Origin: Synechococcus sp. CC9311
GTDB taxonomy: Bacteria > Cyanobacteriota > Cyanobacteriia > PCC-6307 > Cyanobiaceae
DNA length: 64,000 nucleotides
Assembly: GCF_000014585.1 (NCBI RefSeq)
Contig: NC_008319.1
Span: 1,860,001-1,924,000, forward strand
Direction: 5' to 3'
Under the pieces are notes generated by a model. It searched no databases. It had not been told where the DNA came from and saw nothing but the letters and a program-made list of their open reading frames with translations. Below are positions 1-64,000 of this stretch, in pieces. Position numbers and translations under genes: made by a program. The stretch's first letter is position 1. Each line of letters opens with the position of its first letter.

Positions 1-811
1 ATGGCCGAAACAACCACAAAGGTTGACCGCTGAGTTCCATTTCAACTGTGACGAGCTCTTGAATGCGTACAAGCAGATTGGACCCCGACAAGCCTTGCAG
101 CAATGGCTTACGGGGTTTTCCAAGTGTCACCACGCGGCAGCGCTCCTCATCCAGATCAGCCAACTGTGCCGCAAGCACCCTTGCCCGCTCTTCGTCACCC
201 AGCTCATCGACGAGCCCAAGATCTTTGGCCTGTGCACCGCTAAACACCCGACCATCCGCAAACTCGCGAACGCGGCTGGGGTCAAGCTTCCGTCCTTCTG
301 CAACGGCCGCCACAAATTGCTCATAGCTGCTGTCAATCAGAGCTTGCAGTAGCTCACGTTCTTCTGCGCCAAGAGCACGATCAGGAGAAAGGATGTCTTT
401 AAAAACACCGCTTTTCACCGTTTCAAATTTGACGCCAACACGATCCAACAATTTGGACAAGTTGTTGCCGCGAAGAATCACACCGATGGAACCGGTGATC
501 GTGCCTGGATTGGACACAATCGTTTCTGCGGCAACACCCACATAAACCCCACCTGATGCAGAAATATTTCCGAAACTGGCGACAACATGACAGCCTTTTT
601 CGCGCAGCCTCAGCAAGGCAGAGTGAATTTCCTGACTATCGCCAACAGTCCCTCCTGGACTATCAATTCGCAGCAACAGTGCAGGAAATTCCCGCTCCTG
701 AACCTCTTTTAGGGCTTTAAGGACGCGACGGCGGGTGGAGCCAGTGATCGCCCCCTCAATGGCGATCCTCGCCATCGTTCGCCGGGACTTGCGGCGCCAG
801 GGCCAGATCAT
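1..811 (-). CDS. sppA: Signal peptide peptidase SppA (3' end cut by window edge)
   Basis: Serine protease of the ClpP/crotonase fold that clears cleaved signal peptides at the cytoplasmic or thylakoid membrane. The frame opens at ATG 811 and stays open to the left edge (270 codons), so the stop lies just outside. Family landmarks are the SPGG segment, a Ser-Gly-Gly core (ISASGGVY) carrying the expected nucleophile, and KSGVFKD carrying the expected general-base lysine. The first residues (MIWPWRRKSRR) are basic with no obvious membrane helix, as in the short ~270-residue cyanobacterial form. It is divergent from the EamA transporter gene. The last visible residues read PLWLFRP, so probably only a few codons are missing. 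Confidence 0.9.
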   Translation of the reverse strand, partial: MIWPWRRKSRRTMARIAIEGAITGSTRRRVLKALKEVQEREFPALLLRIDSPGGTVGDSQEIHSALLRLREKGCHVVASFGNISASGGVYVGVAAETIVSNPGTITGSIGVILRGNNLSKLLDRVGVKFETVKSGVFKDILSPDRALGAEERELLQALIDSSYEQFVAAVAEGRKLDPSRVREFADGRVFSGAQAKDLGLVDELGDEERARVLAAQLADLDEERCRVVTLGKPRKPLLQGLSGSNLLVRIQELVTVEMELSGQPLWLFRP

Positions 812-865
812 GATGGTCAATCGAACACGTTTAGATCTTAAAAAGGAGCCTGTTCGCAGCACCCC

Positions 866-1828
866 ATGGGATCTCTCCGCCGAGGGCTGCTGATGATCTT
901 GCCGTTCGTCCTCTGGGGCACAGCGATGACAGCAATGGCTCCTCTGGTCAGCACAGGAGGGCCCATTCTGGTGTCCTGCTTGAGGCTGCTCCCAGCTGGA
1001 ATCATCGTTATCACCTTTGTTCCGCTTCTCGGACGTTCCTTAGCGATTGATCCTGGGGATCGGGGTTGGTTTCTCCTATTCACCCTGATTGATGCCCTGC
1101 TGTTTCAGATCTGTCTTGCCCGCGGACTCGAAGGCACTGGCGCAGGTCTCGGTTCAGTACTGATTGATTCTCAGCCTTTGATGGTTGCACTGCTTGCCCG
1201 CTGGCTCTTTGCAGAAACGATCAATCCCATCGGTTGGATGGGATTGGTTCTTGGCCTTATGGGAATTGTCTGCCTAGGAGTTCCCCAACCGCTCCTCCAG
1301 CACTGGTGGCTGTTGGGTGAGGGGGTGTCATTTCAATCGGGTTGGCAAGCTGGAACCGGCTGGATGTTGGCGGCTGCCATTGCAATGGCTGTAGGCACCG
1401 TTCTGAGTCGATTTGCCTGCCGAAACAGCGATCCTGTTGCCGTCACGGGATGGCACATGTTGCTGGGGGGACTCCCCTTGCTGATTTGGCATGGTCTCGA
1501 CGGAGCGTTCCCATTGGTTCCGCCTTGGTCCGTTTTTGCATGGACGCAAATGGCCTATGCATCCCTGATGGGGGGAGCTGTGGCCTACGCACTCTTTTTC
1601 TGGTTTGCAAGCCGTGAGGACCTCACAGGGTTCACCACACTTGGATTTCTCACACCTGTTTTTGCTCTTGCTTCTGGTGGTCTGCTGTTGCAGGAACGAC
1701 TCAACAACCTTCAATGGTTAGCGGTGCTTTTGGTTCTGCTTTCGGTGGTACTGGTAAGCCAACGCAAACGACTTTGGGAGCCGGTTGCTCTCGTGAACGA
1801 ACCCCAGCGAAGTGATCTCGGAGCATGA
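866..1828 (+). CDS. EamA/DMT-family transporter
   Basis: Predicted inner-membrane permease of the drug/metabolite transporter superfamily, 320 residues. The sequence is almost entirely hydrophobic and falls into two halves of about five helices, the duplicated EamA architecture. A glycine-rich helix and a QERL-like end of the last repeat are also family-like. Substrate cannot be read from sequence; relatives export amino acids, nucleosides or other metabolites. Its stop overlaps the start of the glycosyltransferase by ATGA (1825-1828), so the two are probably translated together. The gap to divergent sppA (812-865) would hold both promoters. An AGGAG at about 843 is rather far from the ATG. 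Confidence 0.85.
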   Translation: MGSLRRGLLMILPFVLWGTAMTAMAPLVSTGGPILVSCLRLLPAGIIVITFVPLLGRSLAIDPGDRGWFLLFTLIDALLFQICLARGLEGTGAGLGSVLIDSQPLMVALLARWLFAETINPIGWMGLVLGLMGIVCLGVPQPLLQHWWLLGEGVSFQSGWQAGTGWMLAAAIAMAVGTVLSRFACRNSDPVAVTGWHMLLGGLPLLIWHGLDGAFPLVPPWSVFAWTQMAYASLMGGAVAYALFFWFASREDLTGFTTLGFLTPVFALASGGLLLQERLNNLQWLAVLLVLLSVVLVSQRKRLWEPVALVNEPQRSDLGA

Positions 1829-2937
1829 GCACCACTCCTCTCGATTTAATTCTGGTCAGCACACCCATCGGACACTTGGGCAGTGGACGCGGTGGTGGTG
1901 TGGAACTAACGCTGATCTCGTTGTTACGAGGTCTCACGGCAAGGGGGCATCGGATCACCCTGGTCGCCCCGAACGGCTCGGTTGCGCCTGAGGACTGCCC
2001 TGGACTCTCACTCCACACCGCGGGGGGCACCGATCAACCCAGCTGGCAGCATTCCGAAAGAGATGCTTCCGTCCAAGTTCCTTTTGATGGTGTCCTTCCC
2101 CATCTATGGGACCTTGCTTTGTCCTTAGGCGAGGACGCCGATGCGGTGATCAACTTCAGCTACGACTGGTTACCGCTCTGGCTTACTCCCCATGCCAAGC
2201 CCTCGTTATTTCATCTCGTGAGCATGGGGTCTGTCTCGCAAGCGATGGATGAGGTCATCTCTCAAATCGCTCAATGGGACCAGAGGCGAATGTCATTCCA
2301 TACCCAACGACAGGCAGGAGATTTTTCATTGCCTAGTCCACCGTCTGTTGTGGGGAATGGCTTTGATCTCACGCGATACCAGTTGCAGTTGAACTTCAAT
2401 GGCCCACTGGGTTGGGCCGGTCGCATCGCACCTGAGAAAGGCCTGGAAGATGCTGCAGCTGTTGCCGCAGCTCTGGGAGAAGCGCTTCTGGTTTGGGGCT
2501 TGGTTGAAGATGCTGACTATGCGCAATCGGTCGAAGCCACCGTGCCTCCAGGAACCATTAATTGGCGAGGTTTTCAGCCGACACACCAACTTCAGGAAGA
2601 GCTTGGGTGCTGCCGCGCCCTACTCAACACACCGAAATGGAATGAGGCCTACGGCAATGTGGTGGTGGAAGCAATGGCATGCGGAGTCCCTGTCGTGGCC
2701 TATAACCGCGGCGGTCCGGGCGAACTCATCCAAGACGGCAAAACGGGATGGCTTGTGCCGCCCGATGATCTCGAGGCCCTAAAAATGGCAAGCAGCAAAG
2801 TCGATCAAATTGATCGGCGCGCTTGCCGCCGTTGGGTGGAACAGAACGCAAGCCATATGGTTTTCGCACAACGCGTTGAGGATTGGATCAGGCAGGGCCT
2901 CTCTCCAAGGAATGGCACGATCGCTCCATGTCGATGA
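1825..2937 (+). CDS. Glycosyltransferase family 4 (group 1)
   Basis: GT-B fold sugar transferase, 370 residues, likely acting on a cell-surface polysaccharide or glycolipid in the cytoplasm. The N-terminal half contains a glycine-rich stretch followed by VELTLISLLRGL, typical of the acceptor domain. The C-terminal half has the nucleotide-sugar donor region: GWAGRIAPEKG at about residue 195, then NEAYGNVVVEAMACGVPVVA with the E-x7-E pattern, then GGPGELI and GWLVPP. It is coupled by ATGA to the upstream transporter and overlaps the start of the downstream family-39 glycosyltransferase. Donor and acceptor are unknown. Confidence 0.85.
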   Translation: MSTTPLDLILVSTPIGHLGSGRGGGVELTLISLLRGLTARGHRITLVAPNGSVAPEDCPGLSLHTAGGTDQPSWQHSERDASVQVPFDGVLPHLWDLALSLGEDADAVINFSYDWLPLWLTPHAKPSLFHLVSMGSVSQAMDEVISQIAQWDQRRMSFHTQRQAGDFSLPSPPSVVGNGFDLTRYQLQLNFNGPLGWAGRIAPEKGLEDAAAVAAALGEALLVWGLVEDADYAQSVEATVPPGTINWRGFQPTHQLQEELGCCRALLNTPKWNEAYGNVVVEAMACGVPVVAYNRGGPGELIQDGKTGWLVPPDDLEALKMASSKVDQIDRRACRRWVEQNASHMVFAQRVEDWIRQGLSPRNGTIAPCR

Positions 2938-4784
2938 TCAACGTGCCTACCAACCCACGGATCTCGCCAAGACAGCGCAGCCGGGGGCTGTTGCTGATCT
3001 TGGCGCTTGGCCTTGCCATGTGCTGCTGGCAACTGGGTTCCACCGGCCTTGTCGATGAAACTCCACCGCTCTTTGCAGCAGCTGGCCGTGCCATGGCACG
3101 CACGGGAGACTGGTTAACGCCTCGGGTTAATGGATTACCACGATTCGACAAACCGCCCCTGGTGTACTGGCTGATGGGTTTGGGCTACTCGATTCCAACC
3201 AACGAGCTCTGGGATCCACTCGGCACCTGGGCCGGCAGGCTTCCTTCAGCCCTCGCGAGCGTGGCAACCATGCTCATGCTTGGGGACACCTTGATACTGC
3301 ACCCAGCTGAACAGGAGAGCCATCCACGCCGCACCGCGGTGGCAGCAGCGCTGGCCTTTGCGCTCTCCCCCTTGGTGCAGATATGGAGTCGGACCGCCGT
3401 CAGTGATGCCCTCCTGAGCGGCACCCTCGCCCTCAGCCTTCTCTGCCAGTGGCGTTGTTATGCCAGTGGAGCATCTCGACGATGGTGGCTCGCCTGGGTT
3501 CTGCTCGCCACAGCCGTTCTCACAAAAGGGCCTGTAGCCGTGGTCCTCAGTGGCATGACTCTGGCGCTGTTTGCTCTGATGCGCCGAGATCTCAAGGGCA
3601 TATGGCAGTGCATCAAACCTATACGTGGCCTCGGGCTCACCGCGTTAATCAGCCTCCCTTGGTACATCGCAGAGCTGATGGTCGAGGGCCAGCCTTTTTG
3701 GGACAGCTTTTTTGGTTATCACAATCTGCAACGCTTTACATCAGTCGTGAATAACCACCTTCAACCCTGGTGGTTTTTCGGGGTGATTTTGGTTGTGGCA
3801 TCCCTGCCCTTCACTCCCTTGTTGCTCCTTGGGCTGGCGCAAACCCTGCATCCATCAAACCTGAAGCGTGCCTTTTCATCCGTCCAACCCAATGCAAGCT
3901 TGTCTCTTCAGAGTTTTGCCAGTTGCTGGCTTGTATCTGTATTTCTGCTGTTCACCACCGCGGCAACCAAGCTTCCGAGTTACTGGCTGCCTGCCACTCC
4001 AGCTGCAGCGATTCTCATCGCCCTTGCAGCAAGGCCCTCCGAACCAGGGAAACGCCTCCCTTTCGATTGGGCCTGGGGCACAACAATCTTGCTGACATTT
4101 GTTTTGTCGATGGGGTTCTGGGGTTCCTCGGTCTGGATACCTCTCATCGATGACCCCGAGATGCCCACGCTGCCAGAAGAACTAATTGCAAGCCGCTTAG
4201 TTTTAAGGGCAGCAGTGTGCTTTTCGATCGCTGGTTTTTTGGGCCTCTTGATGATCAAGCGGAAGGCCTCCGGTCGCTTGCTAGCCGTTCAGGGACCGCT
4301 GGTGGTGTTCCAGCTCATTGCTCTAATCCCCATCATTGACCTAGGCGATCGCGTGCGTCAGCTTCCAATCCGTGATGTTGCCGCAACTGTGTTGGAAAAC
4401 CAGCGTCCTGGTGAACCTTTAGCGATGGTTGGAGTCGAGAAGCCGTCTTTACATTTCTACGCAGATCAGGTCGTTGTCTACGAAGGTCTTACAAAAAATG
4501 CTCTTATAAATTTGGCTGATCGATTAAGCAGGGAGAATCGAAGAGGGTGGCAAGGAGTTTCAATTGACAGCGATGGTGAAGGTTCGCAAACGGTGATGGT
4601 CGTTATTGATTCGGACACATTTAAAAGGACTCATTGGCAAGGTCTTAATCCAGCAATGATCGGACAATTTGGGATCTATCAAGTTCTTAGATTCGATAGG
4701 AGTAAGTTGGAAAAAAGGGCTTCAGAGCTCAAGGCCTCTGGACACAAATCAACATGGGAAAGGTCCCGTCCAGAACGTTACTGA
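2928..4784 (+). CDS. Family 39 (PMT/ArnT-like) membrane glycosyltransferase
   Basis: Polytopic GT-C enzyme predicted to move a sugar from a polyprenyl-phosphate donor to an envelope acceptor on the outer face of the membrane. The N-terminus has one helix and then an acidic loop (GLVDETPPLFAAAGRAMA ... GDWLTPRVNGLPRFDKPPL) that closely matches the ArnT-type catalytic loop; the DE pair there is the expected catalytic site. About ten further helices and a soluble tail follow. I chose ATG 2928, giving 618 residues; a longer frame opens at 2883, inside the preceding gene. It overlaps the upstream GT4 gene by 10 bases and the convergent DUF721 gene by 7. With its two upstream neighbours it forms an envelope glycosylation operon. 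Confidence 0.83.
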   Translation: MSMINVPTNPRISPRQRSRGLLLILALGLAMCCWQLGSTGLVDETPPLFAAAGRAMARTGDWLTPRVNGLPRFDKPPLVYWLMGLGYSIPTNELWDPLGTWAGRLPSALASVATMLMLGDTLILHPAEQESHPRRTAVAAALAFALSPLVQIWSRTAVSDALLSGTLALSLLCQWRCYASGASRRWWLAWVLLATAVLTKGPVAVVLSGMTLALFALMRRDLKGIWQCIKPIRGLGLTALISLPWYIAELMVEGQPFWDSFFGYHNLQRFTSVVNNHLQPWWFFGVILVVASLPFTPLLLLGLAQTLHPSNLKRAFSSVQPNASLSLQSFASCWLVSVFLLFTTAATKLPSYWLPATPAAAILIALAARPSEPGKRLPFDWAWGTTILLTFVLSMGFWGSSVWIPLIDDPEMPTLPEELIASRLVLRAAVCFSIAGFLGLLMIKRKASGRLLAVQGPLVVFQLIALIPIIDLGDRVRQLPIRDVAATVLENQRPGEPLAMVGVEKPSLHFYADQVVVYEGLTKNALINLADRLSRENRRGWQGVSIDSDGEGSQTVMVVIDSDTFKRTHWQGLNPAMIGQFGIYQVLRFDRSKLEKRASELKASGHKSTWERSRPERY

Positions 4785-5314
4785 CTGCTTCCGAGCGACT
4801 CTGAAAGCTTCAGTCTTCGACAGAACCCGCAGTGGCCCCAGAGAGCCATCTCCCCTGCCGGAGCTGGGCTGTCACAGCAAGGGCATGACGCCATTCCATG
4901 CACATCGATCCGGCTCGGATGGCGAGCCCAAACACTCTCTTCTGTCTCTAACTCTGCTGTAGGTGATGGGTGGTGTTGCTGAATCCTCAGATCGCGTACG
5001 GCATGGCCAGCGCTTCGCACTGCTGCCAAGAGTTGAGGCTTGCTGTACTGAAGAGCCTGGCGCCATTGCGGGTGGCGCGCTCCCACAGTGAGGACACCAT
5101 GGCTCAAATTCAGGGGCCTGCAGTGATCAGCCAAGGGACGCCCCGCTAACTGGGGCCAGTCCTGCCAAAGCGCAGCCAGTGAGCCTTCACGTCTCCATGT
5201 ACTCCGCAGAGACTCAAGGCACTCTTGCAGAGGTTGAACTGGCGGCGGTGGCGGCGGCACCAACACCTCTCCCCGACCAAAACGGCGCCGCTGGGATCGA
5301 GGTGCTCGCCCCAT
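4778..5314 (-). CDS. DUF721/DciA-like protein with cysteine-rich tail
   Basis: 178 residues. The centre (about 30-110: LRSTWRREGSLAALWQDWP, then GRPLADHCRPLNLSHGVLTV, then QWRQALQYSKPQLL) matches the DUF721/DciA family. Its founding member loads the replicative helicase DnaB in bacteria lacking DnaC/DnaI loaders. The N-terminus is basic with a proline run. The last ~40 residues carry a CPCC cluster and a HCGFC cluster, a possible zinc ribbon beyond the usual family length. It stands alone on this strand, convergent with the GT39 gene (7-base overlap) and divergent from vipp1. Family assignment is fairly firm; helicase loading is inferred by homology. Confidence 0.75.
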   Translation of the reverse strand: MGRAPRSQRRRFGRGEVLVPPPPPPVQPLQECLESLRSTWRREGSLAALWQDWPQLAGRPLADHCRPLNLSHGVLTVGARHPQWRQALQYSKPQLLAAVRSAGHAVRDLRIQQHHPSPTAELETEESVWARHPSRIDVHGMASCPCCDSPAPAGEMALWGHCGFCRRLKLSESLGSSQ

Positions 5315-5393
5315 AACGTCATCAAATGAATTTGGACCTTAGTGGGGAAAGGTGGTCCAGCTCGCTAATCTCTTGCAGTGCTCGCACCGATTC

Positions 5394-6161
5394 ATGGGTT
5401 TCTTCGACCGGCTCAGCCGTCTGCTGCGCGCCAACCTCAATGATCTTGTTAGCAAAGCTGAGGATCCCGTCAAGATCCTTGATCAAGCCGTCTCTGACAT
5501 GCAAGACGACCTGGTCAAACTCCGACAGGCTGTTGCGATGGCAATCGCCAGTCAAAAACGGCTCAAAAACCAAGCAGAGCAGGCCGAGTCTCAAGCTCGT
5601 ACCTGGTACGAACGCGCCGAGCTCGCACTCAAGAAAAACGAGGATGACCTAGCACGTGAGGCCCTCACCCGTCGCAAAACATTCCAAGAAACGGCCACGT
5701 CTCTTGGCACTCAGGTTCAAGCTCAGAGCGCTCAAGTTGAAACCCTCAAAAAAAGCTTGGTTGCTCTGGAAGGAAAGATTGCCGAGGCTCGAACCAAGAA
5801 AGACATGCTCAAAGCCAGGGCGCAAGCCGCCCAGGCTCAACAGCAGCTCCAGAGCGCTGTTGGCAGCATGGGAACCAATTCAGCCATGGCTGCATTCGAG
5901 CGCATGGAGGACAAGGTTCAATCTCTCGAAGCCAGTAGCCAAGCAGCAGCTGAGCTCGCTGGTGCTGACCTCGATAGCCAGTTCGCGGCGCTTGAAGGTG
6001 GCGACGATGTGGACGATGAATTGGCAGCCTTACGAAAGCAGGTCAAAGGAGGCTCGGAGGCTGCAGCTCTCCCAGCAGCGGACTCTGAGGTAAAACCCGT
6101 CAAGGTGGAAGAGGTTGATGCCGATCTCGAGGAGCTGCGTCGATCTATCGACAAACTGTGA
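5394..6161 (+). CDS. vipp1: Vipp1/PspA (IM30) membrane-remodelling protein
   Basis: ESCRT-III-related protein that coats and remodels thylakoid and plasma membranes. 255 residues from ATG 5394, where MGFFDRLSRLLRANLNDLVS is the classic amphipathic helix 0; an upstream ATG at 5352 would add an unrelated extension. The body is coiled coil, rich in Ala, Gln and Glu, to about residue 190. A linker follows, ending in a short C-terminal helix (VDADLEELRRSIDKL) that favours Vipp1 over plain PspA. It is followed 57 bases later by a thioredoxin gene on the same strand. Confidence 0.9.
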   Translation: MGFFDRLSRLLRANLNDLVSKAEDPVKILDQAVSDMQDDLVKLRQAVAMAIASQKRLKNQAEQAESQARTWYERAELALKKNEDDLAREALTRRKTFQETATSLGTQVQAQSAQVETLKKSLVALEGKIAEARTKKDMLKARAQAAQAQQQLQSAVGSMGTNSAMAAFERMEDKVQSLEASSQAAAELAGADLDSQFAALEGGDDVDDELAALRKQVKGGSEAAALPAADSEVKPVKVEEVDADLEELRRSIDKL

Positions 6162-6218
6162 TGAATCAGCTCCTTCAGCGGCCGAGTCCATAGGATTGCT
6201 TCAGTTCAACTATCGCCC

Positions 6219-6545
6219 GTGTCTTCAGCTGTTTCCGACTTCACAGATGCAGCGTTCGAGCAGGAAGTGTTGACTGCATCTACGACCGTTTTGGTTGACT
6301 TCTGGGCCCCATGGTGTGGCCCATGCAGGTTGATGGCGCCATTGATGGACTGGGCTGCTGAGACCTACGCCGACAGCCTTTTAGTGGGCAAGCTTGAAGT
6401 GGATGGCAACCCAATCACCCGCGATGGGTTCAAAGTTCAAGGCATACCAACTCTGATCCTGTTCCGTAACGGCCAGGAAATTGCTAGGCACGAGGGGGCC
6501 ATTGCCCGCCCTCAGTTGCAATCCTTTCTGGATGCTCACCTCTAA
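6219..6545 (+). CDS. Thioredoxin
   Basis: Small dithiol oxidoreductase of 108 residues. The active site WCGPC lies at residues 32-36 after the FWAPW strand, and the cis-proline is in GIPTL at about residue 76. It starts with GTG at 6219. Its 3' end overlaps the aminotransferase start by 14 bases, so the two are likely co-expressed. It looks like an m-type thioredoxin serving light-dependent reduction of target enzymes, but other thioredoxin subtypes cannot be excluded. Confidence 0.92.
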   Translation: MSSAVSDFTDAAFEQEVLTASTTVLVDFWAPWCGPCRLMAPLMDWAAETYADSLLVGKLEVDGNPITRDGFKVQGIPTLILFRNGQEIARHEGAIARPQLQSFLDAHL

Positions 6546-7725
6546 GCGTCTGGCTCGCCTCGGGAGCGGAGTGTTTGATCGCAATGATCAGCGCAAGCGC
6601 TTGTACAAGCTCGGGGGAACCCAACAACAGCAACCGCTCATCGACCTCTCCCTGGGATGCACCGATTTGCTTCCCCCGCCTGCTGCAGTTCAGGCCATGG
6701 GGGACCGCCTCCAGGAGCCAAGAAGCGCGGCCTACTGCCTGCACGCTGCAACAGCCTCGTTTCGGGAGGCAGCAGGGGCCTGGTGTAATCAGCGACTAGG
6801 TGTGTCGGTGGATCCTGAGCGTGAGGTTCTTCTCCTTGTTGGATCTCAAGAGGGGACCGCCCATTTCCCGCTGACTGTGTTGGACCCTGGTGATCAAGCC
6901 CTGATTCTTGATCCGTCTTACCCCTCCCATCGCGGAGGCCTTGAATTAGCAGATGCTTGCATCCAGACCCTGCCCCTCACTGCGGAGCAAGGTTGGGCTC
7001 CGGACTTCAAGGCGATCACAATCAGTCAGTGGGATCAACTGCGTCTCTTGATGCTTGGTTTTCCCCACAACCCCACAGCCTGTGTTGGTCAACAATCCTG
7101 GCTGGATGAAGCGATGGGTCAGGCCCAACGCCATGATCTGGTGGTCGCCCACGACAATCCTTATTTAGATCTAGCGCTTGAGGGAGAAGCCCCTTCCCTT
7201 CTGCGTTGTCCCCACTGGCGCGAACGCGGGATCGAGTTCTTTTCTCTCTCCAAGGGGTGGTGCCTTGGTGGCTTTCGTCTGGCATTTGCAATCGGAGCCG
7301 AACCCCTGATTACGGCCTTGAGGCAGATCAAAAGTGTGATCGATTTCAATCAATGTCAGGCGCTTCAGCAGGGCGCTGTTGTGGCCCTCTCGGACCACGC
7401 CGATTGGCCAGCCCATCTCCTGCCGACTTACCGCGAACGGCGTGATCGCACGCGCACTGCATTGTCTGAGCTTGGATGGCCGATCCCATCTCCATCCATG
7501 GCTCTGTATCTGTGGATGCCCGTTCCTGCCTGGGCCAGCGCCCAAGGATGGGGAGACGAGCAGATGGCCGCTCAGCTTCTCGAGCATTGCGGGGTTGCAA
7601 TCACTCCAGGCTCCGGGTTTGGAGAGGCTGGACGTGATTGGCTACGCCTTGCCTTGGTCCGTCCAGTGGCCGAACTTGAGGCTGCAGTTGCACGACTGAA
7701 GCCTTGGTGGCATCAGCAGTGCTGA
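6532..7725 (+). CDS. Class I/II PLP-dependent aminotransferase
   Basis: Fold-type I aminotransferase, 397 residues from ATG 6532 (MLTSKRLARLGSGVF). The PLP lysine is in FFSLSKGWCLGGFR at about residue 240. The Asn-Pro pair of the cofactor site is in GFPHNPTA, the aspartate of the DNPY motif is present, and the substrate-arginine region near the C-terminus is WLRLALV. The overall pattern resembles LL-diaminopimelate aminotransferase and related alanine/aspartate-type enzymes, so I leave the substrate open. It overlaps thioredoxin by 14 bases and birA by 22. Confidence 0.85.
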   Translation: MLTSKRLARLGSGVFDRNDQRKRLYKLGGTQQQQPLIDLSLGCTDLLPPPAAVQAMGDRLQEPRSAAYCLHAATASFREAAGAWCNQRLGVSVDPEREVLLLVGSQEGTAHFPLTVLDPGDQALILDPSYPSHRGGLELADACIQTLPLTAEQGWAPDFKAITISQWDQLRLLMLGFPHNPTACVGQQSWLDEAMGQAQRHDLVVAHDNPYLDLALEGEAPSLLRCPHWRERGIEFFSLSKGWCLGGFRLAFAIGAEPLITALRQIKSVIDFNQCQALQQGAVVALSDHADWPAHLLPTYRERRDRTRTALSELGWPIPSPSMALYLWMPVPAWASAQGWGDEQMAAQLLEHCGVAITPGSGFGEAGRDWLRLALVRPVAELEAAVARLKPWWHQQC

Positions 7726-8504
7726 ACCATCACCAACGGGCAGGAGGACTCGTCCATCGCCTCCGCAGACAGCAAGCCGATGCTTGGAAGCTGAAATGCA
7801 GACCTGTTTGTGCGAGCACAGAAGTTGAACTGAGCCACTGGCTTCAAGCCGTTCCATGGCGCGGAGAACTCCCTCGAGCTGTTTTGGCCGATCACCAAAC
7901 CAGAGGACAGGGCCAGCGTGGCCGCCGCTGGGAGGCAGCCCGTGGAGGGGTCTGGATCAGCGCTGCTCTTCCCTGGGATTCAAGCAGCGGTCATGCCGAC
8001 ATGCTCGGGCTGATGGTGGCGTATGCGTTATGTGAACGCCTGGAACAGGCGGGACTACCCGTCCGGATCAAATGGCCCAACGATCTCCTTATCAATTCCC
8101 GCAAACTGGCTGGAGTACTTCCTCGACTGGTTTTTCGTGGCGATCGTTTACGCATGGTGCGCATTGGAGTTGGAATGAATGTGGCCAACCCGGTTCCCGT
8201 TGGGGCCATTGCCCTTCGCGACCTCCTGCCGCGTGGATGCGCCCGACGAGACGTTTGGACGGTGGAGGTGTTAAGAGCCTTGGAGAGAATCCAGACCCTG
8301 GCAAGCCGACCGGAGCTTGTGCGACGTGGAATAGAGAACCGCCTTTGGGCCAATCAGGTGAAGGATCCTCAGAGCGGAGAGATCTGGGAGATCCAAGGAT
8401 TGGCCCTCAATGGAGCCCTTCAACTTTGCCAAGGAGCCCGGACCGCCAGCTGGACCCGCTGGCCTGATGTCAACCATGACAATCTCTACAATCTCGATTT
8501 ATAA
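7704..8504 (+). CDS. birA: Biotin--[acetyl-CoA-carboxylase] ligase
   Basis: Attaches biotin to the carrier protein of acetyl-CoA carboxylase via biotinoyl-AMP. 266 residues, catalytic domain only, without the N-terminal DNA-binding domain of the E. coli bifunctional repressor. The adenylate-binding loop reads GQGQRGRRW (about residues 70-78), and KWPNDLL is the conserved KWPND motif. The start is uncertain: TTG 7704 gives the longest frame, with GTG at 7707 and 7719 as alternatives. All fall within or at the end of the aminotransferase gene. Confidence 0.88.
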   Translation: MVASAVLNHHQRAGGLVHRLRRQQADAWKLKCRPVCASTEVELSHWLQAVPWRGELPRAVLADHQTRGQGQRGRRWEAARGGVWISAALPWDSSSGHADMLGLMVAYALCERLEQAGLPVRIKWPNDLLINSRKLAGVLPRLVFRGDRLRMVRIGVGMNVANPVPVGAIALRDLLPRGCARRDVWTVEVLRALERIQTLASRPELVRRGIENRLWANQVKDPQSGEIWEIQGLALNGALQLCQGARTASWTRWPDVNHDNLYNLDL

Positions 8505-8519
8505 GACTTTTGAAACGAA

Positions 8520-9467
8520 GTGGTCTTGCGCTGGCTTGCTGCTCCCTTGGTGCTGACCCTGCCCTCTGCTCCGCAGAGCACTCAAAGCCTTCCAGCTCCT
8601 CAGGCACCCCTACTTCCTCCAGCTGAACTTCGCGTCAAGCCGCCCCAACGCTTCGATCGCTCGTTGGAGTCCCTCGAACGCAATCAAATCATCACTCCGC
8701 AAGAGCGGCGAACGCTGGAGAGAGGAGGCGTTGCCAAGCCCATTGATGTGCGTCGCTTGCAACAAGCCTGTCGAAGTGGCGCTCTGTCCAAGCGTGAGTG
8801 CGCAACCGGCGTGGCCTTTCGCGGGCGGTCCAATCGCGCAACGTTCAGCCCAAGGAATCGGCGTCTCGCTCCCATCTCGGTCCCCGTTTCTGCGCTTCTT
8901 GCAGGAGCCGGAAATGGCTTTCGCTTGGAGTCCGTCTTCTCGGTTTCGCCAAGACCTCTTGCAATCGCAGGCAATGGTGATCAGCGCTTGCTCTTCCCCA
9001 TCATTGGCTCTGCAATCACAACCAGTGAATTCGGAATGCGCCAGCATCCCGTGATTGGCCGTTGGTTAATGCATGCTGGGAAAGACCTCGCCGCCCCAGA
9101 AGGAACACCCGTCATTGCGGCACTCTCAGGCACGGTCATGAGCAGTGGACTCGCCGGGGGGTATGGCATCGCTGTGGAATTGGAGCACAACTCCCCCAGG
9201 AGGCGGACGCTCTACGGACATCTCTCAGAGATCTACGTGAAATCTGGACAGAAGGTCCAACAGGGTGAGGTAATCGGAAGGGTCGGAAGCACCGGCCTCA
9301 GCACTGGACCTCATCTTCATTTTGAGCTGAGAATGAAACAGGGCAAAGGGTGGGTGGCAAAAGATCCTGGGGAATTGGATCTCAACCCAATCACAGCATC
9401 TGGAACTGATGCCGTCTCGCTGCTTGTTGGTCAACTGATGAACAGTCTCGAGAGAGATAAAGCCTGA
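8520..9467 (+). CDS. Secreted M23 (LytM-type) metallopeptidase
   Basis: Peptidoglycan endopeptidase or division-activator type protein, 315 residues, starting at GTG 8520 with a short hydrophobic signal segment (RWLAAPLVLTLPSA). The middle has a basic helical region. The C-terminal LytM domain begins near residue 165: GMRQHPV, then HAGKDLAAPEGTPV with zinc ligands His and Asp, and TGPHLHFEL near the end with the remaining His ligands. All four LytM ligand positions look intact, so an active hydrolase is expected. It follows birA by 15 bases and is convergent with the response-regulator gene. Confidence 0.87.
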   Translation: MVLRWLAAPLVLTLPSAPQSTQSLPAPQAPLLPPAELRVKPPQRFDRSLESLERNQIITPQERRTLERGGVAKPIDVRRLQQACRSGALSKRECATGVAFRGRSNRATFSPRNRRLAPISVPVSALLAGAGNGFRLESVFSVSPRPLAIAGNGDQRLLFPIIGSAITTSEFGMRQHPVIGRWLMHAGKDLAAPEGTPVIAALSGTVMSSGLAGGYGIAVELEHNSPRRRTLYGHLSEIYVKSGQKVQQGEVIGRVGSTGLSTGPHLHFELRMKQGKGWVAKDPGELDLNPITASGTDAVSLLVGQLMNSLERDKA

Positions 9468-9473
9468 ACCGAT

Positions 9474-10232
9474 TTATGGGGTTGTGGAAGTACTTTCATC
9501 TCTCAAGATGAACCCAACGCCACGAACGGTATGAATCAAAGATGGAAGGTCCTTGTTTTCCACTTTTTGCCTTAAATAGCGTATATAGACATCAAGCAAA
9601 TTATCGTCTCCGTAAAAGTCTTCTCCCCAGACACCCTTCATAATCTCAGACCTTTCCAATACTTTTCCGTTACCCCGCATCAAGAAGCAAAGCAGCTCAT
9701 ACTCCTTAACAGAAAGCTGGATCTTTTGCCCAGAACGATGCACATCCCTTGTCTCGGTATTGATTGTTAAGCCTCCAACTGACAAAAAGGTTGAATCGGC
9801 ATCGTTCCCTTGTGCGGAACCCGTAAAGCCCTGAGCTCTGCGCTGCATCGCTCTCAACCGAGCCATCAATTCTTCGATTGAAAAAGGTTTTACCAAATAA
9901 TCATCAACGCCGGCATCAAGAGCCTTGACACGATCAGCGATATCATCGTGACCGGTCAACATCAAGATCGGAGTTGTGACTCCGCTACTGCGAATTCGCT
10001 GACAAATGTCCACACCGGAGAAATCCGGAAGGTTCCAATCCAAAACAATGAGGTCGGGCTCCGGCTGACTTCTGGCTTTGATTAATCCACTGGCACCGTC
10101 CGACGCGACCTCGACCTCATAACCCTCTACGTCCAACTCCAAGCGCAACAACTCCGTCAAGTGGACTTCGTCATCCACAAGCAGAATTCGAATCGTTTGC
10201 TCAAAGGGTTCTGGCAGCTGGTCCATTCTCAA
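9474..10232 (-). CDS. OmpR/PhoB-family response regulator
   Basis: 252 residues. The receiver domain (about 13-130) has the acidic pair in LLVDDE, the phospho-acceptor Asp in IVLDWNLPD, the Thr in MLTGHDD and the Lys in VKPFS. The C-terminal winged-helix DNA-binding domain (about 150-245) shows LSVKEYELLCFLM and the recognition region NLLDVYIRYLRQKVE. No sensor kinase lies beside it. It resembles RppA/NblR-type cyanobacterial regulators, but I cannot assign one. It is likely transcribed from its own promoter or after the ABC ATPase gene, 31 bases upstream. Confidence 0.88.
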   Translation of the reverse strand: MRMDQLPEPFEQTIRILLVDDEVHLTELLRLELDVEGYEVEVASDGASGLIKARSQPEPDLIVLDWNLPDFSGVDICQRIRSSGVTTPILMLTGHDDIADRVKALDAGVDDYLVKPFSIEELMARLRAMQRRAQGFTGSAQGNDADSTFLSVGGLTINTETRDVHRSGQKIQLSVKEYELLCFLMRGNGKVLERSEIMKGVWGEDFYGDDNLLDVYIRYLRQKVENKDLPSLIHTVRGVGFILRDESTSTTP

Positions 10233-10263
10233 ACTTCAATTAATTTAATCAGGGGAAGGCGTT

Positions 10264-10989
10264 TTAAAGCATAGGGTTCACGCGGTTTTGAGCCACTCGC
10301 TCGACCTTACCGTCGCGAAAGTGAATCACAGTCTGGGCACGAGCGGCCACATCGTCTTCATGGGTAACGAGAACAATCGTGATTCCTTGAGAGTGCAATT
10401 CATCAAACAAGTTCAAAACGTCATTCGTCGTGCGTGAATCCAAAGCACCGGTGGGCTCATCAGCGAGGAGGAGGGTTGGCTTATTGATAATTGCTCTAGC
10501 AATGGCCACCCGCTGTTGCTGACCACCCGACAGTTGATTGGGACAATTCTCCATTCTTTTGCCAAGACCAACCTGTTGAAGAGCTGCAACAGCCCTTTGC
10601 TCGCGCTCCGCGGAGGGAAGTCCGGCATAAATCATTGGCAGCATCACATTTTCTAGAGCTGTCGCATGGGGAAGGAGATGGAACTGCTGAAACACAAAAC
10701 CCAGTTCCTTGTTGCGCAGATCTGCCAACGAATCGTCATGAAGCCGCTCAACAGCACTGCCGTTGAGGCAATAGGTGCCACTGGTTGGTCTATCCAAGCA
10801 GCCAAGAACATTCATCGCTGTGCTTTTTCCTGATCCACTCGCACCCATCACAGCCAAATAGTCACCGCGAAGCACATCCAGATCCAGTCCATTGAGTGCT
10901 TTGACCTCCGTTTCTCCAGATCCATACACCTTGCTGACATCTCGGAGCTGAGCCACCGCTGGGCGGCCTTCATCAAAGAGATCAGCCAA
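10264..10989 (-). CDS. MacB/LolD-type ABC transporter ATPase
   Basis: ATP-binding subunit of 241 residues. Walker A is GASGSGKST, the signature is [12 protein letters not shown], Walker B is [12 protein letters not shown], and the switch His is in [24 protein letters not shown] at the N-terminus is typical of the MacB/LolD/DevA group that pairs with FtsX-like permeases. I chose TTG 10989 because AGGAG sits about seven bases upstream; a longer frame from 11109 lies inside ndhB. It overlaps the end of ndhB by 8 bases. No permease gene is adjacent, so its partner must be elsewhere. Confidence 0.85.
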
Positions 10990-12553
10990 GGGAGGCTCCT
11001 GAAGATGTAGCAATCGCCTGCTGCAGCAAAGGTGTTCCAGCCACCGTGCTGCTGGCCCACTCAAATAGCGGGTTGGAAAGGATTCCGCCAACAGCCGTGA
11101 CCAGGACACAAAGCACGAGCGCCACTCTCAAAGGAGGAAGTCCCATCGTGCTCCAGTTGATCGGTGGATAGGCCTTCACAACCTCTGAAGCCTCTTGAGG
11201 CTCCTTCACCACCATCATTTTAATGACGCCGATGTAGTAGTAAATCGAAATAACCGAGGTCACAAGGCCCACAACCACCAAGACGTATTGGTGGTCCGCC
11301 CAGCCAGCAAAAAACAAATAAATCTTCCCGAAGAAACCGAGCATCGGTGGAATTCCGCCAAGAGAAAGAAGGCAGAGACTCAGACCAAGGGTGATCAGGG
11401 GATCTTTTTGATACAGGCCCGCATAGTCAGAAATGCGGTCGCTTCCCGTTCTGATCGAGAACAGAATGATGCAAGCGAACGCACCCAAGTTCATGAAGAG
11501 ATAGGTGGCCATGTACAGCACCATTGCGGCAAAGCCGTCTTCAGTGCCGCATACAAGACCGATCATTACGAATCCGGCCTGTCCGATTGAGCTGTAGGCC
11601 AGCATTCTCTTCATCGAGGTCTGGGCTAACGCCACCACGTTGCCCAGCGTCATGCTGAGAATCGCCAAAACGGTGAAGAGAAGTTTCCATTGCGTATCGA
11701 AACTTCCAAAACAGCCGACAAGAAGTCTCAGGGCCAGGGCAAAACCTGCTGCCTTGGAACCCACCGACAAAAACGCCACAACAGGGGTAGGAGACCCCTC
11801 GTACACATCAGGCGTCCACTGATGGAAGGGCACAGCAGCAATCTTGAACGCCACCGTTGCAAGCACAAAAACAAGCGCTAGAGCGGCCAACGGTGTGGGG
11901 CTCGTGACCAAAGCATTACCAATCACTTCCAAACTGGTTGAGCCACTCAGGCCATAAAGAAGCGAAGCTCCATACAGGAATACGGCCGCCGCAGCCGATC
12001 CCACAAGCAAATATTTGAGCGCTGCCTCTGAACTACGAGCATCGCGCTTCATGTACCCCGACAACAGGTAACTGGCTACGGAAAGTGTCTCGAGCGAGAC
12101 GAAAACGCTCACCAGATCTGTTGCACCGCAAAGCAGCATTCCGCCGAGGGTGGCTGCCAGCAGGATCGCCGCATATTCCCCAACTGGAGTGCCACTTTGC
12201 TCGGCATATCGCCAACTAATCAGAAGAGAGAGAAGGGTGGAGAGGGCAACAACAGCACGAAAGGCAATCGCAAGGTGATCGGAAAGGAAAGCACCTAAAA
12301 ACGAAGGCTCAAGGGGTGCATTCCATTGAAGGGCAAGCAAAACCAGGGCACTACCTAAACCCGCATAACAAATGGGTGGAACCCAACGAACTGAAACTTT
12401 TTCTCCTGCCAGATCCACCAACAACGTGGCGATCATCGCCACTAAAACAGCGGCCTCAGGTCCAACCGTGCCGGCATGCAAAGCAAGGTTGAGCAGCTCC
12501 CCAGGAGCTGCCACGGCCTGGGTGGAGAGAAGCAGAGAACCCAACTCGGGCAT
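10982..12553 (-). CDS. ndhB: NAD(P)H-quinone oxidoreductase subunit 2 (NdhB)
   Basis: Proton-pumping membrane subunit of NDH-1, the thylakoid complex for respiration, cyclic electron flow and CO2 uptake. 523 residues from ATG 12553 ([12 protein letters not shown]); an upstream ATG at 12832 would add a non-homologous leader running across the topA start. Thirteen to fourteen hydrophobic segments are visible. Key features are the [16 protein letters not shown] helix with its conserved Glu, [20 protein letters not shown] with the conserved Lys/His, and a later [12 protein letters not shown] motif. Other ndh genes are not in this window. It is divergent from topA. Confidence 0.96.
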
Positions 12554-12679
12554 AGCGAGTGTGGTCAAACCAATTGGAGGGACTGTAGCTGCGCTCCTGC
12601 TCTTCCCTGAGTGAATTCCCTGATTTCGCTGCAGAAAGCTCGGCGGTGCGATAAAGAAGGGGACGGTTACCGACCCCAC

Positions 12680-15397
12680 GTGGCGAACACCCTGGTCATC
12701 GTTGAAAGCCCCACAAAGGCACGCACCATCCGTGGATTCCTCCCCAAGGGCTATCGGGTGGAAGCTTCGATGGGCCACGTGCGGGATCTGCCGAACAACG
12801 CAAGTGAGATTCCTGCAGCTCAAAAAGGTCAAAAGTGGGCCAATCTTGGAGTCAACACTGAGGCGGACTTCGAACCCCTTTATGTGGTCCCCAAGGACAA
12901 GAAAAAAATTGTGCGCGAGCTTAAAGACGCTCTGAAAGGCGTTGATGAACTGCTGCTAGCGACTGACGAAGATCGCGAAGGAGAAAGCATCAGCTGGCAT
13001 TTACTTCAGCTGTTGTCACCGAAAGTCCCGGTGAAACGAATGGTGTTTCACGAGATCACGAAAGAGGCCATCTCCCGGGCACTGGATGACACGCGTGAGC
13101 TCGATATGGAGCTGGTGCATGCCCAGGAAACCAGAAGAATCCTCGACCGACTGGTGGGCTACACCCTCTCGCCCCTGTTGTGGAAGAAAGTTGCCTGGGG
13201 GCTTTCGGCCGGACGTGTTCAATCGGTGGCTGTCCGACTGCTCGTACAGCGAGAGCGGGCTAGACGCGCCTTTCGTAGTGGCAGCTACTGGGATCTGAAG
13301 GCTGCTCTCGAGCAGCAGAGCATCCGCTTTGAAGCCAAGCTCACGCACCTCGACGGAACGAAAGTCGCCACCGGCAGTGACTTTGATGAAAGTACTGGCG
13401 GCCTCAAGCAGGGCAGCAAGGTGCGGCTCCTAAGCGAAGACGACGCTCGCTCCCTATCGCTTGCTCTTCAATCGTCTGATTGGAACGTCTCCTCGGTCGA
13501 GGAAAAGCCAACGGTGCGCAGGCCCGTTCCGCCGTTCACGACCAGCACGCTGCAGCAAGAATCAAATCGCAAATTGCGTCTTTCAGCGCGGGAGACGATG
13601 CGCTGCGCTCAGGGCCTTTATGAACGCGGTTACATCACCTACATGCGCACCGATTCGGTGCATCTCTCCGACCAAGCCATTACGGCTGCACGCAGCTGCG
13701 TGGAATCGCGCTACGGCAAGGACTATCTGAGCAACGGGCCCAGGCAGTTCAGCACCAAGTCACGCAATGCCCAGGAAGCTCATGAGGCGATCCGACCTTC
13801 AGGGGAAAGCTTCCGAGCTCCCTCCGAAACTGGCTTAGAAGGGCGTGATCTGTCCTTGTACGAGCTGATTTGGAAGCGGACAGTCGCGAGTCAAATGGCA
13901 GAAGCCCGACTCACCATGCTCGCGGTGGATCTCACGGTGGGAGAAGCAGTGTTCCGCTCCAATGGAAAGCGCATTGACTTCCCTGGATTTTTCCGCGCCT
14001 ACGTCGAGGGCAGCGATGACCCTGATGCGGCTTTGGAAGGTCAGGAAGTGTTGTTGCCTGCTCTGAACGTTGGTGACTCCCCCAAAATTCACGACGTCGA
14101 AGCGCTCGGACACCAAACCCAGCCGCCTGCTCGCTTCAGCGAAGCCTCCCTGGTAAAAATGCTCGAAAAAGAAGGAATCGGCCGTCCTTCCACCTACGCC
14201 AGCATCATTGGGACGATTGTTGATCGAGGCTATTCCTCCCTCAATAACAATTCGCTCACACCAAGCTTCACGGCCTTTGCTGTGACCGCCCTGCTGGAAG
14301 AACACTTCCCCGACTTAGTGGATACCGGATTTACCGCCCGCATGGAAACCACGTTGGATGAAATCTCCACAGGGAAAGTGCAATGGCTGCCTTACTTAGA
14401 TGGATTTTTCAAAGGTGATGAAGGACTGGAGTCTTTGGTCCAAAAACGCGAGGGAGACATCGACCCGGGAGCATCACGCACGATTGACCTCGAAGGCTTG
14501 CCTTGTGTAGTGAGAATTGGACGCTTCGGGGCGTATCTCGAATCCAAACGTGTTGGGGACGACGGAGAAGAGGAGCTAATCAAGGCAACCCTGCCCAAAG
14601 AGATCACCCCTGGTGAACTGGATCAGGAACAAGCAGAACTCATCCTCAAGCACAAAGCGGATGGTCCAGAAGCGCTCGGCGAAGATCCCGAAACGGGAGA
14701 TCTCGTGTACTTGCTCTTCGGTCAGTACGGCCCCTATGTGCAGAAGGGTCAGGTCAGCGATGAGAACCCCAAACCGAAACGGGCCTCCTTGCCGAAAGGG
14801 GTGAAGCCCGAAGATCTGAAACTGGATGACGCACTAGGGCTACTGCGCTTGCCCCGTCTACTGGGCGAGCATCCAGAGAGCGGCAAGGTTCAAGCTGGCT
14901 TGGGTCGCTTTGGCCCCTATGTGGTTTGGGACAAGGGAAAAGGCGAAAAGGACTATCGGTCTCTCAAGGGCGAAGACGACGTGCTCGCAATTGGTTTGAG
15001 TCGTGCCCTGGAACTACTCGCCATGCCCAAACGCGGTCGAGGGGGAAGGACGGCGCTCAAGGATCTTGGGAAACCGGAGGGAAGCGAAGAGACCGTGCAG
15101 GTCTTTGATGGTCCCTACGGCCTCTACGTCAAACAAGGAAAAGTGAATGCATCACTGCCGGAAGGGAAAGGGGCCGACGACATCACCTTGAAAGAGGCGA
15201 TCGAGCTACTCGAGGCAAAAGCCGCCACCAAAAAAACCACAAAGCGCAAAACCTCAACGACCAAGAGCACCAGCAAAGCCAAAAGCACGACCAAGAGCGC
15301 AAAAGCCAAACCTGCTGCCCGTAAAGCACCAGCAACGACTAAAACCGGACGCCTTCGCGCGAGTGCAGTGCGCATCATCCGACCTGGTGACGCTTAA
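12680..15397 (+). CDS. topA: DNA topoisomerase I (type IA)
   Basis: Relaxes negative supercoils. 905 residues from GTG 12680 ([14 protein letters not shown]...). The TOPRIM domain is at the N-terminus ([17 protein letters not shown] with the metal-binding acidic residues). The catalytic Tyr is in [10 protein letters not shown] at about residue 320. Instead of classical Cys4 zinc fingers, the C-terminal third has three repeated GRFGPYV/GQYGPYV-type modules, followed by a Lys/Thr/Ala-rich tail of about 60 residues likely to bind DNA non-specifically. Its stop TAA shares its last base with the ATG of the next gene. Confidence 0.96.
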
Positions 15398-15903
15398 TGC
15401 GCGCGCGGTGGTTGCTGATACCGCTGCTGCTCGCCTTACAGGCCTGCTCAGAAACAACATTTGGGCAGAAGCTGGCCGATAGCTTCGATTCACCAGCCAC
15501 ACCAGCCGCGGCCCAGCAGACACCAAACTCAAAGCTGGATCAAAAGCCAGCCACCGCCCTGAAGGAACCAGCGAAAGCCGAAGACGCGCTCGAAAAGGAC
15601 AAGGCAGAGTTGGATGCTGAAGCAAAGCCAACAGAAGCGGAAGAGCCAAAGACCATCAAAGAAGAGTTAACCAAAGCGAAACCCGCCAACCAAGAATCAG
15701 CCCCCGTCCGCTCGATGCCCGCCGACCCTCGGCCCTACCGCATCACGATTCGCTTAGCGGCCGCTGATCCTGCCGCACCGGCGGAAAGTGTCACCGATGT
15801 CTTACGTCGCGCCGGAATTGGTTTCGAAGTCGAAACGATCGAGAAAATCCCTTCGAGTCAGTCCTCAAAAGCAACCACCAGTGACAGCGCAGGGCAGCCC
15901 TAA
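15397..15903 (+). CDS. Putative lipoprotein coupled to topA
   Basis: 168 residues, unrecognised. An N-terminal signal ([17 protein letters not shown]) has a lipobox-like LQAC, suggesting lipidation at Cys17. A long low-complexity linker rich in Ala, Lys, Glu and Pro follows (about 30-115), and then a compact segment (PYRITIRLAAADP ... VTDVLRRAGIGFEVETIEKI) that looks like a small folded domain. The start codon overlaps the topA stop by one base and the DUF2232 gene follows after two bases, so it is in a topA-DUF2232-cobT operon. The product is probably anchored in the membrane with the C-terminal domain exposed. Confidence 0.7.
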   Translation: MRARWLLIPLLLALQACSETTFGQKLADSFDSPATPAAAQQTPNSKLDQKPATALKEPAKAEDALEKDKAELDAEAKPTEAEEPKTIKEELTKAKPANQESAPVRSMPADPRPYRITIRLAAADPAAPAESVTDVLRRAGIGFEVETIEKIPSSQSSKATTSDSAGQP

Positions 15904-15905
15904 AC

Positions 15906-16553
15906 GTGATGGAACCACGCCTCAGCCGTCGACAAGCGCTGCGCATGATGGAGGCCTCTTACCTGGCGGCGGCGGCGGCCTTGATTTGGCTGGCTCTGTA
16001 CTACTTACCAATCGGCGGAGCCCTGTTCCGTCTTGCCCTGCCGCTGCCCTTAGCGCTGCTGCTGGTGCGTCGGGGCAGTCGCGCCGGGGTTGAGGGCGTT
16101 GTCGTAGCGATTCTGCTTCTGGTGGTGCTCATGGGTCCTCTGCGTGGGCCCCTGATGCTGTTTCCCTATGGATTGCTGTCGCTTTGGCTGGGGTGGTGCT
16201 GGCACAAAAAAGTGAGCTGGTGGATTAGCTGGGGGCTCGGCGTCGTCATTGGAGCTGCTGGATTTCTGGTGAGGGTGGTGGCGCTGTCCTTGATGGTGGG
16301 CGAGAACCTTTGGTTGGTGATCACAAGAGCCGGCGCCGGACTCCTCGATCGCGTCCTGGAGTTGATGCAGCTGCCCCTCGCCCCTGATCTGCTTTTGGTG
16401 CAAGCCATGGCGATCACGCTCGTCGTGGTGCAGCAGCTCGTTTATGTGCTGGCTCTTCACGCTTTGGCTTACTGGATCTTTCCCCGTCTCCAAGCTCCGA
16501 TTCCTGAACCTCCCCCCCTGCTCCATGGCCTGGTCGCCCTCGACCCTCTTTGA
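15906..16553 (+). CDS. DUF2232 membrane protein
   Basis: 215 residues with about six to seven hydrophobic helices and a basic N-terminus (MEPRLSRRQALRMMEASYLA). The ...RLALPLPLALLLVRRG region and overall profile match DUF2232, a cyanobacterial group related to the S-component-like/YybS membrane proteins of unknown role. The start could be GTG 15906 or the adjacent ATG 15909. Its 3' end overlaps the cobT start by 29 bases, so the two are co-expressed. Given that neighbour, a role in cofactor precursor uptake is possible but unproven. Confidence 0.72.
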   Translation: MMEPRLSRRQALRMMEASYLAAAAALIWLALYYLPIGGALFRLALPLPLALLLVRRGSRAGVEGVVVAILLLVVLMGPLRGPLMLFPYGLLSLWLGWCWHKKVSWWISWGLGVVIGAAGFLVRVVALSLMVGENLWLVITRAGAGLLDRVLELMQLPLAPDLLLVQAMAITLVVVQQLVYVLALHALAYWIFPRLQAPIPEPPPLLHGLVALDPL

Positions 16554-17715
16554 GCTCCCAGCTGGATGCACTCGCCTTTCGGGCCGAGCATCCGAGTTTT
16601 GGACCGGTGCCACTCACCGCTTTTGGTCCGACCCAGAACCTGCTCCCGATCTGTTACTGCTTCTGTCCTCCACTTTGACCGCCGAGGTGGAAGGCATCTC
16701 TGCAGCCGGTGCCACCTCTGAATCACGCCGCTATACAGCCATTGCTGACGCTGAGTTGCTTCTCTATGGGCCTTCCCATCGGCCTCGTTGGCCTTTACCG
16801 CCTCTGCCCGCAGGCGTCTCGCCGGCGTTGATCAGTTGGGTTGCTGCGGAAGCCCTACAGATCCAGCCCTGGGTGGGATCGATTGGGCTATCAAAGATGC
16901 CTCCCTTCGCTCATCTTCGCTTTGAAGATCCACAGCTCGGTCCAGCCGCCTGCATCAGCACTGGGCACTCCATGACGCCTGAACGCGTCCTACAGCTGTT
17001 AACCAAGGGCCAACGCTTCGGTGAGCGTTTGAGGCACCCACTTGTTCTTGCTGAATGTGTCCCAGGAGGAACCACCACAGCCTTAGCCGTTCTTCGTGGT
17101 CTTGGACTTCCCGCCAATAACCTGATCAGCGGTAGTGCCATCCATCCACCGATGGCCTTGAAACGTCAACTTGTGCGTCAGGGGCTGCAATCCGCAGAGC
17201 TCAGTGCAATCCCCTCGGCACAGGAGCTTTTAGCTGCCGTGGGAGACCCTTTTCAGGCTTTTGCAACCGGGTTGCTGATCGGATCCCTCTCGAGCGGTGA
17301 ACCCCTCCTCTTGGCTGGAGGCAGTCAGATGGCTGCCGTGCTTGCACTTGCCTTAAGCATGGTCTCTGCCAAAGAGCGCCGCTTGCTGTCCAATCAAGTG
17401 CTGATTGGCACAACGGCCTGGTTGGCTGGGGAAGTGCTGACGCCAACCGGAAGCAAACGCGCATCACTGGTCGAGCTGCTCGCATTACTGGAGGATCATT
17501 TCGATGTTGCCATCTCTGCGCTGGCGAGTGGTCTGCGCTTTCGCGATAGTCGACACCTCTCGCTGCGTGACTACGAGCTCGGTCACGTCAAAGAGGGGGT
17601 GGGTGCCGGTGGCCTTGCATTGCTAGCGCAGCTGCGTGGACTGTCCTTAGACCGCATCAGCCAGGACTGCGACAACGCCATGGATCAATTGCTCAAATCC
17701 AAGCTCAAACCCTAA
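16525..17715 (+). CDS. cobT: CobT-type nicotinate-nucleotide phosphoribosyltransferase (TIGR00303 family)
   Basis: Predicted to activate the lower-ligand base for (pseudo)cobalamin by transferring ribose phosphate from nicotinate mononucleotide. 396 residues from ATG 16525. Glycine-rich segments (VLAECVPGGTTTALAVLRGLG; LLAGGSQMAAVLALA) and the C-terminal EGVGAGGLALLA stretch, with a glutamate in the expected catalytic position, match the cyanobacterial/archaeal subgroup rather than E. coli CobT. Marine Synechococcus make pseudocobalamin, which fits. cobM, another corrin gene, is about 23 kb away. Confidence 0.83.
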   Translation: MAWSPSTLFELPAGCTRLSGRASEFWTGATHRFWSDPEPAPDLLLLLSSTLTAEVEGISAAGATSESRRYTAIADAELLLYGPSHRPRWPLPPLPAGVSPALISWVAAEALQIQPWVGSIGLSKMPPFAHLRFEDPQLGPAACISTGHSMTPERVLQLLTKGQRFGERLRHPLVLAECVPGGTTTALAVLRGLGLPANNLISGSAIHPPMALKRQLVRQGLQSAELSAIPSAQELLAAVGDPFQAFATGLLIGSLSSGEPLLLAGGSQMAAVLALALSMVSAKERRLLSNQVLIGTTAWLAGEVLTPTGSKRASLVELLALLEDHFDVAISALASGLRFRDSRHLSLRDYELGHVKEGVGAGGLALLAQLRGLSLDRISQDCDNAMDQLLKSKLKP

Positions 17716-17751
17716 AAATCCCTCAGGAATCCAGCCCCGTAAGGTTTGAGA

Positions 17752-18762
17752 ATGATCGGCCCATCTACTCAAACCGCTTCGTTTCGCCGGCGACAGTTGC
17801 TTCAGGCCAGCTGCATAGCAGGCCTGTCATGGCTCGCCGGCTGTGCGCGATCCAATGGTTCGCCCATCATGCGGGCCCCAACAAAGACCCTGCCTGCACC
17901 GTGGCAAAAGCAACTCAAGGCTCCGTGGCGCATTACAGAGCTGAAAGCCTTCGTCAGCTCTGACCCCCCGTGGCTCTCCTCCACCGATCTGCTCACGATT
18001 GGAGACGGTTGGTTATCGAATCTCAACCCAGGATCGTTTCAAGCGATTGATGCCGCTCCTCTTCAATCGCAATTAGGACCTTTAGCAGAGCAGTTTCTCT
18101 CTGAATTGCCGACATCCTGGAAAGGCAAAATTTTTCCTGTGGGGGTCAGCCCCTGGGTGCTGCTTTTTCGAGGAGAACCAGCCCTCAAAGACCAAGCGTC
18201 CAACAGCTGGGATGTGCTGCTGGATCCAGAGTTCAAAGGCAAGGTCCTTTTACCGTCGAGCCCACGACTGGTGATGTCGCTGGCAGAGCACATGCAGACC
18301 CCTGATGCGCTGCGACGCCTCAGACAGGCAGCCATCAGCTTTGATGATCGACACGCCCTCAACTGGTTGCTGCAAGGCGATGCACAAGTAGCAGTGCTGC
18401 CACTGCAACGGAGCATGGGAGCGCTTCTTCGAGACCAAAGGCTGCATGCAGTGCTGCCTGCGCAGGGGGCGCCTCTGAACTGGACTTTGATGCTGCGCCC
18501 AAGTTCAAGCAAAGAGCCCTTACCTCAAGACTGGGTCAAAAAAGCCTGGGAAGAACCACTGCTGAGTCGGCTCCTCTCTGCAGGATGGGTCCCCCCCTTG
18601 GCTCGATCAAAACTCAGTACCGCAATGTCGCGGGTGCCAAAACGGCTTCATGCCCTGGTTCTTCCATCCAACGAGATCTGGCAGAGCTGCTGGAATCTTG
18701 CCCCTCTGGATCCGTCTGAGCAGGACGCTCTGAAAGCCAAGTGGAAGGCCTCAGCCCCATAA
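17752..18762 (+). CDS. PotD-like extracellular solute-binding lipoprotein (Tat signal)
   Basis: 336 residues from ATG 17752. The N-terminus has a twin-arginine-like FRRRQLLQ, then a short hydrophobic stretch and LAGC, so a Tat-exported lipoprotein is likely. The mature part has the periplasmic binding-protein pattern of the spermidine/putrescine group (TIGDGWL ... NSWDVLLDPEFKGKVLLP; ALNWLLQGDAQVAVLP). No permease or ATPase gene lies nearby, so ligand and partner are unknown. The 3' end overlaps the convergent aldo/keto reductase gene by 12 bases. Confidence 0.75.
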   Translation: MIGPSTQTASFRRRQLLQASCIAGLSWLAGCARSNGSPIMRAPTKTLPAPWQKQLKAPWRITELKAFVSSDPPWLSSTDLLTIGDGWLSNLNPGSFQAIDAAPLQSQLGPLAEQFLSELPTSWKGKIFPVGVSPWVLLFRGEPALKDQASNSWDVLLDPEFKGKVLLPSSPRLVMSLAEHMQTPDALRRLRQAAISFDDRHALNWLLQGDAQVAVLPLQRSMGALLRDQRLHAVLPAQGAPLNWTLMLRPSSSKEPLPQDWVKKAWEEPLLSRLLSAGWVPPLARSKLSTAMSRVPKRLHALVLPSNEIWQSCWNLAPLDPSEQDALKAKWKASAP

Positions 18763-19908
18763 ACGTCGTCGAGGGGCCGCAGCCAAAAGCTGATGGGTCT
18801 CCGCCAACAAATCAGGAATCGCCAGTTGATGGGGACATCGTGGAAGGCAATCCCCACAGGTCTCACAGCCTTCGGCATTGACCTCCTCCCACCAGTGGCC
18901 AGCGCGCCCAATCAAGTTGTAACGCTCTTCTGTGAACTCCTTGAGGTCATGAGCGAGTCGAAGGTTGCGCAGTCGCAGCAGCTCAGGGATAGGAACCTCC
19001 TGCGGACAGGGAAGACAGGCTCTGCATTGTTGGCAAAGCGTTTCCCCGAGCCGCTGTTGACGCAAAAGTTCCAAGCGTGTCAAAGCGGTCTGTTCTGCAA
19101 GGGTGAGCGCCCCATCGCTGCTGGCCATGGAGGCGGCAAGGTTGAGATCGGCCGGGCTGTTGGCCCCGACCGTCAGGGTGCTTATCCCAGCAGCTAACAG
19201 GTAGCGGTAAGCCAGAGCTAAGGGTTCCCATGGCTGGCAATCTGCCTGTAGCAATGAGCTTGGTGCTTGCAAGCGTCCACCCTTATCTGCAGGGGAGATC
19301 GCCATAACGCCCATTCCTCCAGCCAGCGCTTCCAATGCCAAGGGGAGCCGTGCTGGATCCAAGAGATGGAGATGGAGGCTGCAGAACTGAAAGCGACCAC
19401 TTGAGATCGCCCGCGCGATCAATGAATTGGAGCCATGGCTGCTGAAACCAACCTGACCCACAAGCCCAGATCTCAGGGCCCATTCCAAGAGCCTGGCTCC
19501 TTCCCCGTCGATCGCCCAATGCAGGTGTTCCGCACGATTCAGACCATGGACCGCCAGGCCATGCAAAAAGGGACGTCCCAACCGTTCAAGGCATGCCGAC
19601 AAGGCGCGTTGCCCTTGTTCAAAAGACAGGCTTGGAAGGAGTTTGCTCGTGATTAACCACCCCCCCTCAGGGGCAATTCCTTGTTGCTCCAGCTGATCCA
19701 AAGCCTGCCCCAAAAAGACTTCAGCAGGGCCATAGGCGGGTGCCGTCTCGAGGTGATTGATCCCAGCAGCATGGGCTGCTCGTACTACGGCAACCATTTG
19801 CTCGCGGTCTTTCAACGCACGCATCGTGCCCAGGGTGAACAAGCTCACCGCGGGACCCTTGCCAAAGGCACGACGCACTCCAGAACCAGCCAAAGGCTCT
19901 GTTGTCAT
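18751..19908 (-). CDS. Aldo/keto reductase with C-terminal 4Fe-4S domain
   Basis: 385 residues. The first ~280 form the TIM barrel of the aldo/keto reductase superfamily: LGTMRALKDREQMVAVVRAA at the start, then INHLETAPAYG with the Asp-to-Glu/Tyr active-site region, VHGLN, and LVGQVGFSSHG. The C-terminus adds two cysteine clusters, CxxCxxCxxCP at about residues 291-301 and CxxCxxCxxxCP at 348-359, the pattern of a two-cluster ferredoxin-like domain. This resembles a family of predicted Fe-S oxidoreductases with unknown substrate. Its start overlaps the DUF151 gene stop by ATGA. Confidence 0.83.
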   Translation of the reverse strand: MTTEPLAGSGVRRAFGKGPAVSLFTLGTMRALKDREQMVAVVRAAHAAGINHLETAPAYGPAEVFLGQALDQLEQQGIAPEGGWLITSKLLPSLSFEQGQRALSACLERLGRPFLHGLAVHGLNRAEHLHWAIDGEGARLLEWALRSGLVGQVGFSSHGSNSLIARAISSGRFQFCSLHLHLLDPARLPLALEALAGGMGVMAISPADKGGRLQAPSSLLQADCQPWEPLALAYRYLLAAGISTLTVGANSPADLNLAASMASSDGALTLAEQTALTRLELLRQQRLGETLCQQCRACLPCPQEVPIPELLRLRNLRLAHDLKEFTEERYNLIGRAGHWWEEVNAEGCETCGDCLPRCPHQLAIPDLLAETHQLLAAAPRRRLWG

Positions 19909-20510
19909 CCCAAATTGTCGTCGTCCGTTTCTTTGTCTGATGGATCGTCCTGCGGTTGTCGCGTCTCAAGATGCCGAACCATGGCGGCAGGACTGACCTG
20001 ATCTAAAAATCGTCGAAACTCGTTTCGATCCTCTGCATCCGCTTCTGCATCCACCGCGATCGAGGCTTCAGCGACCACTTCCTCCAACATCCAAATGCTG
20101 CTGCCTGTACGAATGGCAAGCGCAATGGCATCACTGGGCCTGGCATCAATGTCCAACGGTTCTTCGCTCGCCTCGTTCTCCTCGATCGACTCACCTTCTG
20201 TGAAGTCCTCAATCGCATCGCTTGGCACGTCATGGCTGAGTTTCAAGACAGCGCGAAACGTGCTGTCTTCAATCGCATGGATGATGACCCGCTCGAGATG
20301 CAGTTCACCAGCAGCCAACAAGCGCACCATTAAGTCATGGCTTAAAGGGCGAGGAGATGGCTCTCCATTCAACCCAGCCATGATGTTATGGGCCTGGGCC
20401 TGATCGATCCAGATCGGCACTTGTCGCCGTCGAGATAGATCTCGAAGCAGGACGATCGGACTCCGGCTGGCGGCATCCAGAGCAATCCCAATCACGCTCA
20501 TTTCCACCAT
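19905..20510 (-). CDS. DUF151 bifunctional nuclease-like protein
   Basis: 201 residues from ATG 20510 (MVEMSVIGIALDAASRSPIVLL). IWIDQAQAHNIMAGLNG (near residue 35) and LDIDARPSDAIALAIRTGSSIW (near 130) are hallmarks of the DUF151/bifunctional nuclease family, whose plant and Thermotoga members show DNase/RNase activity. An acidic insertion (EDFTEGESIEENEASEE) and an acidic tail flank the second motif. A longer frame to 20618 overlaps ribE on the other strand and is rejected. It is coupled to the downstream aldo/keto reductase by a 4-base overlap and divergent from ribE. Confidence 0.85.
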   Translation of the reverse strand: MVEMSVIGIALDAASRSPIVLLRDLSRRRQVPIWIDQAQAHNIMAGLNGEPSPRPLSHDLMVRLLAAGELHLERVIIHAIEDSTFRAVLKLSHDVPSDAIEDFTEGESIEENEASEEPLDIDARPSDAIALAIRTGSSIWMLEEVVAEASIAVDAEADAEDRNEFRRFLDQVSPAAMVRHLETRQPQDDPSDKETDDDNLG

Positions 20511-20568
20511 CGACGGCTCTCTCCCCCTTCCTCGATTATGACCAGTGAACACACGCTGAATGCACAGC

Positions 20569-21231
20569 ATGTTCACGGGTCTGGTGCAAGCTGTTGGTTG
20601 GATTGAGCGCCGCGGCAATGGCCTCGCGGTGAGTGGCTGCTCTCCGTTCGCTCCCCTTCAGCTGGGGGACAGTGTCGCCGTTGACGGCGTCTGTCTAACG
20701 GTGGCAGAACTAGTCGGTGATGGATTTCTCGCCAATGTCAGCGAAGAAACGCTGCAACGCAGCACACTCGGCCGCAAAGCATCTTCGGGCCGTTCGGTCA
20801 ATTTGGAGCCAGCCCTCCGCTTGTCCGATCGCCTTGGCGGACATCTCGTGAGTGGTCATGTCGACAGTATCGGCGAAGTCGCAAGCATCGAAGCCCTTAG
20901 CCAATCGTGGAATCTCGAGCTGCGCTGGCGAGATGCCGCCTATGGCCGGTACGTCTGTGAAAAAGCCAGTATTGCCGTCAATGGCATCAGCCTCACAGTT
21001 GCTGGGTGCAGTGATGCTGGTGCGCGATTTTGGATCGCCGTGATTCCACACACCTGGATGGCGACGGCATTGCGGGATCTCGCACCGGGGGATGAGGTGA
21101 ATTTAGAAATCGATCTTCTCGCTCGTTATACAGAACGCTTGCTCGGACACTCGCGAGAAGGAACAGCATCCAACTCTGGGAACCACAGCTCTATGAGCTC
21201 TGAATGGCTGGCCTCCCACGGGTGGAGCTGA
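20569..21231 (+). CDS. ribE: Riboflavin synthase alpha chain
   Basis: Converts two 6,7-dimethyl-8-ribityllumazines to riboflavin and a pyrimidine, in the cytoplasm. 220 residues from ATG 20569 (MFTGLVQAVGWIERR), the signature start of the family. Two lumazine-binding domains are visible: GDSVAVDGVCLTV ... GGHLVSGHVD and the repeat KASIAVNGISLTV with the matching IPHTW segment. The last ~25 residues are serine-rich and probably disordered. The gene stands alone, followed by a gap of about 70 bases. Confidence 0.95.
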   Translation: MFTGLVQAVGWIERRGNGLAVSGCSPFAPLQLGDSVAVDGVCLTVAELVGDGFLANVSEETLQRSTLGRKASSGRSVNLEPALRLSDRLGGHLVSGHVDSIGEVASIEALSQSWNLELRWRDAAYGRYVCEKASIAVNGISLTVAGCSDAGARFWIAVIPHTWMATALRDLAPGDEVNLEIDLLARYTERLLGHSREGTASNSGNHSSMSSEWLASHGWS

Positions 21232-21304
21232 GGGAACATCACAAAAACGGGTCAGCACTTCGGAGAATCAATACCTTTCGGGGGTTGTCTCTTTTACAAA
21301 GTTC

Positions 21305-21895
21305 ATGACCGCTGACGATCGTCCCGATTCGGTGGGGACTTTTAAAGCTTTCGCCATCGCTGAAGGCATTTTGCTGATCATCTTGGGCGTCCTCGCCCTG
21401 ATCTTTCCGGTGATTGCGTCCGTATGGGTCACTGGAGTGATCGCCGTTGTCTTTCTTGTTGGAGGAGTAGTGGGTTGGATCAGCAATCTGGCCCGCTCGA
21501 AACGCATGGGGCGCTGGATTTGCTTCTGGCGTTTAGTCGTCTCAACCTTGTTCATCGTTGCGGGGGCTTCGATGATCAGCAATTTCCGAAGTCCTGCGGA
21601 CGCGGCACAACAGGTCGCAACCCTGTCGTTAGCAATCGGCATCGTATTTCTTGTTGAGGGTGTGGTGGCCTTTTTCAACGGCCTGTCTCACAGCAACCGT
21701 CCTGGAGCGGGCTGGGCCGTTGCCAACGGCGTGATCACGTTCATTCTTGGGCTGCTGATCGTGACGCTGAAGTTCTGGGGCTTGCTTTGGGTACTGGGCG
21801 TACTTGTAGGCATCAGCTTCCTGTTCAGCGGCATTGACCTGATCGCGTTGAGCTCAACCATTCACAACGATCAAGATCCTCCAGCTGCTGCCTGA
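21305..21895 (+). CDS. DUF308/HdeD-type membrane protein
   Basis: 196 residues with six predicted helices and small loops (AIAEGILLIILGVLALIFPV; FLVEGVVAFFNGL; ITFILGLLIVTLKFWGLLW), the repeat pattern of HdeD/DUF308 proteins. The E. coli founder is linked to acid resistance; the function here is unknown. It is a single-gene unit, ending 49 bases before the convergent cyAbrB gene. A hairpin at 21935-21956 lies just past its stop and may terminate it. Confidence 0.8.
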   Translation: MTADDRPDSVGTFKAFAIAEGILLIILGVLALIFPVIASVWVTGVIAVVFLVGGVVGWISNLARSKRMGRWICFWRLVVSTLFIVAGASMISNFRSPADAAQQVATLSLAIGIVFLVEGVVAFFNGLSHSNRPGAGWAVANGVITFILGLLIVTLKFWGLLWVLGVLVGISFLFSGIDLIALSSTIHNDQDPPAAA

Positions 21896-21934
21896 TCACC
21901 TAGAAGTCAGTGTCTTAAAGCCAGTGAGCACAAT

Positions 21935-21957
21935 GACCCGGGTCTCAACCTGGGTCC
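21935..21957 (+). terminator. Stem-loop terminator between convergent genes
   Basis: A nine-base stem (GACCCGGGT / ACCTGGGTC, one G-T wobble) with a CTCA loop is followed by CCTTTGTTGT. It overlaps the last codons of the convergent cyAbrB gene, so it may end transcription from both sides. The T-tract is short, so strength is uncertain. Confidence 0.5.
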
Positions 21958-22355
21958 TTTGTTGTGTCTTGATCCTGCTCAGAGTCCACCTCTGCAACCT
22001 TGAGCTCCTTGTTATTCATCGGAAGAAGAAAGATGGAACGAGAGTCTTGGCGCAGTTCAATCCGAAACTCCTGACCCGGTTCTAGGCCAAGGCGACGTGT
22101 ATAGGCATGGCCGATCAGCAGATTTCCATTCCCATGAACCCGGGTCTTGAATTCAGCTTGGCGACCTCTAGTTCCACCACCACCAGAACTGGAAGAGGGC
22201 AACTTGTATCCCTTCGCTTCCACTAAAGCTTTGTAGAAGCCCTTACGCAGAACGCGGCCACTGGGACCGACATAGCCGCATCCCCTAGCAATTTCGTCTT
22301 CAGAGCGATTGCTGAGTGACCGGGCCCTGTTCAGCAATTCCTGGCCAGTGAGCAT
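21945..22355 (-). CDS. cyAbrB-family transcriptional regulator
   Basis: 136 residues. The N-terminal half (LTGQELLNRARSLSNRSEDEIARGCGYV ... GRVLRKGFYKALVEAKGY) is the cyanobacteria-specific region. The C-terminal half (FKTRVHGNGNLLIGHAYTRRLGLEPGQEFRIELR) is the AbrB-like DNA-binding fold, placed at the C-terminus as in cyAbrB1/2. Relatives control carbon/nitrogen balance, hydrogenase and other redox genes. A Ser/Gly linker joins the halves. It is monocistronic, about 100 bases downstream of the ctaCDE operon on the same strand. Confidence 0.88.
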   Translation of the reverse strand: MLTGQELLNRARSLSNRSEDEIARGCGYVGPSGRVLRKGFYKALVEAKGYKLPSSSSGGGGTRGRQAEFKTRVHGNGNLLIGHAYTRRLGLEPGQEFRIELRQDSRSIFLLPMNNKELKVAEVDSEQDQDTTKDPG

Positions 22356-22451
22356 CTAACTCATGAAATTTGATTTTATTCTGGCCAAAACTCTCATACG
22401 AAGCAACAAAAGTTTCGAAATAAGATTGGAAGCATTAGGAACCAAGCTCGC

Positions 22452-23054
22452 TCAGATGAGATAGAGAATGACAAATAAGACAACCCAGATGCCGTCAACG
22501 AAGTGCCAGTAGAGCTCTGCAGCTTCAAGGGGGAAGTGATTATCTGCTGTGACGCGCCCTTCAGGAGTACGACATTGCCACCAGACAATCAGGATCATCA
22601 GTGCGCCCAGGGTTACGTGCAGACCATGGAAGCCAGTGAGAGCATAGAAAGTGCTGGCATAAAGATTGTCAGTCAACCCGAATGGCAAGGTGAAATACTC
22701 CACCATCTGACTCACCAAAAAGGCCAAGCCCAGAATGGCTGTCAGAAGTAGCCAGCTCCTGCAGCGTTGCATTTCACTTCGGCGCAGATTCACACCAGCG
22801 CGATGGAAGGTGGCACTACTAACAAGCAAAAGAATTGTGTTCAGCGTTGGAAGTGGAAGCTCCAACTCATACACAGCACCAGGGAGAAGAGGGTTAACGG
22901 CCTTAAACGTGAGATAAGCAGCAAAGAACCCTGCAAATGTCATCGCGTCAGCCACCAAGAAGGTGGCAAGCCCAAACATGCGGTGGTCGGGATGGCTTTC
23001 TTCGTGATGCCCTTGAATTTCAACTGCTTGGTCTTGAGGCGATAGGGAAGTCAT
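22452..23054 (-). CDS. ctaE: Cytochrome c oxidase subunit III
   Basis: 200-residue membrane subunit of the aa3-type terminal oxidase. Five helices are evident, starting from MFGLATFLVADAMTFAGFFAAYLTF and ending with LYWHFVDGIWVVLFVILYLI, which includes the conserved WHFVD segment. The start ATG 23054 overlaps the ctaD stop as ATGA, so it is translationally coupled; a longer frame to 23069 lies inside ctaD. It is the last gene of the ctaC-D-E operon. Confidence 0.95.
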   Translation of the reverse strand: MTSLSPQDQAVEIQGHHEESHPDHRMFGLATFLVADAMTFAGFFAAYLTFKAVNPLLPGAVYELELPLPTLNTILLLVSSATFHRAGVNLRRSEMQRCRSWLLLTAILGLAFLVSQMVEYFTLPFGLTDNLYASTFYALTGFHGLHVTLGALMILIVWWQCRTPEGRVTADNHFPLEAAELYWHFVDGIWVVLFVILYLI

Positions 23055-24715
23055 CGGCCGTTGCTCCATAAATCACTGCCACTGGCATCTTTCAAATCGA
23101 TCTGGTCTGCAGGGATTCCATACCCATAGGGGTGAGTGACCAAAGGAGGTTCACCTTTCCAGTTCTCTACAGGAGGTGGAGAAGTGGTCAACCATTCAGG
23201 GGTCAAGGCACGCCAAGGGTTGTCTCCAGCAATCTCACCGGAGCGTGCACTCGCAAACACGTTCCAGAGAAAAGGCAAGGTACTGAGGGCCATCAGCAGG
23301 GCGCCAACGCTGCTGATCTGGTTCACAAACGCAAATTGAGGATCGTATTCAGCAACACGCCTTGGCATGCCATTAAGGCCGAGCCAATGCTGGGGGGCAA
23401 AGCAAAGATTGAATCCAATAAACGTCAACAAAAAGTGAAAACGCCCAAGCTTTTCATCTAACATCCTCCCCGTCACTTTTGGGAACCAGTGATAAATAGA
23501 CGCGAAGATCACGAAAACCGATCCCCCATAAACAATGTAATGGAAGTGAGCGACAACAAAATAGGTATCGTGAACATGGACGTCAAAAGGAACCTGTGCA
23601 AGCGCGACACCAGTGATCCCGCCCAAAACAAAGTTAATGATAAAACCGCAAGAAAAGAGGACAGCACTATTAAGGCTGATCTTCCCTCCCCACAGAGTGG
23701 CTAGCCAGTTAAAGAATTTGATACCAGTTGGAACCGCGATAAAAGCCGTCGCGATTGTAAAAAACAGGCGCATCCATGGAGGTGTACCGCTGGTAAACAT
23801 GTGATGAGCCCAAACAACAAGTCCAAGAACAACGATCGCCATGATCGAATACACCATCGTGGTGTATCCAAATAGAGGCTTCCGGCAATGGATCGGCAGA
23901 ATTTCACTTACCAAACCAAATGCCGGCAACACCATGATGTAAACGGCTGGATGGGAGTAAAACCAGAAGAGGTGTTGATAAACAACAACATTTCCACCCA
24001 TTCCAGGATTAAAGAATCCTGTATGAGCAACAATATCGAAGCTCAGAAGAATCAAGGTTCCAGCAAGAACGGGTGTTGACAGAACAACAAGAATGCTCGT
24101 TCCAAGCATCGCCCAGCAATACATAGGTAATTGCATCAGCTTCAATCCAGGCCGACGCAATTTCAGAATCGTAGCAATAAAGTTGATTCCACCAAAAATT
24201 GAACTTCCCCCAAGCAATAAAACGCTCAGAATCCAAATAATCTGACCAGTCGCCGGAGTTGTGAGGCTGAGCGGTGGATATGCTGTCCAGCCTGACTGAG
24301 CCGCACCAGTAATGAAATAACTAGTGATCAGAAGTAATCCAGCTGGAGGAATCAACCAAAATGCAACAGCATTCAGCCTTGGGAAGGCCATATCCCTGGC
24401 TCCCACATAAAACGGAATCAGATAGTTGCCAAAGGCACCATTGACCACCGGAACGATCCAGAGAAAGATCATCACAGTGCCGTGCAATGTAAGCACCTGG
24501 TTATAAACATCCCGGGGCATAAAATCAGCCACAGGGCTGGTCAGCTCTGTACGAATAGCGCCAGCAAGGGCACCACCAATAAGGTAAAAAGCGAACCCAC
24601 ACACAAGATATTGAAGCCCGATCACTTTGTGATCGACGCTAAAACTGAGATAGCGAAGCCAACCAGTGGGTTGCAACGAGGGGGGCTTGCTTTGCTGCGG
24701 AAGGGTGAGTGTCAT
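23051..24715 (-). CDS. ctaD: Cytochrome c oxidase subunit I
   Basis: Catalytic heme-copper subunit, 554 residues, twelve helices. Ligand motifs are visible: LTLHGTVMIFLW (low-spin heme His), FWFYSHPAVYIMVLPAFG (CuB His with cross-linked Tyr), HHMFTSG (two CuB His) and HDTYFVVAHFHY (high-spin and low-spin heme His). The K- and D-channel residues were not checked individually. Its ends overlap ctaC and ctaE by four bases each. It reduces oxygen with electrons from cytochrome c6/plastocyanin in thylakoid or plasma membrane. Confidence 0.97.
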   Translation of the reverse strand: MTLTLPQQSKPPSLQPTGWLRYLSFSVDHKVIGLQYLVCGFAFYLIGGALAGAIRTELTSPVADFMPRDVYNQVLTLHGTVMIFLWIVPVVNGAFGNYLIPFYVGARDMAFPRLNAVAFWLIPPAGLLLITSYFITGAAQSGWTAYPPLSLTTPATGQIIWILSVLLLGGSSIFGGINFIATILKLRRPGLKLMQLPMYCWAMLGTSILVVLSTPVLAGTLILLSFDIVAHTGFFNPGMGGNVVVYQHLFWFYSHPAVYIMVLPAFGLVSEILPIHCRKPLFGYTTMVYSIMAIVVLGLVVWAHHMFTSGTPPWMRLFFTIATAFIAVPTGIKFFNWLATLWGGKISLNSAVLFSCGFIINFVLGGITGVALAQVPFDVHVHDTYFVVAHFHYIVYGGSVFVIFASIYHWFPKVTGRMLDEKLGRFHFLLTFIGFNLCFAPQHWLGLNGMPRRVAEYDPQFAFVNQISSVGALLMALSTLPFLWNVFASARSGEIAGDNPWRALTPEWLTTSPPPVENWKGEPPLVTHPYGYGIPADQIDLKDASGSDLWSNGR

Positions 24716-25536
24716 GCCTCAGATACAGGGAGCTTGCGATTGGCTTGGAACCAGGCGTCGTAGTCATCAGCCGACTCAACCACCACCGTGGAACGCATAC
24801 CCCCGTGATAAGGGCCACAAAGTTCAGCACAAACCACTGGATAACGACCAGGGCGGGTGGGAGTGAAATTAAGCAAGGTGGGCTGGCCTGGAATGATGTC
24901 CTGCTTGAGCCTGAATTCCGGAACCCAGAAGGCATGAATCACATCTTTAGCCTCCATTTTCAATGAAATGGGTCGTCCTGATGGGACATGAAGTTCTCCA
25001 GAAATAATGTCTCCATCGGGATAATGGAAAAGGAAAGCAAATTGCATCGCCGTGACCTCAACTGGCAAAGGTGACACCGTCATTTCAGAACTGGCTTGCA
25101 TTGCACCTGCCGTCCCAATTCCTCCCCAAACCCTCTCTTCGGTGGCTTGAGACTCACCATGTCCCCCATGACCGAGTGGAACCATTCCACCCATTCGTTC
25201 ATAGATGTCGTAACTGAATAGACCTACGAAGAGAACAACAATCGCTGGGACAGCGGTCCAAAAAATCTCCAGCGGCAAATTGCCTTCCAGTGCAATCCCG
25301 TCACCAATCTGTCCAGCTTTGCGGCGGAAACGTACAAGGCTGAACACCACAAGCCCAACGATTCCTACAAACAAAATCGTGCCGATGCTGAACAGAACAC
25401 GAAACAGTTCGTCGTAAATGGGTGCATTGACGCTGGCATCAACAGGAAGAAGGTTGATGTTTTGGCCAATCCACAATCCACCCAGCACAAGGATCATTCC
25501 CAGCACAAGAGTGAGAATTGCCGAGGGGATGGGCAC
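24712..25536 (-). CDS. ctaC: Cytochrome c oxidase subunit II
   Basis: CuA-bearing subunit, 274 residues. Two N-terminal helices are followed by an extracytoplasmic cupredoxin domain with the CuA set VVCAELCGPYHGGM near residue 240 and the earlier conserved His in IHAFWVPEF. A His/Gly-rich insert (LGHGGHGES) lies between helix two and the domain. It is the first gene of the operon, with its promoter in the 25537-25765 gap shared with ctaA. Confidence 0.96.
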   Translation of the reverse strand: MPIPSAILTLVLGMILVLGGLWIGQNINLLPVDASVNAPIYDELFRVLFSIGTILFVGIVGLVVFSLVRFRRKAGQIGDGIALEGNLPLEIFWTAVPAIVVLFVGLFSYDIYERMGGMVPLGHGGHGESQATEERVWGGIGTAGAMQASSEMTVSPLPVEVTAMQFAFLFHYPDGDIISGELHVPSGRPISLKMEAKDVIHAFWVPEFRLKQDIIPGQPTLLNFTPTRPGRYPVVCAELCGPYHGGMRSTVVVESADDYDAWFQANRKLPVSEA

Positions 25537-25765
25537 GAAACTCCTGGTACATGTCCCATCAGACTATGGAGATCTCATGCCTTCTTCATGCAGTGATTGT
25601 TAAAGCAGCCTGAAGTTCCTGCTAACACACCTGTTTCAGGGCGTTGTTGTCAGCAAAGGGAGATGTTGGCGCTTTTGAAAATGTCGGAGACCTGTTAATA
25701 ACGTGCCGTTTGTGATCAGATCGCTAGTTTCCAAAAACAAACCATGTGATTAGGAGGGACAGTCG
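25537..25765. promoter_or_regulatory. Divergent control region between ctaCDE and ctaA-ctaB
   Basis: 229 bases separate the start of the oxidase operon from ctaA. The segment must hold promoters for both directions. I saw no clear NtcA-type or other known operator. An AGGAGG at 25752-25757 sits eight bases before the TTG start of ctaA and is that gene's ribosome-binding site. Confidence 0.5.
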
Positions 25766-26698
25766 TTGACTTCATCAGCAACAGTTCCGATTCGTTTGCG
25801 CCTGGCGCAGCTCGCCGCTCACCTGGTCGTAGCTCTCATTGCCCTCGTAGTAATTGGAGGGGCAACCCGTGTCATGGAAGCAGGGCTGGCCTGTCCTGAT
25901 TGGCCTCTCTGTTACGGGAGCTTGCTGCCTGGCCGCCAGATGAATCTCAAGGTGTTCCTGGAGTGGTTTCACCGCCTGGATGCCTTTGTTGTTGGCATCG
26001 CTCTGCTCGTCCAACTCGGTGCCGCCTGGTTCTGGAGAAAGGAACTGCCCCGCTGGTTGCTGCCTCTGTCTCTCCTTTTAGTCCTGTTAGTGGTTCTTCA
26101 AGGAGGGCTCGGCGCTCTGACCGTGCTTCAACTGCTTCCCTCCGCAGTGGTCACAGCCCATCTCGTTCTGGCTCTGACCCTGGTCATCGTGATGAGCGGA
26201 CTTACGCAAAGACTTCTGCACAAAGGATTTATAGGATCAGCCGCCCCTCGCTGGTGGCCCTGGCTTGGCGGAATCAGCCTTGCTGCCGTTTCAGGCCAAT
26301 GCCTTCTCGGAGGCCGAATGGCAACTTCATGGGCGGCCCAACGTTGCTTACAGGAGGGTCAGTCCTGCCAATGGCTTCATTGGCATCGCAGTGCCGCAAC
26401 CCCAGCAGCGGTTTGCGTTTTGCTGTTTGTTGCAACAGCTCTCATCGCCGGCGGCTGGGCTCGTCAGCAATGGCCCCTCCTCCTCACAGCCACTTTCTTG
26501 GTCTCAACCCAGATCGGTTTGGGGGTTTTCACGTTGAGGCTTGGTCTGAGCCAGCCCGCGGTGACGGTGTGTCATCAACTCGTTGCCTGTCTGCTCGTGG
26601 CCGTGCTCGCGGCTCTCACCTGGAGGCTCCCGTCAGCACCCGACTCCCCCCCCACGATCTCTCACGATTCTTCAACCCTGGAGCCCTGTCATGGCTAG
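25766..26698 (+). CDS. ctaA: Heme A synthase (COX15/CtaA)
   Basis: Oxidises the C8 methyl of heme O to make heme A for the oxidase. 310 residues, about eight helices. Heme-ligand and signature regions are [38 protein letters not shown] and a later LHWHRSAA and VCHQLVA. The TTG start at 25766 is supported by AGGAGG eight bases upstream. It overlaps the ctaB start by eight bases. Confidence 0.94.
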
Positions 26699-27701
26699 TT
26701 CAGCTTCCGTTGCTCCAATGCCACCATCCCTCACAAGAGAGGAGGTGGTGCCATCTCGCAAGAGAATCAAACTTCCCCCCTGGCTTGAGGTTGCCAAACC
26801 AAGGCTGATCCCACTTCTCCTCGCAACCACCTTGGGAGGAATGGCTCTCACCGAAGGCTGGCCACTCTCCTCACCAAGGCTGGTATGCACCCTTGGTGGT
26901 GGTGCATTAGCGGCAGCCGCTGCAGGAGTTCTCAACTGTTTGTGGGAGCAGGAACTGGATGGACGCATGCTGCGCACAAGTGGTCGAGCCCTTCCCTCTG
27001 GACGGTTGTCACCATCTGCGGCCTTTGTTGGAGCGGTGTCCTGCACTCTTGCTGCAGCGGCTCTTCTGGTCAGTGGGGTTAATTGCCTTGCAGCTGGACT
27101 ATCTCTCCTAGGACTCTGTAGTTATGTCCTGCTTTACACCGCGCTTCTTAAGCCCCGCACCACGCAAAACATTGTGGTTGGCGGTGTTGCTGGCGCTATC
27201 CCACCCCTGGTCGGAGCGGCTGCAGCAACAGGCCACATCGGCCTTGGTGGATGGTGGCTGTTCGCGCTTGTGATGGTATGGACTCCAGCCCATTTCTGGG
27301 CACTTGCCCTGCTTTTGCATGACGACTATCGGGCCGTTGGCATTCCAATGCTCCCTGTCGTCAAGGGACCGTTGGTCACCACGAGGGCGATTCGACGCTA
27401 CGGATGGGCCACGATCTTGCTGAGCTTTTTGGGCATTTGGGCTCTACCCGAAGGTGGTGCGTTGTATGGGCTGTTAATCCTTCCCTTCAACGGTCGCCTT
27501 CTACAGATGGTGGAGCGTCTGGCGGCTGAGCCCAACAACCGGGATCGCGCTAAGGGATTATTTCGTTGGTCGATCCTTTATCTGTTCGGAGTCTGTCTCT
27601 TGCTTGTCATGAGCCGAATGTCTGGTGCCGCTCAGTTTGACCTGCAAGTGAGGGCCGTCGTTGACATCCTCTCAGGCGGATTTCTGACTGTCGCTTCCTA
27701 G
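26691..27701 (+). CDS. ctaB: Protoheme IX farnesyltransferase (heme O synthase)
   Basis: Adds a farnesyl group to heme B. UbiA-superfamily membrane enzyme, 336 residues from ATG 26691. [18 protein letters not shown] opens the first helix. The first prenyl-diphosphate motif is in [19 protein letters not shown] (N-x3-D-like) and the second is in [15 protein letters not shown]. The N-terminal ~35 residues are variable and soluble. Stop and start overlap with ctaA, making a heme A pathway pair beside the oxidase operon. Confidence 0.94.
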
Positions 27702-27730
27702 ATTCTTTACTCTCGCTTTTGGACGGTTCC

Positions 27731-28744
27731 ATGTCCCTGATCGTGCTCGATCACCTGGAAAAGTCTTACGGGACGATTTCAGCGCTCAGGGACTTGAGCT
27801 TGCAAGTCCCTGAAGGATGTCTGTATGGCCTGCTGGGACCCAATGGTGCTGGCAAAACCACAACACTGAGAATTCTTGCCACTCTTCTGGCTCCAGATCT
27901 TGGCAATGTCCGCATTGCTGGCCTGGATGCCTTAAAAGACCAACGGGACGTTCGGCGCCTCATTGGATATGTCGCTCAAGAAGTAGCGATTGACAAAATC
28001 CTCACCGGGCGAGAGCTACTTGAGCTTCAAGGCGACCTCTATCACCTACGACCAAAGCAGAGGAACCAACGGATCGACGAACTGATTGAGATGTTGGGCA
28101 TGAATCCCTGGATCGATCGTCGATGTGGCACCTATTCAGGGGGCATGCGTCGTCGACTTGATTTAGCGGCAGGTCTCTTACATCGCCCCCAACTGCTCAT
28201 CCTCGACGAACCCACTGTCGGACTTGACATCGAAAGTCGAGCCGTGATTTGGAACGTGCTCCGTGACTTAAGAGACCAAGGCACAACGGTTTTGCTGAGC
28301 ACCCATTACCTCGAGGAAGTGGAAGCACTCGCAGATCGAATGGCAATTATTGATGCCGGAACAGTGATTGCGGAAGGCACACCGGACGAACTCAAGACAC
28401 GTCTTGGAGGTGATCGGGTCACCTTGCGTGTGCGTGAGTTCAGCAATGAGAAGGAAGCAGAGACGATTCGTGAGTTGCTTGAACCCCTTGATGGCGTTCA
28501 GAACATTGTGATTAATCGCTCGCAGGGCCATTCACTGAACCTTGTGGTGGATGGAGAACAGGTGCTTCCTCGCCTTCGTCTGTGTTTGGAAGAAGCAGGA
28601 CTTCCGGTGTTTGCCCTCGCCCAAAGCAGGCCCAGTCTGGACGATGTTTACCTTCAGGCCACAGGACGCACCCTGATGGATGCCGAGCTGGCTATTGCCG
28701 GTCAACGTGATTCCAAGCAAGAGCGCAAGCAAGCCATGAGGTAA
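27731..28744 (+). CDS. DrrA-type ABC exporter ATPase
   Basis: 337 residues from ATG 27731. Walker A is GPNGAGKTTT, the signature is YSGGMRRRLDLA, Walker B is LLILDEPTVGLD, and the H-loop is STHYLEE. A DUF4162-like C-terminal extension (about 240-310) is typical of daunorubicin-resistance-type exporters. It is followed after 38 bases by its probable permease. The pair lies directly after ctaB on the same strand and may be co-transcribed; the exported substrate is unknown. Confidence 0.88.
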   Translation: MSLIVLDHLEKSYGTISALRDLSLQVPEGCLYGLLGPNGAGKTTTLRILATLLAPDLGNVRIAGLDALKDQRDVRRLIGYVAQEVAIDKILTGRELLELQGDLYHLRPKQRNQRIDELIEMLGMNPWIDRRCGTYSGGMRRRLDLAAGLLHRPQLLILDEPTVGLDIESRAVIWNVLRDLRDQGTTVLLSTHYLEEVEALADRMAIIDAGTVIAEGTPDELKTRLGGDRVTLRVREFSNEKEAETIRELLEPLDGVQNIVINRSQGHSLNLVVDGEQVLPRLRLCLEEAGLPVFALAQSRPSLDDVYLQATGRTLMDAELAIAGQRDSKQERKQAMR

Positions 28745-28782
28745 CGACCTGCTTTCCCCCCTCCGATTTCCATCAGTGCGCT

Positions 28783-29640
28783 ATGACCACTCCCCTTCTC
28801 CAGATCGATACCAATCAAGAGTCCTCCCGAGGCGCTTTAACAGAGCTCATCCAGGAAACGACTGCTTTGACGCGTCGCCTGTTCGTACAGCTCAAACGTC
28901 GTCCCTCCACGCTGATTGCAGGCGTTCTTCAGCCACTGATCTGGTTGATTTTATTTGGAGCTCTGTTCTCTAAAGCTCCAGAGGGACTTTTGCCAGGTGG
29001 CATGAGCTATGGGCGTTTTCTGGGTGCTGGAGTCATTGTTTTCACAGCATTCAGCGGTGCACTCAATGCAGGACTTCCGGTCATGTTTGACCGCGAATTT
29101 GGATTTCTCAATCGACTTCTTGTTGCGCCATTAAGAAGTCGAAGTTCGATTGTCTTCGCTTCGGTGATTTACATCACCACATTGAGCCTCGTACAGAGTT
29201 TGGCGATCATGCTTACAGCGGCCTTGCTCGGCTATGGATGGCCTGGAACTGGTGGACTCCTGCTCGTTCTGTTCACCCTTTTGCTTCTGGTGTTTGCCGT
29301 TACAGCCTTAAGTCTGGGTTTGGCCTTTGCATTGCCTGGTCACATTGAGTTGATTGCTGTGATTTTTGTCGCCAATCTTCCTCTGCTTTTTGCAAGCACC
29401 GCATTAGCACCTCTCAGCTTTATGCCTGTGTGGATGGGCTGGCTAGCAGCCCTAAATCCCCTTACCTTCGCGATAGAACCAATTCGAGCGGCCTATGCAG
29501 GCCCTCTCGATCTTTCGCTGGTTCTCTTGGACGCACCCTATGGGTCAGTCACAGGACAGACCTGCTTGTTGGTCTTGACCGTGCTCACCGTGGGGCTGTT
29601 TCTCCTCATCCGACCACTGCTCAACCGCAAACTCTCTTGA
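28783..29640 (+). CDS. ABC-2 type permease (DrrB-like)
   Basis: 285 residues, six helices. LFVQLKRRPSTLIAGVLQPLIWLILFGALF is the typical ABC-2 N-terminal helix, and later come MFDREFGFLNRLLVAPLRSRS and LAFALPGHIELIAVIFVANLPLLFAS. It partners with the ATPase just upstream to form a predicted homodimeric-permease exporter. A gene for a small hypothetical protein starts five bases after its stop. Confidence 0.87.
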   Translation: MTTPLLQIDTNQESSRGALTELIQETTALTRRLFVQLKRRPSTLIAGVLQPLIWLILFGALFSKAPEGLLPGGMSYGRFLGAGVIVFTAFSGALNAGLPVMFDREFGFLNRLLVAPLRSRSSIVFASVIYITTLSLVQSLAIMLTAALLGYGWPGTGGLLLVLFTLLLLVFAVTALSLGLAFALPGHIELIAVIFVANLPLLFASTALAPLSFMPVWMGWLAALNPLTFAIEPIRAAYAGPLDLSLVLLDAPYGSVTGQTCLLVLTVLTVGLFLLIRPLLNRKLS

Positions 29641-29644
29641 TTCC

Positions 29645-30094
29645 GTGTCTGTCTCTTCGTTTCAGCCCCTGAACCCCCGCCAACTGGACCTGCAACGTCG
29701 CTTGCTTGTCGCCAATGAATTAAGAGACCCCTCCCTTATTGCGCAACTAGAGCTGCAGTGGGTGCATCGCTATGGGGTGACCTCTCTTCCCAAGCGAACA
29801 GAAGAACCCTCCCCAGATGCTCTCCCCTCTACCCCGAGTTCAGAACTGGAGCCAAACATCCAGCCCCTCTCTCCGGTTAGCGATCAACAGGCCGAGACTG
29901 AGGCACGGGTCTTGCAAGTGGCACCACCCCTACCGATTGACTCCAATGATGAGGCTGAGGTGATTGAAGATCTGGCTGATCGTTCTTCAAATCCGCCACT
30001 CGCAATCGAGCCGCCACCGATCGCACTTGGTGCGCAGCGCTTTCGTCGCTGGATGGTGGCAGCTTCAGCAATCCAAGATCTGCAGGCATCCTGA
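29645..30094 (+). CDS. Conserved-looking hypothetical protein
   Basis: 149 residues starting at GTG 29645, not recognised. The N-terminal ~40 residues (QPLNPRQLDLQRRLLVANELRDPSLIAQLELQWVHRYG) look helical. They are followed by a Pro/Ser/Glu-rich variable linker (45-125) and a short C-terminal helix (RFRRWMVAASAIQDLQAS). No membrane segment or signal. It is spaced five bases from both the ABC permease and the NanE-like gene, so it is part of that transcription unit. Confidence 0.65.
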   Translation: MSVSSFQPLNPRQLDLQRRLLVANELRDPSLIAQLELQWVHRYGVTSLPKRTEEPSPDALPSTPSSELEPNIQPLSPVSDQQAETEARVLQVAPPLPIDSNDEAEVIEDLADRSSNPPLAIEPPPIALGAQRFRRWMVAASAIQDLQAS

Positions 30095-30099
30095 GGACC

Positions 30100-30801
30100 A
30101 TGCCCATTCCATCCCGCACCCAGCTTGAGGGTGGTCTGATCGTGTCCGTTCAGGCTCCGGAAGGATCACCCATGCGGCATCCCGATGTGATCGCGGCCAT
30201 GGCTGAAGCCAGTCTTCGCAATGGAGCAACGGGTGTGCGCCTCGAGAGCCCAGAGCACATTCGAGCTGTACGCAACCGCTGCCCTGACGCTCTGATCATT
30301 GGCCTGTGGAAGCGCACATTTCCAGATAGCTCTGTCTACATCACACCCCGCTGGAATGACATTCAAACGGTCTGGGCAGCCGGTGCTGACGTCATCGCCC
30401 TCGATGCCACGGCCCGCCCAAGGCCAGATAGGGAAGACCTTGCGGAACTGATTCAAAGGTCGAAGGAAGACCTAGGGGCACCACTCATGGCCGATGTGGA
30501 CTCCATCGAAAACGGCTTGATTGCGGCATCACTGGGATGCGAATGGGTGGGCACCACTCTGTATGGATACACAGAGCAGACAGCACAGCTCACTCCCCCT
30601 GGCTACGGCTTGATCTCTCCTCTAAGAGATCAACTTCCCGACCAGGTGACCTTGATTTGCGAGGGGGGCATTCAATCACCTGATTCAGCGCTCCAAGCCC
30701 TTGGGAATGGAGCCGATCTTGTGGTCGTCGGCACGGCGATTACTGGCGTCGATCTCCAGGTGGCCAAGTACCTCAGGACCCTGAAGAGGCAGAGTGGGTG
30801 A
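30100..30801 (+). CDS. nanE: N-acetylmannosamine-6-phosphate 2-epimerase (NanE-like)
   Basis: TIM-barrel enzyme predicted to interconvert ManNAc-6-P and GlcNAc-6-P. 233 residues. Family features are GGLIVSVQAPEGSPM at the N-terminus, GATGVRLESPEHI, ITPRWNDI, GADVIALDATARPRP, LMADVDSIENG, GCEWVGTTLYGYT and the phosphate-binding end (EGGIQSPDSALQALGNGADLVVVGTAI). No other sialic-acid catabolic gene is in the window, so the physiological role may be amino-sugar recycling. Confidence 0.88.
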   Translation: MPIPSRTQLEGGLIVSVQAPEGSPMRHPDVIAAMAEASLRNGATGVRLESPEHIRAVRNRCPDALIIGLWKRTFPDSSVYITPRWNDIQTVWAAGADVIALDATARPRPDREDLAELIQRSKEDLGAPLMADVDSIENGLIAASLGCEWVGTTLYGYTEQTAQLTPPGYGLISPLRDQLPDQVTLICEGGIQSPDSALQALGNGADLVVVGTAITGVDLQVAKYLRTLKRQSG

Positions 30802-30819
30802 GTCTCACAAGACTCGGGC

Positions 30820-31002
30820 ATGTTGCTGAAATTTGCTTTTCCTGTTGTGCTCAGCGGAGCCTTCTTCGCTCTACCAATCGCAGGGTTGCCGATGACAGAA
30901 CTACAGGCGCTTAATCGAGAGTTGGGGAGACTGTGCAGTGAACCTCCCCGCGAAGCCTTATCGGTGTGTCGAATCCACGCGCGACTGGTGGGATCCCTTT
31001 AA
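30820..31002 (+). CDS. Small putative secreted protein
   Basis: 60 residues, unrecognised. MLLKFAFPVVLSGAFFALPIAG resembles a signal peptide or a single helix, followed by a short segment with two cysteines (LCSEPPREALSVCRIHARLV) that could form a disulfide outside the cytoplasm. It follows the NanE-like gene by 18 bases. Its last codons and stop lie within the GGGATCCC inverted repeat. Short length keeps confidence moderate. Confidence 0.5.
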   Translation: MLLKFAFPVVLSGAFFALPIAGLPMTELQALNRELGRLCSEPPREALSVCRIHARLVGSL

Positions 31003-31024
31003 GGGGATCCCCATTCCGCGGAAT
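30990..31024. repeat. Two adjacent palindromes at the groEL 3' end
   Basis: GGGATCCC (30990-30997), a six-base spacer, then GGGATCCC (31004-31011) gives a perfect eight-base stem. Immediately beyond is the 12-base palindrome ATTCCGCGGAAT (31013-31024), which ends at the last base of the groEL stop codon. The pair lies between the convergent small ORF and groEL and probably acts as a bidirectional end signal, though no T-tract follows on either strand. Confidence 0.5.
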
Positions 31025-32685
31025 TACATCATTCCCATGCCGCCCATGCCGCCCATGGGATCCATACCACCCATGCCGCCCATAGGATCACCACCGCCAC
31101 CTGCAGGCGCAGGAGGCTCAGGCTTATCTGCCACGACAACTTCAGTGGTTACCACCAAAGATGCAATCGAGACCGCATCCTGAAGCGCAAGACGAACCAC
31201 CTTGGATGCATCCAGAATTCCAGCATTCATGAGGTCTTCGAAGTTGCCAGTGAGAGCGTTGAATCCCTCTCCGCTATTGCGAACGCGATCCACCACCACG
31301 TCACCGTTTGAACCGGCATTTTCAGCGATCTGACGCAGGGGGGCGCTCAGGGCACGCTGAACGATTTCGACGCCAGTCTTTTGATCACCTTCCAGCCCAG
31401 AGGTCAGGGCATCGAGTTCTGCAGAAATATGCAGAAGGGTTGATCCACCTCCAGCAACAATGCCTTCCTCCACAGCTGCACGGGTGGCATTCAAAGCATC
31501 CTCAATACGTAGCTTGCGGTTTTTGAGCTCCGTCTCTGTCGGGGCGCCAACCTTGATAACGGCCACGCCTCCAGCAAGCTTCGCGATGCGCTCGTTGAGT
31601 TTCTCTTGGTCGTATTCCGAATCCGTGTTGTCGAGCTCACGCTTGATTGAAGCAACGCGGGCACTGACGGCCTCTTTGCTGTCATCGCTCGCCACGATCG
31701 TGGTGCTGTCCTTGCTGATCGTGATCCGGCGTGCCCGTCCCAGGTCTTCCATCGTCACCTTGTCGAGGGTCATCGCCCTGTCTTCGCTGATGACTTGACC
31801 GCCAGTAAGAACAGCGATGTCGGCAAGAGCCGCTTTACGCCGCTCGCCAAACGATGGAGCACGCACGGCAGCCACCTGCAGCACCCCTCGGTTCTTGTTC
31901 ACAACCAGAGTTGCTAGGGCTTCGCCATCCACTTCTTCAGCCAAAATCACCAAGGGTGATCCTGATTTCTGAACCGTTTCCAGCACAGGGACCAAGTCAG
32001 TCACCGAGCTGATCTTGCGGTCGGTGAGAAGCAGTAACGCATTCTCAAATTCGCAGATCTGACGATCACCGTCGGTGACGAAATAGGGAGAGCTGTAGCC
32101 GCGATCGAAGGCCATGCCTTCAGTGACTTCAAGCTCAGTAGCCAGAGACTTGGACTCCTCAACAGTGATCACACCGTCAAAACTCACCCTGTCCATGGCC
32201 TCAGCCACCATGCGACCCACCTCCTCATCTCCGCCTGAACTCACCGTGGCAACCTGGCGAATCGCATCACCGCTTACGGACTGACTGCGTTGATTCAGGC
32301 TCGCGACCACAGCCGCCACAGCTTTTTCCATCCCTCGGCGCAGTTCGATTGGGCTAGCACCAGCAGCTGTATTGCGAAGCCCCTCTTCCACCATCGCTTG
32401 GGCGAGCACGGTGGCAGTCGTGGTGCCATCGCCAGCTTTGTCCTTGGTCTTCGACGCCACCTGCTGGATCAGCTTGGCCCCAATGTTTTCGAACGGATCT
32501 GCAAGTTCAATTTCCTTGGCGATCGTGTCACCGTCATTAACGATGTCGGGCGAGCCGTAGGACTTCTCGAGCACCACGTTGCGGCCACGAGGTCCGATCG
32601 TGACCCGAACGGCATCAGCAAGGGCATTCATGCCTCGCTCGAGAGACTCGCGTGATTCGTTCGAGAAGCTGAGAAGTTTGGCCAT
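31024..32685 (-). CDS. groL: Chaperonin GroEL (orphan, not linked to groES)
   Basis: 60-kDa chaperonin subunit, 553 residues, which folds proteins in the cytoplasm. Motifs include [29 protein letters not shown] and the ATP-site [12 protein letters not shown]. The C-terminus is a Gly-Met tail with repeated GGM units. No groES gene or CIRCE repeat lies upstream (32686-32803), which suggests the second, groES-independent cyanobacterial copy (GroEL2 type) rather than the groESL operon member. Confidence 0.95.
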
Positions 32686-32803
32686 AGTTTCAGGGACCCA
32701 AAGGGCAATCCCTTCCAGCGTCTACGACTACCCTCTCCTCTCGGAAGTGGGGAAAGCCGAATCCATCGGCCAACGGCGCAAAGGGTCTGGTTAAGGTTTG
32801 AAG

Positions 32804-32980
32804 ATGAAGGAATCCGGGGCGCTGTTCTTCGTTTTCATGGCTGCAATGGCTGCAACCATGACATTGGTCTACGTACCACTGCGCATCTATCTCACGGCCA
32901 CGGACCGCAGTCGGAGATTGAAGTTGCTTCAGCGCATTCGCCGCTTAAGAGAGGAGCTTGGTCAGCCCCTTCAGAGCTGA
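32804..32980 (+). CDS. Small single-pass membrane protein
   Basis: 58 residues from ATG 32804 (an in-frame TTG at 32798 would add two). One hydrophobic helix (ALFFVFMAAMAATMTLVYVPLRIYL) is followed by a strongly basic amphipathic tail (DRSRRLKLLQRIRRLREELGQ). An AAGG precedes the start. It is divergent from groEL and convergent with fabG, only four bases apart. Not recognised; the arrangement suggests a membrane protein with a cytoplasmic positively charged helix. Confidence 0.6.
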   Translation: MKESGALFFVFMAAMAATMTLVYVPLRIYLTATDRSRRLKLLQRIRRLREELGQPLQS

Positions 32981-32983
32981 CAT

Positions 32984-33775
<792 letters not shown>

Positions 33776-33800
33776 TGGCCCTTTCAGTCATCAAGGACAG

Positions 33801-34907
33801 CTAAGTGCGCCGCATGGTTTCAATTGTGTCGATGGCATCACCCAACAAATTGCGGAATAGCTCCAACTGCTTCTGGCTCCCCATCACCACAAGAAGTTGA
33901 CCAGGACCCAGCAGCTCTTCCCCGCTGGGATTTCCCTTCAATGAACTGCCGTCACGGATGGCCAGAACCATGGCCCCACTTCGGCGGCCCAGCTGGAGCT
34001 CCGACAAGCTCTTGCTGGCCAAGTGACCAACAAGCAAGGGATCACGACTTAACCGAAATTCTTCAATTTCAAATTCCGACCCAGATAACAAATCCATGAA
34101 GTCCACCGCCAAGGGCCTCAGAGCTGTTGCTGCCATCACCCTTCCCCCAGCGACATAAGGACTCACCACAACCGTGGCTCCAGCGAGTTCGAGTTTTGCT
34201 GCTGCTTCCTCGCTATCGGCTCGAGCGATTAACCGGCATCCAGGCTCTAAGCCTCGAGCGCTGAGCGTGACATACAGATTGGCAGCATCACTGGGCAAGG
34301 CCGCCACCAAGCTGCGACAGCGATGAAGTCCAGCCTCTAAAAGAGTTTCATCGAGGGTGGCATCAGCCTGCAGCACAGGTAAACCGCGTTCCTCAGCCGC
34401 CTGTCGCCGAGCAGAATCCATCTCCACCACAAGCACAGGAACGGTCTCCAGGAGCAGCTGTTCAGCAATCTCCCGACCAATGCGGCCATACCCGCAGAGA
34501 ATCACATGGTTCTGCATACGCCGTAAGTTTCGGCGAAATCTCAACTCCCGCAATTGACGGAAGTATCCGGATTCTGTCAGGCCAAGAACCTTTTGAATCG
34601 AGAGCTGCACCACAACGATGCCTCCTGCCACGATCAAAACCGTCACCAGCCGCCCGGCCTGGGAGAGCGGTTCCACTTCTCCATAACCAATGGTGCTGAT
34701 TGTGATCAGCACCATCCACAAGCAATCACCCCAATCCCATCCCTCCGTGATCCGATAACCAATCGCTCCGCCCAAGATCACGATGGCCAGGGCAACGACA
34801 GGTAACAGCCATGGCCTTGCCAGCTGGCCTAGCTGAGGGCGGTAAAACTGCAAGGGATAGCGCTGAAGCCGACGGCGTTGTTTCGACCTCCGTCGTGGCC
34901 TCTTCAT
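33801..34907 (-). CDS. Potassium channel with RCK/TrkA domains
   Basis: 368 residues. A basic N-terminus is followed by two helices flanking a pore loop; ITISTIGYGEVEPLS carries the selectivity filter TIGYGE. The cytoplasmic RCK part has the Rossmann motif HVILCGYGRIGREIAEQLL and ligand-site acidic residues (VEMDSARR). A C-terminal TrkA-C-like domain lies at about 280-355. It is likely a ligand-gated K+ channel of the MthK/Kch type. Its ATG shares a base with the stop of the upstream GT9 gene (TGATG). Confidence 0.9.
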   Translation of the reverse strand: MKRPRRRSKQRRRLQRYPLQFYRPQLGQLARPWLLPVVALAIVILGGAIGYRITEGWDWGDCLWMVLITISTIGYGEVEPLSQAGRLVTVLIVAGGIVVVQLSIQKVLGLTESGYFRQLRELRFRRNLRRMQNHVILCGYGRIGREIAEQLLLETVPVLVVEMDSARRQAAEERGLPVLQADATLDETLLEAGLHRCRSLVAALPSDAANLYVTLSARGLEPGCRLIARADSEEAAAKLELAGATVVVSPYVAGGRVMAATALRPLAVDFMDLLSGSEFEIEEFRLSRDPLLVGHLASKSLSELQLGRRSGAMVLAIRDGSSLKGNPSGEELLGPGQLLVVMGSQKQLELFRNLLGDAIDTIETMRRT

Positions 34908-35737
34908 CAGAAGCCCATCGCCTCCAATACATCAGCTTCTGAGAGAGAGCGGAGATCATCATTGCCGAGATGCCGAATCACATCCCGCTCAGGCAGTTGA
35001 TCGTCAGACAGTCCGAGTGCAACCAACGGCACCCCGCAAAACGTTGCCAACAGACTGGTCTCAGGACAACTGGTCAACACCACATCTGCACAGGCAATCT
35101 GTGCTGCTCTCTCTGAAAGCGGGCTGTTGTCACGCAGATGAATGGTTCGCAAACCGGGAAGCTTGTCCTTGATCGTGAGTGGTAATTGCTTCCAGCGTTC
35201 TGCTGGCCAATCTCCCTTTGTTGCAGCTGGTTGAAGCAATAACAGAGGCCCATCTCCCTGCGGCTGCCGTTCGCGGGCGCTGTTCATCAGCGCTGCGGGC
35301 AAGCTGATCCGGAAGGCCTCGGCATCCAGGCTGAGACCGAGCGGAGCAATGAATCCAGAGCAACGTTGCGCACTCCAGCCGCCAGCCTTGCTGGCCTCAG
35401 CCGTCGAAGCAAATCCAGCTTCTGCAACCCGCGTTGGGATATGGCTCATCGAGAGCATCAAGTTCACCTGACGTCCCTCAGCAAAATTGAGGCAAACCTG
35501 GAAATCAGGTTCTCGAACAGAGCCAAGAAGATTGGCCCAATCGGCCATAGTCAGATTTGCAGAAAAATCAAAGGGAATGATCTTTTCAACCGAGGGCAGC
35601 AAGGTCCACAGCGATCGGTAGCCAGGGGAACAGGCCACCTGGATGGAGGCCCCAAGCTCGTTGGCACAGGCTGCTATCGCAGGCATACGCTCAAGCTGCT
35701 GTTGAGCTGTTCCTGGGCTTAAAACGAGAACGCGCAT
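34907..35737 (-). CDS. Glycosyltransferase family 9 (heptosyltransferase-like)
   Basis: 276 residues from ATG 35737 (MRVLVLSPGTAQQQLERMPA). A GT-B fold is suggested by the N-terminal SPGTAQQQLERMPAI, the central LLLLQPAATKGDWPAERWKQL (the nucleotide-site motif of ADP-heptose transferases) and ADVVLTSCPETSLLATFCGVPLVAL. It is shorter than E. coli WaaC/F. It probably acts in lipopolysaccharide or other envelope sugar assembly. It is coupled to the K+ channel gene by a one-base overlap and divergent from ispD. Confidence 0.78.
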   Translation of the reverse strand: MRVLVLSPGTAQQQLERMPAIAACANELGASIQVACSPGYRSLWTLLPSVEKIIPFDFSANLTMADWANLLGSVREPDFQVCLNFAEGRQVNLMLSMSHIPTRVAEAGFASTAEASKAGGWSAQRCSGFIAPLGLSLDAEAFRISLPAALMNSARERQPQGDGPLLLLQPAATKGDWPAERWKQLPLTIKDKLPGLRTIHLRDNSPLSERAAQIACADVVLTSCPETSLLATFCGVPLVALGLSDDQLPERDVIRHLGNDDLRSLSEADVLEAMGF

Positions 35738-35809
35738 GAAACAACAGCACAATTGGTGCGATTTGATTGTATGGAGGCCATTTCAGGTTGCTAGGAACAG
35801 GAGTCGCTT

Positions 35810-36487
35810 ATGCATCTGTTGATCGCAGCCGCCGGTAGTGGGCGGCGGATGGGGGCGACCCGCAACAAGCTGTTGCTGCCTCTGTCTGGACAACCCGTTC
35901 TGGCATGGACATTGCAAGCAGCTCTTGAAGCTGAGTCGATCCATTGGATCGGAATCATTGGTCAGGAGATTGACCGTTCCGAGATTCTCACTCTCGTGGA
36001 AGGCGCTCCCAAACCCGTCGCTTGGATTACCGGCGGAGACAGTCGTCAGGAGTCAGTCTCACGGGGGCTGGCAGGACTGCCAGACACAGCACAACATGTG
36101 CTCATCCATGACGGGGCCCGCTGTCTCGCATCCCCCCACTTATTTAACCGCTGTTCAGATGCCGTTCGTAGCGGCAAGGCGGTGATTGCTGCGACCCCTG
36201 TGACCGACACGATCAAACGCGTTGATGCATCAGGCTTGATCACAGCGACTCCGAATCGCGCAGAGCTGTGGGCGGCTCAAACTCCACAGGCTTTTTCCGT
36301 GGATGAACTCCGCCAGGGTCATCGTGAAGCGCATGCTTGCGGCTGGACTGTCACCGATGACGCTTCTCTTTATGAGCGCTTGGGATGGCCAGTCAACGTT
36401 CTTGATGCTGGTCCCTCCAATATCAAAGTCACAACCCCTTTTGATCTCACTGTGGCCGCAGCGGTGCTGGCAGAACGCCTGGGTTAG
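35810..36487 (+). CDS. ispD: 2-C-methyl-D-erythritol 4-phosphate cytidylyltransferase
   Basis: Third step of the MEP isoprenoid pathway, feeding carotenoids, phytol and quinones. 225 residues. [27 protein letters not shown] is the CTP-binding N-terminus. [13 protein letters not shown] holds the catalytic-site Asp, and TPQAF and [11 protein letters not shown] are conserved. The last 41 bases overlap the convergent LD-carboxypeptidase gene. Confidence 0.95.
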
Positions 36488-37382
36488 CACCCACGCTCAA
36501 AACACCATGATCACCATCAAGGGTGGCGATCGCGCCAACTGGTAAGGCTGCATTTCCTCCCGGGCCGTGCCCCACAAGCAGATTTGCCACCACGGGAATC
36601 CCTAAGTCAGCGGTGCGCTCTCGCAACACCTCGTCCAAGCTGAATCCACCAGAATCCGACCCGTCATCGCAGCCAAGGAATCGACCGAATCCAAGACCTG
36701 AAAGCGATTGGAGCAGACCTGCTAATCGCCACTGCGTGAGCATGCGATCAATCCGATAGGGGGCTTCGCCGATGTCTTCAATGACCAACACAACTCCCTT
36801 TAGGTCTGGCAGAAAAGGAGTCCCAATCAAATGGGAAGCCACCGTTAAATTCAGAGTTAACAATGGACCGACAGCCACGCCTCTCCGCCAGGGCACCCCT
36901 TGAAGATCCAGCAGAGGATGGCCAAAGAGAACGTTGTGCAGTCGCCGCTGGCTCCACTCGGGTTCATCGGCGAGGGTTGTGATTAAGGGCCCATGGACCC
37001 CACCGCTCACACCTGCTGCCATTCGAGCGCAGAGCAGTGCAGTCACGTCCGAGAAACCCAGCAACCATCCTGGCTGCCAAGCAAAAGGTTGCTCCAAAAG
37101 CCTGGCAGCGCCCCAGCCACCGCGAGCACAGGCCAAGAGGGATGCATGGGGAACCGATTGGAAATCACCCCGACGCTCGTCATCCCGTCCAGCCAGATAC
37201 CCCCAGCGCCGTTGGCTGATGAAATCCGGACGGATCCGCAATCCCCAGCTGCTCAGTATCGAGATCCCTCGCAAAAGGTTGTCAGTGTTGTCAAGCGCAG
37301 AGCTGGCGGCCACGACGGCCACCTCATCACCACTCTGAAGAGGGGAAAGCAACAACTCAGACCTCTCTGTGTTGGGCATCAT
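36447..37382 (-). CDS. ldcA: LD-carboxypeptidase (S66 family)
   Basis: Serine peptidase that trims the terminal D-Ala from murein tetrapeptides during cell-wall recycling. 311 residues. [13 protein letters not shown] opens the N-domain. The nucleophile is the Ser of [11 protein letters not shown] (about residue 115). The Glu/His partners lie in the C-terminal domain around [16 protein letters not shown] and a late [13 protein letters not shown]. Its start overlaps the upstream ubiA stop by four bases, and its end overlaps ispD by 41 bases on the opposite strand. Confidence 0.88.
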
Positions 37383-38266
37383 CCCAGCCGCCCGAGAACG
37401 AGACCCAATAACAACAATGCGCCCAAACGCACCTGGTGACTGAAATGAACGCCATACACCGACATGGACTGCTGCCTAACGCTGTTCAGCGCACGGGTGG
37501 CACGCTGCATCCCGAAGGTCACCACCAACCAGAACGGCCAGAAAATGACGCCGATTCCGGCGCAGGCAGCAGCAACAGCCAGGGCCAGCATCGAGAGCGC
37601 ATAGGTCACACCCACAACGCGCAAGACGGACGAGCCAAGGGTCAGTGCGCTGCTGTTTAAAGCCATCCGGGCGTCATCAGGACGATCCGCCATCGCGTAC
37701 ACAGTGTCAAAAGAAAACGTCCAAAGCAGGGTGGCAACCCAGCAACCTGCCAATGGCCAACCGCCATTCAAATCTCCGGTTTGCGCGGCCCAAGGAATCA
37801 ACACAGCGAAACCCCAACACAAGGCCAACACCGCTTGGGGATATGCAAACCAACGCTTAGCGGATGGGTAGATCAATATCGGCGGCAGGGCCAAACAAGC
37901 CAGCACAAAGCAAAGGTTGCGCACGGAATCCGGCAAGTTCAACACCACCCCCAAGCTGATGACCAACATCACGATCAACACAACCACGGCCTGCGCAACG
38001 CTCAAACTTCCTTGCGCAAGCGGACGTTGCTTCGTCCGTTCCACATTGCGGTCGATGCGGCGATCCCATAAATCATTCGCAATACAGCCCGCCCCACTGA
38101 CCGCCAGGCCGCCGAGCACGATCATCAGCACCAGGGCCAGCGATGGCGGTGCATCCGGAGTGAGCCAGAGACTCCAGCCTGCTGGAATCAGCAAAATCAG
38201 TCTTCCGCTGGGTTTGTTCCAACGCAAAAGGGCAACCCATGGAGCAAGGGTTTGACGAAACAACAT
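37379..38266 (-). CDS. ubiA: 4-hydroxybenzoate polyprenyltransferase (UbiA family)
   Basis: Prenylates 4-hydroxybenzoate in plastoquinone synthesis in cyanobacteria. 295 residues from ATG 38266 (MLFRQTLAPWVALLRWNKPSG); a TTG at 38290 would add eight residues. Two Asp-rich prenyl-diphosphate motifs are visible, CIANDLWDRRIDRNVERTKQRP and YAMADRPDDARMA, and about eight helices. Coupled to ldcA by ATGA. Confidence 0.9.
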   Translation of the reverse strand: MLFRQTLAPWVALLRWNKPSGRLILLIPAGWSLWLTPDAPPSLALVLMIVLGGLAVSGAGCIANDLWDRRIDRNVERTKQRPLAQGSLSVAQAVVVLIVMLVISLGVVLNLPDSVRNLCFVLACLALPPILIYPSAKRWFAYPQAVLALCWGFAVLIPWAAQTGDLNGGWPLAGCWVATLLWTFSFDTVYAMADRPDDARMALNSSALTLGSSVLRVVGVTYALSMLALAVAAACAGIGVIFWPFWLVVTFGMQRATRALNSVRQQSMSVYGVHFSHQVRLGALLLLGLVLGRLG

Positions 38267-38368
38267 GCGCTTACTGGAGCCGACTGACAAAAAAGAACTC
38301 CATCTGAGGAACCCTAAACAGAGGTTCTTGATGTCTGCTTAGGGCAAAGTGGAAGGGCTTTCAGCACG

Positions 38369-39979
38369 GTGCTTCAAGTGACAGCAGGGCCGAGCTTTCA
38401 AAACGGTCGGACCTTGCGGAAGATTGCCGCGATCGATATCGGCACCAATTCCACCCACCTCTTGGTGGCCTCTGTTGATCCTGAGCTACGAACGTTCAGC
38501 ATCGAGTTAGCGGAGAAGTCCACCACTCGATTAGGGGAAAGAGATCCAGAGACAGGCAATCTCTCAGAGGCGGCAATCGAGCGAGGCCTCAAAGCGCTGC
38601 GTCGTTTTCGCGATCTCGCTCTGAGTCACCAGGTCGAACAGATCGTGACCGCTGCCACCAGCGCGGTGCGTGAAGCCCCTAATGGTCGGGACTTTTTGCA
38701 AGAGATTCAGGATCAGCTCGATCTTGAAGTGGATCTCGTCAGTGGCCCAGAAGAAGCCCGCTTGATCTACTTAGGCGTGCTCTCAGGCATGCCTTTTGGA
38801 GACTGTCCGCATCTTGTGCTGGACATCGGAGGCGGATCCACAGAGCTGATTCTTGCGGATGGTCGCGATGCGCGAGCACTCACCAGTACAAGGGTTGGCG
38901 CGGTGCGACTTCAGCGAGACTTTGTCACAGATGACCCAATGCCTCCGCAACGTCGAACCTTTCTTCAAGCGTTTATCCAAGGGTCCCTAGAGCCCGCGGT
39001 CAACAAAGTGCTGCGGCGGATTACTCCTGAAGAAACGCCCGTGATGGTGGCCACCAGTGGCACCGCGATGGCCATAGGAGCGATAGCCGCGAGTGAGGAG
39101 GATCGTCCACCGCTGAAGCTTCACGGCTATCGGGTGAGCAAACAACGTCTCGACAGGGTGGTTGATCGCTTGGTGATGATGACACCAGACCAACGCAAAG
39201 GATTGGCACCCATCAACGATCGACGCGCGGAGATCATTGTTCCAGGTGCCTTAATTCTGCAAACCAGCATGCAGATGTTGAGAGTTAAAGAATTGGTTCT
39301 GAGTGAACGCGCTCTCCGCGAAGGCCTCATCGTTGATTGGATGTTGCGTCACGGCCTTCTAGAAGACCGTTTCAGCTTTCAAAGCAGCATTCGACAGCGC
39401 ACCGTGATCCATCAGGTGCAGCGTTTTGCCGTCAATCAGCAACGAGCCGAGCGTGTGGCTTCCCATGCACTCACTCTGTATGACAACACCAAAGACCATC
39501 TACACCGTGACGATGGCTCAGGCCGCGACTTGCTATGGGCTGCAGCGATGCTTCACGCCTGCGGCCAACACATCAATCTCAGCGCCTATCACAAGCACTC
39601 CTGGTATCTGATCCGCCATGGCGAACTGCTGGGCTATTCCGAAGCAGAGCATCTGATGGTGGCTGCGATCGCGCGTTATCACCGCCGCAGTCTTCCCAAA
39701 AAGAGGCATGAGTCTTGGCAGGCGCTTCAAACCCGTGACAATCGACGCACAGTCTCAGATATGGCCTTACTGCTCAGACTGGCAGTTGCCCTCGATCGAC
39801 GTCCAGAGCCGGTGGTCAAAAGCTTGCTGGTCAAAGTCAAAAATGAAGATCTTGTGCTCGAGTTGGTCGGGGAAAAGGCAGATCAAGATTTCAGTCTCGA
39901 GCAGTGGAGCCTGGAGAGTTGTGCACCAATTCTGAGGGAGGTCGCTGGTTTGAACCTCACGCTCAAGGTTCAGGAGTGA
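38369..39979 (+). CDS. ppx: Exopolyphosphatase (Ppx/GppA)
   Basis: Hydrolyses terminal phosphate from polyphosphate or pppGpp. 536 residues, starting at GTG 38369. The actin-like ATPase fold has IAAIDIGTNSTHLLV and VLDIGGGSTELILADG as phosphate loops. A C-terminal HD-like domain (RVASHALTLYD ... WAAAMLHACGQHINLSAYHKHSWYLI) is present, as in the long Ppx form. It is preceded by a 102-base gap from divergent ubiA and overlaps the convergent rodZ-like gene by 17 bases. Confidence 0.93.
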   Translation: MLQVTAGPSFQNGRTLRKIAAIDIGTNSTHLLVASVDPELRTFSIELAEKSTTRLGERDPETGNLSEAAIERGLKALRRFRDLALSHQVEQIVTAATSAVREAPNGRDFLQEIQDQLDLEVDLVSGPEEARLIYLGVLSGMPFGDCPHLVLDIGGGSTELILADGRDARALTSTRVGAVRLQRDFVTDDPMPPQRRTFLQAFIQGSLEPAVNKVLRRITPEETPVMVATSGTAMAIGAIAASEEDRPPLKLHGYRVSKQRLDRVVDRLVMMTPDQRKGLAPINDRRAEIIVPGALILQTSMQMLRVKELVLSERALREGLIVDWMLRHGLLEDRFSFQSSIRQRTVIHQVQRFAVNQQRAERVASHALTLYDNTKDHLHRDDGSGRDLLWAAAMLHACGQHINLSAYHKHSWYLIRHGELLGYSEAEHLMVAAIARYHRRSLPKKRHESWQALQTRDNRRTVSDMALLLRLAVALDRRPEPVVKSLLVKVKNEDLVLELVGEKADQDFSLEQWSLESCAPILREVAGLNLTLKVQE

Positions 39980-40772
39980 GGGGATACCAACGCAGCTCAT
40001 CGATGCTGCCCAAGGCCCGAGGCGAGGCATCCCCATAGCTAAACCGCACTAAATCAGGTCGTCCCGCGAAGACTTCAAGCCCCTGATCGCCCTCAAACTG
40101 TTTCGGTTCGTTCAGAGTGCCTTCAAAGATCACATCCCCGCTCCGATTGCGGACGGACACCCAGCTCGGTTGTGAGCTGACAAGCGAAATCGGTCCTGGA
40201 CTCTTGTTGTCACCGCTCATAGCAGTGTCCAGGGCGAAACCGTTTTCCCTGGCTGGAGTGAGCTGAGGAACAGGTTGCTCTTGTGAAGGCACGGTGCTCA
40301 CTGCTTCTGATTGCTGGCGGTTTCCACGAAATGCAATGGCGCTGATTGCTGTCACTCCAACGAGCAACAAGGGAATGGCTGCATTTCTGATCCAGCGCCC
40401 CATTGAGGCGGAGTCCTGCTGGCCTTGCGGTGCATCGGTAGAGCCTGAGCGCTCGCGACTCACCCGCTTTGCAGGCGCAGCCTTCGTCTCACCAAGCTGA
40501 GATTGGAATTGTTGAACCAAAGGAACGGGGTCTAATCCCAATTTTTGCGCAACTCTTCGCAGCATCCCGCAAATAAAAACGGGTTCTGGAAGATTGTCCC
40601 GATCTCCATTTTCTAAAGCTTCAAGCTGCTCTTTACCCATGTGGAGCGAATCGGCAAAAGCTTGGCAAGTCATCCCTTGCCTTTCCCGCTCTTCCTTTAA
40701 GACGCGGCCGAGGGAAGCGAGTTCGTCCTGACGGAAATCTGAATGATCGGTAGCGTCACTAACTTCGGCCAT
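39963..40772 (-). CDS. RodZ-like helix-turn-helix membrane protein
   Basis: 269 residues. The N-terminal HTH_25 domain (about 15-85: LGRVLKEERERQGMTCQAFADSLHMGKEQLEALENGD) is followed by a basic linker. One transmembrane helix (WIRNAAIPLLLVGVTAISAIAF, about 130-150) and an extracytoplasmic DUF4115-type beta domain (WVSVRNRSGDVIFEGTLNEPKQFEG) complete it. This is RodZ architecture; RodZ links MreB to cell-wall synthesis in rods and is retained in coccoid picocyanobacteria with unclear role. Confidence 0.83.
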   Translation of the reverse strand: MAEVSDATDHSDFRQDELASLGRVLKEERERQGMTCQAFADSLHMGKEQLEALENGDRDNLPEPVFICGMLRRVAQKLGLDPVPLVQQFQSQLGETKAAPAKRVSRERSGSTDAPQGQQDSASMGRWIRNAAIPLLLVGVTAISAIAFRGNRQQSEAVSTVPSQEQPVPQLTPARENGFALDTAMSGDNKSPGPISLVSSQPSWVSVRNRSGDVIFEGTLNEPKQFEGDQGLEVFAGRPDLVRFSYGDASPRALGSIDELRWYPLTPEP

Positions 40773-40882
40773 TTCATGTATTCACCGTCAAAAAATTTTA
40801 GTTGCGTTTCGCCAAACTGTCAGCAAAATTTAAATTTCACCTAGTCAATAAAGCATTTAACTTTCAAATCAAAAGTTTCAAT

Positions 40883-40953
<71 letters not shown>

Positions 40954-40993
40954 CGAACGCAAATCTTAAACCACAACGGAGAAGTCCAGATAC

Positions 40994-41749
40994 TTAGCGA
41001 CTAGGACGGAACAGGTGATCGTGGTCTGGCGAGTAAAGCTTTGAGCGCTGGCGACCTGCATTCAATGCTGGACTCACCACATAAAGAGTGGTCCGGATCA
41101 AATTTTGCTCTTGAGAGATCGCTGCCATGCGGTCCAGTGGGACGACTTGAAGCCATTCATCAGGCCAACTCACACGGTGACCGATAGCAACTGGTGTATC
41201 AGGCGAATAATGCTTCAGCAATGTTGCTTGCACCTCCTCAACATGGCGAGCACTGAGATAGAGGCAGAGCGATGCTTTAAGGCGGGCAAGATTCTCCAAA
41301 CTCTCCGTTTCGGGCACCCCAGTGCGTCCACCAGCCCTTCCTAGAACAATGGTCTGAACAAGGCCAGGAATCGTGAGCTCAGCCCCTAATGCTGAGGCGG
41401 TCGCCTGATAAGCGCTGATTCCTGGAACTACGTCGACAGAAATCCCAGCGTCAGTTAATCCACAAATTTGCTCAGAAAGAGCTCCATACAGGCAGGGATC
41501 ACCATCATGAAGACGAACAACCTCAAGACCTTTTTTGGCCCGATCAATCATCAGTGGAAGCACATCCTCAAGCGTGAGAGTGCTACTCCGAATCGTTTCG
41601 CAGTGATCTGGGGCTAAGGCCGCGATCTGAGGCGACACCAACGAATCTGTCCAAATCAAAACCTGGGCAGACTTCAACCGGTTCTCAGCACGTCGCGTTA
41701 GGAGATCAGGAGCTCCGGGCCCTGCACCGACAATCGACACTGTGGTCAT
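40994..41749 (-). CDS. cobM: Precorrin-4 C(11)-methyltransferase
   Basis: SAM-dependent methylation in corrin ring synthesis. 251 residues. [17 protein letters not shown] is the family N-terminal loop, [18 protein letters not shown] the active-site loop, and [25 protein letters not shown] the SAM-binding segment. It overlaps the lgt stop region by ATGA at 41746-41749. With cobT it shows the strain makes corrinoids. Confidence 0.92.
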
Positions 41750-42612
41750 GGAGTACCTGGGATGCGTAAGCCTGGATCAGGCAAAGGCTTTCGTTTCCCG
41801 TATAGCCAAAACAAACCAAAGCCCGCAAGCAGCAGCAATGAGAGGCTCATCAACTGAGCAATCCTCAAGCCCCCGTCGCAAAATGGAGGGACTCCTCCTA
41901 AGCAGAGCGGATCAATTCGCAGACCCTCAATCCACACACGACCAAGGCTGTAGCAGAGCAAATAAACACAACTAAGAGCTCCTGATGGGAGTGAAATACG
42001 CCCACTCCGCGCCCATTGAAACAACGTTATCAGCACAATGAAAACCGCCAAATTCCAAAGAGATTCGTAAAGGAATGTGGGGTGAAAGAACTCTGAATCA
42101 GAAAAGATCTGGGGACGGCTTGAATAAGGGATAAATAATTTCCAAGGCAATTGGGTCGGAACCCCAAAGGCTTCTGAATTGAAAAAATTCCCCCAGCGTC
42201 CAATTGTTTGACCAAGGATCACGGATGGGACCAAAACATCGAGAAGATCCCAAAAGGAAACTTTCCGCCAACGAGAGAACAAAATTACGGAGATTGTGCC
42301 TCCTATCAATGCTCCATGGATCGCAATCCCCCCTTGCCAAATCGCAAACACATCCCACCAGGAGTTTTGGTAAGAGCGCCATTCAAAGGCCACGTAATAG
42401 AGACGAGCACCGATGATGGCAGCCAGCACCAGAATGGGAAGAAGGTCGCTAATTAATCCCGATTCAAGATTTCTCTGTTTAGCTAACCAGCTCGATAAAT
42501 TGAGGCCGATGAGCACGGCCAGCGCTATGAGTAGTCCGTACCAGCGCAAAGTAATGGGCCCGAACTGAAAAAGCACGGGCCCAGGTGATGTAAATACAAT
42601 GGGAATGATCAC
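41746..42612 (-). CDS. lgt: Prolipoprotein diacylglyceryl transferase
   Basis: Transfers diacylglycerol to lipobox cysteines in the plasma membrane. 288 residues, about seven helices. The Lgt signature [13 protein letters not shown] is at about residue 140, with [15 protein letters not shown] near the N-terminus. Its stop overlaps the cobM start by four bases. It starts five bases after the petA stop, so it may be read through from petCA. Confidence 0.95.
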
Positions 42613-42617
42613 CTTGA

Positions 42618-43550
42618 TCAGACGCCTTCAGCAGCTTGAACCTTCTCAATCTGCCTCTTTTTCAGAACCAGCATGATCTGAGCCAAAGCAACTGCTGCGA
42701 AGAACGCGAGCATGCCGTAGATGCGAACAGGGTTCTGAAGAACAACTTCGGTATCGAGCTGACCGAATCCACCAACATTGGGATCGTCCGTGATGGGGGC
42801 TCCAGCCTCAACCACATCTCCAACAGAGACCAACAGAGCAGGACCCACTGGAACGGTCTCTGTGATTTCAGCACCGTCGGCAGACTTCACGGTGACCACG
42901 CTTGCGCCATTGTCACCAGGTTCAATGGCACTAACAGAGCCGGAAGCCGGGGCCGTGTAGACGGTGTTGTTGCTCTTTTCACCCGTTGGGTACACCTGTC
43001 CGCGGCCGCGGTTTCCACCAACGTGAATGGAGTACTTACCAAAACTGATGCTGCTGTCCGTTGCGGGGTCAGGAGCCAGCACTGGGAAGACAATCTCTTG
43101 ATGCTCATCACCAGGGATCGGCCCCACCAAAATCACGTTGGGTTGGTCGTCGCTGTACTCAGTGAAATAAACGCCCTCTGTTTCCTCCTTGATCTCATCG
43201 GTCCAGCGATCCTGAGGAGCGAGCGTAAAGCCATCAGGAAGCATTACAACAGCTCCAACCTGGAGGGGAACCTGACTGCCATCAGCACCTAGCTCTTGAA
43301 CGCCGGTGTCGTAAGGGATCTTGACAACTGCCTTGAAGACGCTGTCAGGCAGCACGGACTGGGGAACTTCTGCCTGAGTGAGCTTTTGGGCCAAGTGGCA
43401 GTTCGCACAAACGATCTTGCCGGTGGCCTCCCGGGGAGAGTCGTAATTTTGTTGTGCCCAGAAGGGATAAGCCCAACTTGCAGCGGGTGCGCTGAAAACA
43501 GCGAGGCCGACGATCAGTGCGGCAAAAGTGGAGGAGAGCAGGCGACGCAT
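42618..43550 (-). CDS. petA: Cytochrome f
   Basis: Heme-c subunit of cytochrome b6f. 310 residues from ATG 43550. A signal peptide ([19 protein letters not shown]) ends with SWA before YPFWAQQ; the mature N-terminal Tyr is the heme axial ligand. CANCH binds heme. The large lumenal beta domain is followed by a C-terminal helix ([29 protein letters not shown]). The frame is open to 43679 but that leader lies in the petC end. It follows petC in the usual petC-petA order. Confidence 0.97.
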
Positions 43551-43593
43551 GGGAAAGCTAGGTAGGAGAGAGACAGCAAAAAGGAGGGGCTGA

Positions 43594-44130
43594 TCAGGAC
43601 CACCAGGGCTTTTCGCCCGTCCGGAAATCGGTTTCAGTCCACTGGCTGACAAATACGTTGTCGTTGTCGACGCTGACATTGGCTAACGCCAAGGACAGAG
43701 GCGCGGGGCCGCGCACCACCTTGCCTGTGGCGTCGTACTGACTGCCGTGGCAAGGACACATGAATTTGTTGGCGCCGCTGTTCCAAGGCACGACACAACC
43801 CAGGTGCGTGCAAATGGCGTTGATGCCATAGCTTCCGATGGCATCAACGCCTTCCACGATCAAGTAGGTGGGGTCACCTTTCAAGCCTTGGACAAGGCTG
43901 CGATCACCCTCGGCGTGGCTACTCAACCAACCGCTCGCGGTCACTGAATTACCGAGCTCATCCTTGGCACTGGTTCCGCCACCACCCCCAGCAGCTCTGG
44001 GCGGGATGAAGTAATTCGCCACCGGATAAAGAGCCCCCAGGGCCACGCCTGTGACGGATCCGAAGGTCAGCAGATTCATGAACTGCCGACGGCCCATACC
44101 GGGCACATCACTTGCTGGCATCTGAGTCAT
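43594..44130 (-). CDS. petC: Cytochrome b6f Rieske iron-sulfur protein
   Basis: 178 residues. The N-terminal helix ([22 protein letters not shown]) acts as an uncleaved anchor. A Gly-rich hinge (GGGGGT) leads to the lumenal [2Fe-2S] domain with ligands in CTHLGC and CPCHGS. It carries electrons from plastoquinol to cytochrome f. First gene of petCA; promoter expected in 44131-44212. Confidence 0.97.
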
Positions 44131-44212
44131 GGCTGACGCTCAATCAACACTGAATGAGGTCCATTATGGAGGGTAAAGGTCCCGTCACGCTTTGCAACGA
44201 CTGGGCTTTTAG

Positions 44213-44581
44213 ATGATCCACTCAGCCGTTTCCGTGCTTGTAGAACCAACATTCGAACAATCCATCCCTCCTCTAACCGTCAATGAGGTCATCGACCTGC
44301 TGCGGGAACGCTGGCAAGCCAGCTACGACATGCAACTCGTTGTGAGGCGCAAACGGATGTATCTCCAAGTGATGTGGGCCTATCTCGAGCAGCAATCCTT
44401 CCCTTTAAACGAGGAGGAGTACCGCATCCACATAGCCCAAGTGGTGGATGTGGTGAATCGCTCAGGCCAGGCAGGCGCCGTGCGTTCTTGGCTAAACGAG
44501 ACGCGAGACCGTCCACGCCTTGGGAAAGCCCTTAGCCTGCAGCTGCAGGGGGAGGAGCGTCTGGAGGAGTTTCTGGTCTGA
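44213..44581 (+). CDS. DUF3067 protein
   Basis: 122 residues, soluble. LTVNEVIDLLRERWQASYDMQLVVRRKRMYLQVMWAYLEQQSFPL matches DUF3067, a family found throughout cyanobacteria and plastids. The function is not established. It is divergent from petC, and its last 50 bases overlap the tatC gene on the opposite strand. The neighbouring Rieske and TatC genes (Rieske is a Tat substrate in cyanobacteria) make a role in b6f biogenesis conceivable. Confidence 0.8.
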   Translation: MIHSAVSVLVEPTFEQSIPPLTVNEVIDLLRERWQASYDMQLVVRRKRMYLQVMWAYLEQQSFPLNEEEYRIHIAQVVDVVNRSGQAGAVRSWLNETRDRPRLGKALSLQLQGEERLEEFLV

Positions 44582-45335
44582 ACCGCTCGACGAACGCAAC
44601 GAGAGCAACGCCAATGAAAAACAGAGCTGATATCGCACCGGCCAGCAAGGACATCGTGATCGGATCAGTAGATGGAGTCAGTACGGCTCCTGCTAAAGCG
44701 GCAATCAACACGACCCAGCGCCAAGCCGAGAGCATCCGCTTCCAACGAACCAAACCAAACAACCCAAGCAACAACTGCAGAACAGGCAGCTGAAAAGCCA
44801 GTCCAGTGGAGAGCATCAGCAGAAGCACAAAATCGAGATAGCGCTCGATCGACCAAATCGGTTCCACCACATCAGCCCCGTAACTCACCAGGAAACCAAG
44901 GGCAGCAGGGATGAGTGCCCACCAAGAAAAAGCAATTCCGGCGAAAAACAGCACTGCTGAGCCCGCCACAGCGGGAGCGATAAGACGACGCTCATTCCGC
45001 GTGAGACCCGGCAAAACGAAAGCCAAGCCTTGATACAAGACGTAAGGAATCGCCAAGGTGAGTCCGGCATAACCGGCAACCTTGAAGGAAACGAACAGGA
45101 ACTCTCCAGGAGCGAGCTGAAGGAATCGGATCGATCCGGCAGGTTCCTCCAAGATCCTCACCAAGGGTTTCACCGCGAGAAGGCAGGCCAAAGCGCCAAT
45201 CACAATCGCTATCAGGCTGCGAAACACTCGCTGACGAAGCTCCTCAAGGTGATCCACCAGGGACATTTCCACATCATTGGGTGGAAGCTGCTCAGGTTGA
45301 GGTTTCACCCGAATCGGTTCGGGAGCGGGAAGCAC
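44532..45335 (-). CDS. tatC: Sec-independent translocase TatC
   Basis: Multi-spanning receptor of the twin-arginine export pathway. 267 residues with a GTG start at 45335; ATG 45266 would begin at MSLVDHLEELRQRVF, the conserved TatC N-terminus. Six helices with FVSFKVAGYAGLTLAIPYVLYQGLAFVLPGL and RYLDFVLLLMLSTGLAFQLP as signatures. It overlaps the convergent DUF3067 gene by 50 bases. Confidence 0.94.
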   Translation of the reverse strand: MLPAPEPIRVKPQPEQLPPNDVEMSLVDHLEELRQRVFRSLIAIVIGALACLLAVKPLVRILEEPAGSIRFLQLAPGEFLFVSFKVAGYAGLTLAIPYVLYQGLAFVLPGLTRNERRLIAPAVAGSAVLFFAGIAFSWWALIPAALGFLVSYGADVVEPIWSIERYLDFVLLLMLSTGLAFQLPVLQLLLGLFGLVRWKRMLSAWRWVVLIAALAGAVLTPSTDPITMSLLAGAISALFFIGVALVAFVERFRPETPPDAPPPAAAG

Positions 45336-45386
45336 TGTTTTCTCGTTCTGCTCGGGAGGGATCAGTCCGACTGCTGGTGGGTGAGT

Positions 45387-47126
45387 TCAGGCTAAGAGCT
45401 TGCCGGCGATCAGTCGCTGTCTTGCTCGATCTGGCTCGGCCCAGACCACCTCACCCTCTTTGTGTTGCACCGTTCCAAGAGCTGCACCTGCAATGCGTTG
45501 GAGATGCTCCACAGGGGCTCTGACGACAGCAACCCGGCGATTACCACGCGCGCGGCTAAACCACGCAGCGAGGTCAGCAGCAAGGGTGACATCATCTTCG
45601 TCCGCAAAACCAGCCGATGCCTTCAACACAACGTGACTACCCGGACATTCCTGGGCATGGAACCAAAGGTCACCAGGTCGTGCCCGCCGGAGACTGATCC
45701 AGTCGTTTTGACGATGATTTCGCCCCACTTGAATCAACAATCCCGCCGGGCTATGGATTTCGAGGGGCTGAGGGTCCACGCGACGGGATCCCTGACGACG
45801 GCGGCGACGAAGCCGTTTTGGAGCCAACAGATCATCCAACTCTTCTCGCAAGTCCAGAAGGCTTTTCGTGCGCGCCTTTAACCCATCCCAATCAGCACCA
45901 ATCAGCTCTTCCAGAAAGCTTTCACTGCCCTCAAGTAACACCAGCCGACTTTGATGATGCTGCAGCCGTTCTTCAAGAGCCGGCACAGCTCGTCTCAGTT
46001 TTCGTGCTCTGCCATACAACTTCTGCGCGCGATCGATTGTTTCCCGATTCGGACTCACCTGACACAGCAACGAATCTCCCTGCTGTTGCAAATCATCGGC
46101 ACCGTGGGTCTCCTCCAAGCCAGCTCTCTGGTCAGCCAATAGGGCCTCCTCACGAGTCCTTAACTGCTTGAGCTGCTTTTGCAAATCCTGAGTGGCACGA
46201 TTCAACTCCTGATGTTGAAGAACAGTGGCGTAGTACTGACCCAAACGCAGGCTTAGGGGCTGCCCAGGTTCTGGAAGATCCGCCAACGACTCCCCTTCAG
46301 ATGCCGATGAAGGATTCCAAACGCGATAGGAGTTAGGCCCATCAAATTGCAGCTCAAAACTGTCGGTCTCAAGCGCTTTCAACCAGCACTGCCAACGCTG
46401 GTGCAACACCTGCCAGTCCTGGTCGCTTAGCTCATGAACGCTTGTTGCTAATCGCGCTCTGGCAGCGTCTTCATGCTCGCCAGCAAGATGCTTCGCCAGC
46501 ACCGGACTGATGCCCTGGTAGGCACTGCGCAGGGCCTTCTCCAGGCTTAGCGGCAACAGTTCCAAGCGCTCTCTCCAGCGCTGCTCAGGCTCATCGAGTC
46601 GAGGAGCGATGCCTTGAAGGGCTGGGGGAGCGCTGTAGACATCTCCCGTACCAATCGGTCTCACTCTCGACTGGTGCATGCGGACCTGGCGTGCGATCGC
46701 AGTGATGCGTTGTCGGTCATCGAGTAACAACAAATTGCTATGACGCCCCATCAGTTCGAGCACCAAGGTGCGCTGGGGAGGCTGTCCAGGTCGAGGCGCC
46801 AACTGAAATTGCACAACCCGTTCAAAACCTTCCTGGCTGAGCTCCGAAAGCGCAAGTTGGCGGAGTCCATGCTGAATTTGTTGCGCCAACGTGCTTCCTG
46901 CACCCTGCTTGGGTGGCGCGGAGATTTCAACCAGTCTGGGAACTTCTGCTTTCCAGCTCAGCTCCAACCAAATCATGCCTCGCAGAGTGCGAAATCCGAG
47001 CTGAAGCGTCTGAGGATCGGGCTGTTGAGCTTTCTCAAACCGGCTGGGTATTAATCGGGCACGTAAATCCGCCAGCACAGCCTTCAGGCTGGTGAGATCC
47101 ATCACTTGCGGACTTTGGCTGGCCAT
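45387..47126 (-). CDS. rqcH: NFACT family protein (RqcH/Rqc2 homologue)
   Basis: Binds obstructed 50S subunits and adds C-terminal alanine tails in ribosome quality control. 579 residues. The NFACT-N domain (about 1-200) has MDLTSLKAVLADLRARL and a nucleic-acid-binding glycosylase-like core (VLELMGRHSNLLLLDD). A coiled-coil middle (320-440) and an NFACT-R (DUF814) C-terminal domain follow, with HSPAGLLIQVGRNHRQNDWIS and DLWFHAQECPGSHVVLK. Older labels call it fibronectin-binding protein A. Confidence 0.88.
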   Translation of the reverse strand: MASQSPQVMDLTSLKAVLADLRARLIPSRFEKAQQPDPQTLQLGFRTLRGMIWLELSWKAEVPRLVEISAPPKQGAGSTLAQQIQHGLRQLALSELSQEGFERVVQFQLAPRPGQPPQRTLVLELMGRHSNLLLLDDRQRITAIARQVRMHQSRVRPIGTGDVYSAPPALQGIAPRLDEPEQRWRERLELLPLSLEKALRSAYQGISPVLAKHLAGEHEDAARARLATSVHELSDQDWQVLHQRWQCWLKALETDSFELQFDGPNSYRVWNPSSASEGESLADLPEPGQPLSLRLGQYYATVLQHQELNRATQDLQKQLKQLRTREEALLADQRAGLEETHGADDLQQQGDSLLCQVSPNRETIDRAQKLYGRARKLRRAVPALEERLQHHQSRLVLLEGSESFLEELIGADWDGLKARTKSLLDLREELDDLLAPKRLRRRRRQGSRRVDPQPLEIHSPAGLLIQVGRNHRQNDWISLRRARPGDLWFHAQECPGSHVVLKASAGFADEDDVTLAADLAAWFSRARGNRRVAVVRAPVEHLQRIAGAALGTVQHKEGEVVWAEPDRARQRLIAGKLLA

Positions 47127-47191
47127 GAATTGCCTGAGAAGCAGGCTGAATAGGAAGCCTTCCTACCCTGCGATGCAGTCTCAAGCAACGT

Positions 47192-47764
47192 ATGGCTCCT
47201 GATGGATCAATCGCCAGGCCCACGGTGCTCACCGGGCCGAGCGGCGTCGGTAAGGGCACCTTGGTCGCCCGCCTGAGAGAGCGTCATCCAGAGATATGGC
47301 TCTCCGTGTCGGCCACCACACGTGCTCCACGCAGTGGAGAAATCGATGGAATTCACTATTTTTTTCACTCCAAAGAACGGTTCAACAAACTCGTTCAAAG
47401 CGGTGGCTTGCTGGAGTGGGCTGAATTCGCTGGAAACTGCTACGGAACACCTAGAGAACCCGTAAGTGAACGCGTCGCGAATGGCATTCCCGTGCTTCTT
47501 GAAATTGAATTGGAGGGCGCCAGACAGGTTAGGAAAAGCTTGCCAGAAGCAATCCAAATTTTTCTTGCACCGCCAAGTGTAGAAGAGCTGGAGAAACGGA
47601 TTCGCGGCCGCGGAACCGAAGCAGAAGAGGCGATCCAGCGCCGACTGAAGCGAGCACAAGAAGAACTAGAAGCTCAAACAGAATTCGATGCTGTGATCGT
47701 CAACGACGATCTTGAAACAGCTTTAGCTGAGTTGGAAAAACAGATGAACTTGACTATCTCCTAA
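47192..47764 (+). CDS. gmk: Guanylate kinase
   Basis: GMP to GDP phosphorylation. 190 residues. P-loop [11 protein letters not shown] at about residues 14-24, GMP-binding [17 protein letters not shown], the lid/ELEGARQV segment, and the [10 protein letters not shown] region. Single gene, divergent from rqcH and convergent with psaJ; a hairpin lies directly after its stop. Confidence 0.95.
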
Positions 47765-47767
47765 ATA

Positions 47768-47794
47768 AAAAGAGGGGCCATTGGGCCCCTCTTT
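47768..47794. terminator. Bidirectional terminator between gmk and psaFJ
   Basis: AAAGAGGGGCC, a short ATTG loop, then GGCCCCTCTTT gives an almost perfect GC-rich stem with A-rich left and T-rich right flanks, so it can end transcription from gmk on the plus strand and from psaFJ on the minus strand. Confidence 0.85.
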
Positions 47795-47816
47795 GATGGT
47801 CTTGTGAACTGAACGA

Positions 47817-47936
47817 TCAGCCCATGGGGTGGAAGAGGAGATCAGGGAAAAAGCGATTCCACTCGATCAAGATTCCGGCGGTGAGAGTGAACCAAATCGC
47901 CGCAACGACAGGTGCAGTTGTAAGAAATTTCTTCAT
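47817..47936 (-). CDS. psaJ: Photosystem I subunit IX (PsaJ)
   Basis: 39-residue single-helix photosystem I subunit that helps position PsaF. The reading frame [20 protein letters not shown]... ending in [11 protein letters not shown] matches PsaJ end to end. It lies 32 bases after psaF in the usual psaFJ operon and before a strong bidirectional terminator. Confidence 0.95.
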
Positions 47937-47968
47937 CGTGAAAAAGATAAGGACTTCGTGGTGCGAGT

Positions 47969-48448
47969 TCAGCGAGGAGAGACGGTCACCTTGTTGTCGC
48001 TTTCAAGCAATTTGCCACTCGTGAATTCACCAAAAGCAGCGACAGGCCAAGTGGCTGATGCCAACAAGGACTTGAGGGCAAGAGAGACATCAATTTGAAT
48101 CTCTTTCGTGTACTGCTCCTTGGTACCGCGAGTGCCTTTGAGGTACTCACGACCTGCCCAGCCAATGCATCCATTGATGTAGAGGAACATCAGGCCTGGG
48201 AAGACGAAATCACCGGCATGGCTCCAGCGGCCATCAACGATCAAATGAGGCAGCCCATCTTCACCACAAACGGCCTCGCTATACATCTCGAAGCGAGCCT
48301 TAGCTTGAGGCGTGGCGGCAGCGCTTGCACGCTGCTGAAAACGGGCACTTTCGGCGCAAGGTGTCAGACCTGCTACATCAGCCTTGGCGACGGGGGCAAA
48401 GCCGAACACCAGCAGGGCCGAGAGCGCAAGAGCGAAGAGACGACGCAT
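47969..48448 (-). CDS. psaF: Photosystem I subunit III (PsaF)
   Basis: Lumen-exposed photosystem I subunit that docks plastocyanin or cytochrome c6. 159 residues from ATG 48448. Signal peptide [23 protein letters not shown], then mature [18 protein letters not shown] with Cys residues forming the usual disulfide (later [12 protein letters not shown]). The membrane helix is [24 protein letters not shown] longer frame to 48493 is not supported. Divergent from tsaD. Confidence 0.97.
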
Positions 48449-48525
48449 CGGAACGGTTCCTGTTGAGCCTGCCCCAAAGCGGCAGGATGTCACAAACGGA
48501 CAGTAGGGGAGATCCCTCCATCTTC

Positions 48526-49596
48526 ATGCCCACAGTGCTTGGCCTCGAAACAAGTTGTGACGAGTCAGCCGCGGCGGTGCTCCGCCAGGAGGGCGATCAA
48601 CTCACAGTGTTGTCCCATGGCATCGCCTCCCAGGTTGAGGAGCATGCGCAATGGGGTGGGGTCGTGCCTGAGATTGCCTCACGACGGCATGTGGAAGCGC
48701 TCCCAAACCTCGTAGAGCACGCCTTAAAAGACGCTGGTCTCATTGCTGCCGACCTTGATGCCATCGCGGCAACCGTGGCACCTGGCTTGGTTGGAGCCCT
48801 CATGGTGGGCTCCATCACCGGGCGGACACTCGCGGCCCTGCATCAGAAACCCTTCCTCGCCGTTCACCATCTGGAGGCGCACCTGGCTTCCGTGTTCCTG
48901 GCAGATCAGCCACCAAAGGCTCCTTATCTCGTACTTCTCGTGAGTGGCGGTCACACCGAACTCATCCGGGTGGATCAGCGCGGAGAGATGAAACGCCTGG
49001 GACGAAGCCATGACGATGCGGCCGGTGAAGCTTTCGACAAAGTGGCTCGACTCATGGGCTTGGGCTACCCAGGAGGTCCTGCGATTCAGGCCATCGCCGT
49101 GGAGGGCGATGCAAAACGGTTTCGGTTACCAAAAGGGCGCGTTTCCAAGCCAGAAGGAGGCTTCTATCCCTATGACTTTTCATTTAGTGGGCTGAAAACT
49201 GCGGTGCTTCGGCATGTGGAAGCGTTGAAGCGTGAATCGGAGGAGCTTCCTCTGGCTGATCTCGCGGCCAGCTTTGAACAGATCGTGGCCGATGTGCTGG
49301 TGGAGCGAAGCCTGCGCTGCTGCCTAGAGCAGGGGATTGATCAATTGGTCATGGTTGGCGGCGTTGCCGCTAACCAGCGCCTGCGTTCTCTAATGCATGC
49401 TGTCGGCCAGTCAAAGGGGGTGTCAGTACACATCGCCCCTTTGGCCTATTGCACGGACAACGCAGCAATGGTTGCCGTAGCAGCATTGCGTCGACTTTCA
49501 AGCGGCGTGAAATCCAGCTCCCTAGAGCTAGGCGTCTCAGCACGATGGCCATTAGAGAAAGCATTAAGCCTTTATGGCTCAACACCCCCCTTTTGA
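48526..49596 (+). CDS. tsaD: tRNA N6-threonylcarbamoyladenosine synthase subunit TsaD
   Basis: Transfers the threonylcarbamoyl group to A37 of ANN-decoding tRNAs. 356 residues from ATG 48526 ([19 protein letters not shown]). Metal ligands HHLEAHLAS (HxxxH), and ASNHK fold loops [11 protein letters not shown] and [13 protein letters not shown] 67-residue upstream extension of the frame lies antisense to psaF and is rejected. The end overlaps or abuts the hli gene. Confidence 0.96.
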
Positions 49597-49636
49597 AATT
49601 ATTCTCTTAAGGTTGCCTCCACTGAGATCCTTCCTA

Positions 49637-49822
49637 ATGGCTCCTAAAACCGATCTCCAACAAAACGTTGTGGCAGAGCAAATTGATCCGATCGAGCTGA
49701 ATGCTTGGAAGCGAGGAATTACTCCCCAAGCTGAAATTTGGAATGGACGTCTTGCCATGCTCGGACTTTCCATCGGCATGGCAACTCTGTTAATCGTCCG
49801 GATGTTTAACAACGCGGCCTGA
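49637..49822 (+). CDS. High-light-inducible protein (Hli)
   Basis: 61 residues from ATG 49637; an upstream ATG at 49574 lies within tsaD. One chlorophyll-binding helix with the ExxNGRxAMxG motif (AEIWNGRLAMLGLSIGMATLLI) preceded by WKRGITPQ. Such proteins bind chlorophyll and carotenoid and protect photosystem II assembly and the membrane under light stress. It follows tsaD by 40 bases and is convergent with pilT five bases away. Confidence 0.92.
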   Translation: MAPKTDLQQNVVAEQIDPIELNAWKRGITPQAEIWNGRLAMLGLSIGMATLLIVRMFNNAA

Positions 49823-49827
49823 AAGCT

Positions 49828-50970
49828 TCAACTTCTACCCCTTAAAGCCTGAGTGAGTTCATTCGGGCGAGGGCTAACGGCTATCGCCTTCTCAGCTTCG
49901 ACTTGCCCAGATTCAACCAAACGTTGCAAGGACTGATTGGCGGTCATCATTCCATCAAACTCGCTTCTCTGCATGATGTCTTCAACATCATCAAGTGTTC
50001 CTTTTTTAATATAGTCCTTACATGCATCAGTATTAATCATTAGGTCATGATACGCGGTACGTTTGCCGCCAGCACTCTGTATTAATCCCTGAGAAACAAT
50101 TCCCATTAGCGATTCCGCTAAAGACTGACGAACACTTTCCTGTTCTTCAGGTTGGTACATTCCAAGCACTCGCTCAACGGTCTTAACCGCAGAGTTTGTA
50201 TGCAAAGTTCCAAACACAAGATGCCCAGTCTGAGCCGCCTCCATCGCGGTACTTAGGGTTTCTTTGTCACGAATTTCACCAACCAAAATAACATCAGGAT
50301 CTTCACGCAACGCCGCTCTCAAAGCATGATGAAACTGGAGTGTGTGTCGTCCAACCTCACGCTGTCGGATAAGAGACTGCCGGCTTTCATGCACGAATTC
50401 AATGGGATCCTCAATCGTGAGGATATGCCTACTTTGATTGTTATTAATCCAATCAATCATGGCTGCCAGCGTGGTGCTTTTACCGGAGCCTGTAGGCCCA
50501 GTGACAAGCAGCAACCCTTTGGGATGAGCGCAAAGGACTTGAAGAACAGACGGCAGCTTTAGATCATCCATCGACAGGATCTTTTGAGGAATGAGGCGCA
50601 ACACCATCGCCGCTCCCTTCAAAGCATCGAACAAGTTGATGCGGACCCTTACGAAAGAGAAGGCATGAGCCCCGTCGAACTCTTTGCACTGTCTGAAGTG
50701 GTCGATCTGCTGGGGAGTGAGTAATTCTCCTAGCCAATCCTGAAACTCGCCGGGTTTCGTGGGAGGCCAATCGGAGCGAATGATCTCGCCACGAGCTCGA
50801 AATCTTGGGCTCTCCCCGATCCCAAGATGAACGTCGGAATGCCCCTGTTCATACGCGATACGCACGATCTGCTCTAAAGACGTAGGCGGTGAAGCCGACG
50901 ACTGTGGAGCTGAAGATGGTGTGAACGTGGGCTTGGCTGGGATGCCAGGAGGAAAAACGGGCTGACTCAT
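49828..50970 (-). CDS. pilT: Type IV pilus retraction ATPase PilT
   Basis: Secretion-superfamily hexameric ATPase, 380 residues. After a proline/serine-rich N-terminus come SDVHLGIGESPRFRARG, Walker A GPTGSGKSTTLAAM, the Asp box DPIEFVHE, Walker B ILVGEIRD with GHLVFGTLHTNSA and the RxLA-like ESLMGIVSQGLI segment. This matches PilT rather than PilB. No pilus assembly gene is adjacent. A role in DNA uptake, surface attachment or avoidance of grazers is possible. Confidence 0.87.
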   Translation of the reverse strand: MSQPVFPPGIPAKPTFTPSSAPQSSASPPTSLEQIVRIAYEQGHSDVHLGIGESPRFRARGEIIRSDWPPTKPGEFQDWLGELLTPQQIDHFRQCKEFDGAHAFSFVRVRINLFDALKGAAMVLRLIPQKILSMDDLKLPSVLQVLCAHPKGLLLVTGPTGSGKSTTLAAMIDWINNNQSRHILTIEDPIEFVHESRQSLIRQREVGRHTLQFHHALRAALREDPDVILVGEIRDKETLSTAMEAAQTGHLVFGTLHTNSAVKTVERVLGMYQPEEQESVRQSLAESLMGIVSQGLIQSAGGKRTAYHDLMINTDACKDYIKKGTLDDVEDIMQRSEFDGMMTANQSLQRLVESGQVEAEKAIAVSPRPNELTQALRGRS

Positions 50971-51080
50971 GCTGGTGGTGTCCGCTGTATGCAGCTTCGC
51001 GATGCTTCGTCAGCTGGCAAGTGATTCACCAAACCTCTAGGGGAGTTCGCCCTTAGGATTACCGCACAATCTGGATGGTT

Positions 51081-52193
51081 ATGGCCCGCCTGCCACGCGT
51101 GACGATCGTCTTGGGCACAAGGCCTGAAGCCATCAAATTGGCGCCTGTGATCCAAGAATTCCGGGCCAGTAAGGACCTGGAAACACGAGTTGTGCTGACA
51201 GGGCAGCACAGAGAAATGGTGTCGCAAGTGATGGATTTGTTTGGCCTGAGCGCCGATCTGGATCTCAATTTGATGGCCCCTCGACAAACCCTCACGCACG
51301 TGACCTGTGCGGCGCTGCAGGGATTACGTGATGACTTCCAAGCGTTTCCTCCAAAGCTCGTGCTGGTTCAAGGAGACACAACCACGGCCTTCGCTGCAGC
51401 CCTCTCCGCCTTCTACGAACAAATTCCTGTTGGACACGTTGAGGCAGGACTGCGAACAGACAACCTTCTCGATCCTTTTCCAGAAGAAGCGAACCGTCGA
51501 TTGATCTCGCAAATTTCTCATCTTCACTTTGCTCCCACCAAGCAATCAGAAGCCAACCTTCAAGCGTCTGGGGTGGTTGGGCGCGTGCTGCTTACGGGCA
51601 ACACTGTGATCGATGCTCTGCTGCGAATGTCCGAACGCGCTCCTGCGTTAAGCGACTTATCCATCGATTGGGACGCGCAAAGGGTGATTTTGGCGACTGT
51701 TCACCGTCGTGAGAATTGGGGTGACCGCCTCAAGAACATTGCGGATGGAATGCTCCGTGTTCTCGACAGCCATCCCGACACCGTGTTGCTGTTGCCCTTG
51801 CATCGCAACCCAACCGTGCGTGAACCACTCCAGGCACTACTAGGGGAGCATCCACGTGTGGTGCTAACCGAGCCACTGGATTACGACCGCTTGGTGGCAG
51901 CCATGAAAGGCTGCACTCTTTTACTCACTGACTCCGGTGGGTTGCAGGAAGAAGCGCCAGCACTCGGAAAACCGGTTCTTGTCCTGCGTGAAACCACGGA
52001 ACGCCCCGAAGCTGTTGAAGCCGGCACAGCCCAATTGGTGGGGACTGATCCAACCGCGATTCACCGTGAAGCATCCCTGTTATTAGACGACAGTGAGGCC
52101 TACAACGCCATGGCGAAAGCCGTGAATCCCTTTGGTGATGGCCACGCGAGTGAAAGGATTCTCGGGGCTGCTCTTGAGCTGTTGGCAAGCTGA
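51081..52193 (+). CDS. wecB: UDP-N-acetylglucosamine 2-epimerase
   Basis: Makes UDP-ManNAc for cell-surface polysaccharides. 370 residues from ATG 51081 (ATG 51075 two codons earlier is possible). VTIVLGTRPEAIKLAPVIQEF is the N-terminal UDP site, then LTGQHREMV, VQGDTTTAFAAALSAF, HVEAGLRTDN, PFPEEANR, and DSGGLQEEAPALGKPVLVLRETTERPE. Overlaps the start of the DUF1643 gene by 20 bases. Confidence 0.95.
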   Translation: MARLPRVTIVLGTRPEAIKLAPVIQEFRASKDLETRVVLTGQHREMVSQVMDLFGLSADLDLNLMAPRQTLTHVTCAALQGLRDDFQAFPPKLVLVQGDTTTAFAAALSAFYEQIPVGHVEAGLRTDNLLDPFPEEANRRLISQISHLHFAPTKQSEANLQASGVVGRVLLTGNTVIDALLRMSERAPALSDLSIDWDAQRVILATVHRRENWGDRLKNIADGMLRVLDSHPDTVLLLPLHRNPTVREPLQALLGEHPRVVLTEPLDYDRLVAAMKGCTLLLTDSGGLQEEAPALGKPVLVLRETTERPEAVEAGTAQLVGTDPTAIHREASLLLDDSEAYNAMAKAVNPFGDGHASERILGAALELLAS

Positions 52194-52803
52194 AGCAACG
52201 TTCAGTCCTTGCGGTGCCTACCGCTGGGAGCTGCATCGGCCCATTCCATCCAGGGATCACAGGTCCGAACAGAGGAGGGTGCTTCTGTTCATTGGCCTGA
52301 ACCCGTCGCGAGCCGATGGGCTTCGAGACGACCCCACCCTGCGAAGGCTTCAAAGGTTTTCACAACACTGGGAGTATCACCATCTCGTGGTGCTGAATCT
52401 CTTTGCCCGCATCTCCCCCTCCCCCTCACTGCTTTGCCGTTGCGCTGAGCCAATCGGCGCTGAGAACGATCTGATCCTGCACAGCTGGTTCCAGCAGTGG
52501 GCGCAGCAGCCCACATGGGATCTCTGGATGGGATGGGGGGTCGGCGGACGACTGATGCAACGGGATAAGGCGGTTTTGAGAATGTTGAACGACGTCAGCG
52601 ATCAACGAGGAGTGCTTCCACCTCCTTTTGTGACTGGTTTGACCAAAGCGGGCGATCCCCGCCACCCCCTCTACCTTCCCAGTGATGTGCAGAGAGTTGC
52701 CTGGGCAGTACCGTTCCTAGATGAACCGCACTCCGCGCCGGTATCGGATCTCCCTTCACCTGTCTGGCGGACAGACCGAAGTGGTGCATTTCACGTCACT
52801 TGA
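52174..52803 (+). CDS. DUF1643 protein
   Basis: 209 residues from the probable TTG at 52174; ATG 52132 would sit further inside wecB. RVLLFIGLNPSRADGLRDDPTLRRLQRFS near the N-terminus and the later FVTGLTKAGDPRHPLYLP match DUF1643, a family of unknown function with a PUA-like/uracil-glycosylase-like fold suggested by others. The C-terminal ~27 residues overlap the next gene in another frame. It is in a tight run wecB-DUF1643-52721-antiporter. Confidence 0.78.
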   Translation: MSCWQAEATFSPCGAYRWELHRPIPSRDHRSEQRRVLLFIGLNPSRADGLRDDPTLRRLQRFSQHWEYHHLVVLNLFARISPSPSLLCRCAEPIGAENDLILHSWFQQWAQQPTWDLWMGWGVGGRLMQRDKAVLRMLNDVSDQRGVLPPPFVTGLTKAGDPRHPLYLPSDVQRVAWAVPFLDEPHSAPVSDLPSPVWRTDRSGAFHVT

Positions 52804-52966
52804 ACAATTCCAGGATTGGTATCAAGGCTTGGTCAATGCCAGTGCTGAAGGAGCTTTTGTCAATGTCCCCCTCAGCGACCTAGACGGAGAGTTCCTTGTG
52901 GTGCGGCCGGATGCCGTCATCGGAATGCGCGTTGAACCGCAATACGCCTTGATCGATGACGCCTGA
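52721..52966 (+). CDS. Small conserved-looking hypothetical protein
   Basis: 81 residues. RYRISLHLSGGQTEVVHFTSLEQFQDWYQGLV looks like a compact alpha/beta domain, and the end [21 protein letters not shown] is well structured. The start at ATG 52721 leaves 83 bases overlapping the DUF1643 gene; no later methionine is usable. It also overlaps the antiporter start by 11 bases. Not assigned to a family. Confidence 0.65.
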   Translation: MNRTPRRYRISLHLSGGQTEVVHFTSLEQFQDWYQGLVNASAEGAFVNVPLSDLDGEFLVVRPDAVIGMRVEPQYALIDDA

Positions 52967-54233
52967 GCGTTTAGGGCTGCTTTGGGGCATCACGGTCTTT
53001 GCGGGGGCAGGGGCGAGGCTGCTAGCCGCTTTATCCAATATCAATGGCGTGGTTTTGCTGCTGCTTTCAGGGCTGCTGATCGGGCGCTCTGGCCTAGGAC
53101 TCGTTGAACCTCTCGATCTTGGGCAAGGGCTGCAAACCATTGTCGGACTGTTGGTGAGCTTGGTGTTGTTTGACGGAGGTCTCAACCTTCGTCTGCCAGG
53201 AGACACGATCAAAGCAACCGTGCTTCGCATCTCAGTCCTGAGAATCTTCATTTCTCTCGGTGCGGGAATCCTTGCTGCGCACTGGCTCGCTGGCCTTGGA
53301 TGGTCTTTAGCTGCCGTCTTTAGCGCCATTGTGCTGGCCACTGGGCCAACCGTAGTGACCCCGATCGTGAAACAAATCCGCTTAGCCCATCCCCTTGGAG
53401 ATGTGCTGGAAGCGGAAGGACTGGTGCTCGAGCCCATCGGGGCTGTGTTGGCCTTGCTGCTCCTGGAACTAGCCCTGGGAGACCTTCACGGTTGGCGTGA
53501 ATTGGCCCAGGGTCTGCTGGCACGCCTCGGAGGGGGAGTGCTCATTGGTGTCACTGTTGGTTGGCTGTTGTCAGAAGGATTGCGACGCCTGACGTCTTTG
53601 CAACCCGTCGGATTGCGATTACAGCTCACACTTGGAGCGTTGTTCCTCATGTTTGGGATTGCCGAATGGCTCCTTCCTGAATCAGGGCTACCTGCATCCG
53701 TTGCCGCGGGGGTGGTGGTCGGTCGTCGGTCAACCGAAGAAGCTGGTCAGCTCGATGAGTTGATTCGAGAGTTGGCTTCACTCGCCATCACCATGCTGTT
53801 TCCACTCCTGGCAGCAGACGTGTCTTGGACTGAGCTCAGTCCTCTTGGATGGGGCGGTGTGAGCTGTGTCTTGCTGCTCATGTTTGTAGTGCGTCCAGTC
53901 GCCGTGAGTCTGGCCACAGTCGGTTTGCCCTTGGTATGGCGTCAAAAGTTGTTTATGGCCTGGCTGGCGCCACGAGGAATCGTGACAGCAGCTGTGGCTT
54001 CCTTGTTCGCCATCCGCCTTGAGCAGGCTGGAATTTTGGGTGCAGGGCGTTTGCAAGGGTTGGTCTTCCTCACAATTTTGATGACAGTGGGAATCCAAGG
54101 ACTAACAGCGCAACCCTTGGCGCGCGCTCTTGGCCTGATTGCAGAAAGTCCAGAAGAATCTGACGCCACGACCTCTGCCGTGTCAGAGGCAACGACGCAA
54201 GCGTTGCCGATCATGCCCGAGTCTGGCCAGTAA
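52956..54233 (+). CDS. CPA1-family cation:proton antiporter
   Basis: 425 residues, about twelve to thirteen helices. [18 protein letters not shown] and [15 protein letters not shown] are family landmarks of the Na+/H+ exchanger group. The usual ion-site motifs are altered: [11 protein letters not shown] in place of TDP, and [10 protein letters not shown] in place of ESLLND. This is seen in a cyanobacterial-type subgroup, so ion selectivity may differ. The last 51 bases overlap gltX on the other strand. No TrkA-C regulatory domain is present. Confidence 0.83.
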
Positions 54234-55613
54234 CGCCCATGTAGTAATGAGGTCTGGCCCCTGAAGGCGACCGAGCAACGCGGCCCTAAGACTCTTCATC
54301 AGGACACCCTTTTTCACTTCAGCGGAGGCAGCCGCCTCTTTGAGCAAGGTTTGGGCGCGCTCAACATCAAGACCATCCCAGGCGTTCAGCTCAAGAGCGG
54401 AAAGGAGTGCCTGAAGCGCAGGACGGGCACCCTCTTGCTCTAGTTGCTTCAGCCCATCCTCTTCCAAGGGAGGTTCTTCAAAAAAGGGCCTGGCTTGCGT
54501 CACTCCGTCTTCGATCAAAGTGAGTGACGGTCCAAGCAAAACGGCTAAGTCATTGGCCCAAAGAGGGTCGCTTACAACCCAACCTTGTTTCTGCCAGCGG
54601 GGCTCAAGTGCTGCGAGAAGTTCGGCTGGCGACCAACCATGCAAAACCTGGGCATTGAGCCAGTTGAGCTTGTCCCAATCAAATTTGGCACCTGCTTTAT
54701 TCACCCGATCAAAACTGAAAACTTCGGCTGCTTGTCGAAGCGTGAACCGTTCCTCTGTTCCTTCCGGGACAGACCAACCGAGCAGGGTCATGTAATTGGC
54801 TAAGGCCTCAGCTGTGTAACCCATCTCCTGAAAATCACCAATGGAAGTCACTCCATCACGCTTCGAGAGCTTTCGTCCCTCTGGATTGAGGATCAAAGGC
54901 GTATGGGCAAACGTTGGGCAGTTCAACTCCAAAGCCTGATATAGCAACAGTTGTTTGGCCGTATTTGCGATGTGATCCTCACCTCGAATCACGTGGCTGA
55001 TGGCCATAGCGGCGTCATCAACCACCACCACGAGGTTGTACAGAGGGTCGCCAACTGTGGTCGCAGGAGCTCGTCTGGCGATCACCATGTCACCACCAAG
55101 ATCGGCGCCGCGCCATTGCATCGGACCACGCACCATATCGGTCCAAGCAATGGTGGCTTCGTCATCAATCCGAAAACGGATCACCGCCTCTCGCCCTTCA
55201 GCCCGATAGGCCTCCTCCTGATCACCAGTGAGATGGCGATGACGGTTGTCGTAACGGGGAGGCTGACCTGAAGCCCTCTGGGCTTCACGCATGGCATCCA
55301 ATTCCTGCTCGCTGACATAACAGCGATAGGCAAGACCTTGAGCGAGCAATTGGCTGATGGCCTGGCGATGGACTTCAATCCGCTCGCTTTGGATGACGGG
55401 TTCCTCATCCCAGTCAAGGCCAAGCCAGCGCAAGCCATCAAGAATATTTTCAGTGAACTCTGGCTTGGAGCGCTCTTTATCCGTGTCTTCAATTCTCAGC
55501 AAAAATTTGCCGTTTTGGTGACGGGCAAACAACCAATTAAAAACAGCAGTACGAGCTGTTCCGATATGTAGTGTGCCGGTGGGGCTTGGGGCCAGACGAA
55601 CGCGAACCGTCAC
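54183..55613 (-). CDS. gltX: Glutamyl-tRNA synthetase
   Basis: Charges tRNA-Glu, and tRNA-Gln for the transamidation route; also supplies Glu-tRNA for tetrapyrrole synthesis. 476 residues. [20 protein letters not shown] contains the HIGH-type motif and [11 protein letters not shown] the KMSKS-type motif. The anticodon-binding C-terminal half is helical. It starts 19 bases after the tRNA-Asp gene and overlaps the antiporter gene by 51 bases. Confidence 0.96.
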
Positions 55614-55632
55614 TAAGCCGGAAGAATGAAAA

Positions 55633-55706
55633 CGGGACCGACGGGATTCGAACCCGCAACTTCCGCCGTGACAGGGCGGTGCTCTAACCGATTGAACTAC
55701 GGTCCC
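55633..55706 (-). tRNA. tRNA-Asp (GTC)
   Basis: Cloverleaf with acceptor GGGACCG/CGGTCCC, anticodon stem CCGCC/GGCGG around CTGTCAC (anticodon GTC) and T-arm GCGGG-TTCGAAT-CCCGT. 73 bases plus discriminator G. Directly upstream of gltX on the same strand. Confidence 0.94.
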
Positions 55707-55822
55707 AGGCTGAACTCAATTGAGGGAGCTTTACCCAAAACGAGTGACCTTCGCCGCTCACGCGGACTTGGTAAGTATCAACTGCCGCCCTGCCCTCCGT
55801 CAACACACTCGAAGAGACACCA

Positions 55823-55987
55823 ATGTTTTCTGAGCTTTTCAGCTGTGATCTTGAGGCTCAAGCAACTGACAAGATTCATCTCCCTGGTGAACGCAAGCAA
55901 CCCTCATTGGAGAATCAAGTCCTCCACGCGATCGCGCACACGTTGGCAAAAAAAATCCTCCCCTTAAGGAGAGGACAAATGCCCTAA
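55823..55987 (+). CDS. Possible 54-residue small protein
   Basis: ATG 55823 opens a 54-codon frame (MFSELFSCDLEAQATDK... ending ILPLRRGQMP) with ordinary codon use and an A/G-rich stretch before the start. It overlaps the minus-strand terminator hairpin at its 3' end, so it may be chance. It is not recognised. Confidence 0.25.
   Translation: MFSELFSCDLEAQATDKIHLPGERKQPSLENQVLHAIAHTLAKKILPLRRGQMP
55948..55976 (-). terminator. Rho-independent terminator of the 56008 gene
   Basis: On the minus strand CCTCTCCTTAAGGGGAGG is followed by A and a run of eight T. A smaller GCCC-TTTTTA-GGGC hairpin lies between it and the stop codon at 56008. Confidence 0.85.
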
Positions 55988-56007
55988 AAAGGGCTCAGCA
56001 ATTGGAC

Positions 56008-56196
56008 TTAAGGGCGAAATCCAGCTGGTTCGATCAAACGCACTTGATTACCTCGGGCCGTGAATTCACGGCCTTGGTCACTTTGAACGACGACTCGTCC
56101 ACCAGATTTGACGCGAATCACTCGTGCACGAACCCAGCCTAGAGCGGCTGATTCGAGCACTTTGACCACATCACCAGGTTGAAGATCCAACTCCAT
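56008..56196 (-). CDS. Small KOW/SH3-like cyanobacterial protein
   Basis: 62 residues from ATG 56196 (MELDLQPGDVVKVLESAALGWVRARVIRVKSGGRVVVQSDQG...). The GDVV-K-V and RVVV strands suggest a small beta-barrel of the KOW/SH3 kind. It begins 40 bases downstream of tRNA-Trp and ends at a strong terminator. A longer frame to 56265 would run through the tRNA and is rejected. Function unknown. Confidence 0.7.
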   Translation of the reverse strand: MELDLQPGDVVKVLESAALGWVRARVIRVKSGGRVVVQSDQGREFTARGNQVRLIEPAGFRP

Positions 56197-56235
56197 GCTC
56201 GAAATCAGGAAAACTGCAAGTAAGGGGTCATCGGA

Positions 56236-56308
56236 CGCGCCGTGGAGGACTTGAACCCCCGACATCAGGTTTTGGAGACCTGCGTTCTACCAACTGAACT
56301 AACGGCGC
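56236..56308 (-). tRNA. tRNA-Trp (CCA)
   Basis: Acceptor GCGCCGT/ACGGCGC, anticodon stem CAGGT/ACCTG around CTCCAAA (anticodon CCA), T-arm with GGTTCAAGTCC, discriminator G. Lies between rplS and the small KOW-like gene on the same strand. Confidence 0.94.
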
Positions 56309-56368
56309 AAGGCGATGAACCCCTCAGCCATCGAAAAACGATGGCATTAATTCGTTGAAGCGAAAGCC

Positions 56369-56827
56369 TCAGCGATCGAAGCGCTGCTTCACGCGAGTGG
56401 CCTTGCCCACTCGGTCCCGCAGATAAAAGAGCTTCGCACGCCTTACTTTACCGCGACGCTCAATTTTGACCGAAGCAACTTGGGGGCTGTGGAGCATAAA
56501 AACCCGCTCAACACCGATGCCTTGGAAGATGCGGCGCACCGTGATGGTTTGGTTGAGACTTCCATGGCGCTTAGCGATCACGACGCCCTCGTAGGGCTGG
56601 ACACGCTCTTTATTGCCCTCGCTGATACGAACACCAACACGCACTGTGTCGCCGACGTAAATCTCAGGAAGATCGCTCTTTAGCTGTGCGTCTTCGAATT
56701 CTTTAATGAGTGCGGAAGCACCCAACTTCTTCGAATCTTTCGCCGTTGGTTTTTCAGCAACAGCAGTTGTTCCGCTGGTTGCCTCAGTGGCTTCGTCCAC
56801 AGACGTCTCTATCGGGTCCACCGCCAT
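56369..56827 (-). CDS. rplS: 50S ribosomal protein L19
   Basis: 152 residues from ATG 56827. The C-terminal ~110 ([32 protein letters not shown] ... [27 protein letters not shown]) is L19. The first ~40 residues are an acidic Thr/Ala-rich extension common in cyanobacteria. It sits at the 30S/50S interface. 33 bases downstream of the small membrane gene and 61 before tRNA-Trp. Confidence 0.95.
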
Positions 56828-56859
56828 CCCAGCTCCTGGTAACACGCCAAACAACCACC

Positions 56860-57171
56860 TTAACCCCCAGCCTCCTTACGAGACGCAATCCATTGCCTTC
56901 GAAAGCTTTGCAAGAGGAGCCAAGCACCAGTTGCAAGCATCCACAACAGGCCGAGCGCGTTGAGAAGAACCACCACTGGCTCGAGGACAGGCCCAAGCCA
57001 CTCGCCCTCATGGATGGCCATCAACCAATGAACCTGCTCACGACTTAACCCTCCCCAGTCCTTCGCTAACCGATAGGTCACACCGGTACTCACAGTTACC
57101 AGCAAAGGGAGCACAACAAGAGGAGCAATCCAGCGATGCCATTGGCGTACGCGAACCAACAAGCGGGCCAC
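56860..57171 (-). CDS. Small PepSY-associated-type membrane protein
   Basis: 103 residues, with two helices ([48 protein letters not shown]) separated by a loop with [25 protein letters not shown] is typical of PepSY-TM-like proteins, with His residues that could bind heme or metal. Divergent from map, upstream of rplS on the same strand. Confidence 0.68.
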
Positions 57172-57277
57172 CGTCGATCCCTACATTTCAATTGATAGCG
57201 TGACAGGAAGACTGTCTGATGAGCATCCGCCAATGCGGCTTGCTTTAAGGGCCTGAAACAAGAAACGCTGAAACACG

Positions 57278-58117
57278 ATGAATTTGTTCGCTGACCTCCT
57301 GGCCTCCACAAAGGAGCCCACTGTCACCTCCACCGGTCCACGCATCCAGCAGCGGCGTGGCGTGGAAATCAAATCGGCCCGTGAGCTGAAAATCATGGCG
57401 AAAGCCAGCTCCATCGTCGCCACCGTTCTGCGCGAAATCATGGAGCTGGTGGAGCCTGGACAGACCACAGGGGACCTCGATGCTCATGCTGAGCGCCGCA
57501 TCAGGGAAATGGGCGCAACCCCAAGCTTTATGGGTTATCACGGCTTCCCGGCGAGCATCTGCGCCAGCATTAACAATGAGGTGGTGCATGGCATCCCCAG
57601 CAACAAACGGGTCATCCATGCTGGCGATTTGCTGAAAGTGGATACGGGGGCTTATTTCGATGGTTATCACGGAGATAGCTGCATCACCGTTTGCGTCGGT
57701 GACGTCTCAGAAGAAGCACGCAAGCTCAGTCGGGTTGCTCAGGAATCACTGATGGCTGGACTGTCCCAGATCCGCGCCGGAAATACGCTTCTTGATATCG
57801 CCGGAGCAGTCGAAGATCACGTCAAAGCCAATCAATTCAGTGTGGTGGAGGATTACACAGGCCATGGAGTCGGACGAAATCTCCATGAAGAGCCATCGGT
57901 GTTCAACTTCCGTACGAACGATCTTCCCAACGTCAAATTGCGTCCAGGTATGACGCTTGCCGTTGAGCCGATTCTCAATGCAGGAAGCAATGCTTGTCGC
58001 ACCCTCAAAGACCGATGGACCGTCGTGACCAAGGACGGCAGTCTTTCCGCTCAGTGGGAGCACACCATCGTGGTGACATCTGATGGTTGTGAAATCCTCA
58101 CCGATCGTGGGAATTGA
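57278..58117 (+). CDS. map: Methionine aminopeptidase (type I)
   Basis: Removes initiator methionine. 279 residues. Metal ligands are in [14 protein letters not shown] (two Asp), [12 protein letters not shown] (His) and TLAVEPIL (Glu), with a last Glu in WEHTIVVT. A ~35-residue N-terminal extension precedes [19 protein letters not shown]. Overlaps the convergent SDR gene by 20 bases. Confidence 0.95.
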
Positions 58118-58865
58118 CCCTCAAAGCATGGCAATAAACCCTTCGGACCAGTTCGACGAAAGGCATTAGGAAGTAAGTCAGTGGATTGGGGGTGACGATG
58201 ATCAAGTTCACCCCGAGATTTGCTTGCCAAATCACCTGTTTGGAGACGAATCCAGACGTCAAAATTCCAATCGGATTGAGGTTGGAGCGAAACGGTCCAA
58301 GGATGAGTTTGCGCAACCGCAATGCCTGACGCTGCGTCGCGGTTTGATTGTTCCAACGCAAGCTGACCAATTCACCGATCAATCGCTTGCTCAACTCATA
58401 GCCAGGACTCAAGGCCGGTTGGATCTCAGCCTCTGACGTATTGACCCAGAGCTCTCTTGGCTGTTCGCACGTTTGGTCTCGTTCCGCAATGCTCTCGAAT
58501 TGCTGCATCAAGCGCCAGTGGCTTAACGCGTTCACCTCAAGGGTTTTAGAGAGAGTCTCGGGACACTGATCACCACCAGGGTTGATGCCATGGTTCAACA
58601 ACAACACATCAATTCTTTTGAGAGTGGAATCCAGCTGATGCTCATCTCCGCAAGACCAACACACCCACTCTTGAGCCTCATCCATTGACGTTTGGTCTTG
58701 GGGGCGAGGACTATGGCTCAGAGCAATCACCCAAGCGCCCTCTGCGATGAGGGCCTTGGTTAAAGCCCGTCCCAGCGCGCCACTCGCTCCAGTGATTCCC
58801 ACTGTTCGGCCGGTCCAGCGTCCCGACAGCGATGGATCAGAAAAGGGAGACGCCTGATTGGCCAT
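58098..58865 (-). CDS. Short-chain dehydrogenase/reductase
   Basis: 255 residues from ATG 58865. [23 protein letters not shown] binds the dinucleotide, LLNHGIN replaces the usual NNAG, and [16 protein letters not shown] carries Tyr and Lys. The C-terminal ~50 residues are hydrophobic ([32 protein letters not shown]) and may touch the membrane. Substrate unknown. Convergent with map and divergent from the phosphotransacetylase-like gene. Confidence 0.78.
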
Positions 58866-58987
58866 GAGAGGGAACTTGAATCGGGGGAAAGCAACCTGGC
58901 CGAAACCATTCACCCCTTCTCCGCCTCAACGATGACAGCACAACGGGGCTTGACCTCTAAATTGCTGAACACGCCGGGATCTCCTGC

Positions 58988-60070
58988 ATGGGCAACACAC
59001 TGCTGATCGGATCCTGTGAGCCGTTCAGCGGCAAATCCGCTCTCGTACTTGGATTAGCCCGCCATCTCCAGTCTGAAGGCCAGACTGTTCGCTTTGGCAA
59101 ACCACTGGCCACGAGTCTTGAGTGGACAGCCAAGGGTTCTCCTCTGCCTGACCCGCTGATTGATGACGACGTGCGATTCGTTGGCACAACCCTTGGGCTC
59201 GACGAGACCCGCTTGATTCCGTCTCTCCACCTGCTCTCTCCAGAGACAGCCGACACTCGCTTGAGGCAAGGGAATTTGGAAGCGGGAACGGGGCTCGAAA
59301 TGCTGCTGAAGGATCTGCAAAACGATCAAGACAGCTTCACCATGCTCGAAGCAGCAGGAAGCCTCCATGAAGGTTTGATGTACGGCCTCAGCCTCGTACA
59401 ACTTGCTCAGGGACTCGATGCTCCTGTGATCCTTGTGCATCTTTGGCAAGACAGCCGGAGTGTTGATGCCCTACTCGCAGCGCAGCATCAGCTCGGAGAT
59501 CGACTAGCAGGTGTTGTCTTGAATGCAGTAACACCGGATGAAGTCGAGGAGCTGAACCAACATGTTGTGCCGGCTCTCCAGGCGCTGGGATTGGAGGTCT
59601 TCGGGGTGATGCCGCGGTCTCCTCTGCTGCGCAGCGTCACCGTTGGAGAGCTGGTGCGACGTCTTGATGCCAGAGTGATTTGTTGCAAAGAACGCCTCGA
59701 ACTCCTGGTTGAGACCCTGAGTATCGGAGCTATGAATGTGAATTCCGCGATGGAATTCTTCAGGCGGCGGCGCAACATGGCGGTGGTGACAGGAGCGGAT
59801 CGCACCGATATTCAGCTCGCAGCTCTGGAGGCCTCAACGCAGTGCCTCATCCTCACCGGCGCTGGAGAGCCTCTTCCCCAACTGGTCAATCGTGCCGATG
59901 AATTAGAGGTACCACTTCTGAAGGTTGAGCACGACACGCTGGCCACCGTTGAAGTGATCGAACAGGCCTTTGGACACGTTCGACTTCACGAAACAGTGAA
60001 GGCCACCTACGCCTTCCGACTGGTCGAAGAGCACTGCCACCTGAGCGAATTATTTCGTGCCATTAGCTGA
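58988..60070 (+). CDS. Phosphotransacetylase-like protein (AAA_26 + DRTGG)
   Basis: 360 residues. The N-terminal half resembles dethiobiotin synthetase/CobQ P-loop proteins (LLIGSCEPFSGKSALVLGLARHL, then FTMLEAAGSLHEGLMYG). The C-terminal half (about 215-330) resembles the DRTGG regulatory domain found in Pta (VGELVRRLDARVICCKERLE; AVVTGADRTDIQLAALEASTQCLILTGA). The catalytic acetyltransferase domain of Pta is missing, so it is probably a regulatory or sensor protein. Followed 71 bases later by the DprA/LOG-like gene. Confidence 0.8.
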   Translation: MGNTLLIGSCEPFSGKSALVLGLARHLQSEGQTVRFGKPLATSLEWTAKGSPLPDPLIDDDVRFVGTTLGLDETRLIPSLHLLSPETADTRLRQGNLEAGTGLEMLLKDLQNDQDSFTMLEAAGSLHEGLMYGLSLVQLAQGLDAPVILVHLWQDSRSVDALLAAQHQLGDRLAGVVLNAVTPDEVEELNQHVVPALQALGLEVFGVMPRSPLLRSVTVGELVRRLDARVICCKERLELLVETLSIGAMNVNSAMEFFRRRRNMAVVTGADRTDIQLAALEASTQCLILTGAGEPLPQLVNRADELEVPLLKVEHDTLATVEVIEQAFGHVRLHETVKATYAFRLVEEHCHLSELFRAIS

Positions 60071-60141
60071 GCGTTTCCGCAGCATTCTCCGGGTCACGCC
60101 TCTCTCAAGGGGCGCTGCTAGCGTTTGCAATCGCCAGTGGG

Positions 60142-60660
60142 ATGTCATTGAGCCGCTCTCTTGATCTTCCTGCACTCGACAGGGTCGACACACTTGCCCA
60201 AGAACTTGCCCTACTTCAGGACAAGGGAAAACGGAGAATTGCCATTCTTGGCAGCCGCCACGTGCCGGTTGTCGCAATTCACTTAGTGGAGCTGATCTCT
60301 CGATCCTTGGCTCAGGAGGGGCATACGTTGCTCACCTCTGGCTCCCAAGGTGTGAATGCAGCTGTGATTCGTGGGGTCTTAGCCGTTGATCGAGAACGAC
60401 TCACCGTGCTGCTCCCACAGAGTCTCGATCGCCAAGTTCCGGAAATTCGCGACCAACTTGATCAGGTTCTCCATCTCATCGAAAAACCTGAGCATGACGA
60501 TTTACCCTTGCCCATCGCCAGCAGTCTCTGCAACCAAGAAATCATTAACCGTTGTGATCAATTGATTTGTTTCGCGTTTCATGACAGTGAAACTCTGTTG
60601 GCAAGTTGTAGAACCGCAGAAGACATGGGGAAAGTAGTTAGCCTTCTATTTTTCGACTAA
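60142..60660 (+). CDS. DprA/LOG-like Rossmann-fold protein
   Basis: 172 residues from ATG 60142. RRIAILGSRHVPVVAIHLVELISRSLAQEGHTLLTSGSQGVNAAVIRGVLA is the nucleotide-binding pattern of DprA-type (DNA-processing A) and lysine-decarboxylase-like proteins. No DprA C-terminal winged helix is present. It may bind a nucleotide or single-stranded DNA; the function is not established. It is probably co-transcribed with the phosphotransacetylase-like gene. Confidence 0.7.
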   Translation: MSLSRSLDLPALDRVDTLAQELALLQDKGKRRIAILGSRHVPVVAIHLVELISRSLAQEGHTLLTSGSQGVNAAVIRGVLAVDRERLTVLLPQSLDRQVPEIRDQLDQVLHLIEKPEHDDLPLPIASSLCNQEIINRCDQLICFAFHDSETLLASCRTAEDMGKVVSLLFFD

Positions 60661-60802
60661 TAGACACCCCGCTGAATGTGACTCATCCCCAGGATCAGGA
60701 TTCGGTGATTCAACGATAAGGGTGCGTTGATAACAAGCAATGGTCAAACATGAGAGGTTCAACATGCCCACGACTCCCAGCGAGGATCCATTGATTCGCC
60801 GG

Positions 60803-61258
60803 TCAAGCTGATTGAAGAAGAGCCTTCAAGCCCTCCACATACAAAATGCCGGTGCAAAAGAGCGCCGAAGCCCAGCACAAGCCTCGCAAGGCTGCAATGT
60901 TGCCGACGTAGGCACCGATATAAATAAGACGCAGGATCGGCTGAATGAGCGCAACAATTGCGGCAAGGCCTGGCAAAGGTCCTGTCTGAAGAGCAGCGAT
61001 GAGAGCCAACAACGCTGCGGGTGCATGCAGGCCAAATGATTCAAAACTGTTTTGATGGGCCCAACTGGCGCGCTTACCCCAGGCTGGCAGACGATCAAAC
61101 ATCGCCCTTGGCGCATCCATGTCAGCCATGGTGAAGTCAGCCTGGGAGCGCGCCGCACCAAGAGGAACAATGCTTGCAATCACAACCGCGCCAGCCAGCA
61201 CAAGAGACCAGGCATAAGGAGCCGCTGGAGCTGCTGTAAACAACGCAATTAAATTCAT
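60803..61258 (-). CDS. MAPEG-family membrane protein
   Basis: 151 residues, four helices. The MAPEG pattern is seen in the central AWGKRASWAHQNSFESFGLHAPAALLALIAAL region and the LIQPILRLIYIGAYVGNIAALRGLCWA end. Relatives are microsomal glutathione transferases and leukotriene synthases; bacterial members are mostly uncharacterised. Convergent with the preceding gene. Confidence 0.85.
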   Translation of the reverse strand: MNLIALFTAAPAAPYAWSLVLAGAVVIASIVPLGAARSQADFTMADMDAPRAMFDRLPAWGKRASWAHQNSFESFGLHAPAALLALIAALQTGPLPGLAAIVALIQPILRLIYIGAYVGNIAALRGLCWASALFCTGILYVEGLKALLQSA

Positions 61259-61695
61259 GGGCTTGTCAAAAGCAAATCCTTTCTAAACAGCAATCTTCAT
61301 GACTGTGATTGCGTTCCGCCACCCAAGTCTTCTCACCTCTGATGCTGAAAGGCTTAAGAGTCTTGCCAGCCATCAAAAATTGGAGGCAACACCTCAGCAA
61401 AAGCCACGAGCAAAACCCCAAAAACGAGACAGATCTGCACGCAACAAGCGCCAGCATTGGCAATCCTGAGCCGGCCACAGTATCAAGCAGCAATTCAAAT
61501 CAATGATCAATTTCAAACAAGAACAAGGTCTCATGAAACATCAGAAAACCAACCAAATAGCATCACTGATTACCATATGGGTCTTGTAAACCTAGGAGCA
61601 AGCACAAGACAGTGGCTTTACTTCAGGAATCATTCTTGCCTTTGTGACGAGAGCAACTCAAAATTTTACTTTCTACACGCGCTTGAATGAAATCG
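61259..61695. other. 437-base gene-poor stretch
   Basis: Short open frames on both strands (e.g. 61266-61493 minus and 61309-61506 plus) lack family resemblance or a clear ribosome-binding site. I find no RNA gene or repeat here. Confidence 0.5.
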
Positions 61696-62013
61696 TTAGA
61701 GCGCTTCCGAATCACTAACATCGGATCCAGAGCCCACTTCATCACTGAGGCTTTGACCTGGACGCCAACCACTTGCCCAAATCTCTCTGCATTGACGATT
61801 GAGAGTTTCACGAGTGAAGCCCCAGCCAGCAACCACTTTCTCTAAGTCTGTCTTGATGTCATCAGCCCCAGGAAACTCTCCATATCGCGTCGCAAGTCTT
61901 GCTGCTGAGGTCAGCTGGTCCGGCCCCGGAGCACCTTCAAAACCAAGCAATGAATCCAAAATGTCCCGATCCGACGAATAGAGCGGATGGGTTTGCTGAA
62001 TGTCTTCTGCCAT
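61696..62013 (-). CDS. DUF3288 protein
   Basis: 105 residues from ATG 62013 (MAEDIQQTHPLYSSDRDILDSLL). QTHPLYSSDRDILDSLLGF, LATRYGEFPGADDIKTDLEKVVAGWGFT are diagnostic of DUF3288, present in most cyanobacteria with no known function. The tail is acidic and serine-rich. A longer frame to 62034 has a weaker start. Confidence 0.82.
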   Translation of the reverse strand: MAEDIQQTHPLYSSDRDILDSLLGFEGAPGPDQLTSAARLATRYGEFPGADDIKTDLEKVVAGWGFTRETLNRQCREIWASGWRPGQSLSDEVGSGSDVSDSEAL

Positions 62014-62290
62014 AAGTTTTGGGCCTGAAGGCAACGACGCAAGAAGGAATCAGACATCCCTGGAGACACTCAAGCGCATTGAGATCAACACAGGCAAGCC
62101 TTTAACAGCCACGCTTCGCGACGGCATCGAGCAAATCAGAGCCAGAGAGCGCCGTCAGATTGCTGGGTACGCACTCCTGACTCCCCAAACGATCAGAGCA
62201 GAAATACTGCCCCAAACCAAAAGAGACGCTGCAAATAAACGAAATCTGTTTTCATTCTTTGGAAGTACGAGCTGGCGATCCATTCAATAA
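62000..62290 (+). CDS. Doubtful 96-residue frame
   Basis: Opens at ATG 62000, antisense to the first 14 bases of the DUF3288 gene. It is Arg-, Thr- and Gln-rich (LKRIEINTGKPLTATLRDGIEQIRARERRQIAGYALL) with no recognised domain. It could be real if the leader is expressed divergently, but no other in-frame start exists, so it may be chance. Confidence 0.3.
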   Translation: MSSAISFGPEGNDARRNQTSLETLKRIEINTGKPLTATLRDGIEQIRARERRQIAGYALLTPQTIRAEILPQTKRDAANKRNLFSFFGSTSWRSIQ

Positions 62291-62409
62291 AGGCCTTCAA
62301 ACCCTTTACTGACAAAGCTCGACAATGGTCGCAAGCATTTCACAGGGTTAGCTGACAATGATGTCAAGATCAAACAGCGTGCCTAAGTTGCAACAAACGC
62401 TAAAACCAC

Positions 62410-62571
62410 ATGGGCTTCGACAAGGGCGATAAATTCATCGACGACGCAAAGCAACGCGCCCACGATGCAATTGGTGAATCCAACCCAAAACTCACTTCTC
62501 TTGAAAAAGGGTTTTTGCACGCCATGAAGCGACGTCAGGCTCGTGAAAAGCATGCAAGGAAAGGAAGCTAA
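62410..62571 (+). CDS. 53-residue basic small protein
   Basis: ATG 62410 to TAA 62571: MGFDKGDKFIDDAKQRAHDA... then LEKGFLHAMKRRQAREKHAR and a KGS end. Predicted helical, acidic first half and strongly basic second half. It has no membrane helix. Not recognised. The amino-acid pattern looks designed rather than random, which supports it as a gene despite length. Confidence 0.45.
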   Translation: MGFDKGDKFIDDAKQRAHDAIGESNPKLTSLEKGFLHAMKRRQAREKHARKGS

Positions 62572-62737
62572 TTCTTTCCCTCACAGCCCAAAGCATTAGC
62601 GTGAATATCTTTTACAAGATTCGACCAAGAATAAAGACTCTTATGCTATCAATTAGCTGCCAAAACGTCATAATTCTTCCTTGACAGTTTTTCAATAATT
62701 AACAACCCAAAAACCCTTCTCGTTGATCAAGATTCAA

Positions 62738-62920
62738 TCATTCAGCGTTTTCTGCTCTATTGATCTCTGTTTGATCGATGATTAAATCATCAATCATCTT
62801 TATTCTTAAAACAGGTCGACCGGTCACATCAACTTCGCCTCGACTCTGCAGTTGCTCCAAGAGGAGATCGTCAGACCACAAAGACTGCAGCATCTTGCAC
62901 TTGATGCACCTTGATTCCAT
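62738..62920 (-). CDS. 60-residue hypothetical protein
   Basis: MESRCIKCKMLQSLWSDDLL followed by LEQLQSRGEVDVTGRPVLRIKMIDDLIID. A CxxC pair near the N-terminus and a compact alpha/beta-looking middle suggest a small folded protein, maybe metal-binding. Not recognised; no neighbour gives a clue. Confidence 0.5.
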   Translation of the reverse strand: MESRCIKCKMLQSLWSDDLLLEQLQSRGEVDVTGRPVLRIKMIDDLIIDQTEINRAENAE

Positions 62921-62986
62921 TGAGCAAAACTCGAAGACCTCAGATTCTTAAATTTCGATTACGATATCAAGCCATCCAGGAATTAA

Positions 62987-63247
62987 ATGCTCAGGCCGAT
63001 TATTTCGCTGTTTTTCGCGGCAGTGATGTGGGTTCAAGTCCCTCAATGGTCAAACGATTGGTCGAAATGCGCTGTAGACGTCCCTGACACGGCATGCCAC
63101 TGGTACGTCGTTGCACCAGACAACACCTTTGGGGAAGGTTTTAGCTGGGCAAACGCTCCTTGGTTCAGTGCCGAAGGTCTCCTCGATATTGGCGAACTCA
63201 CTGACACCGTGAGCAAAATCCACCTCGGAGCGGTTGAGAACGCTTAA
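62987..63247 (+). CDS. 86-residue putative secreted protein
   Basis: MLRPIISLFFAAVMWVQVPQ could be a signal peptide or anchor. The remainder has two cysteines (SKCAVDVPDTACHWYVV) and many Trp (FSWANAPWFSAEG). Not recognised. It is followed after 16 bases by a hairpin that probably ends transcription. Confidence 0.6.
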   Translation: MLRPIISLFFAAVMWVQVPQWSNDWSKCAVDVPDTACHWYVVAPDNTFGEGFSWANAPWFSAEGLLDIGELTDTVSKIHLGAVENA

Positions 63248-63642
63248 AAATAATGAACCCGAAGAAGCCGAACCACTACGGCTTCGCTCTTTGGAGTTGC
63301 TTGATCAACAGTCCAACGCCATCTCGATCAAGAGACGATTGCATCCCTCTCTTGATCAAACCAGCTTGCTGGCCTGCGACACTTTTTAGCTTTACTTCTT
63401 CCTTATTGATTACCAAAACCGAAGAAAAATCGTGGATTGATGCCGTCACGGCATTGAAGCAGCATCCCCCTGGAAGTTTGCTGCCACTGACATCTTGCAT
63501 CTTAAAAGATTTAGATTACACAATAAATGCTTTACACAAAATTAACTTAGTCCTTAAAATTTTAGAGCAAATGAAGAGCTCAAGAAGTTAACGAAGGGGC
63601 CACGAAGCACTGCGACGGGACTTCACAATTGGCGATAAAGAA
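63248..63642. other. 395-base stretch with only doubtful frames
   Basis: Two opposed frames overlap here: 63253-63591 plus (112 codons) and 63276-63500 minus (74 codons). Neither has a ribosome-binding site or recognisable domain, and both pass through the hairpin at 63262-63286. At most one can be real; the minus frame looks slightly better in composition. Confidence 0.4.
63262..63286. terminator. Stem-loop after the 62987 gene
   Basis: GAAGCCG, an eight-base loop, then CGGCTTC, followed by GCTCTTT on the plus strand and by TTCGGGTTCATTATTTTT on the minus strand. It may end transcription in both directions. Confidence 0.55.
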
Positions 63643-63759
63643 CTATTTACCCTTCAAGTATGGCAAATCACTTGGCTGAGAGAGAGTGTAAACAACAGCT
63701 GCTGTAATCAAGGCAGTCACAGCCAGCATTGCGTAGATCCAAACAGAATAATCGGTCAT
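63643..63759 (-). CDS. 38-residue membrane miniprotein coupled to hli
   Basis: ATG 63759 to TAG 63643. MTDYSVWIYAMLAVTALITA then AVVYTLSQPSDLPYLKGK: one membrane helix with a short polar tail. Its ATG shares a base with the stop of the upstream hli (TGATG), so translation is probably coupled. Size and form resemble small photosystem subunits, but it does not match one that I recognise. Confidence 0.6.
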   Translation of the reverse strand: MTDYSVWIYAMLAVTALITAAVVYTLSQPSDLPYLKGK

Positions 63760-63959
63760 CAATTAAGGCCTAAAACACCAAAAGTGAATTGGCTCAGAAT
63801 GCCATGACCTGTCAACGCTTCCGTGAAAAGACCGATCACAAAGCCAAGCATGGCTAAGCGACCGTTGAGAAGCTCAGCAGCAACAAAACGCCCTGACTTG
63901 CTTTGCTCTGAAGCTTCTTCCTGGAAGCAATCGCCCTGGGGCATAGAAGTGGAATCCAT
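63759..63959 (-). CDS. High-light-inducible protein (Hli)
   Basis: 66 residues from ATG 63959 (an earlier ATG at 63980 is also in frame). SGRFVAAELLNGRLAMLGFVIGLFTEALTGHGILSQF carries the chlorophyll-binding ExxNGRxAMxG-like helix and the longer C-terminal tail of HliA/B-type proteins. It is translationally coupled to the 38-residue membrane protein. The region just upstream (63980-64000) holds two TTTAC repeats. Confidence 0.92.
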   Translation of the reverse strand: MDSTSMPQGDCFQEEASEQSKSGRFVAAELLNGRLAMLGFVIGLFTEALTGHGILSQFTFGVLGLN

Positions 63960-64000
63960 CAACTTCAGATAACTACACAAACTTTACCTTGTTTACAACG

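Follow-up and report, generated by a model that had tools for sequence, protein, structure and literature searches.

The dciA gene and its neighbours

The window (the whole stretch of DNA that was analysed, 64,000 nucleotides of Synechococcus sp. CC9311) contains an open reading frame of 178 codons and a stop whose product is a true DciA, the ordinary helicase loader of a cyanobacterium (Table 1). The sequence-only reading placed this frame exactly and left out its strand; the minus strand is the coding strand, and stop codons interrupt the plus strand across the same interval. The helicase-loader-like DUF721 core described in that reading is borne out by a Pfam scan and by structure prediction. 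PF05258 (DciA, formerly DUF721) matched residues 29–111 with 84.1 bits against a cut-off of 24 (E 8e-24). An AlphaFold2 model of the whole protein, built with 51 relatives, has a mean pLDDT of 83.0 and a pTM of 0.52, and its core matches solved DciA structures, which were the top Foldseek matches of the model (7ykm, E 2.0e-5; 8a3v_D, E 8.2e-5). With VIA, the model scored Z 12.7 against 8a3v_D (93 aligned, rmsd 3.1) and Z 10.7 against 7ykm (78 aligned, rmsd 2.4). The genome of the window (G000) has one DciA match and one match to the DnaB N-terminal domain, and DnaA is also present.

Table 1. Features of the dciA locus in the window
Feature	Coordinates	Strand	Description and basis
dciA open reading frame	4778..5314	minus	178 aa + stop
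DUF721 / DciA core, KH-like	4982..5230	minus	residues 29–111; PF05258 and model against solved structures
W-x-x-HPSR-x-DVHG stretch	4895..4930	minus	residues 129–140, directly N-terminal of the finger; alignments, residue sets
Putative Cys4 finger	4820..4885	minus	C144-x2-C147-x14-C162-x2-C165 with P-x-P-x-G-E-x3-W inside; alignments, selection, models
PspA/IM30 (Vipp1-like) gene	5394..6161	plus	divergent neighbour, not part of the finger; PF04012, E 7.1e-63
Thioredoxin gene	6219-6545	same strand as PspA/IM30 gene	

The dciA and PspA/IM30 genes lie head to head, with 79 bases between their ATG codons if the latter gene is taken to start at ATG 5394 (its Pfam scan ran from the second codon). 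This divergent neighbour is kept in 29 of 30 loci of the window's family (L001–L030, the window's own included); L020 ends close to dciA. A thioredoxin gene lies within about 1.5 kb in 22 of the 30 loci. Among 80 named loci (L079–L158), which were selected by the tail pattern described below, 58 have a divergent PspA/IM30 gene upstream of dciA and within 6 kb, one has the gene upstream and one downstream in another arrangement, and 20 are without it in the DNA examined, two of these having less than 1.2 kb upstream. Among ten of the named loci, the eight that have the gene carry it 2.0–4.1 kb from dciA. Two tandem PspA/IM30-like frames, one recognized by Pfam and the other by sequence, occur near dciA at L088:2375-5736; a 474-residue frame between this pair and dciA matches no Pfam family at E 0.001. 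Linkage of dciA to PspA/IM30 may merit note because Brezellec et al. (2016), in the passages of their paper drawn on here, reported no conserved genomic location of dciA in Cyanobacteria (PMC5109545).

A four-cysteine tail behind the core

The CPCC and HCGFC clusters that had been picked out in the C-terminal tail are found at C144-P-C-C147 and H161-C162-G-F-C165. The resulting C-x2-C-x14-C-x2-C pattern recurs with identical spacing in all 58 loci read, one of them the window's own (from 56 matching genomes, at 57 distinct places), an agreement far above chance. In a 55-row alignment of the tail, which excludes L024, L043 and the duplicate L057, columns C144, C147, E155, W159, C162 and C165 show no variation, and P145, P150, P152 and G154 very little. 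Of the stretch that precedes the finger, the HP pair is common to nearly all other aligned sequences, and VHG is typical of the window's family.

The sequence-only reading had asked whether four or more cysteines and histidines are invariant. This is so for C144, C147, C162 and C165, which are kept in every class locus read, but not for the other two candidates. At C146, the middle cysteine of CPCC, 29 family sequences show C, D, Q or R. H161 is invariant in those 29 but gives way to K, M or C in three further members of the family and to V, M, C or other residues outside it. Since both positions vary among relatives, C146 and H161 are probably not metal ligands. Retention of the remaining four makes the proposed zinc-binding extension by far the likeliest reading of the tail, and the Cys4 tail very probably binds zinc.

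When the tail was predicted alone (residues 118–178), it formed strands at 141–143 and 150–152 and helices at 153–159 and from 163 onward; the block means of pLDDT over residues 138–167 were 83, 88 and 92. In this model the first cysteine pair (C144, C147) sits between the two strands and the second (C162, C165) where the last helix begins, a predicted arrangement that would suit a single zinc site; the rows behind both this model and that of the whole protein came via the tail pattern, and the models may lean on the tail. Against solved structures, the tail alone reached a best Foldseek E of 1.9 and a best VIA Z of 2.0, values that are not significant and exclude nothing, and its sequence gave no meaningful match there (best E 0.035 over 13 positions). 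The zinc-finger family PF23145 is weakly matched by 29 of 52 tails, the best at E 4.2e-4; the window's tail matches no Pfam family, and the whole protein no zinc-finger family, at E up to 10.

Selection on the finger was compared with that on the rest of the protein. Among the window's sequence and the six closest to it, dN/dS came to 0.032 for the core and 0.037 for the finger, against 0.055 for the linker and 0.54 for the final ten residues. Mean pairwise identity over the same four segments, taken from 29 of the family's 36 distinct loci (all but L024, L031–L035 and L058), is 0.75, 0.76, 0.46 and 0.31. Both measures put the finger near the core, and thus the finger is kept about as strictly, under purifying selection about as strong.

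Distribution of the tail within the class

The phylum was sampled with 291 genomes, 139 of which (counted from printed rows) belong to the window's class, presumably Cyanobacteriia. PF05258 is present in 276 of the 291 genomes. The tail profile matches 128 of them, 127 being the dciA-positive genomes of the class, such that 127 of the 139 class genomes have both dciA and the tail and 12 have neither. The 128th match, in G238, was considered as a dciA remnant and rejected, as it is a weak hit in another frame of a histidine-kinase-like open reading frame. In 126 of these 127 genomes, core and tail fall within a single match of a full-length profile. The exception is G160, where the match stops behind the core; its locus, L180, has the tail in the same 150-residue frame.

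Twenty loci were fetched as possible exceptions from the 28 weakest real tail-profile matches in the phylum, and all 20 have the exact cysteine spacing. L170 has lost the loop glutamate and kept the spacing. Exact spacing is also seen in 80 of 80 named loci, which were fetched via the tail pattern and so carry no weight for conservation. A first profile search covered 60 genomes, including the window's own, and matched 56; of the four unmatched genomes, G041 and G055 have dciA by a better profile, G026 shows none with that profile either, and G005 is 58% complete. In most other families of the class, the finger is preceded by a helix-like AFxxWAxxxxxR stretch that is missing in the window's family.

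A Cys4-tailed DciA is the rule in the window's class. The suggestion that the architecture would be unusual does not survive these counts, with the tail in 127 of 127 dciA-positive class genomes sampled, and the architecture has been known since 2016 from one sentence in print (PMC5109545).

Class genomes without a DciA match

No DciA match beyond chance was obtained in G093, G103, G105, G148, G165, G170, G178, G207, G219, G238, G245 and G255. These twelve genomes are near-complete and have DnaB, and three of them (G103, G148 and G170) are one contig. Replacement of DciA by a DnaC-like loader was considered, with no clear candidate: the strongest PF01695 matches are DnaA genes, and the weaker ones do not, by eye, separate genomes with and without dciA. 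Co-loss of dciA and dnaA was likewise looked for and not seen: of the 12 genomes that lack dciA, 10 have dnaA, as do 22 of 28 other class genomes. A match to the DnaA C-terminal domain is absent in 8 of 40 class genomes (G180, G295, G302, G273, G158, G199, G103 and G105), six of which have dciA and two of which (G103 and G105) do not. The open frame that holds the DnaB match at G103:C1:2105090-2105392 runs to 13,851 residues, much longer than a DnaB can be, and may reflect masking or another oddity of the record at this place.

Cysteine tails outside the class

None of the 149 dciA-positive genomes outside the class matches the tail profile, which is blind to other tails. The tail as a novelty of this class only was nevertheless rejected, as 13 of 29 loci read outside the class have C-terminal tails of the Cys4 type that are built differently, often as G-W-x2-C-x2-C-G ... 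C-P-x-C; these 29 were chosen for strong scores and family coverage and not at random. By family, the tails occur in two of three loci in f42, three of three in f44, seven of seven in f45–f49 and the one locus read of f51; L059 has C-x-C in place of C-x2-C. The cysteine tail is absent from all ten loci read of f43 and all five of f50, the families of small genomes (1.8–2.5 Mb; L068–L078, L159, L161, L163, L165), and in 11 of these 15 tail-less loci the protein stops right after the core. Because two families are without it, the finger is dispensable for DciA in general.

Profile comparison of the class tail with the outside tails gave a probability of 43.9 (E 2.4e-4) and, with another alignment, 5.9 (E 0.0064), and homology of the two is therefore only suggested. 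Given that Cys4-type tails also occur outside the class, the finger may be older than the class. Profile A8, made from nine outside-class tails, matched 15 of 291 genomes; the nine matches at E 1.7e-17 or better are its own sources, and the remaining six include DciA tails in G075 and G088. Searches for relatives beyond cellular chromosomes gave no match in phages, 29 pattern matches in viral_contigs of which none was confirmed, and five weak matches in plasmids of which none spans 80% of the query.

The outside tails bear on two alternative roles for the finger. Small Cys4 fingers are often structural, and the finger could be a purely structural cap that serves folding of the C-terminus or self-association of DciA, with no specific contact to DnaB. 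Differences in loop length and make between the classes of the phylum, together with the two families that have no tail, are what a replaceable scaffold would give, but inside the class the P-x-P-x-GE-x3-W loop is conserved beyond the needs of metal binding (L170, without the glutamate, apart). A purely structural cap is unlikely. The cysteines might also act as a switch, with oxidation or loss of zinc under changing light or redox conditions lowering helicase loading. While this idea draws on four clustered cysteines in a cyanobacterium and on the nearby thioredoxin gene, that gene shares its strand with the PspA/IM30 gene and not with dciA, and C-terminal Cys4 tails occur in sister classes as well, which are believed to be non-photosynthetic; such a switch seems highly improbable.

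A proposed role for the finger in helicase docking

In V. cholerae DciA, the C-terminus is reported to form a two-helix hairpin that contacts the helicase (PMC9865707), and in C. crescentus DciA the C-terminal leucines 163, 167 and 170 are required for DnaB binding (PMC9825169). Since the cyanobacterial finger lies at the same end of the protein as these DnaB-binding C-termini, a role in the docking end is proposed; the partner contact suggested by the sequence-only reading would fit these C-termini. In this picture, a variable linker connects the KH-like core with the C-terminal finger, in which one zinc ion would be held by the four cysteines; this finger, at the end of DciA that grips DnaB in characterised proteins, would form or stabilise the DnaB-docking end, and DciA would thereby hold DnaB while its core handles ssDNA. 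As a whole, a zinc-stabilised finger in the helicase-docking end of cyanobacterial DciA is the best explanation of the data, with a probability of roughly 0.55. For docking of DnaB by the finger, a step suggested by its position, the chances are about even.

Zinc ribbons often bind nucleic acid, and the finger might instead be a grip beside the KH-like core that holds ssDNA or the fork during loading. The window's DciA has a basic RRLK after the last cysteine, and an arginine before the loop tryptophan is invariant in 15 aligned sequences of other families; however, the 29 sequences of the window's family have L, E, Q or Y at this position, and many other families are without basic residues after the last cysteine. 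A precedent for a contribution from outside the core comes from C. crescentus DciA, where ssDNA is bound by the DUF721 core and an N-terminal extension outside DUF721 that is needed for the binding (PMC12547741). Taken together, a nucleic-acid grip appears decidedly unlikely.

A stronger form of the docking-end reading would make the class finger and its P-x-P-x-GE-x3-W loop the very element that docks DnaB, in place of the leucine-bearing helices of other DciA proteins, and the sole C-terminal contact in the window's family. This is a tentative idea and rather improbable; if it were right, helicase loading would depend on zinc supply. Several points count against a zinc-stabilised docking end: the window's tail has no significant match to a solved structure or Pfam family, DciA of two families does without the finger, and in most other families of the class the AFxxWAxxxxxR stretch could itself be the DnaB contact. 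No test of the function of the cyanobacterial finger was found in the literature searched.

Most bacterial phyla rely on DciA to load their helicase (PMC9865707), and the way in which it loads DnaB is still under study. A finger conserved in 127 of 127 dciA-positive class genomes sampled, at the end that in other bacteria contacts the helicase, offers a simple handle on loading in this clade, and the finger-less families of the phylum and the class genomes seemingly without dciA are natural comparisons.

Comparison with known systems

Like the window's DciA, the V. cholerae and C. crescentus proteins carry a C-terminal extension behind a KH-like core (PMC9865707, PMC9825169). As described in the parts of these papers used here, that extension is unstructured with helices, or carries conserved leucines, whereas that of the window's DciA is a putative Cys4 finger; the word "zinc" is absent from the main text of both papers. 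The Bacillus helicase loader DnaI contacts the helicase with a zinc-binding N-terminal domain (PMC3791466), as is proposed here for the DciA finger. This is an analogy only: unlike DciA, DnaI is an AAA+ ATPase, and its zinc domain is at the opposite end.

The closest known system is the zinc-finger DciA of Brezellec et al. (2016), who stated that a zinc finger can be present at the C-terminus of DciA, "for example, in Cyanobacteria", and whose data set includes Nostoc, Prochlorococcus, Gloeobacter, Trichodesmium and Synechocystis (PMC5109545). The window's DciA has the same core family and the same C-terminal placement of the finger, and its four cysteines near the C-terminus, putative metal ligands, are conserved among relatives in 58 of 58 and 20 of 20 loci. 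The passages of that paper drawn on here describe neither the spacing nor the invariant residues of the finger, nor its extent or function, and the first three are supplied by this analysis. New here are the exact pattern, its presence in all sampled dciA-positive genomes of the class, the tails and absences in sister families, and the selection figures.
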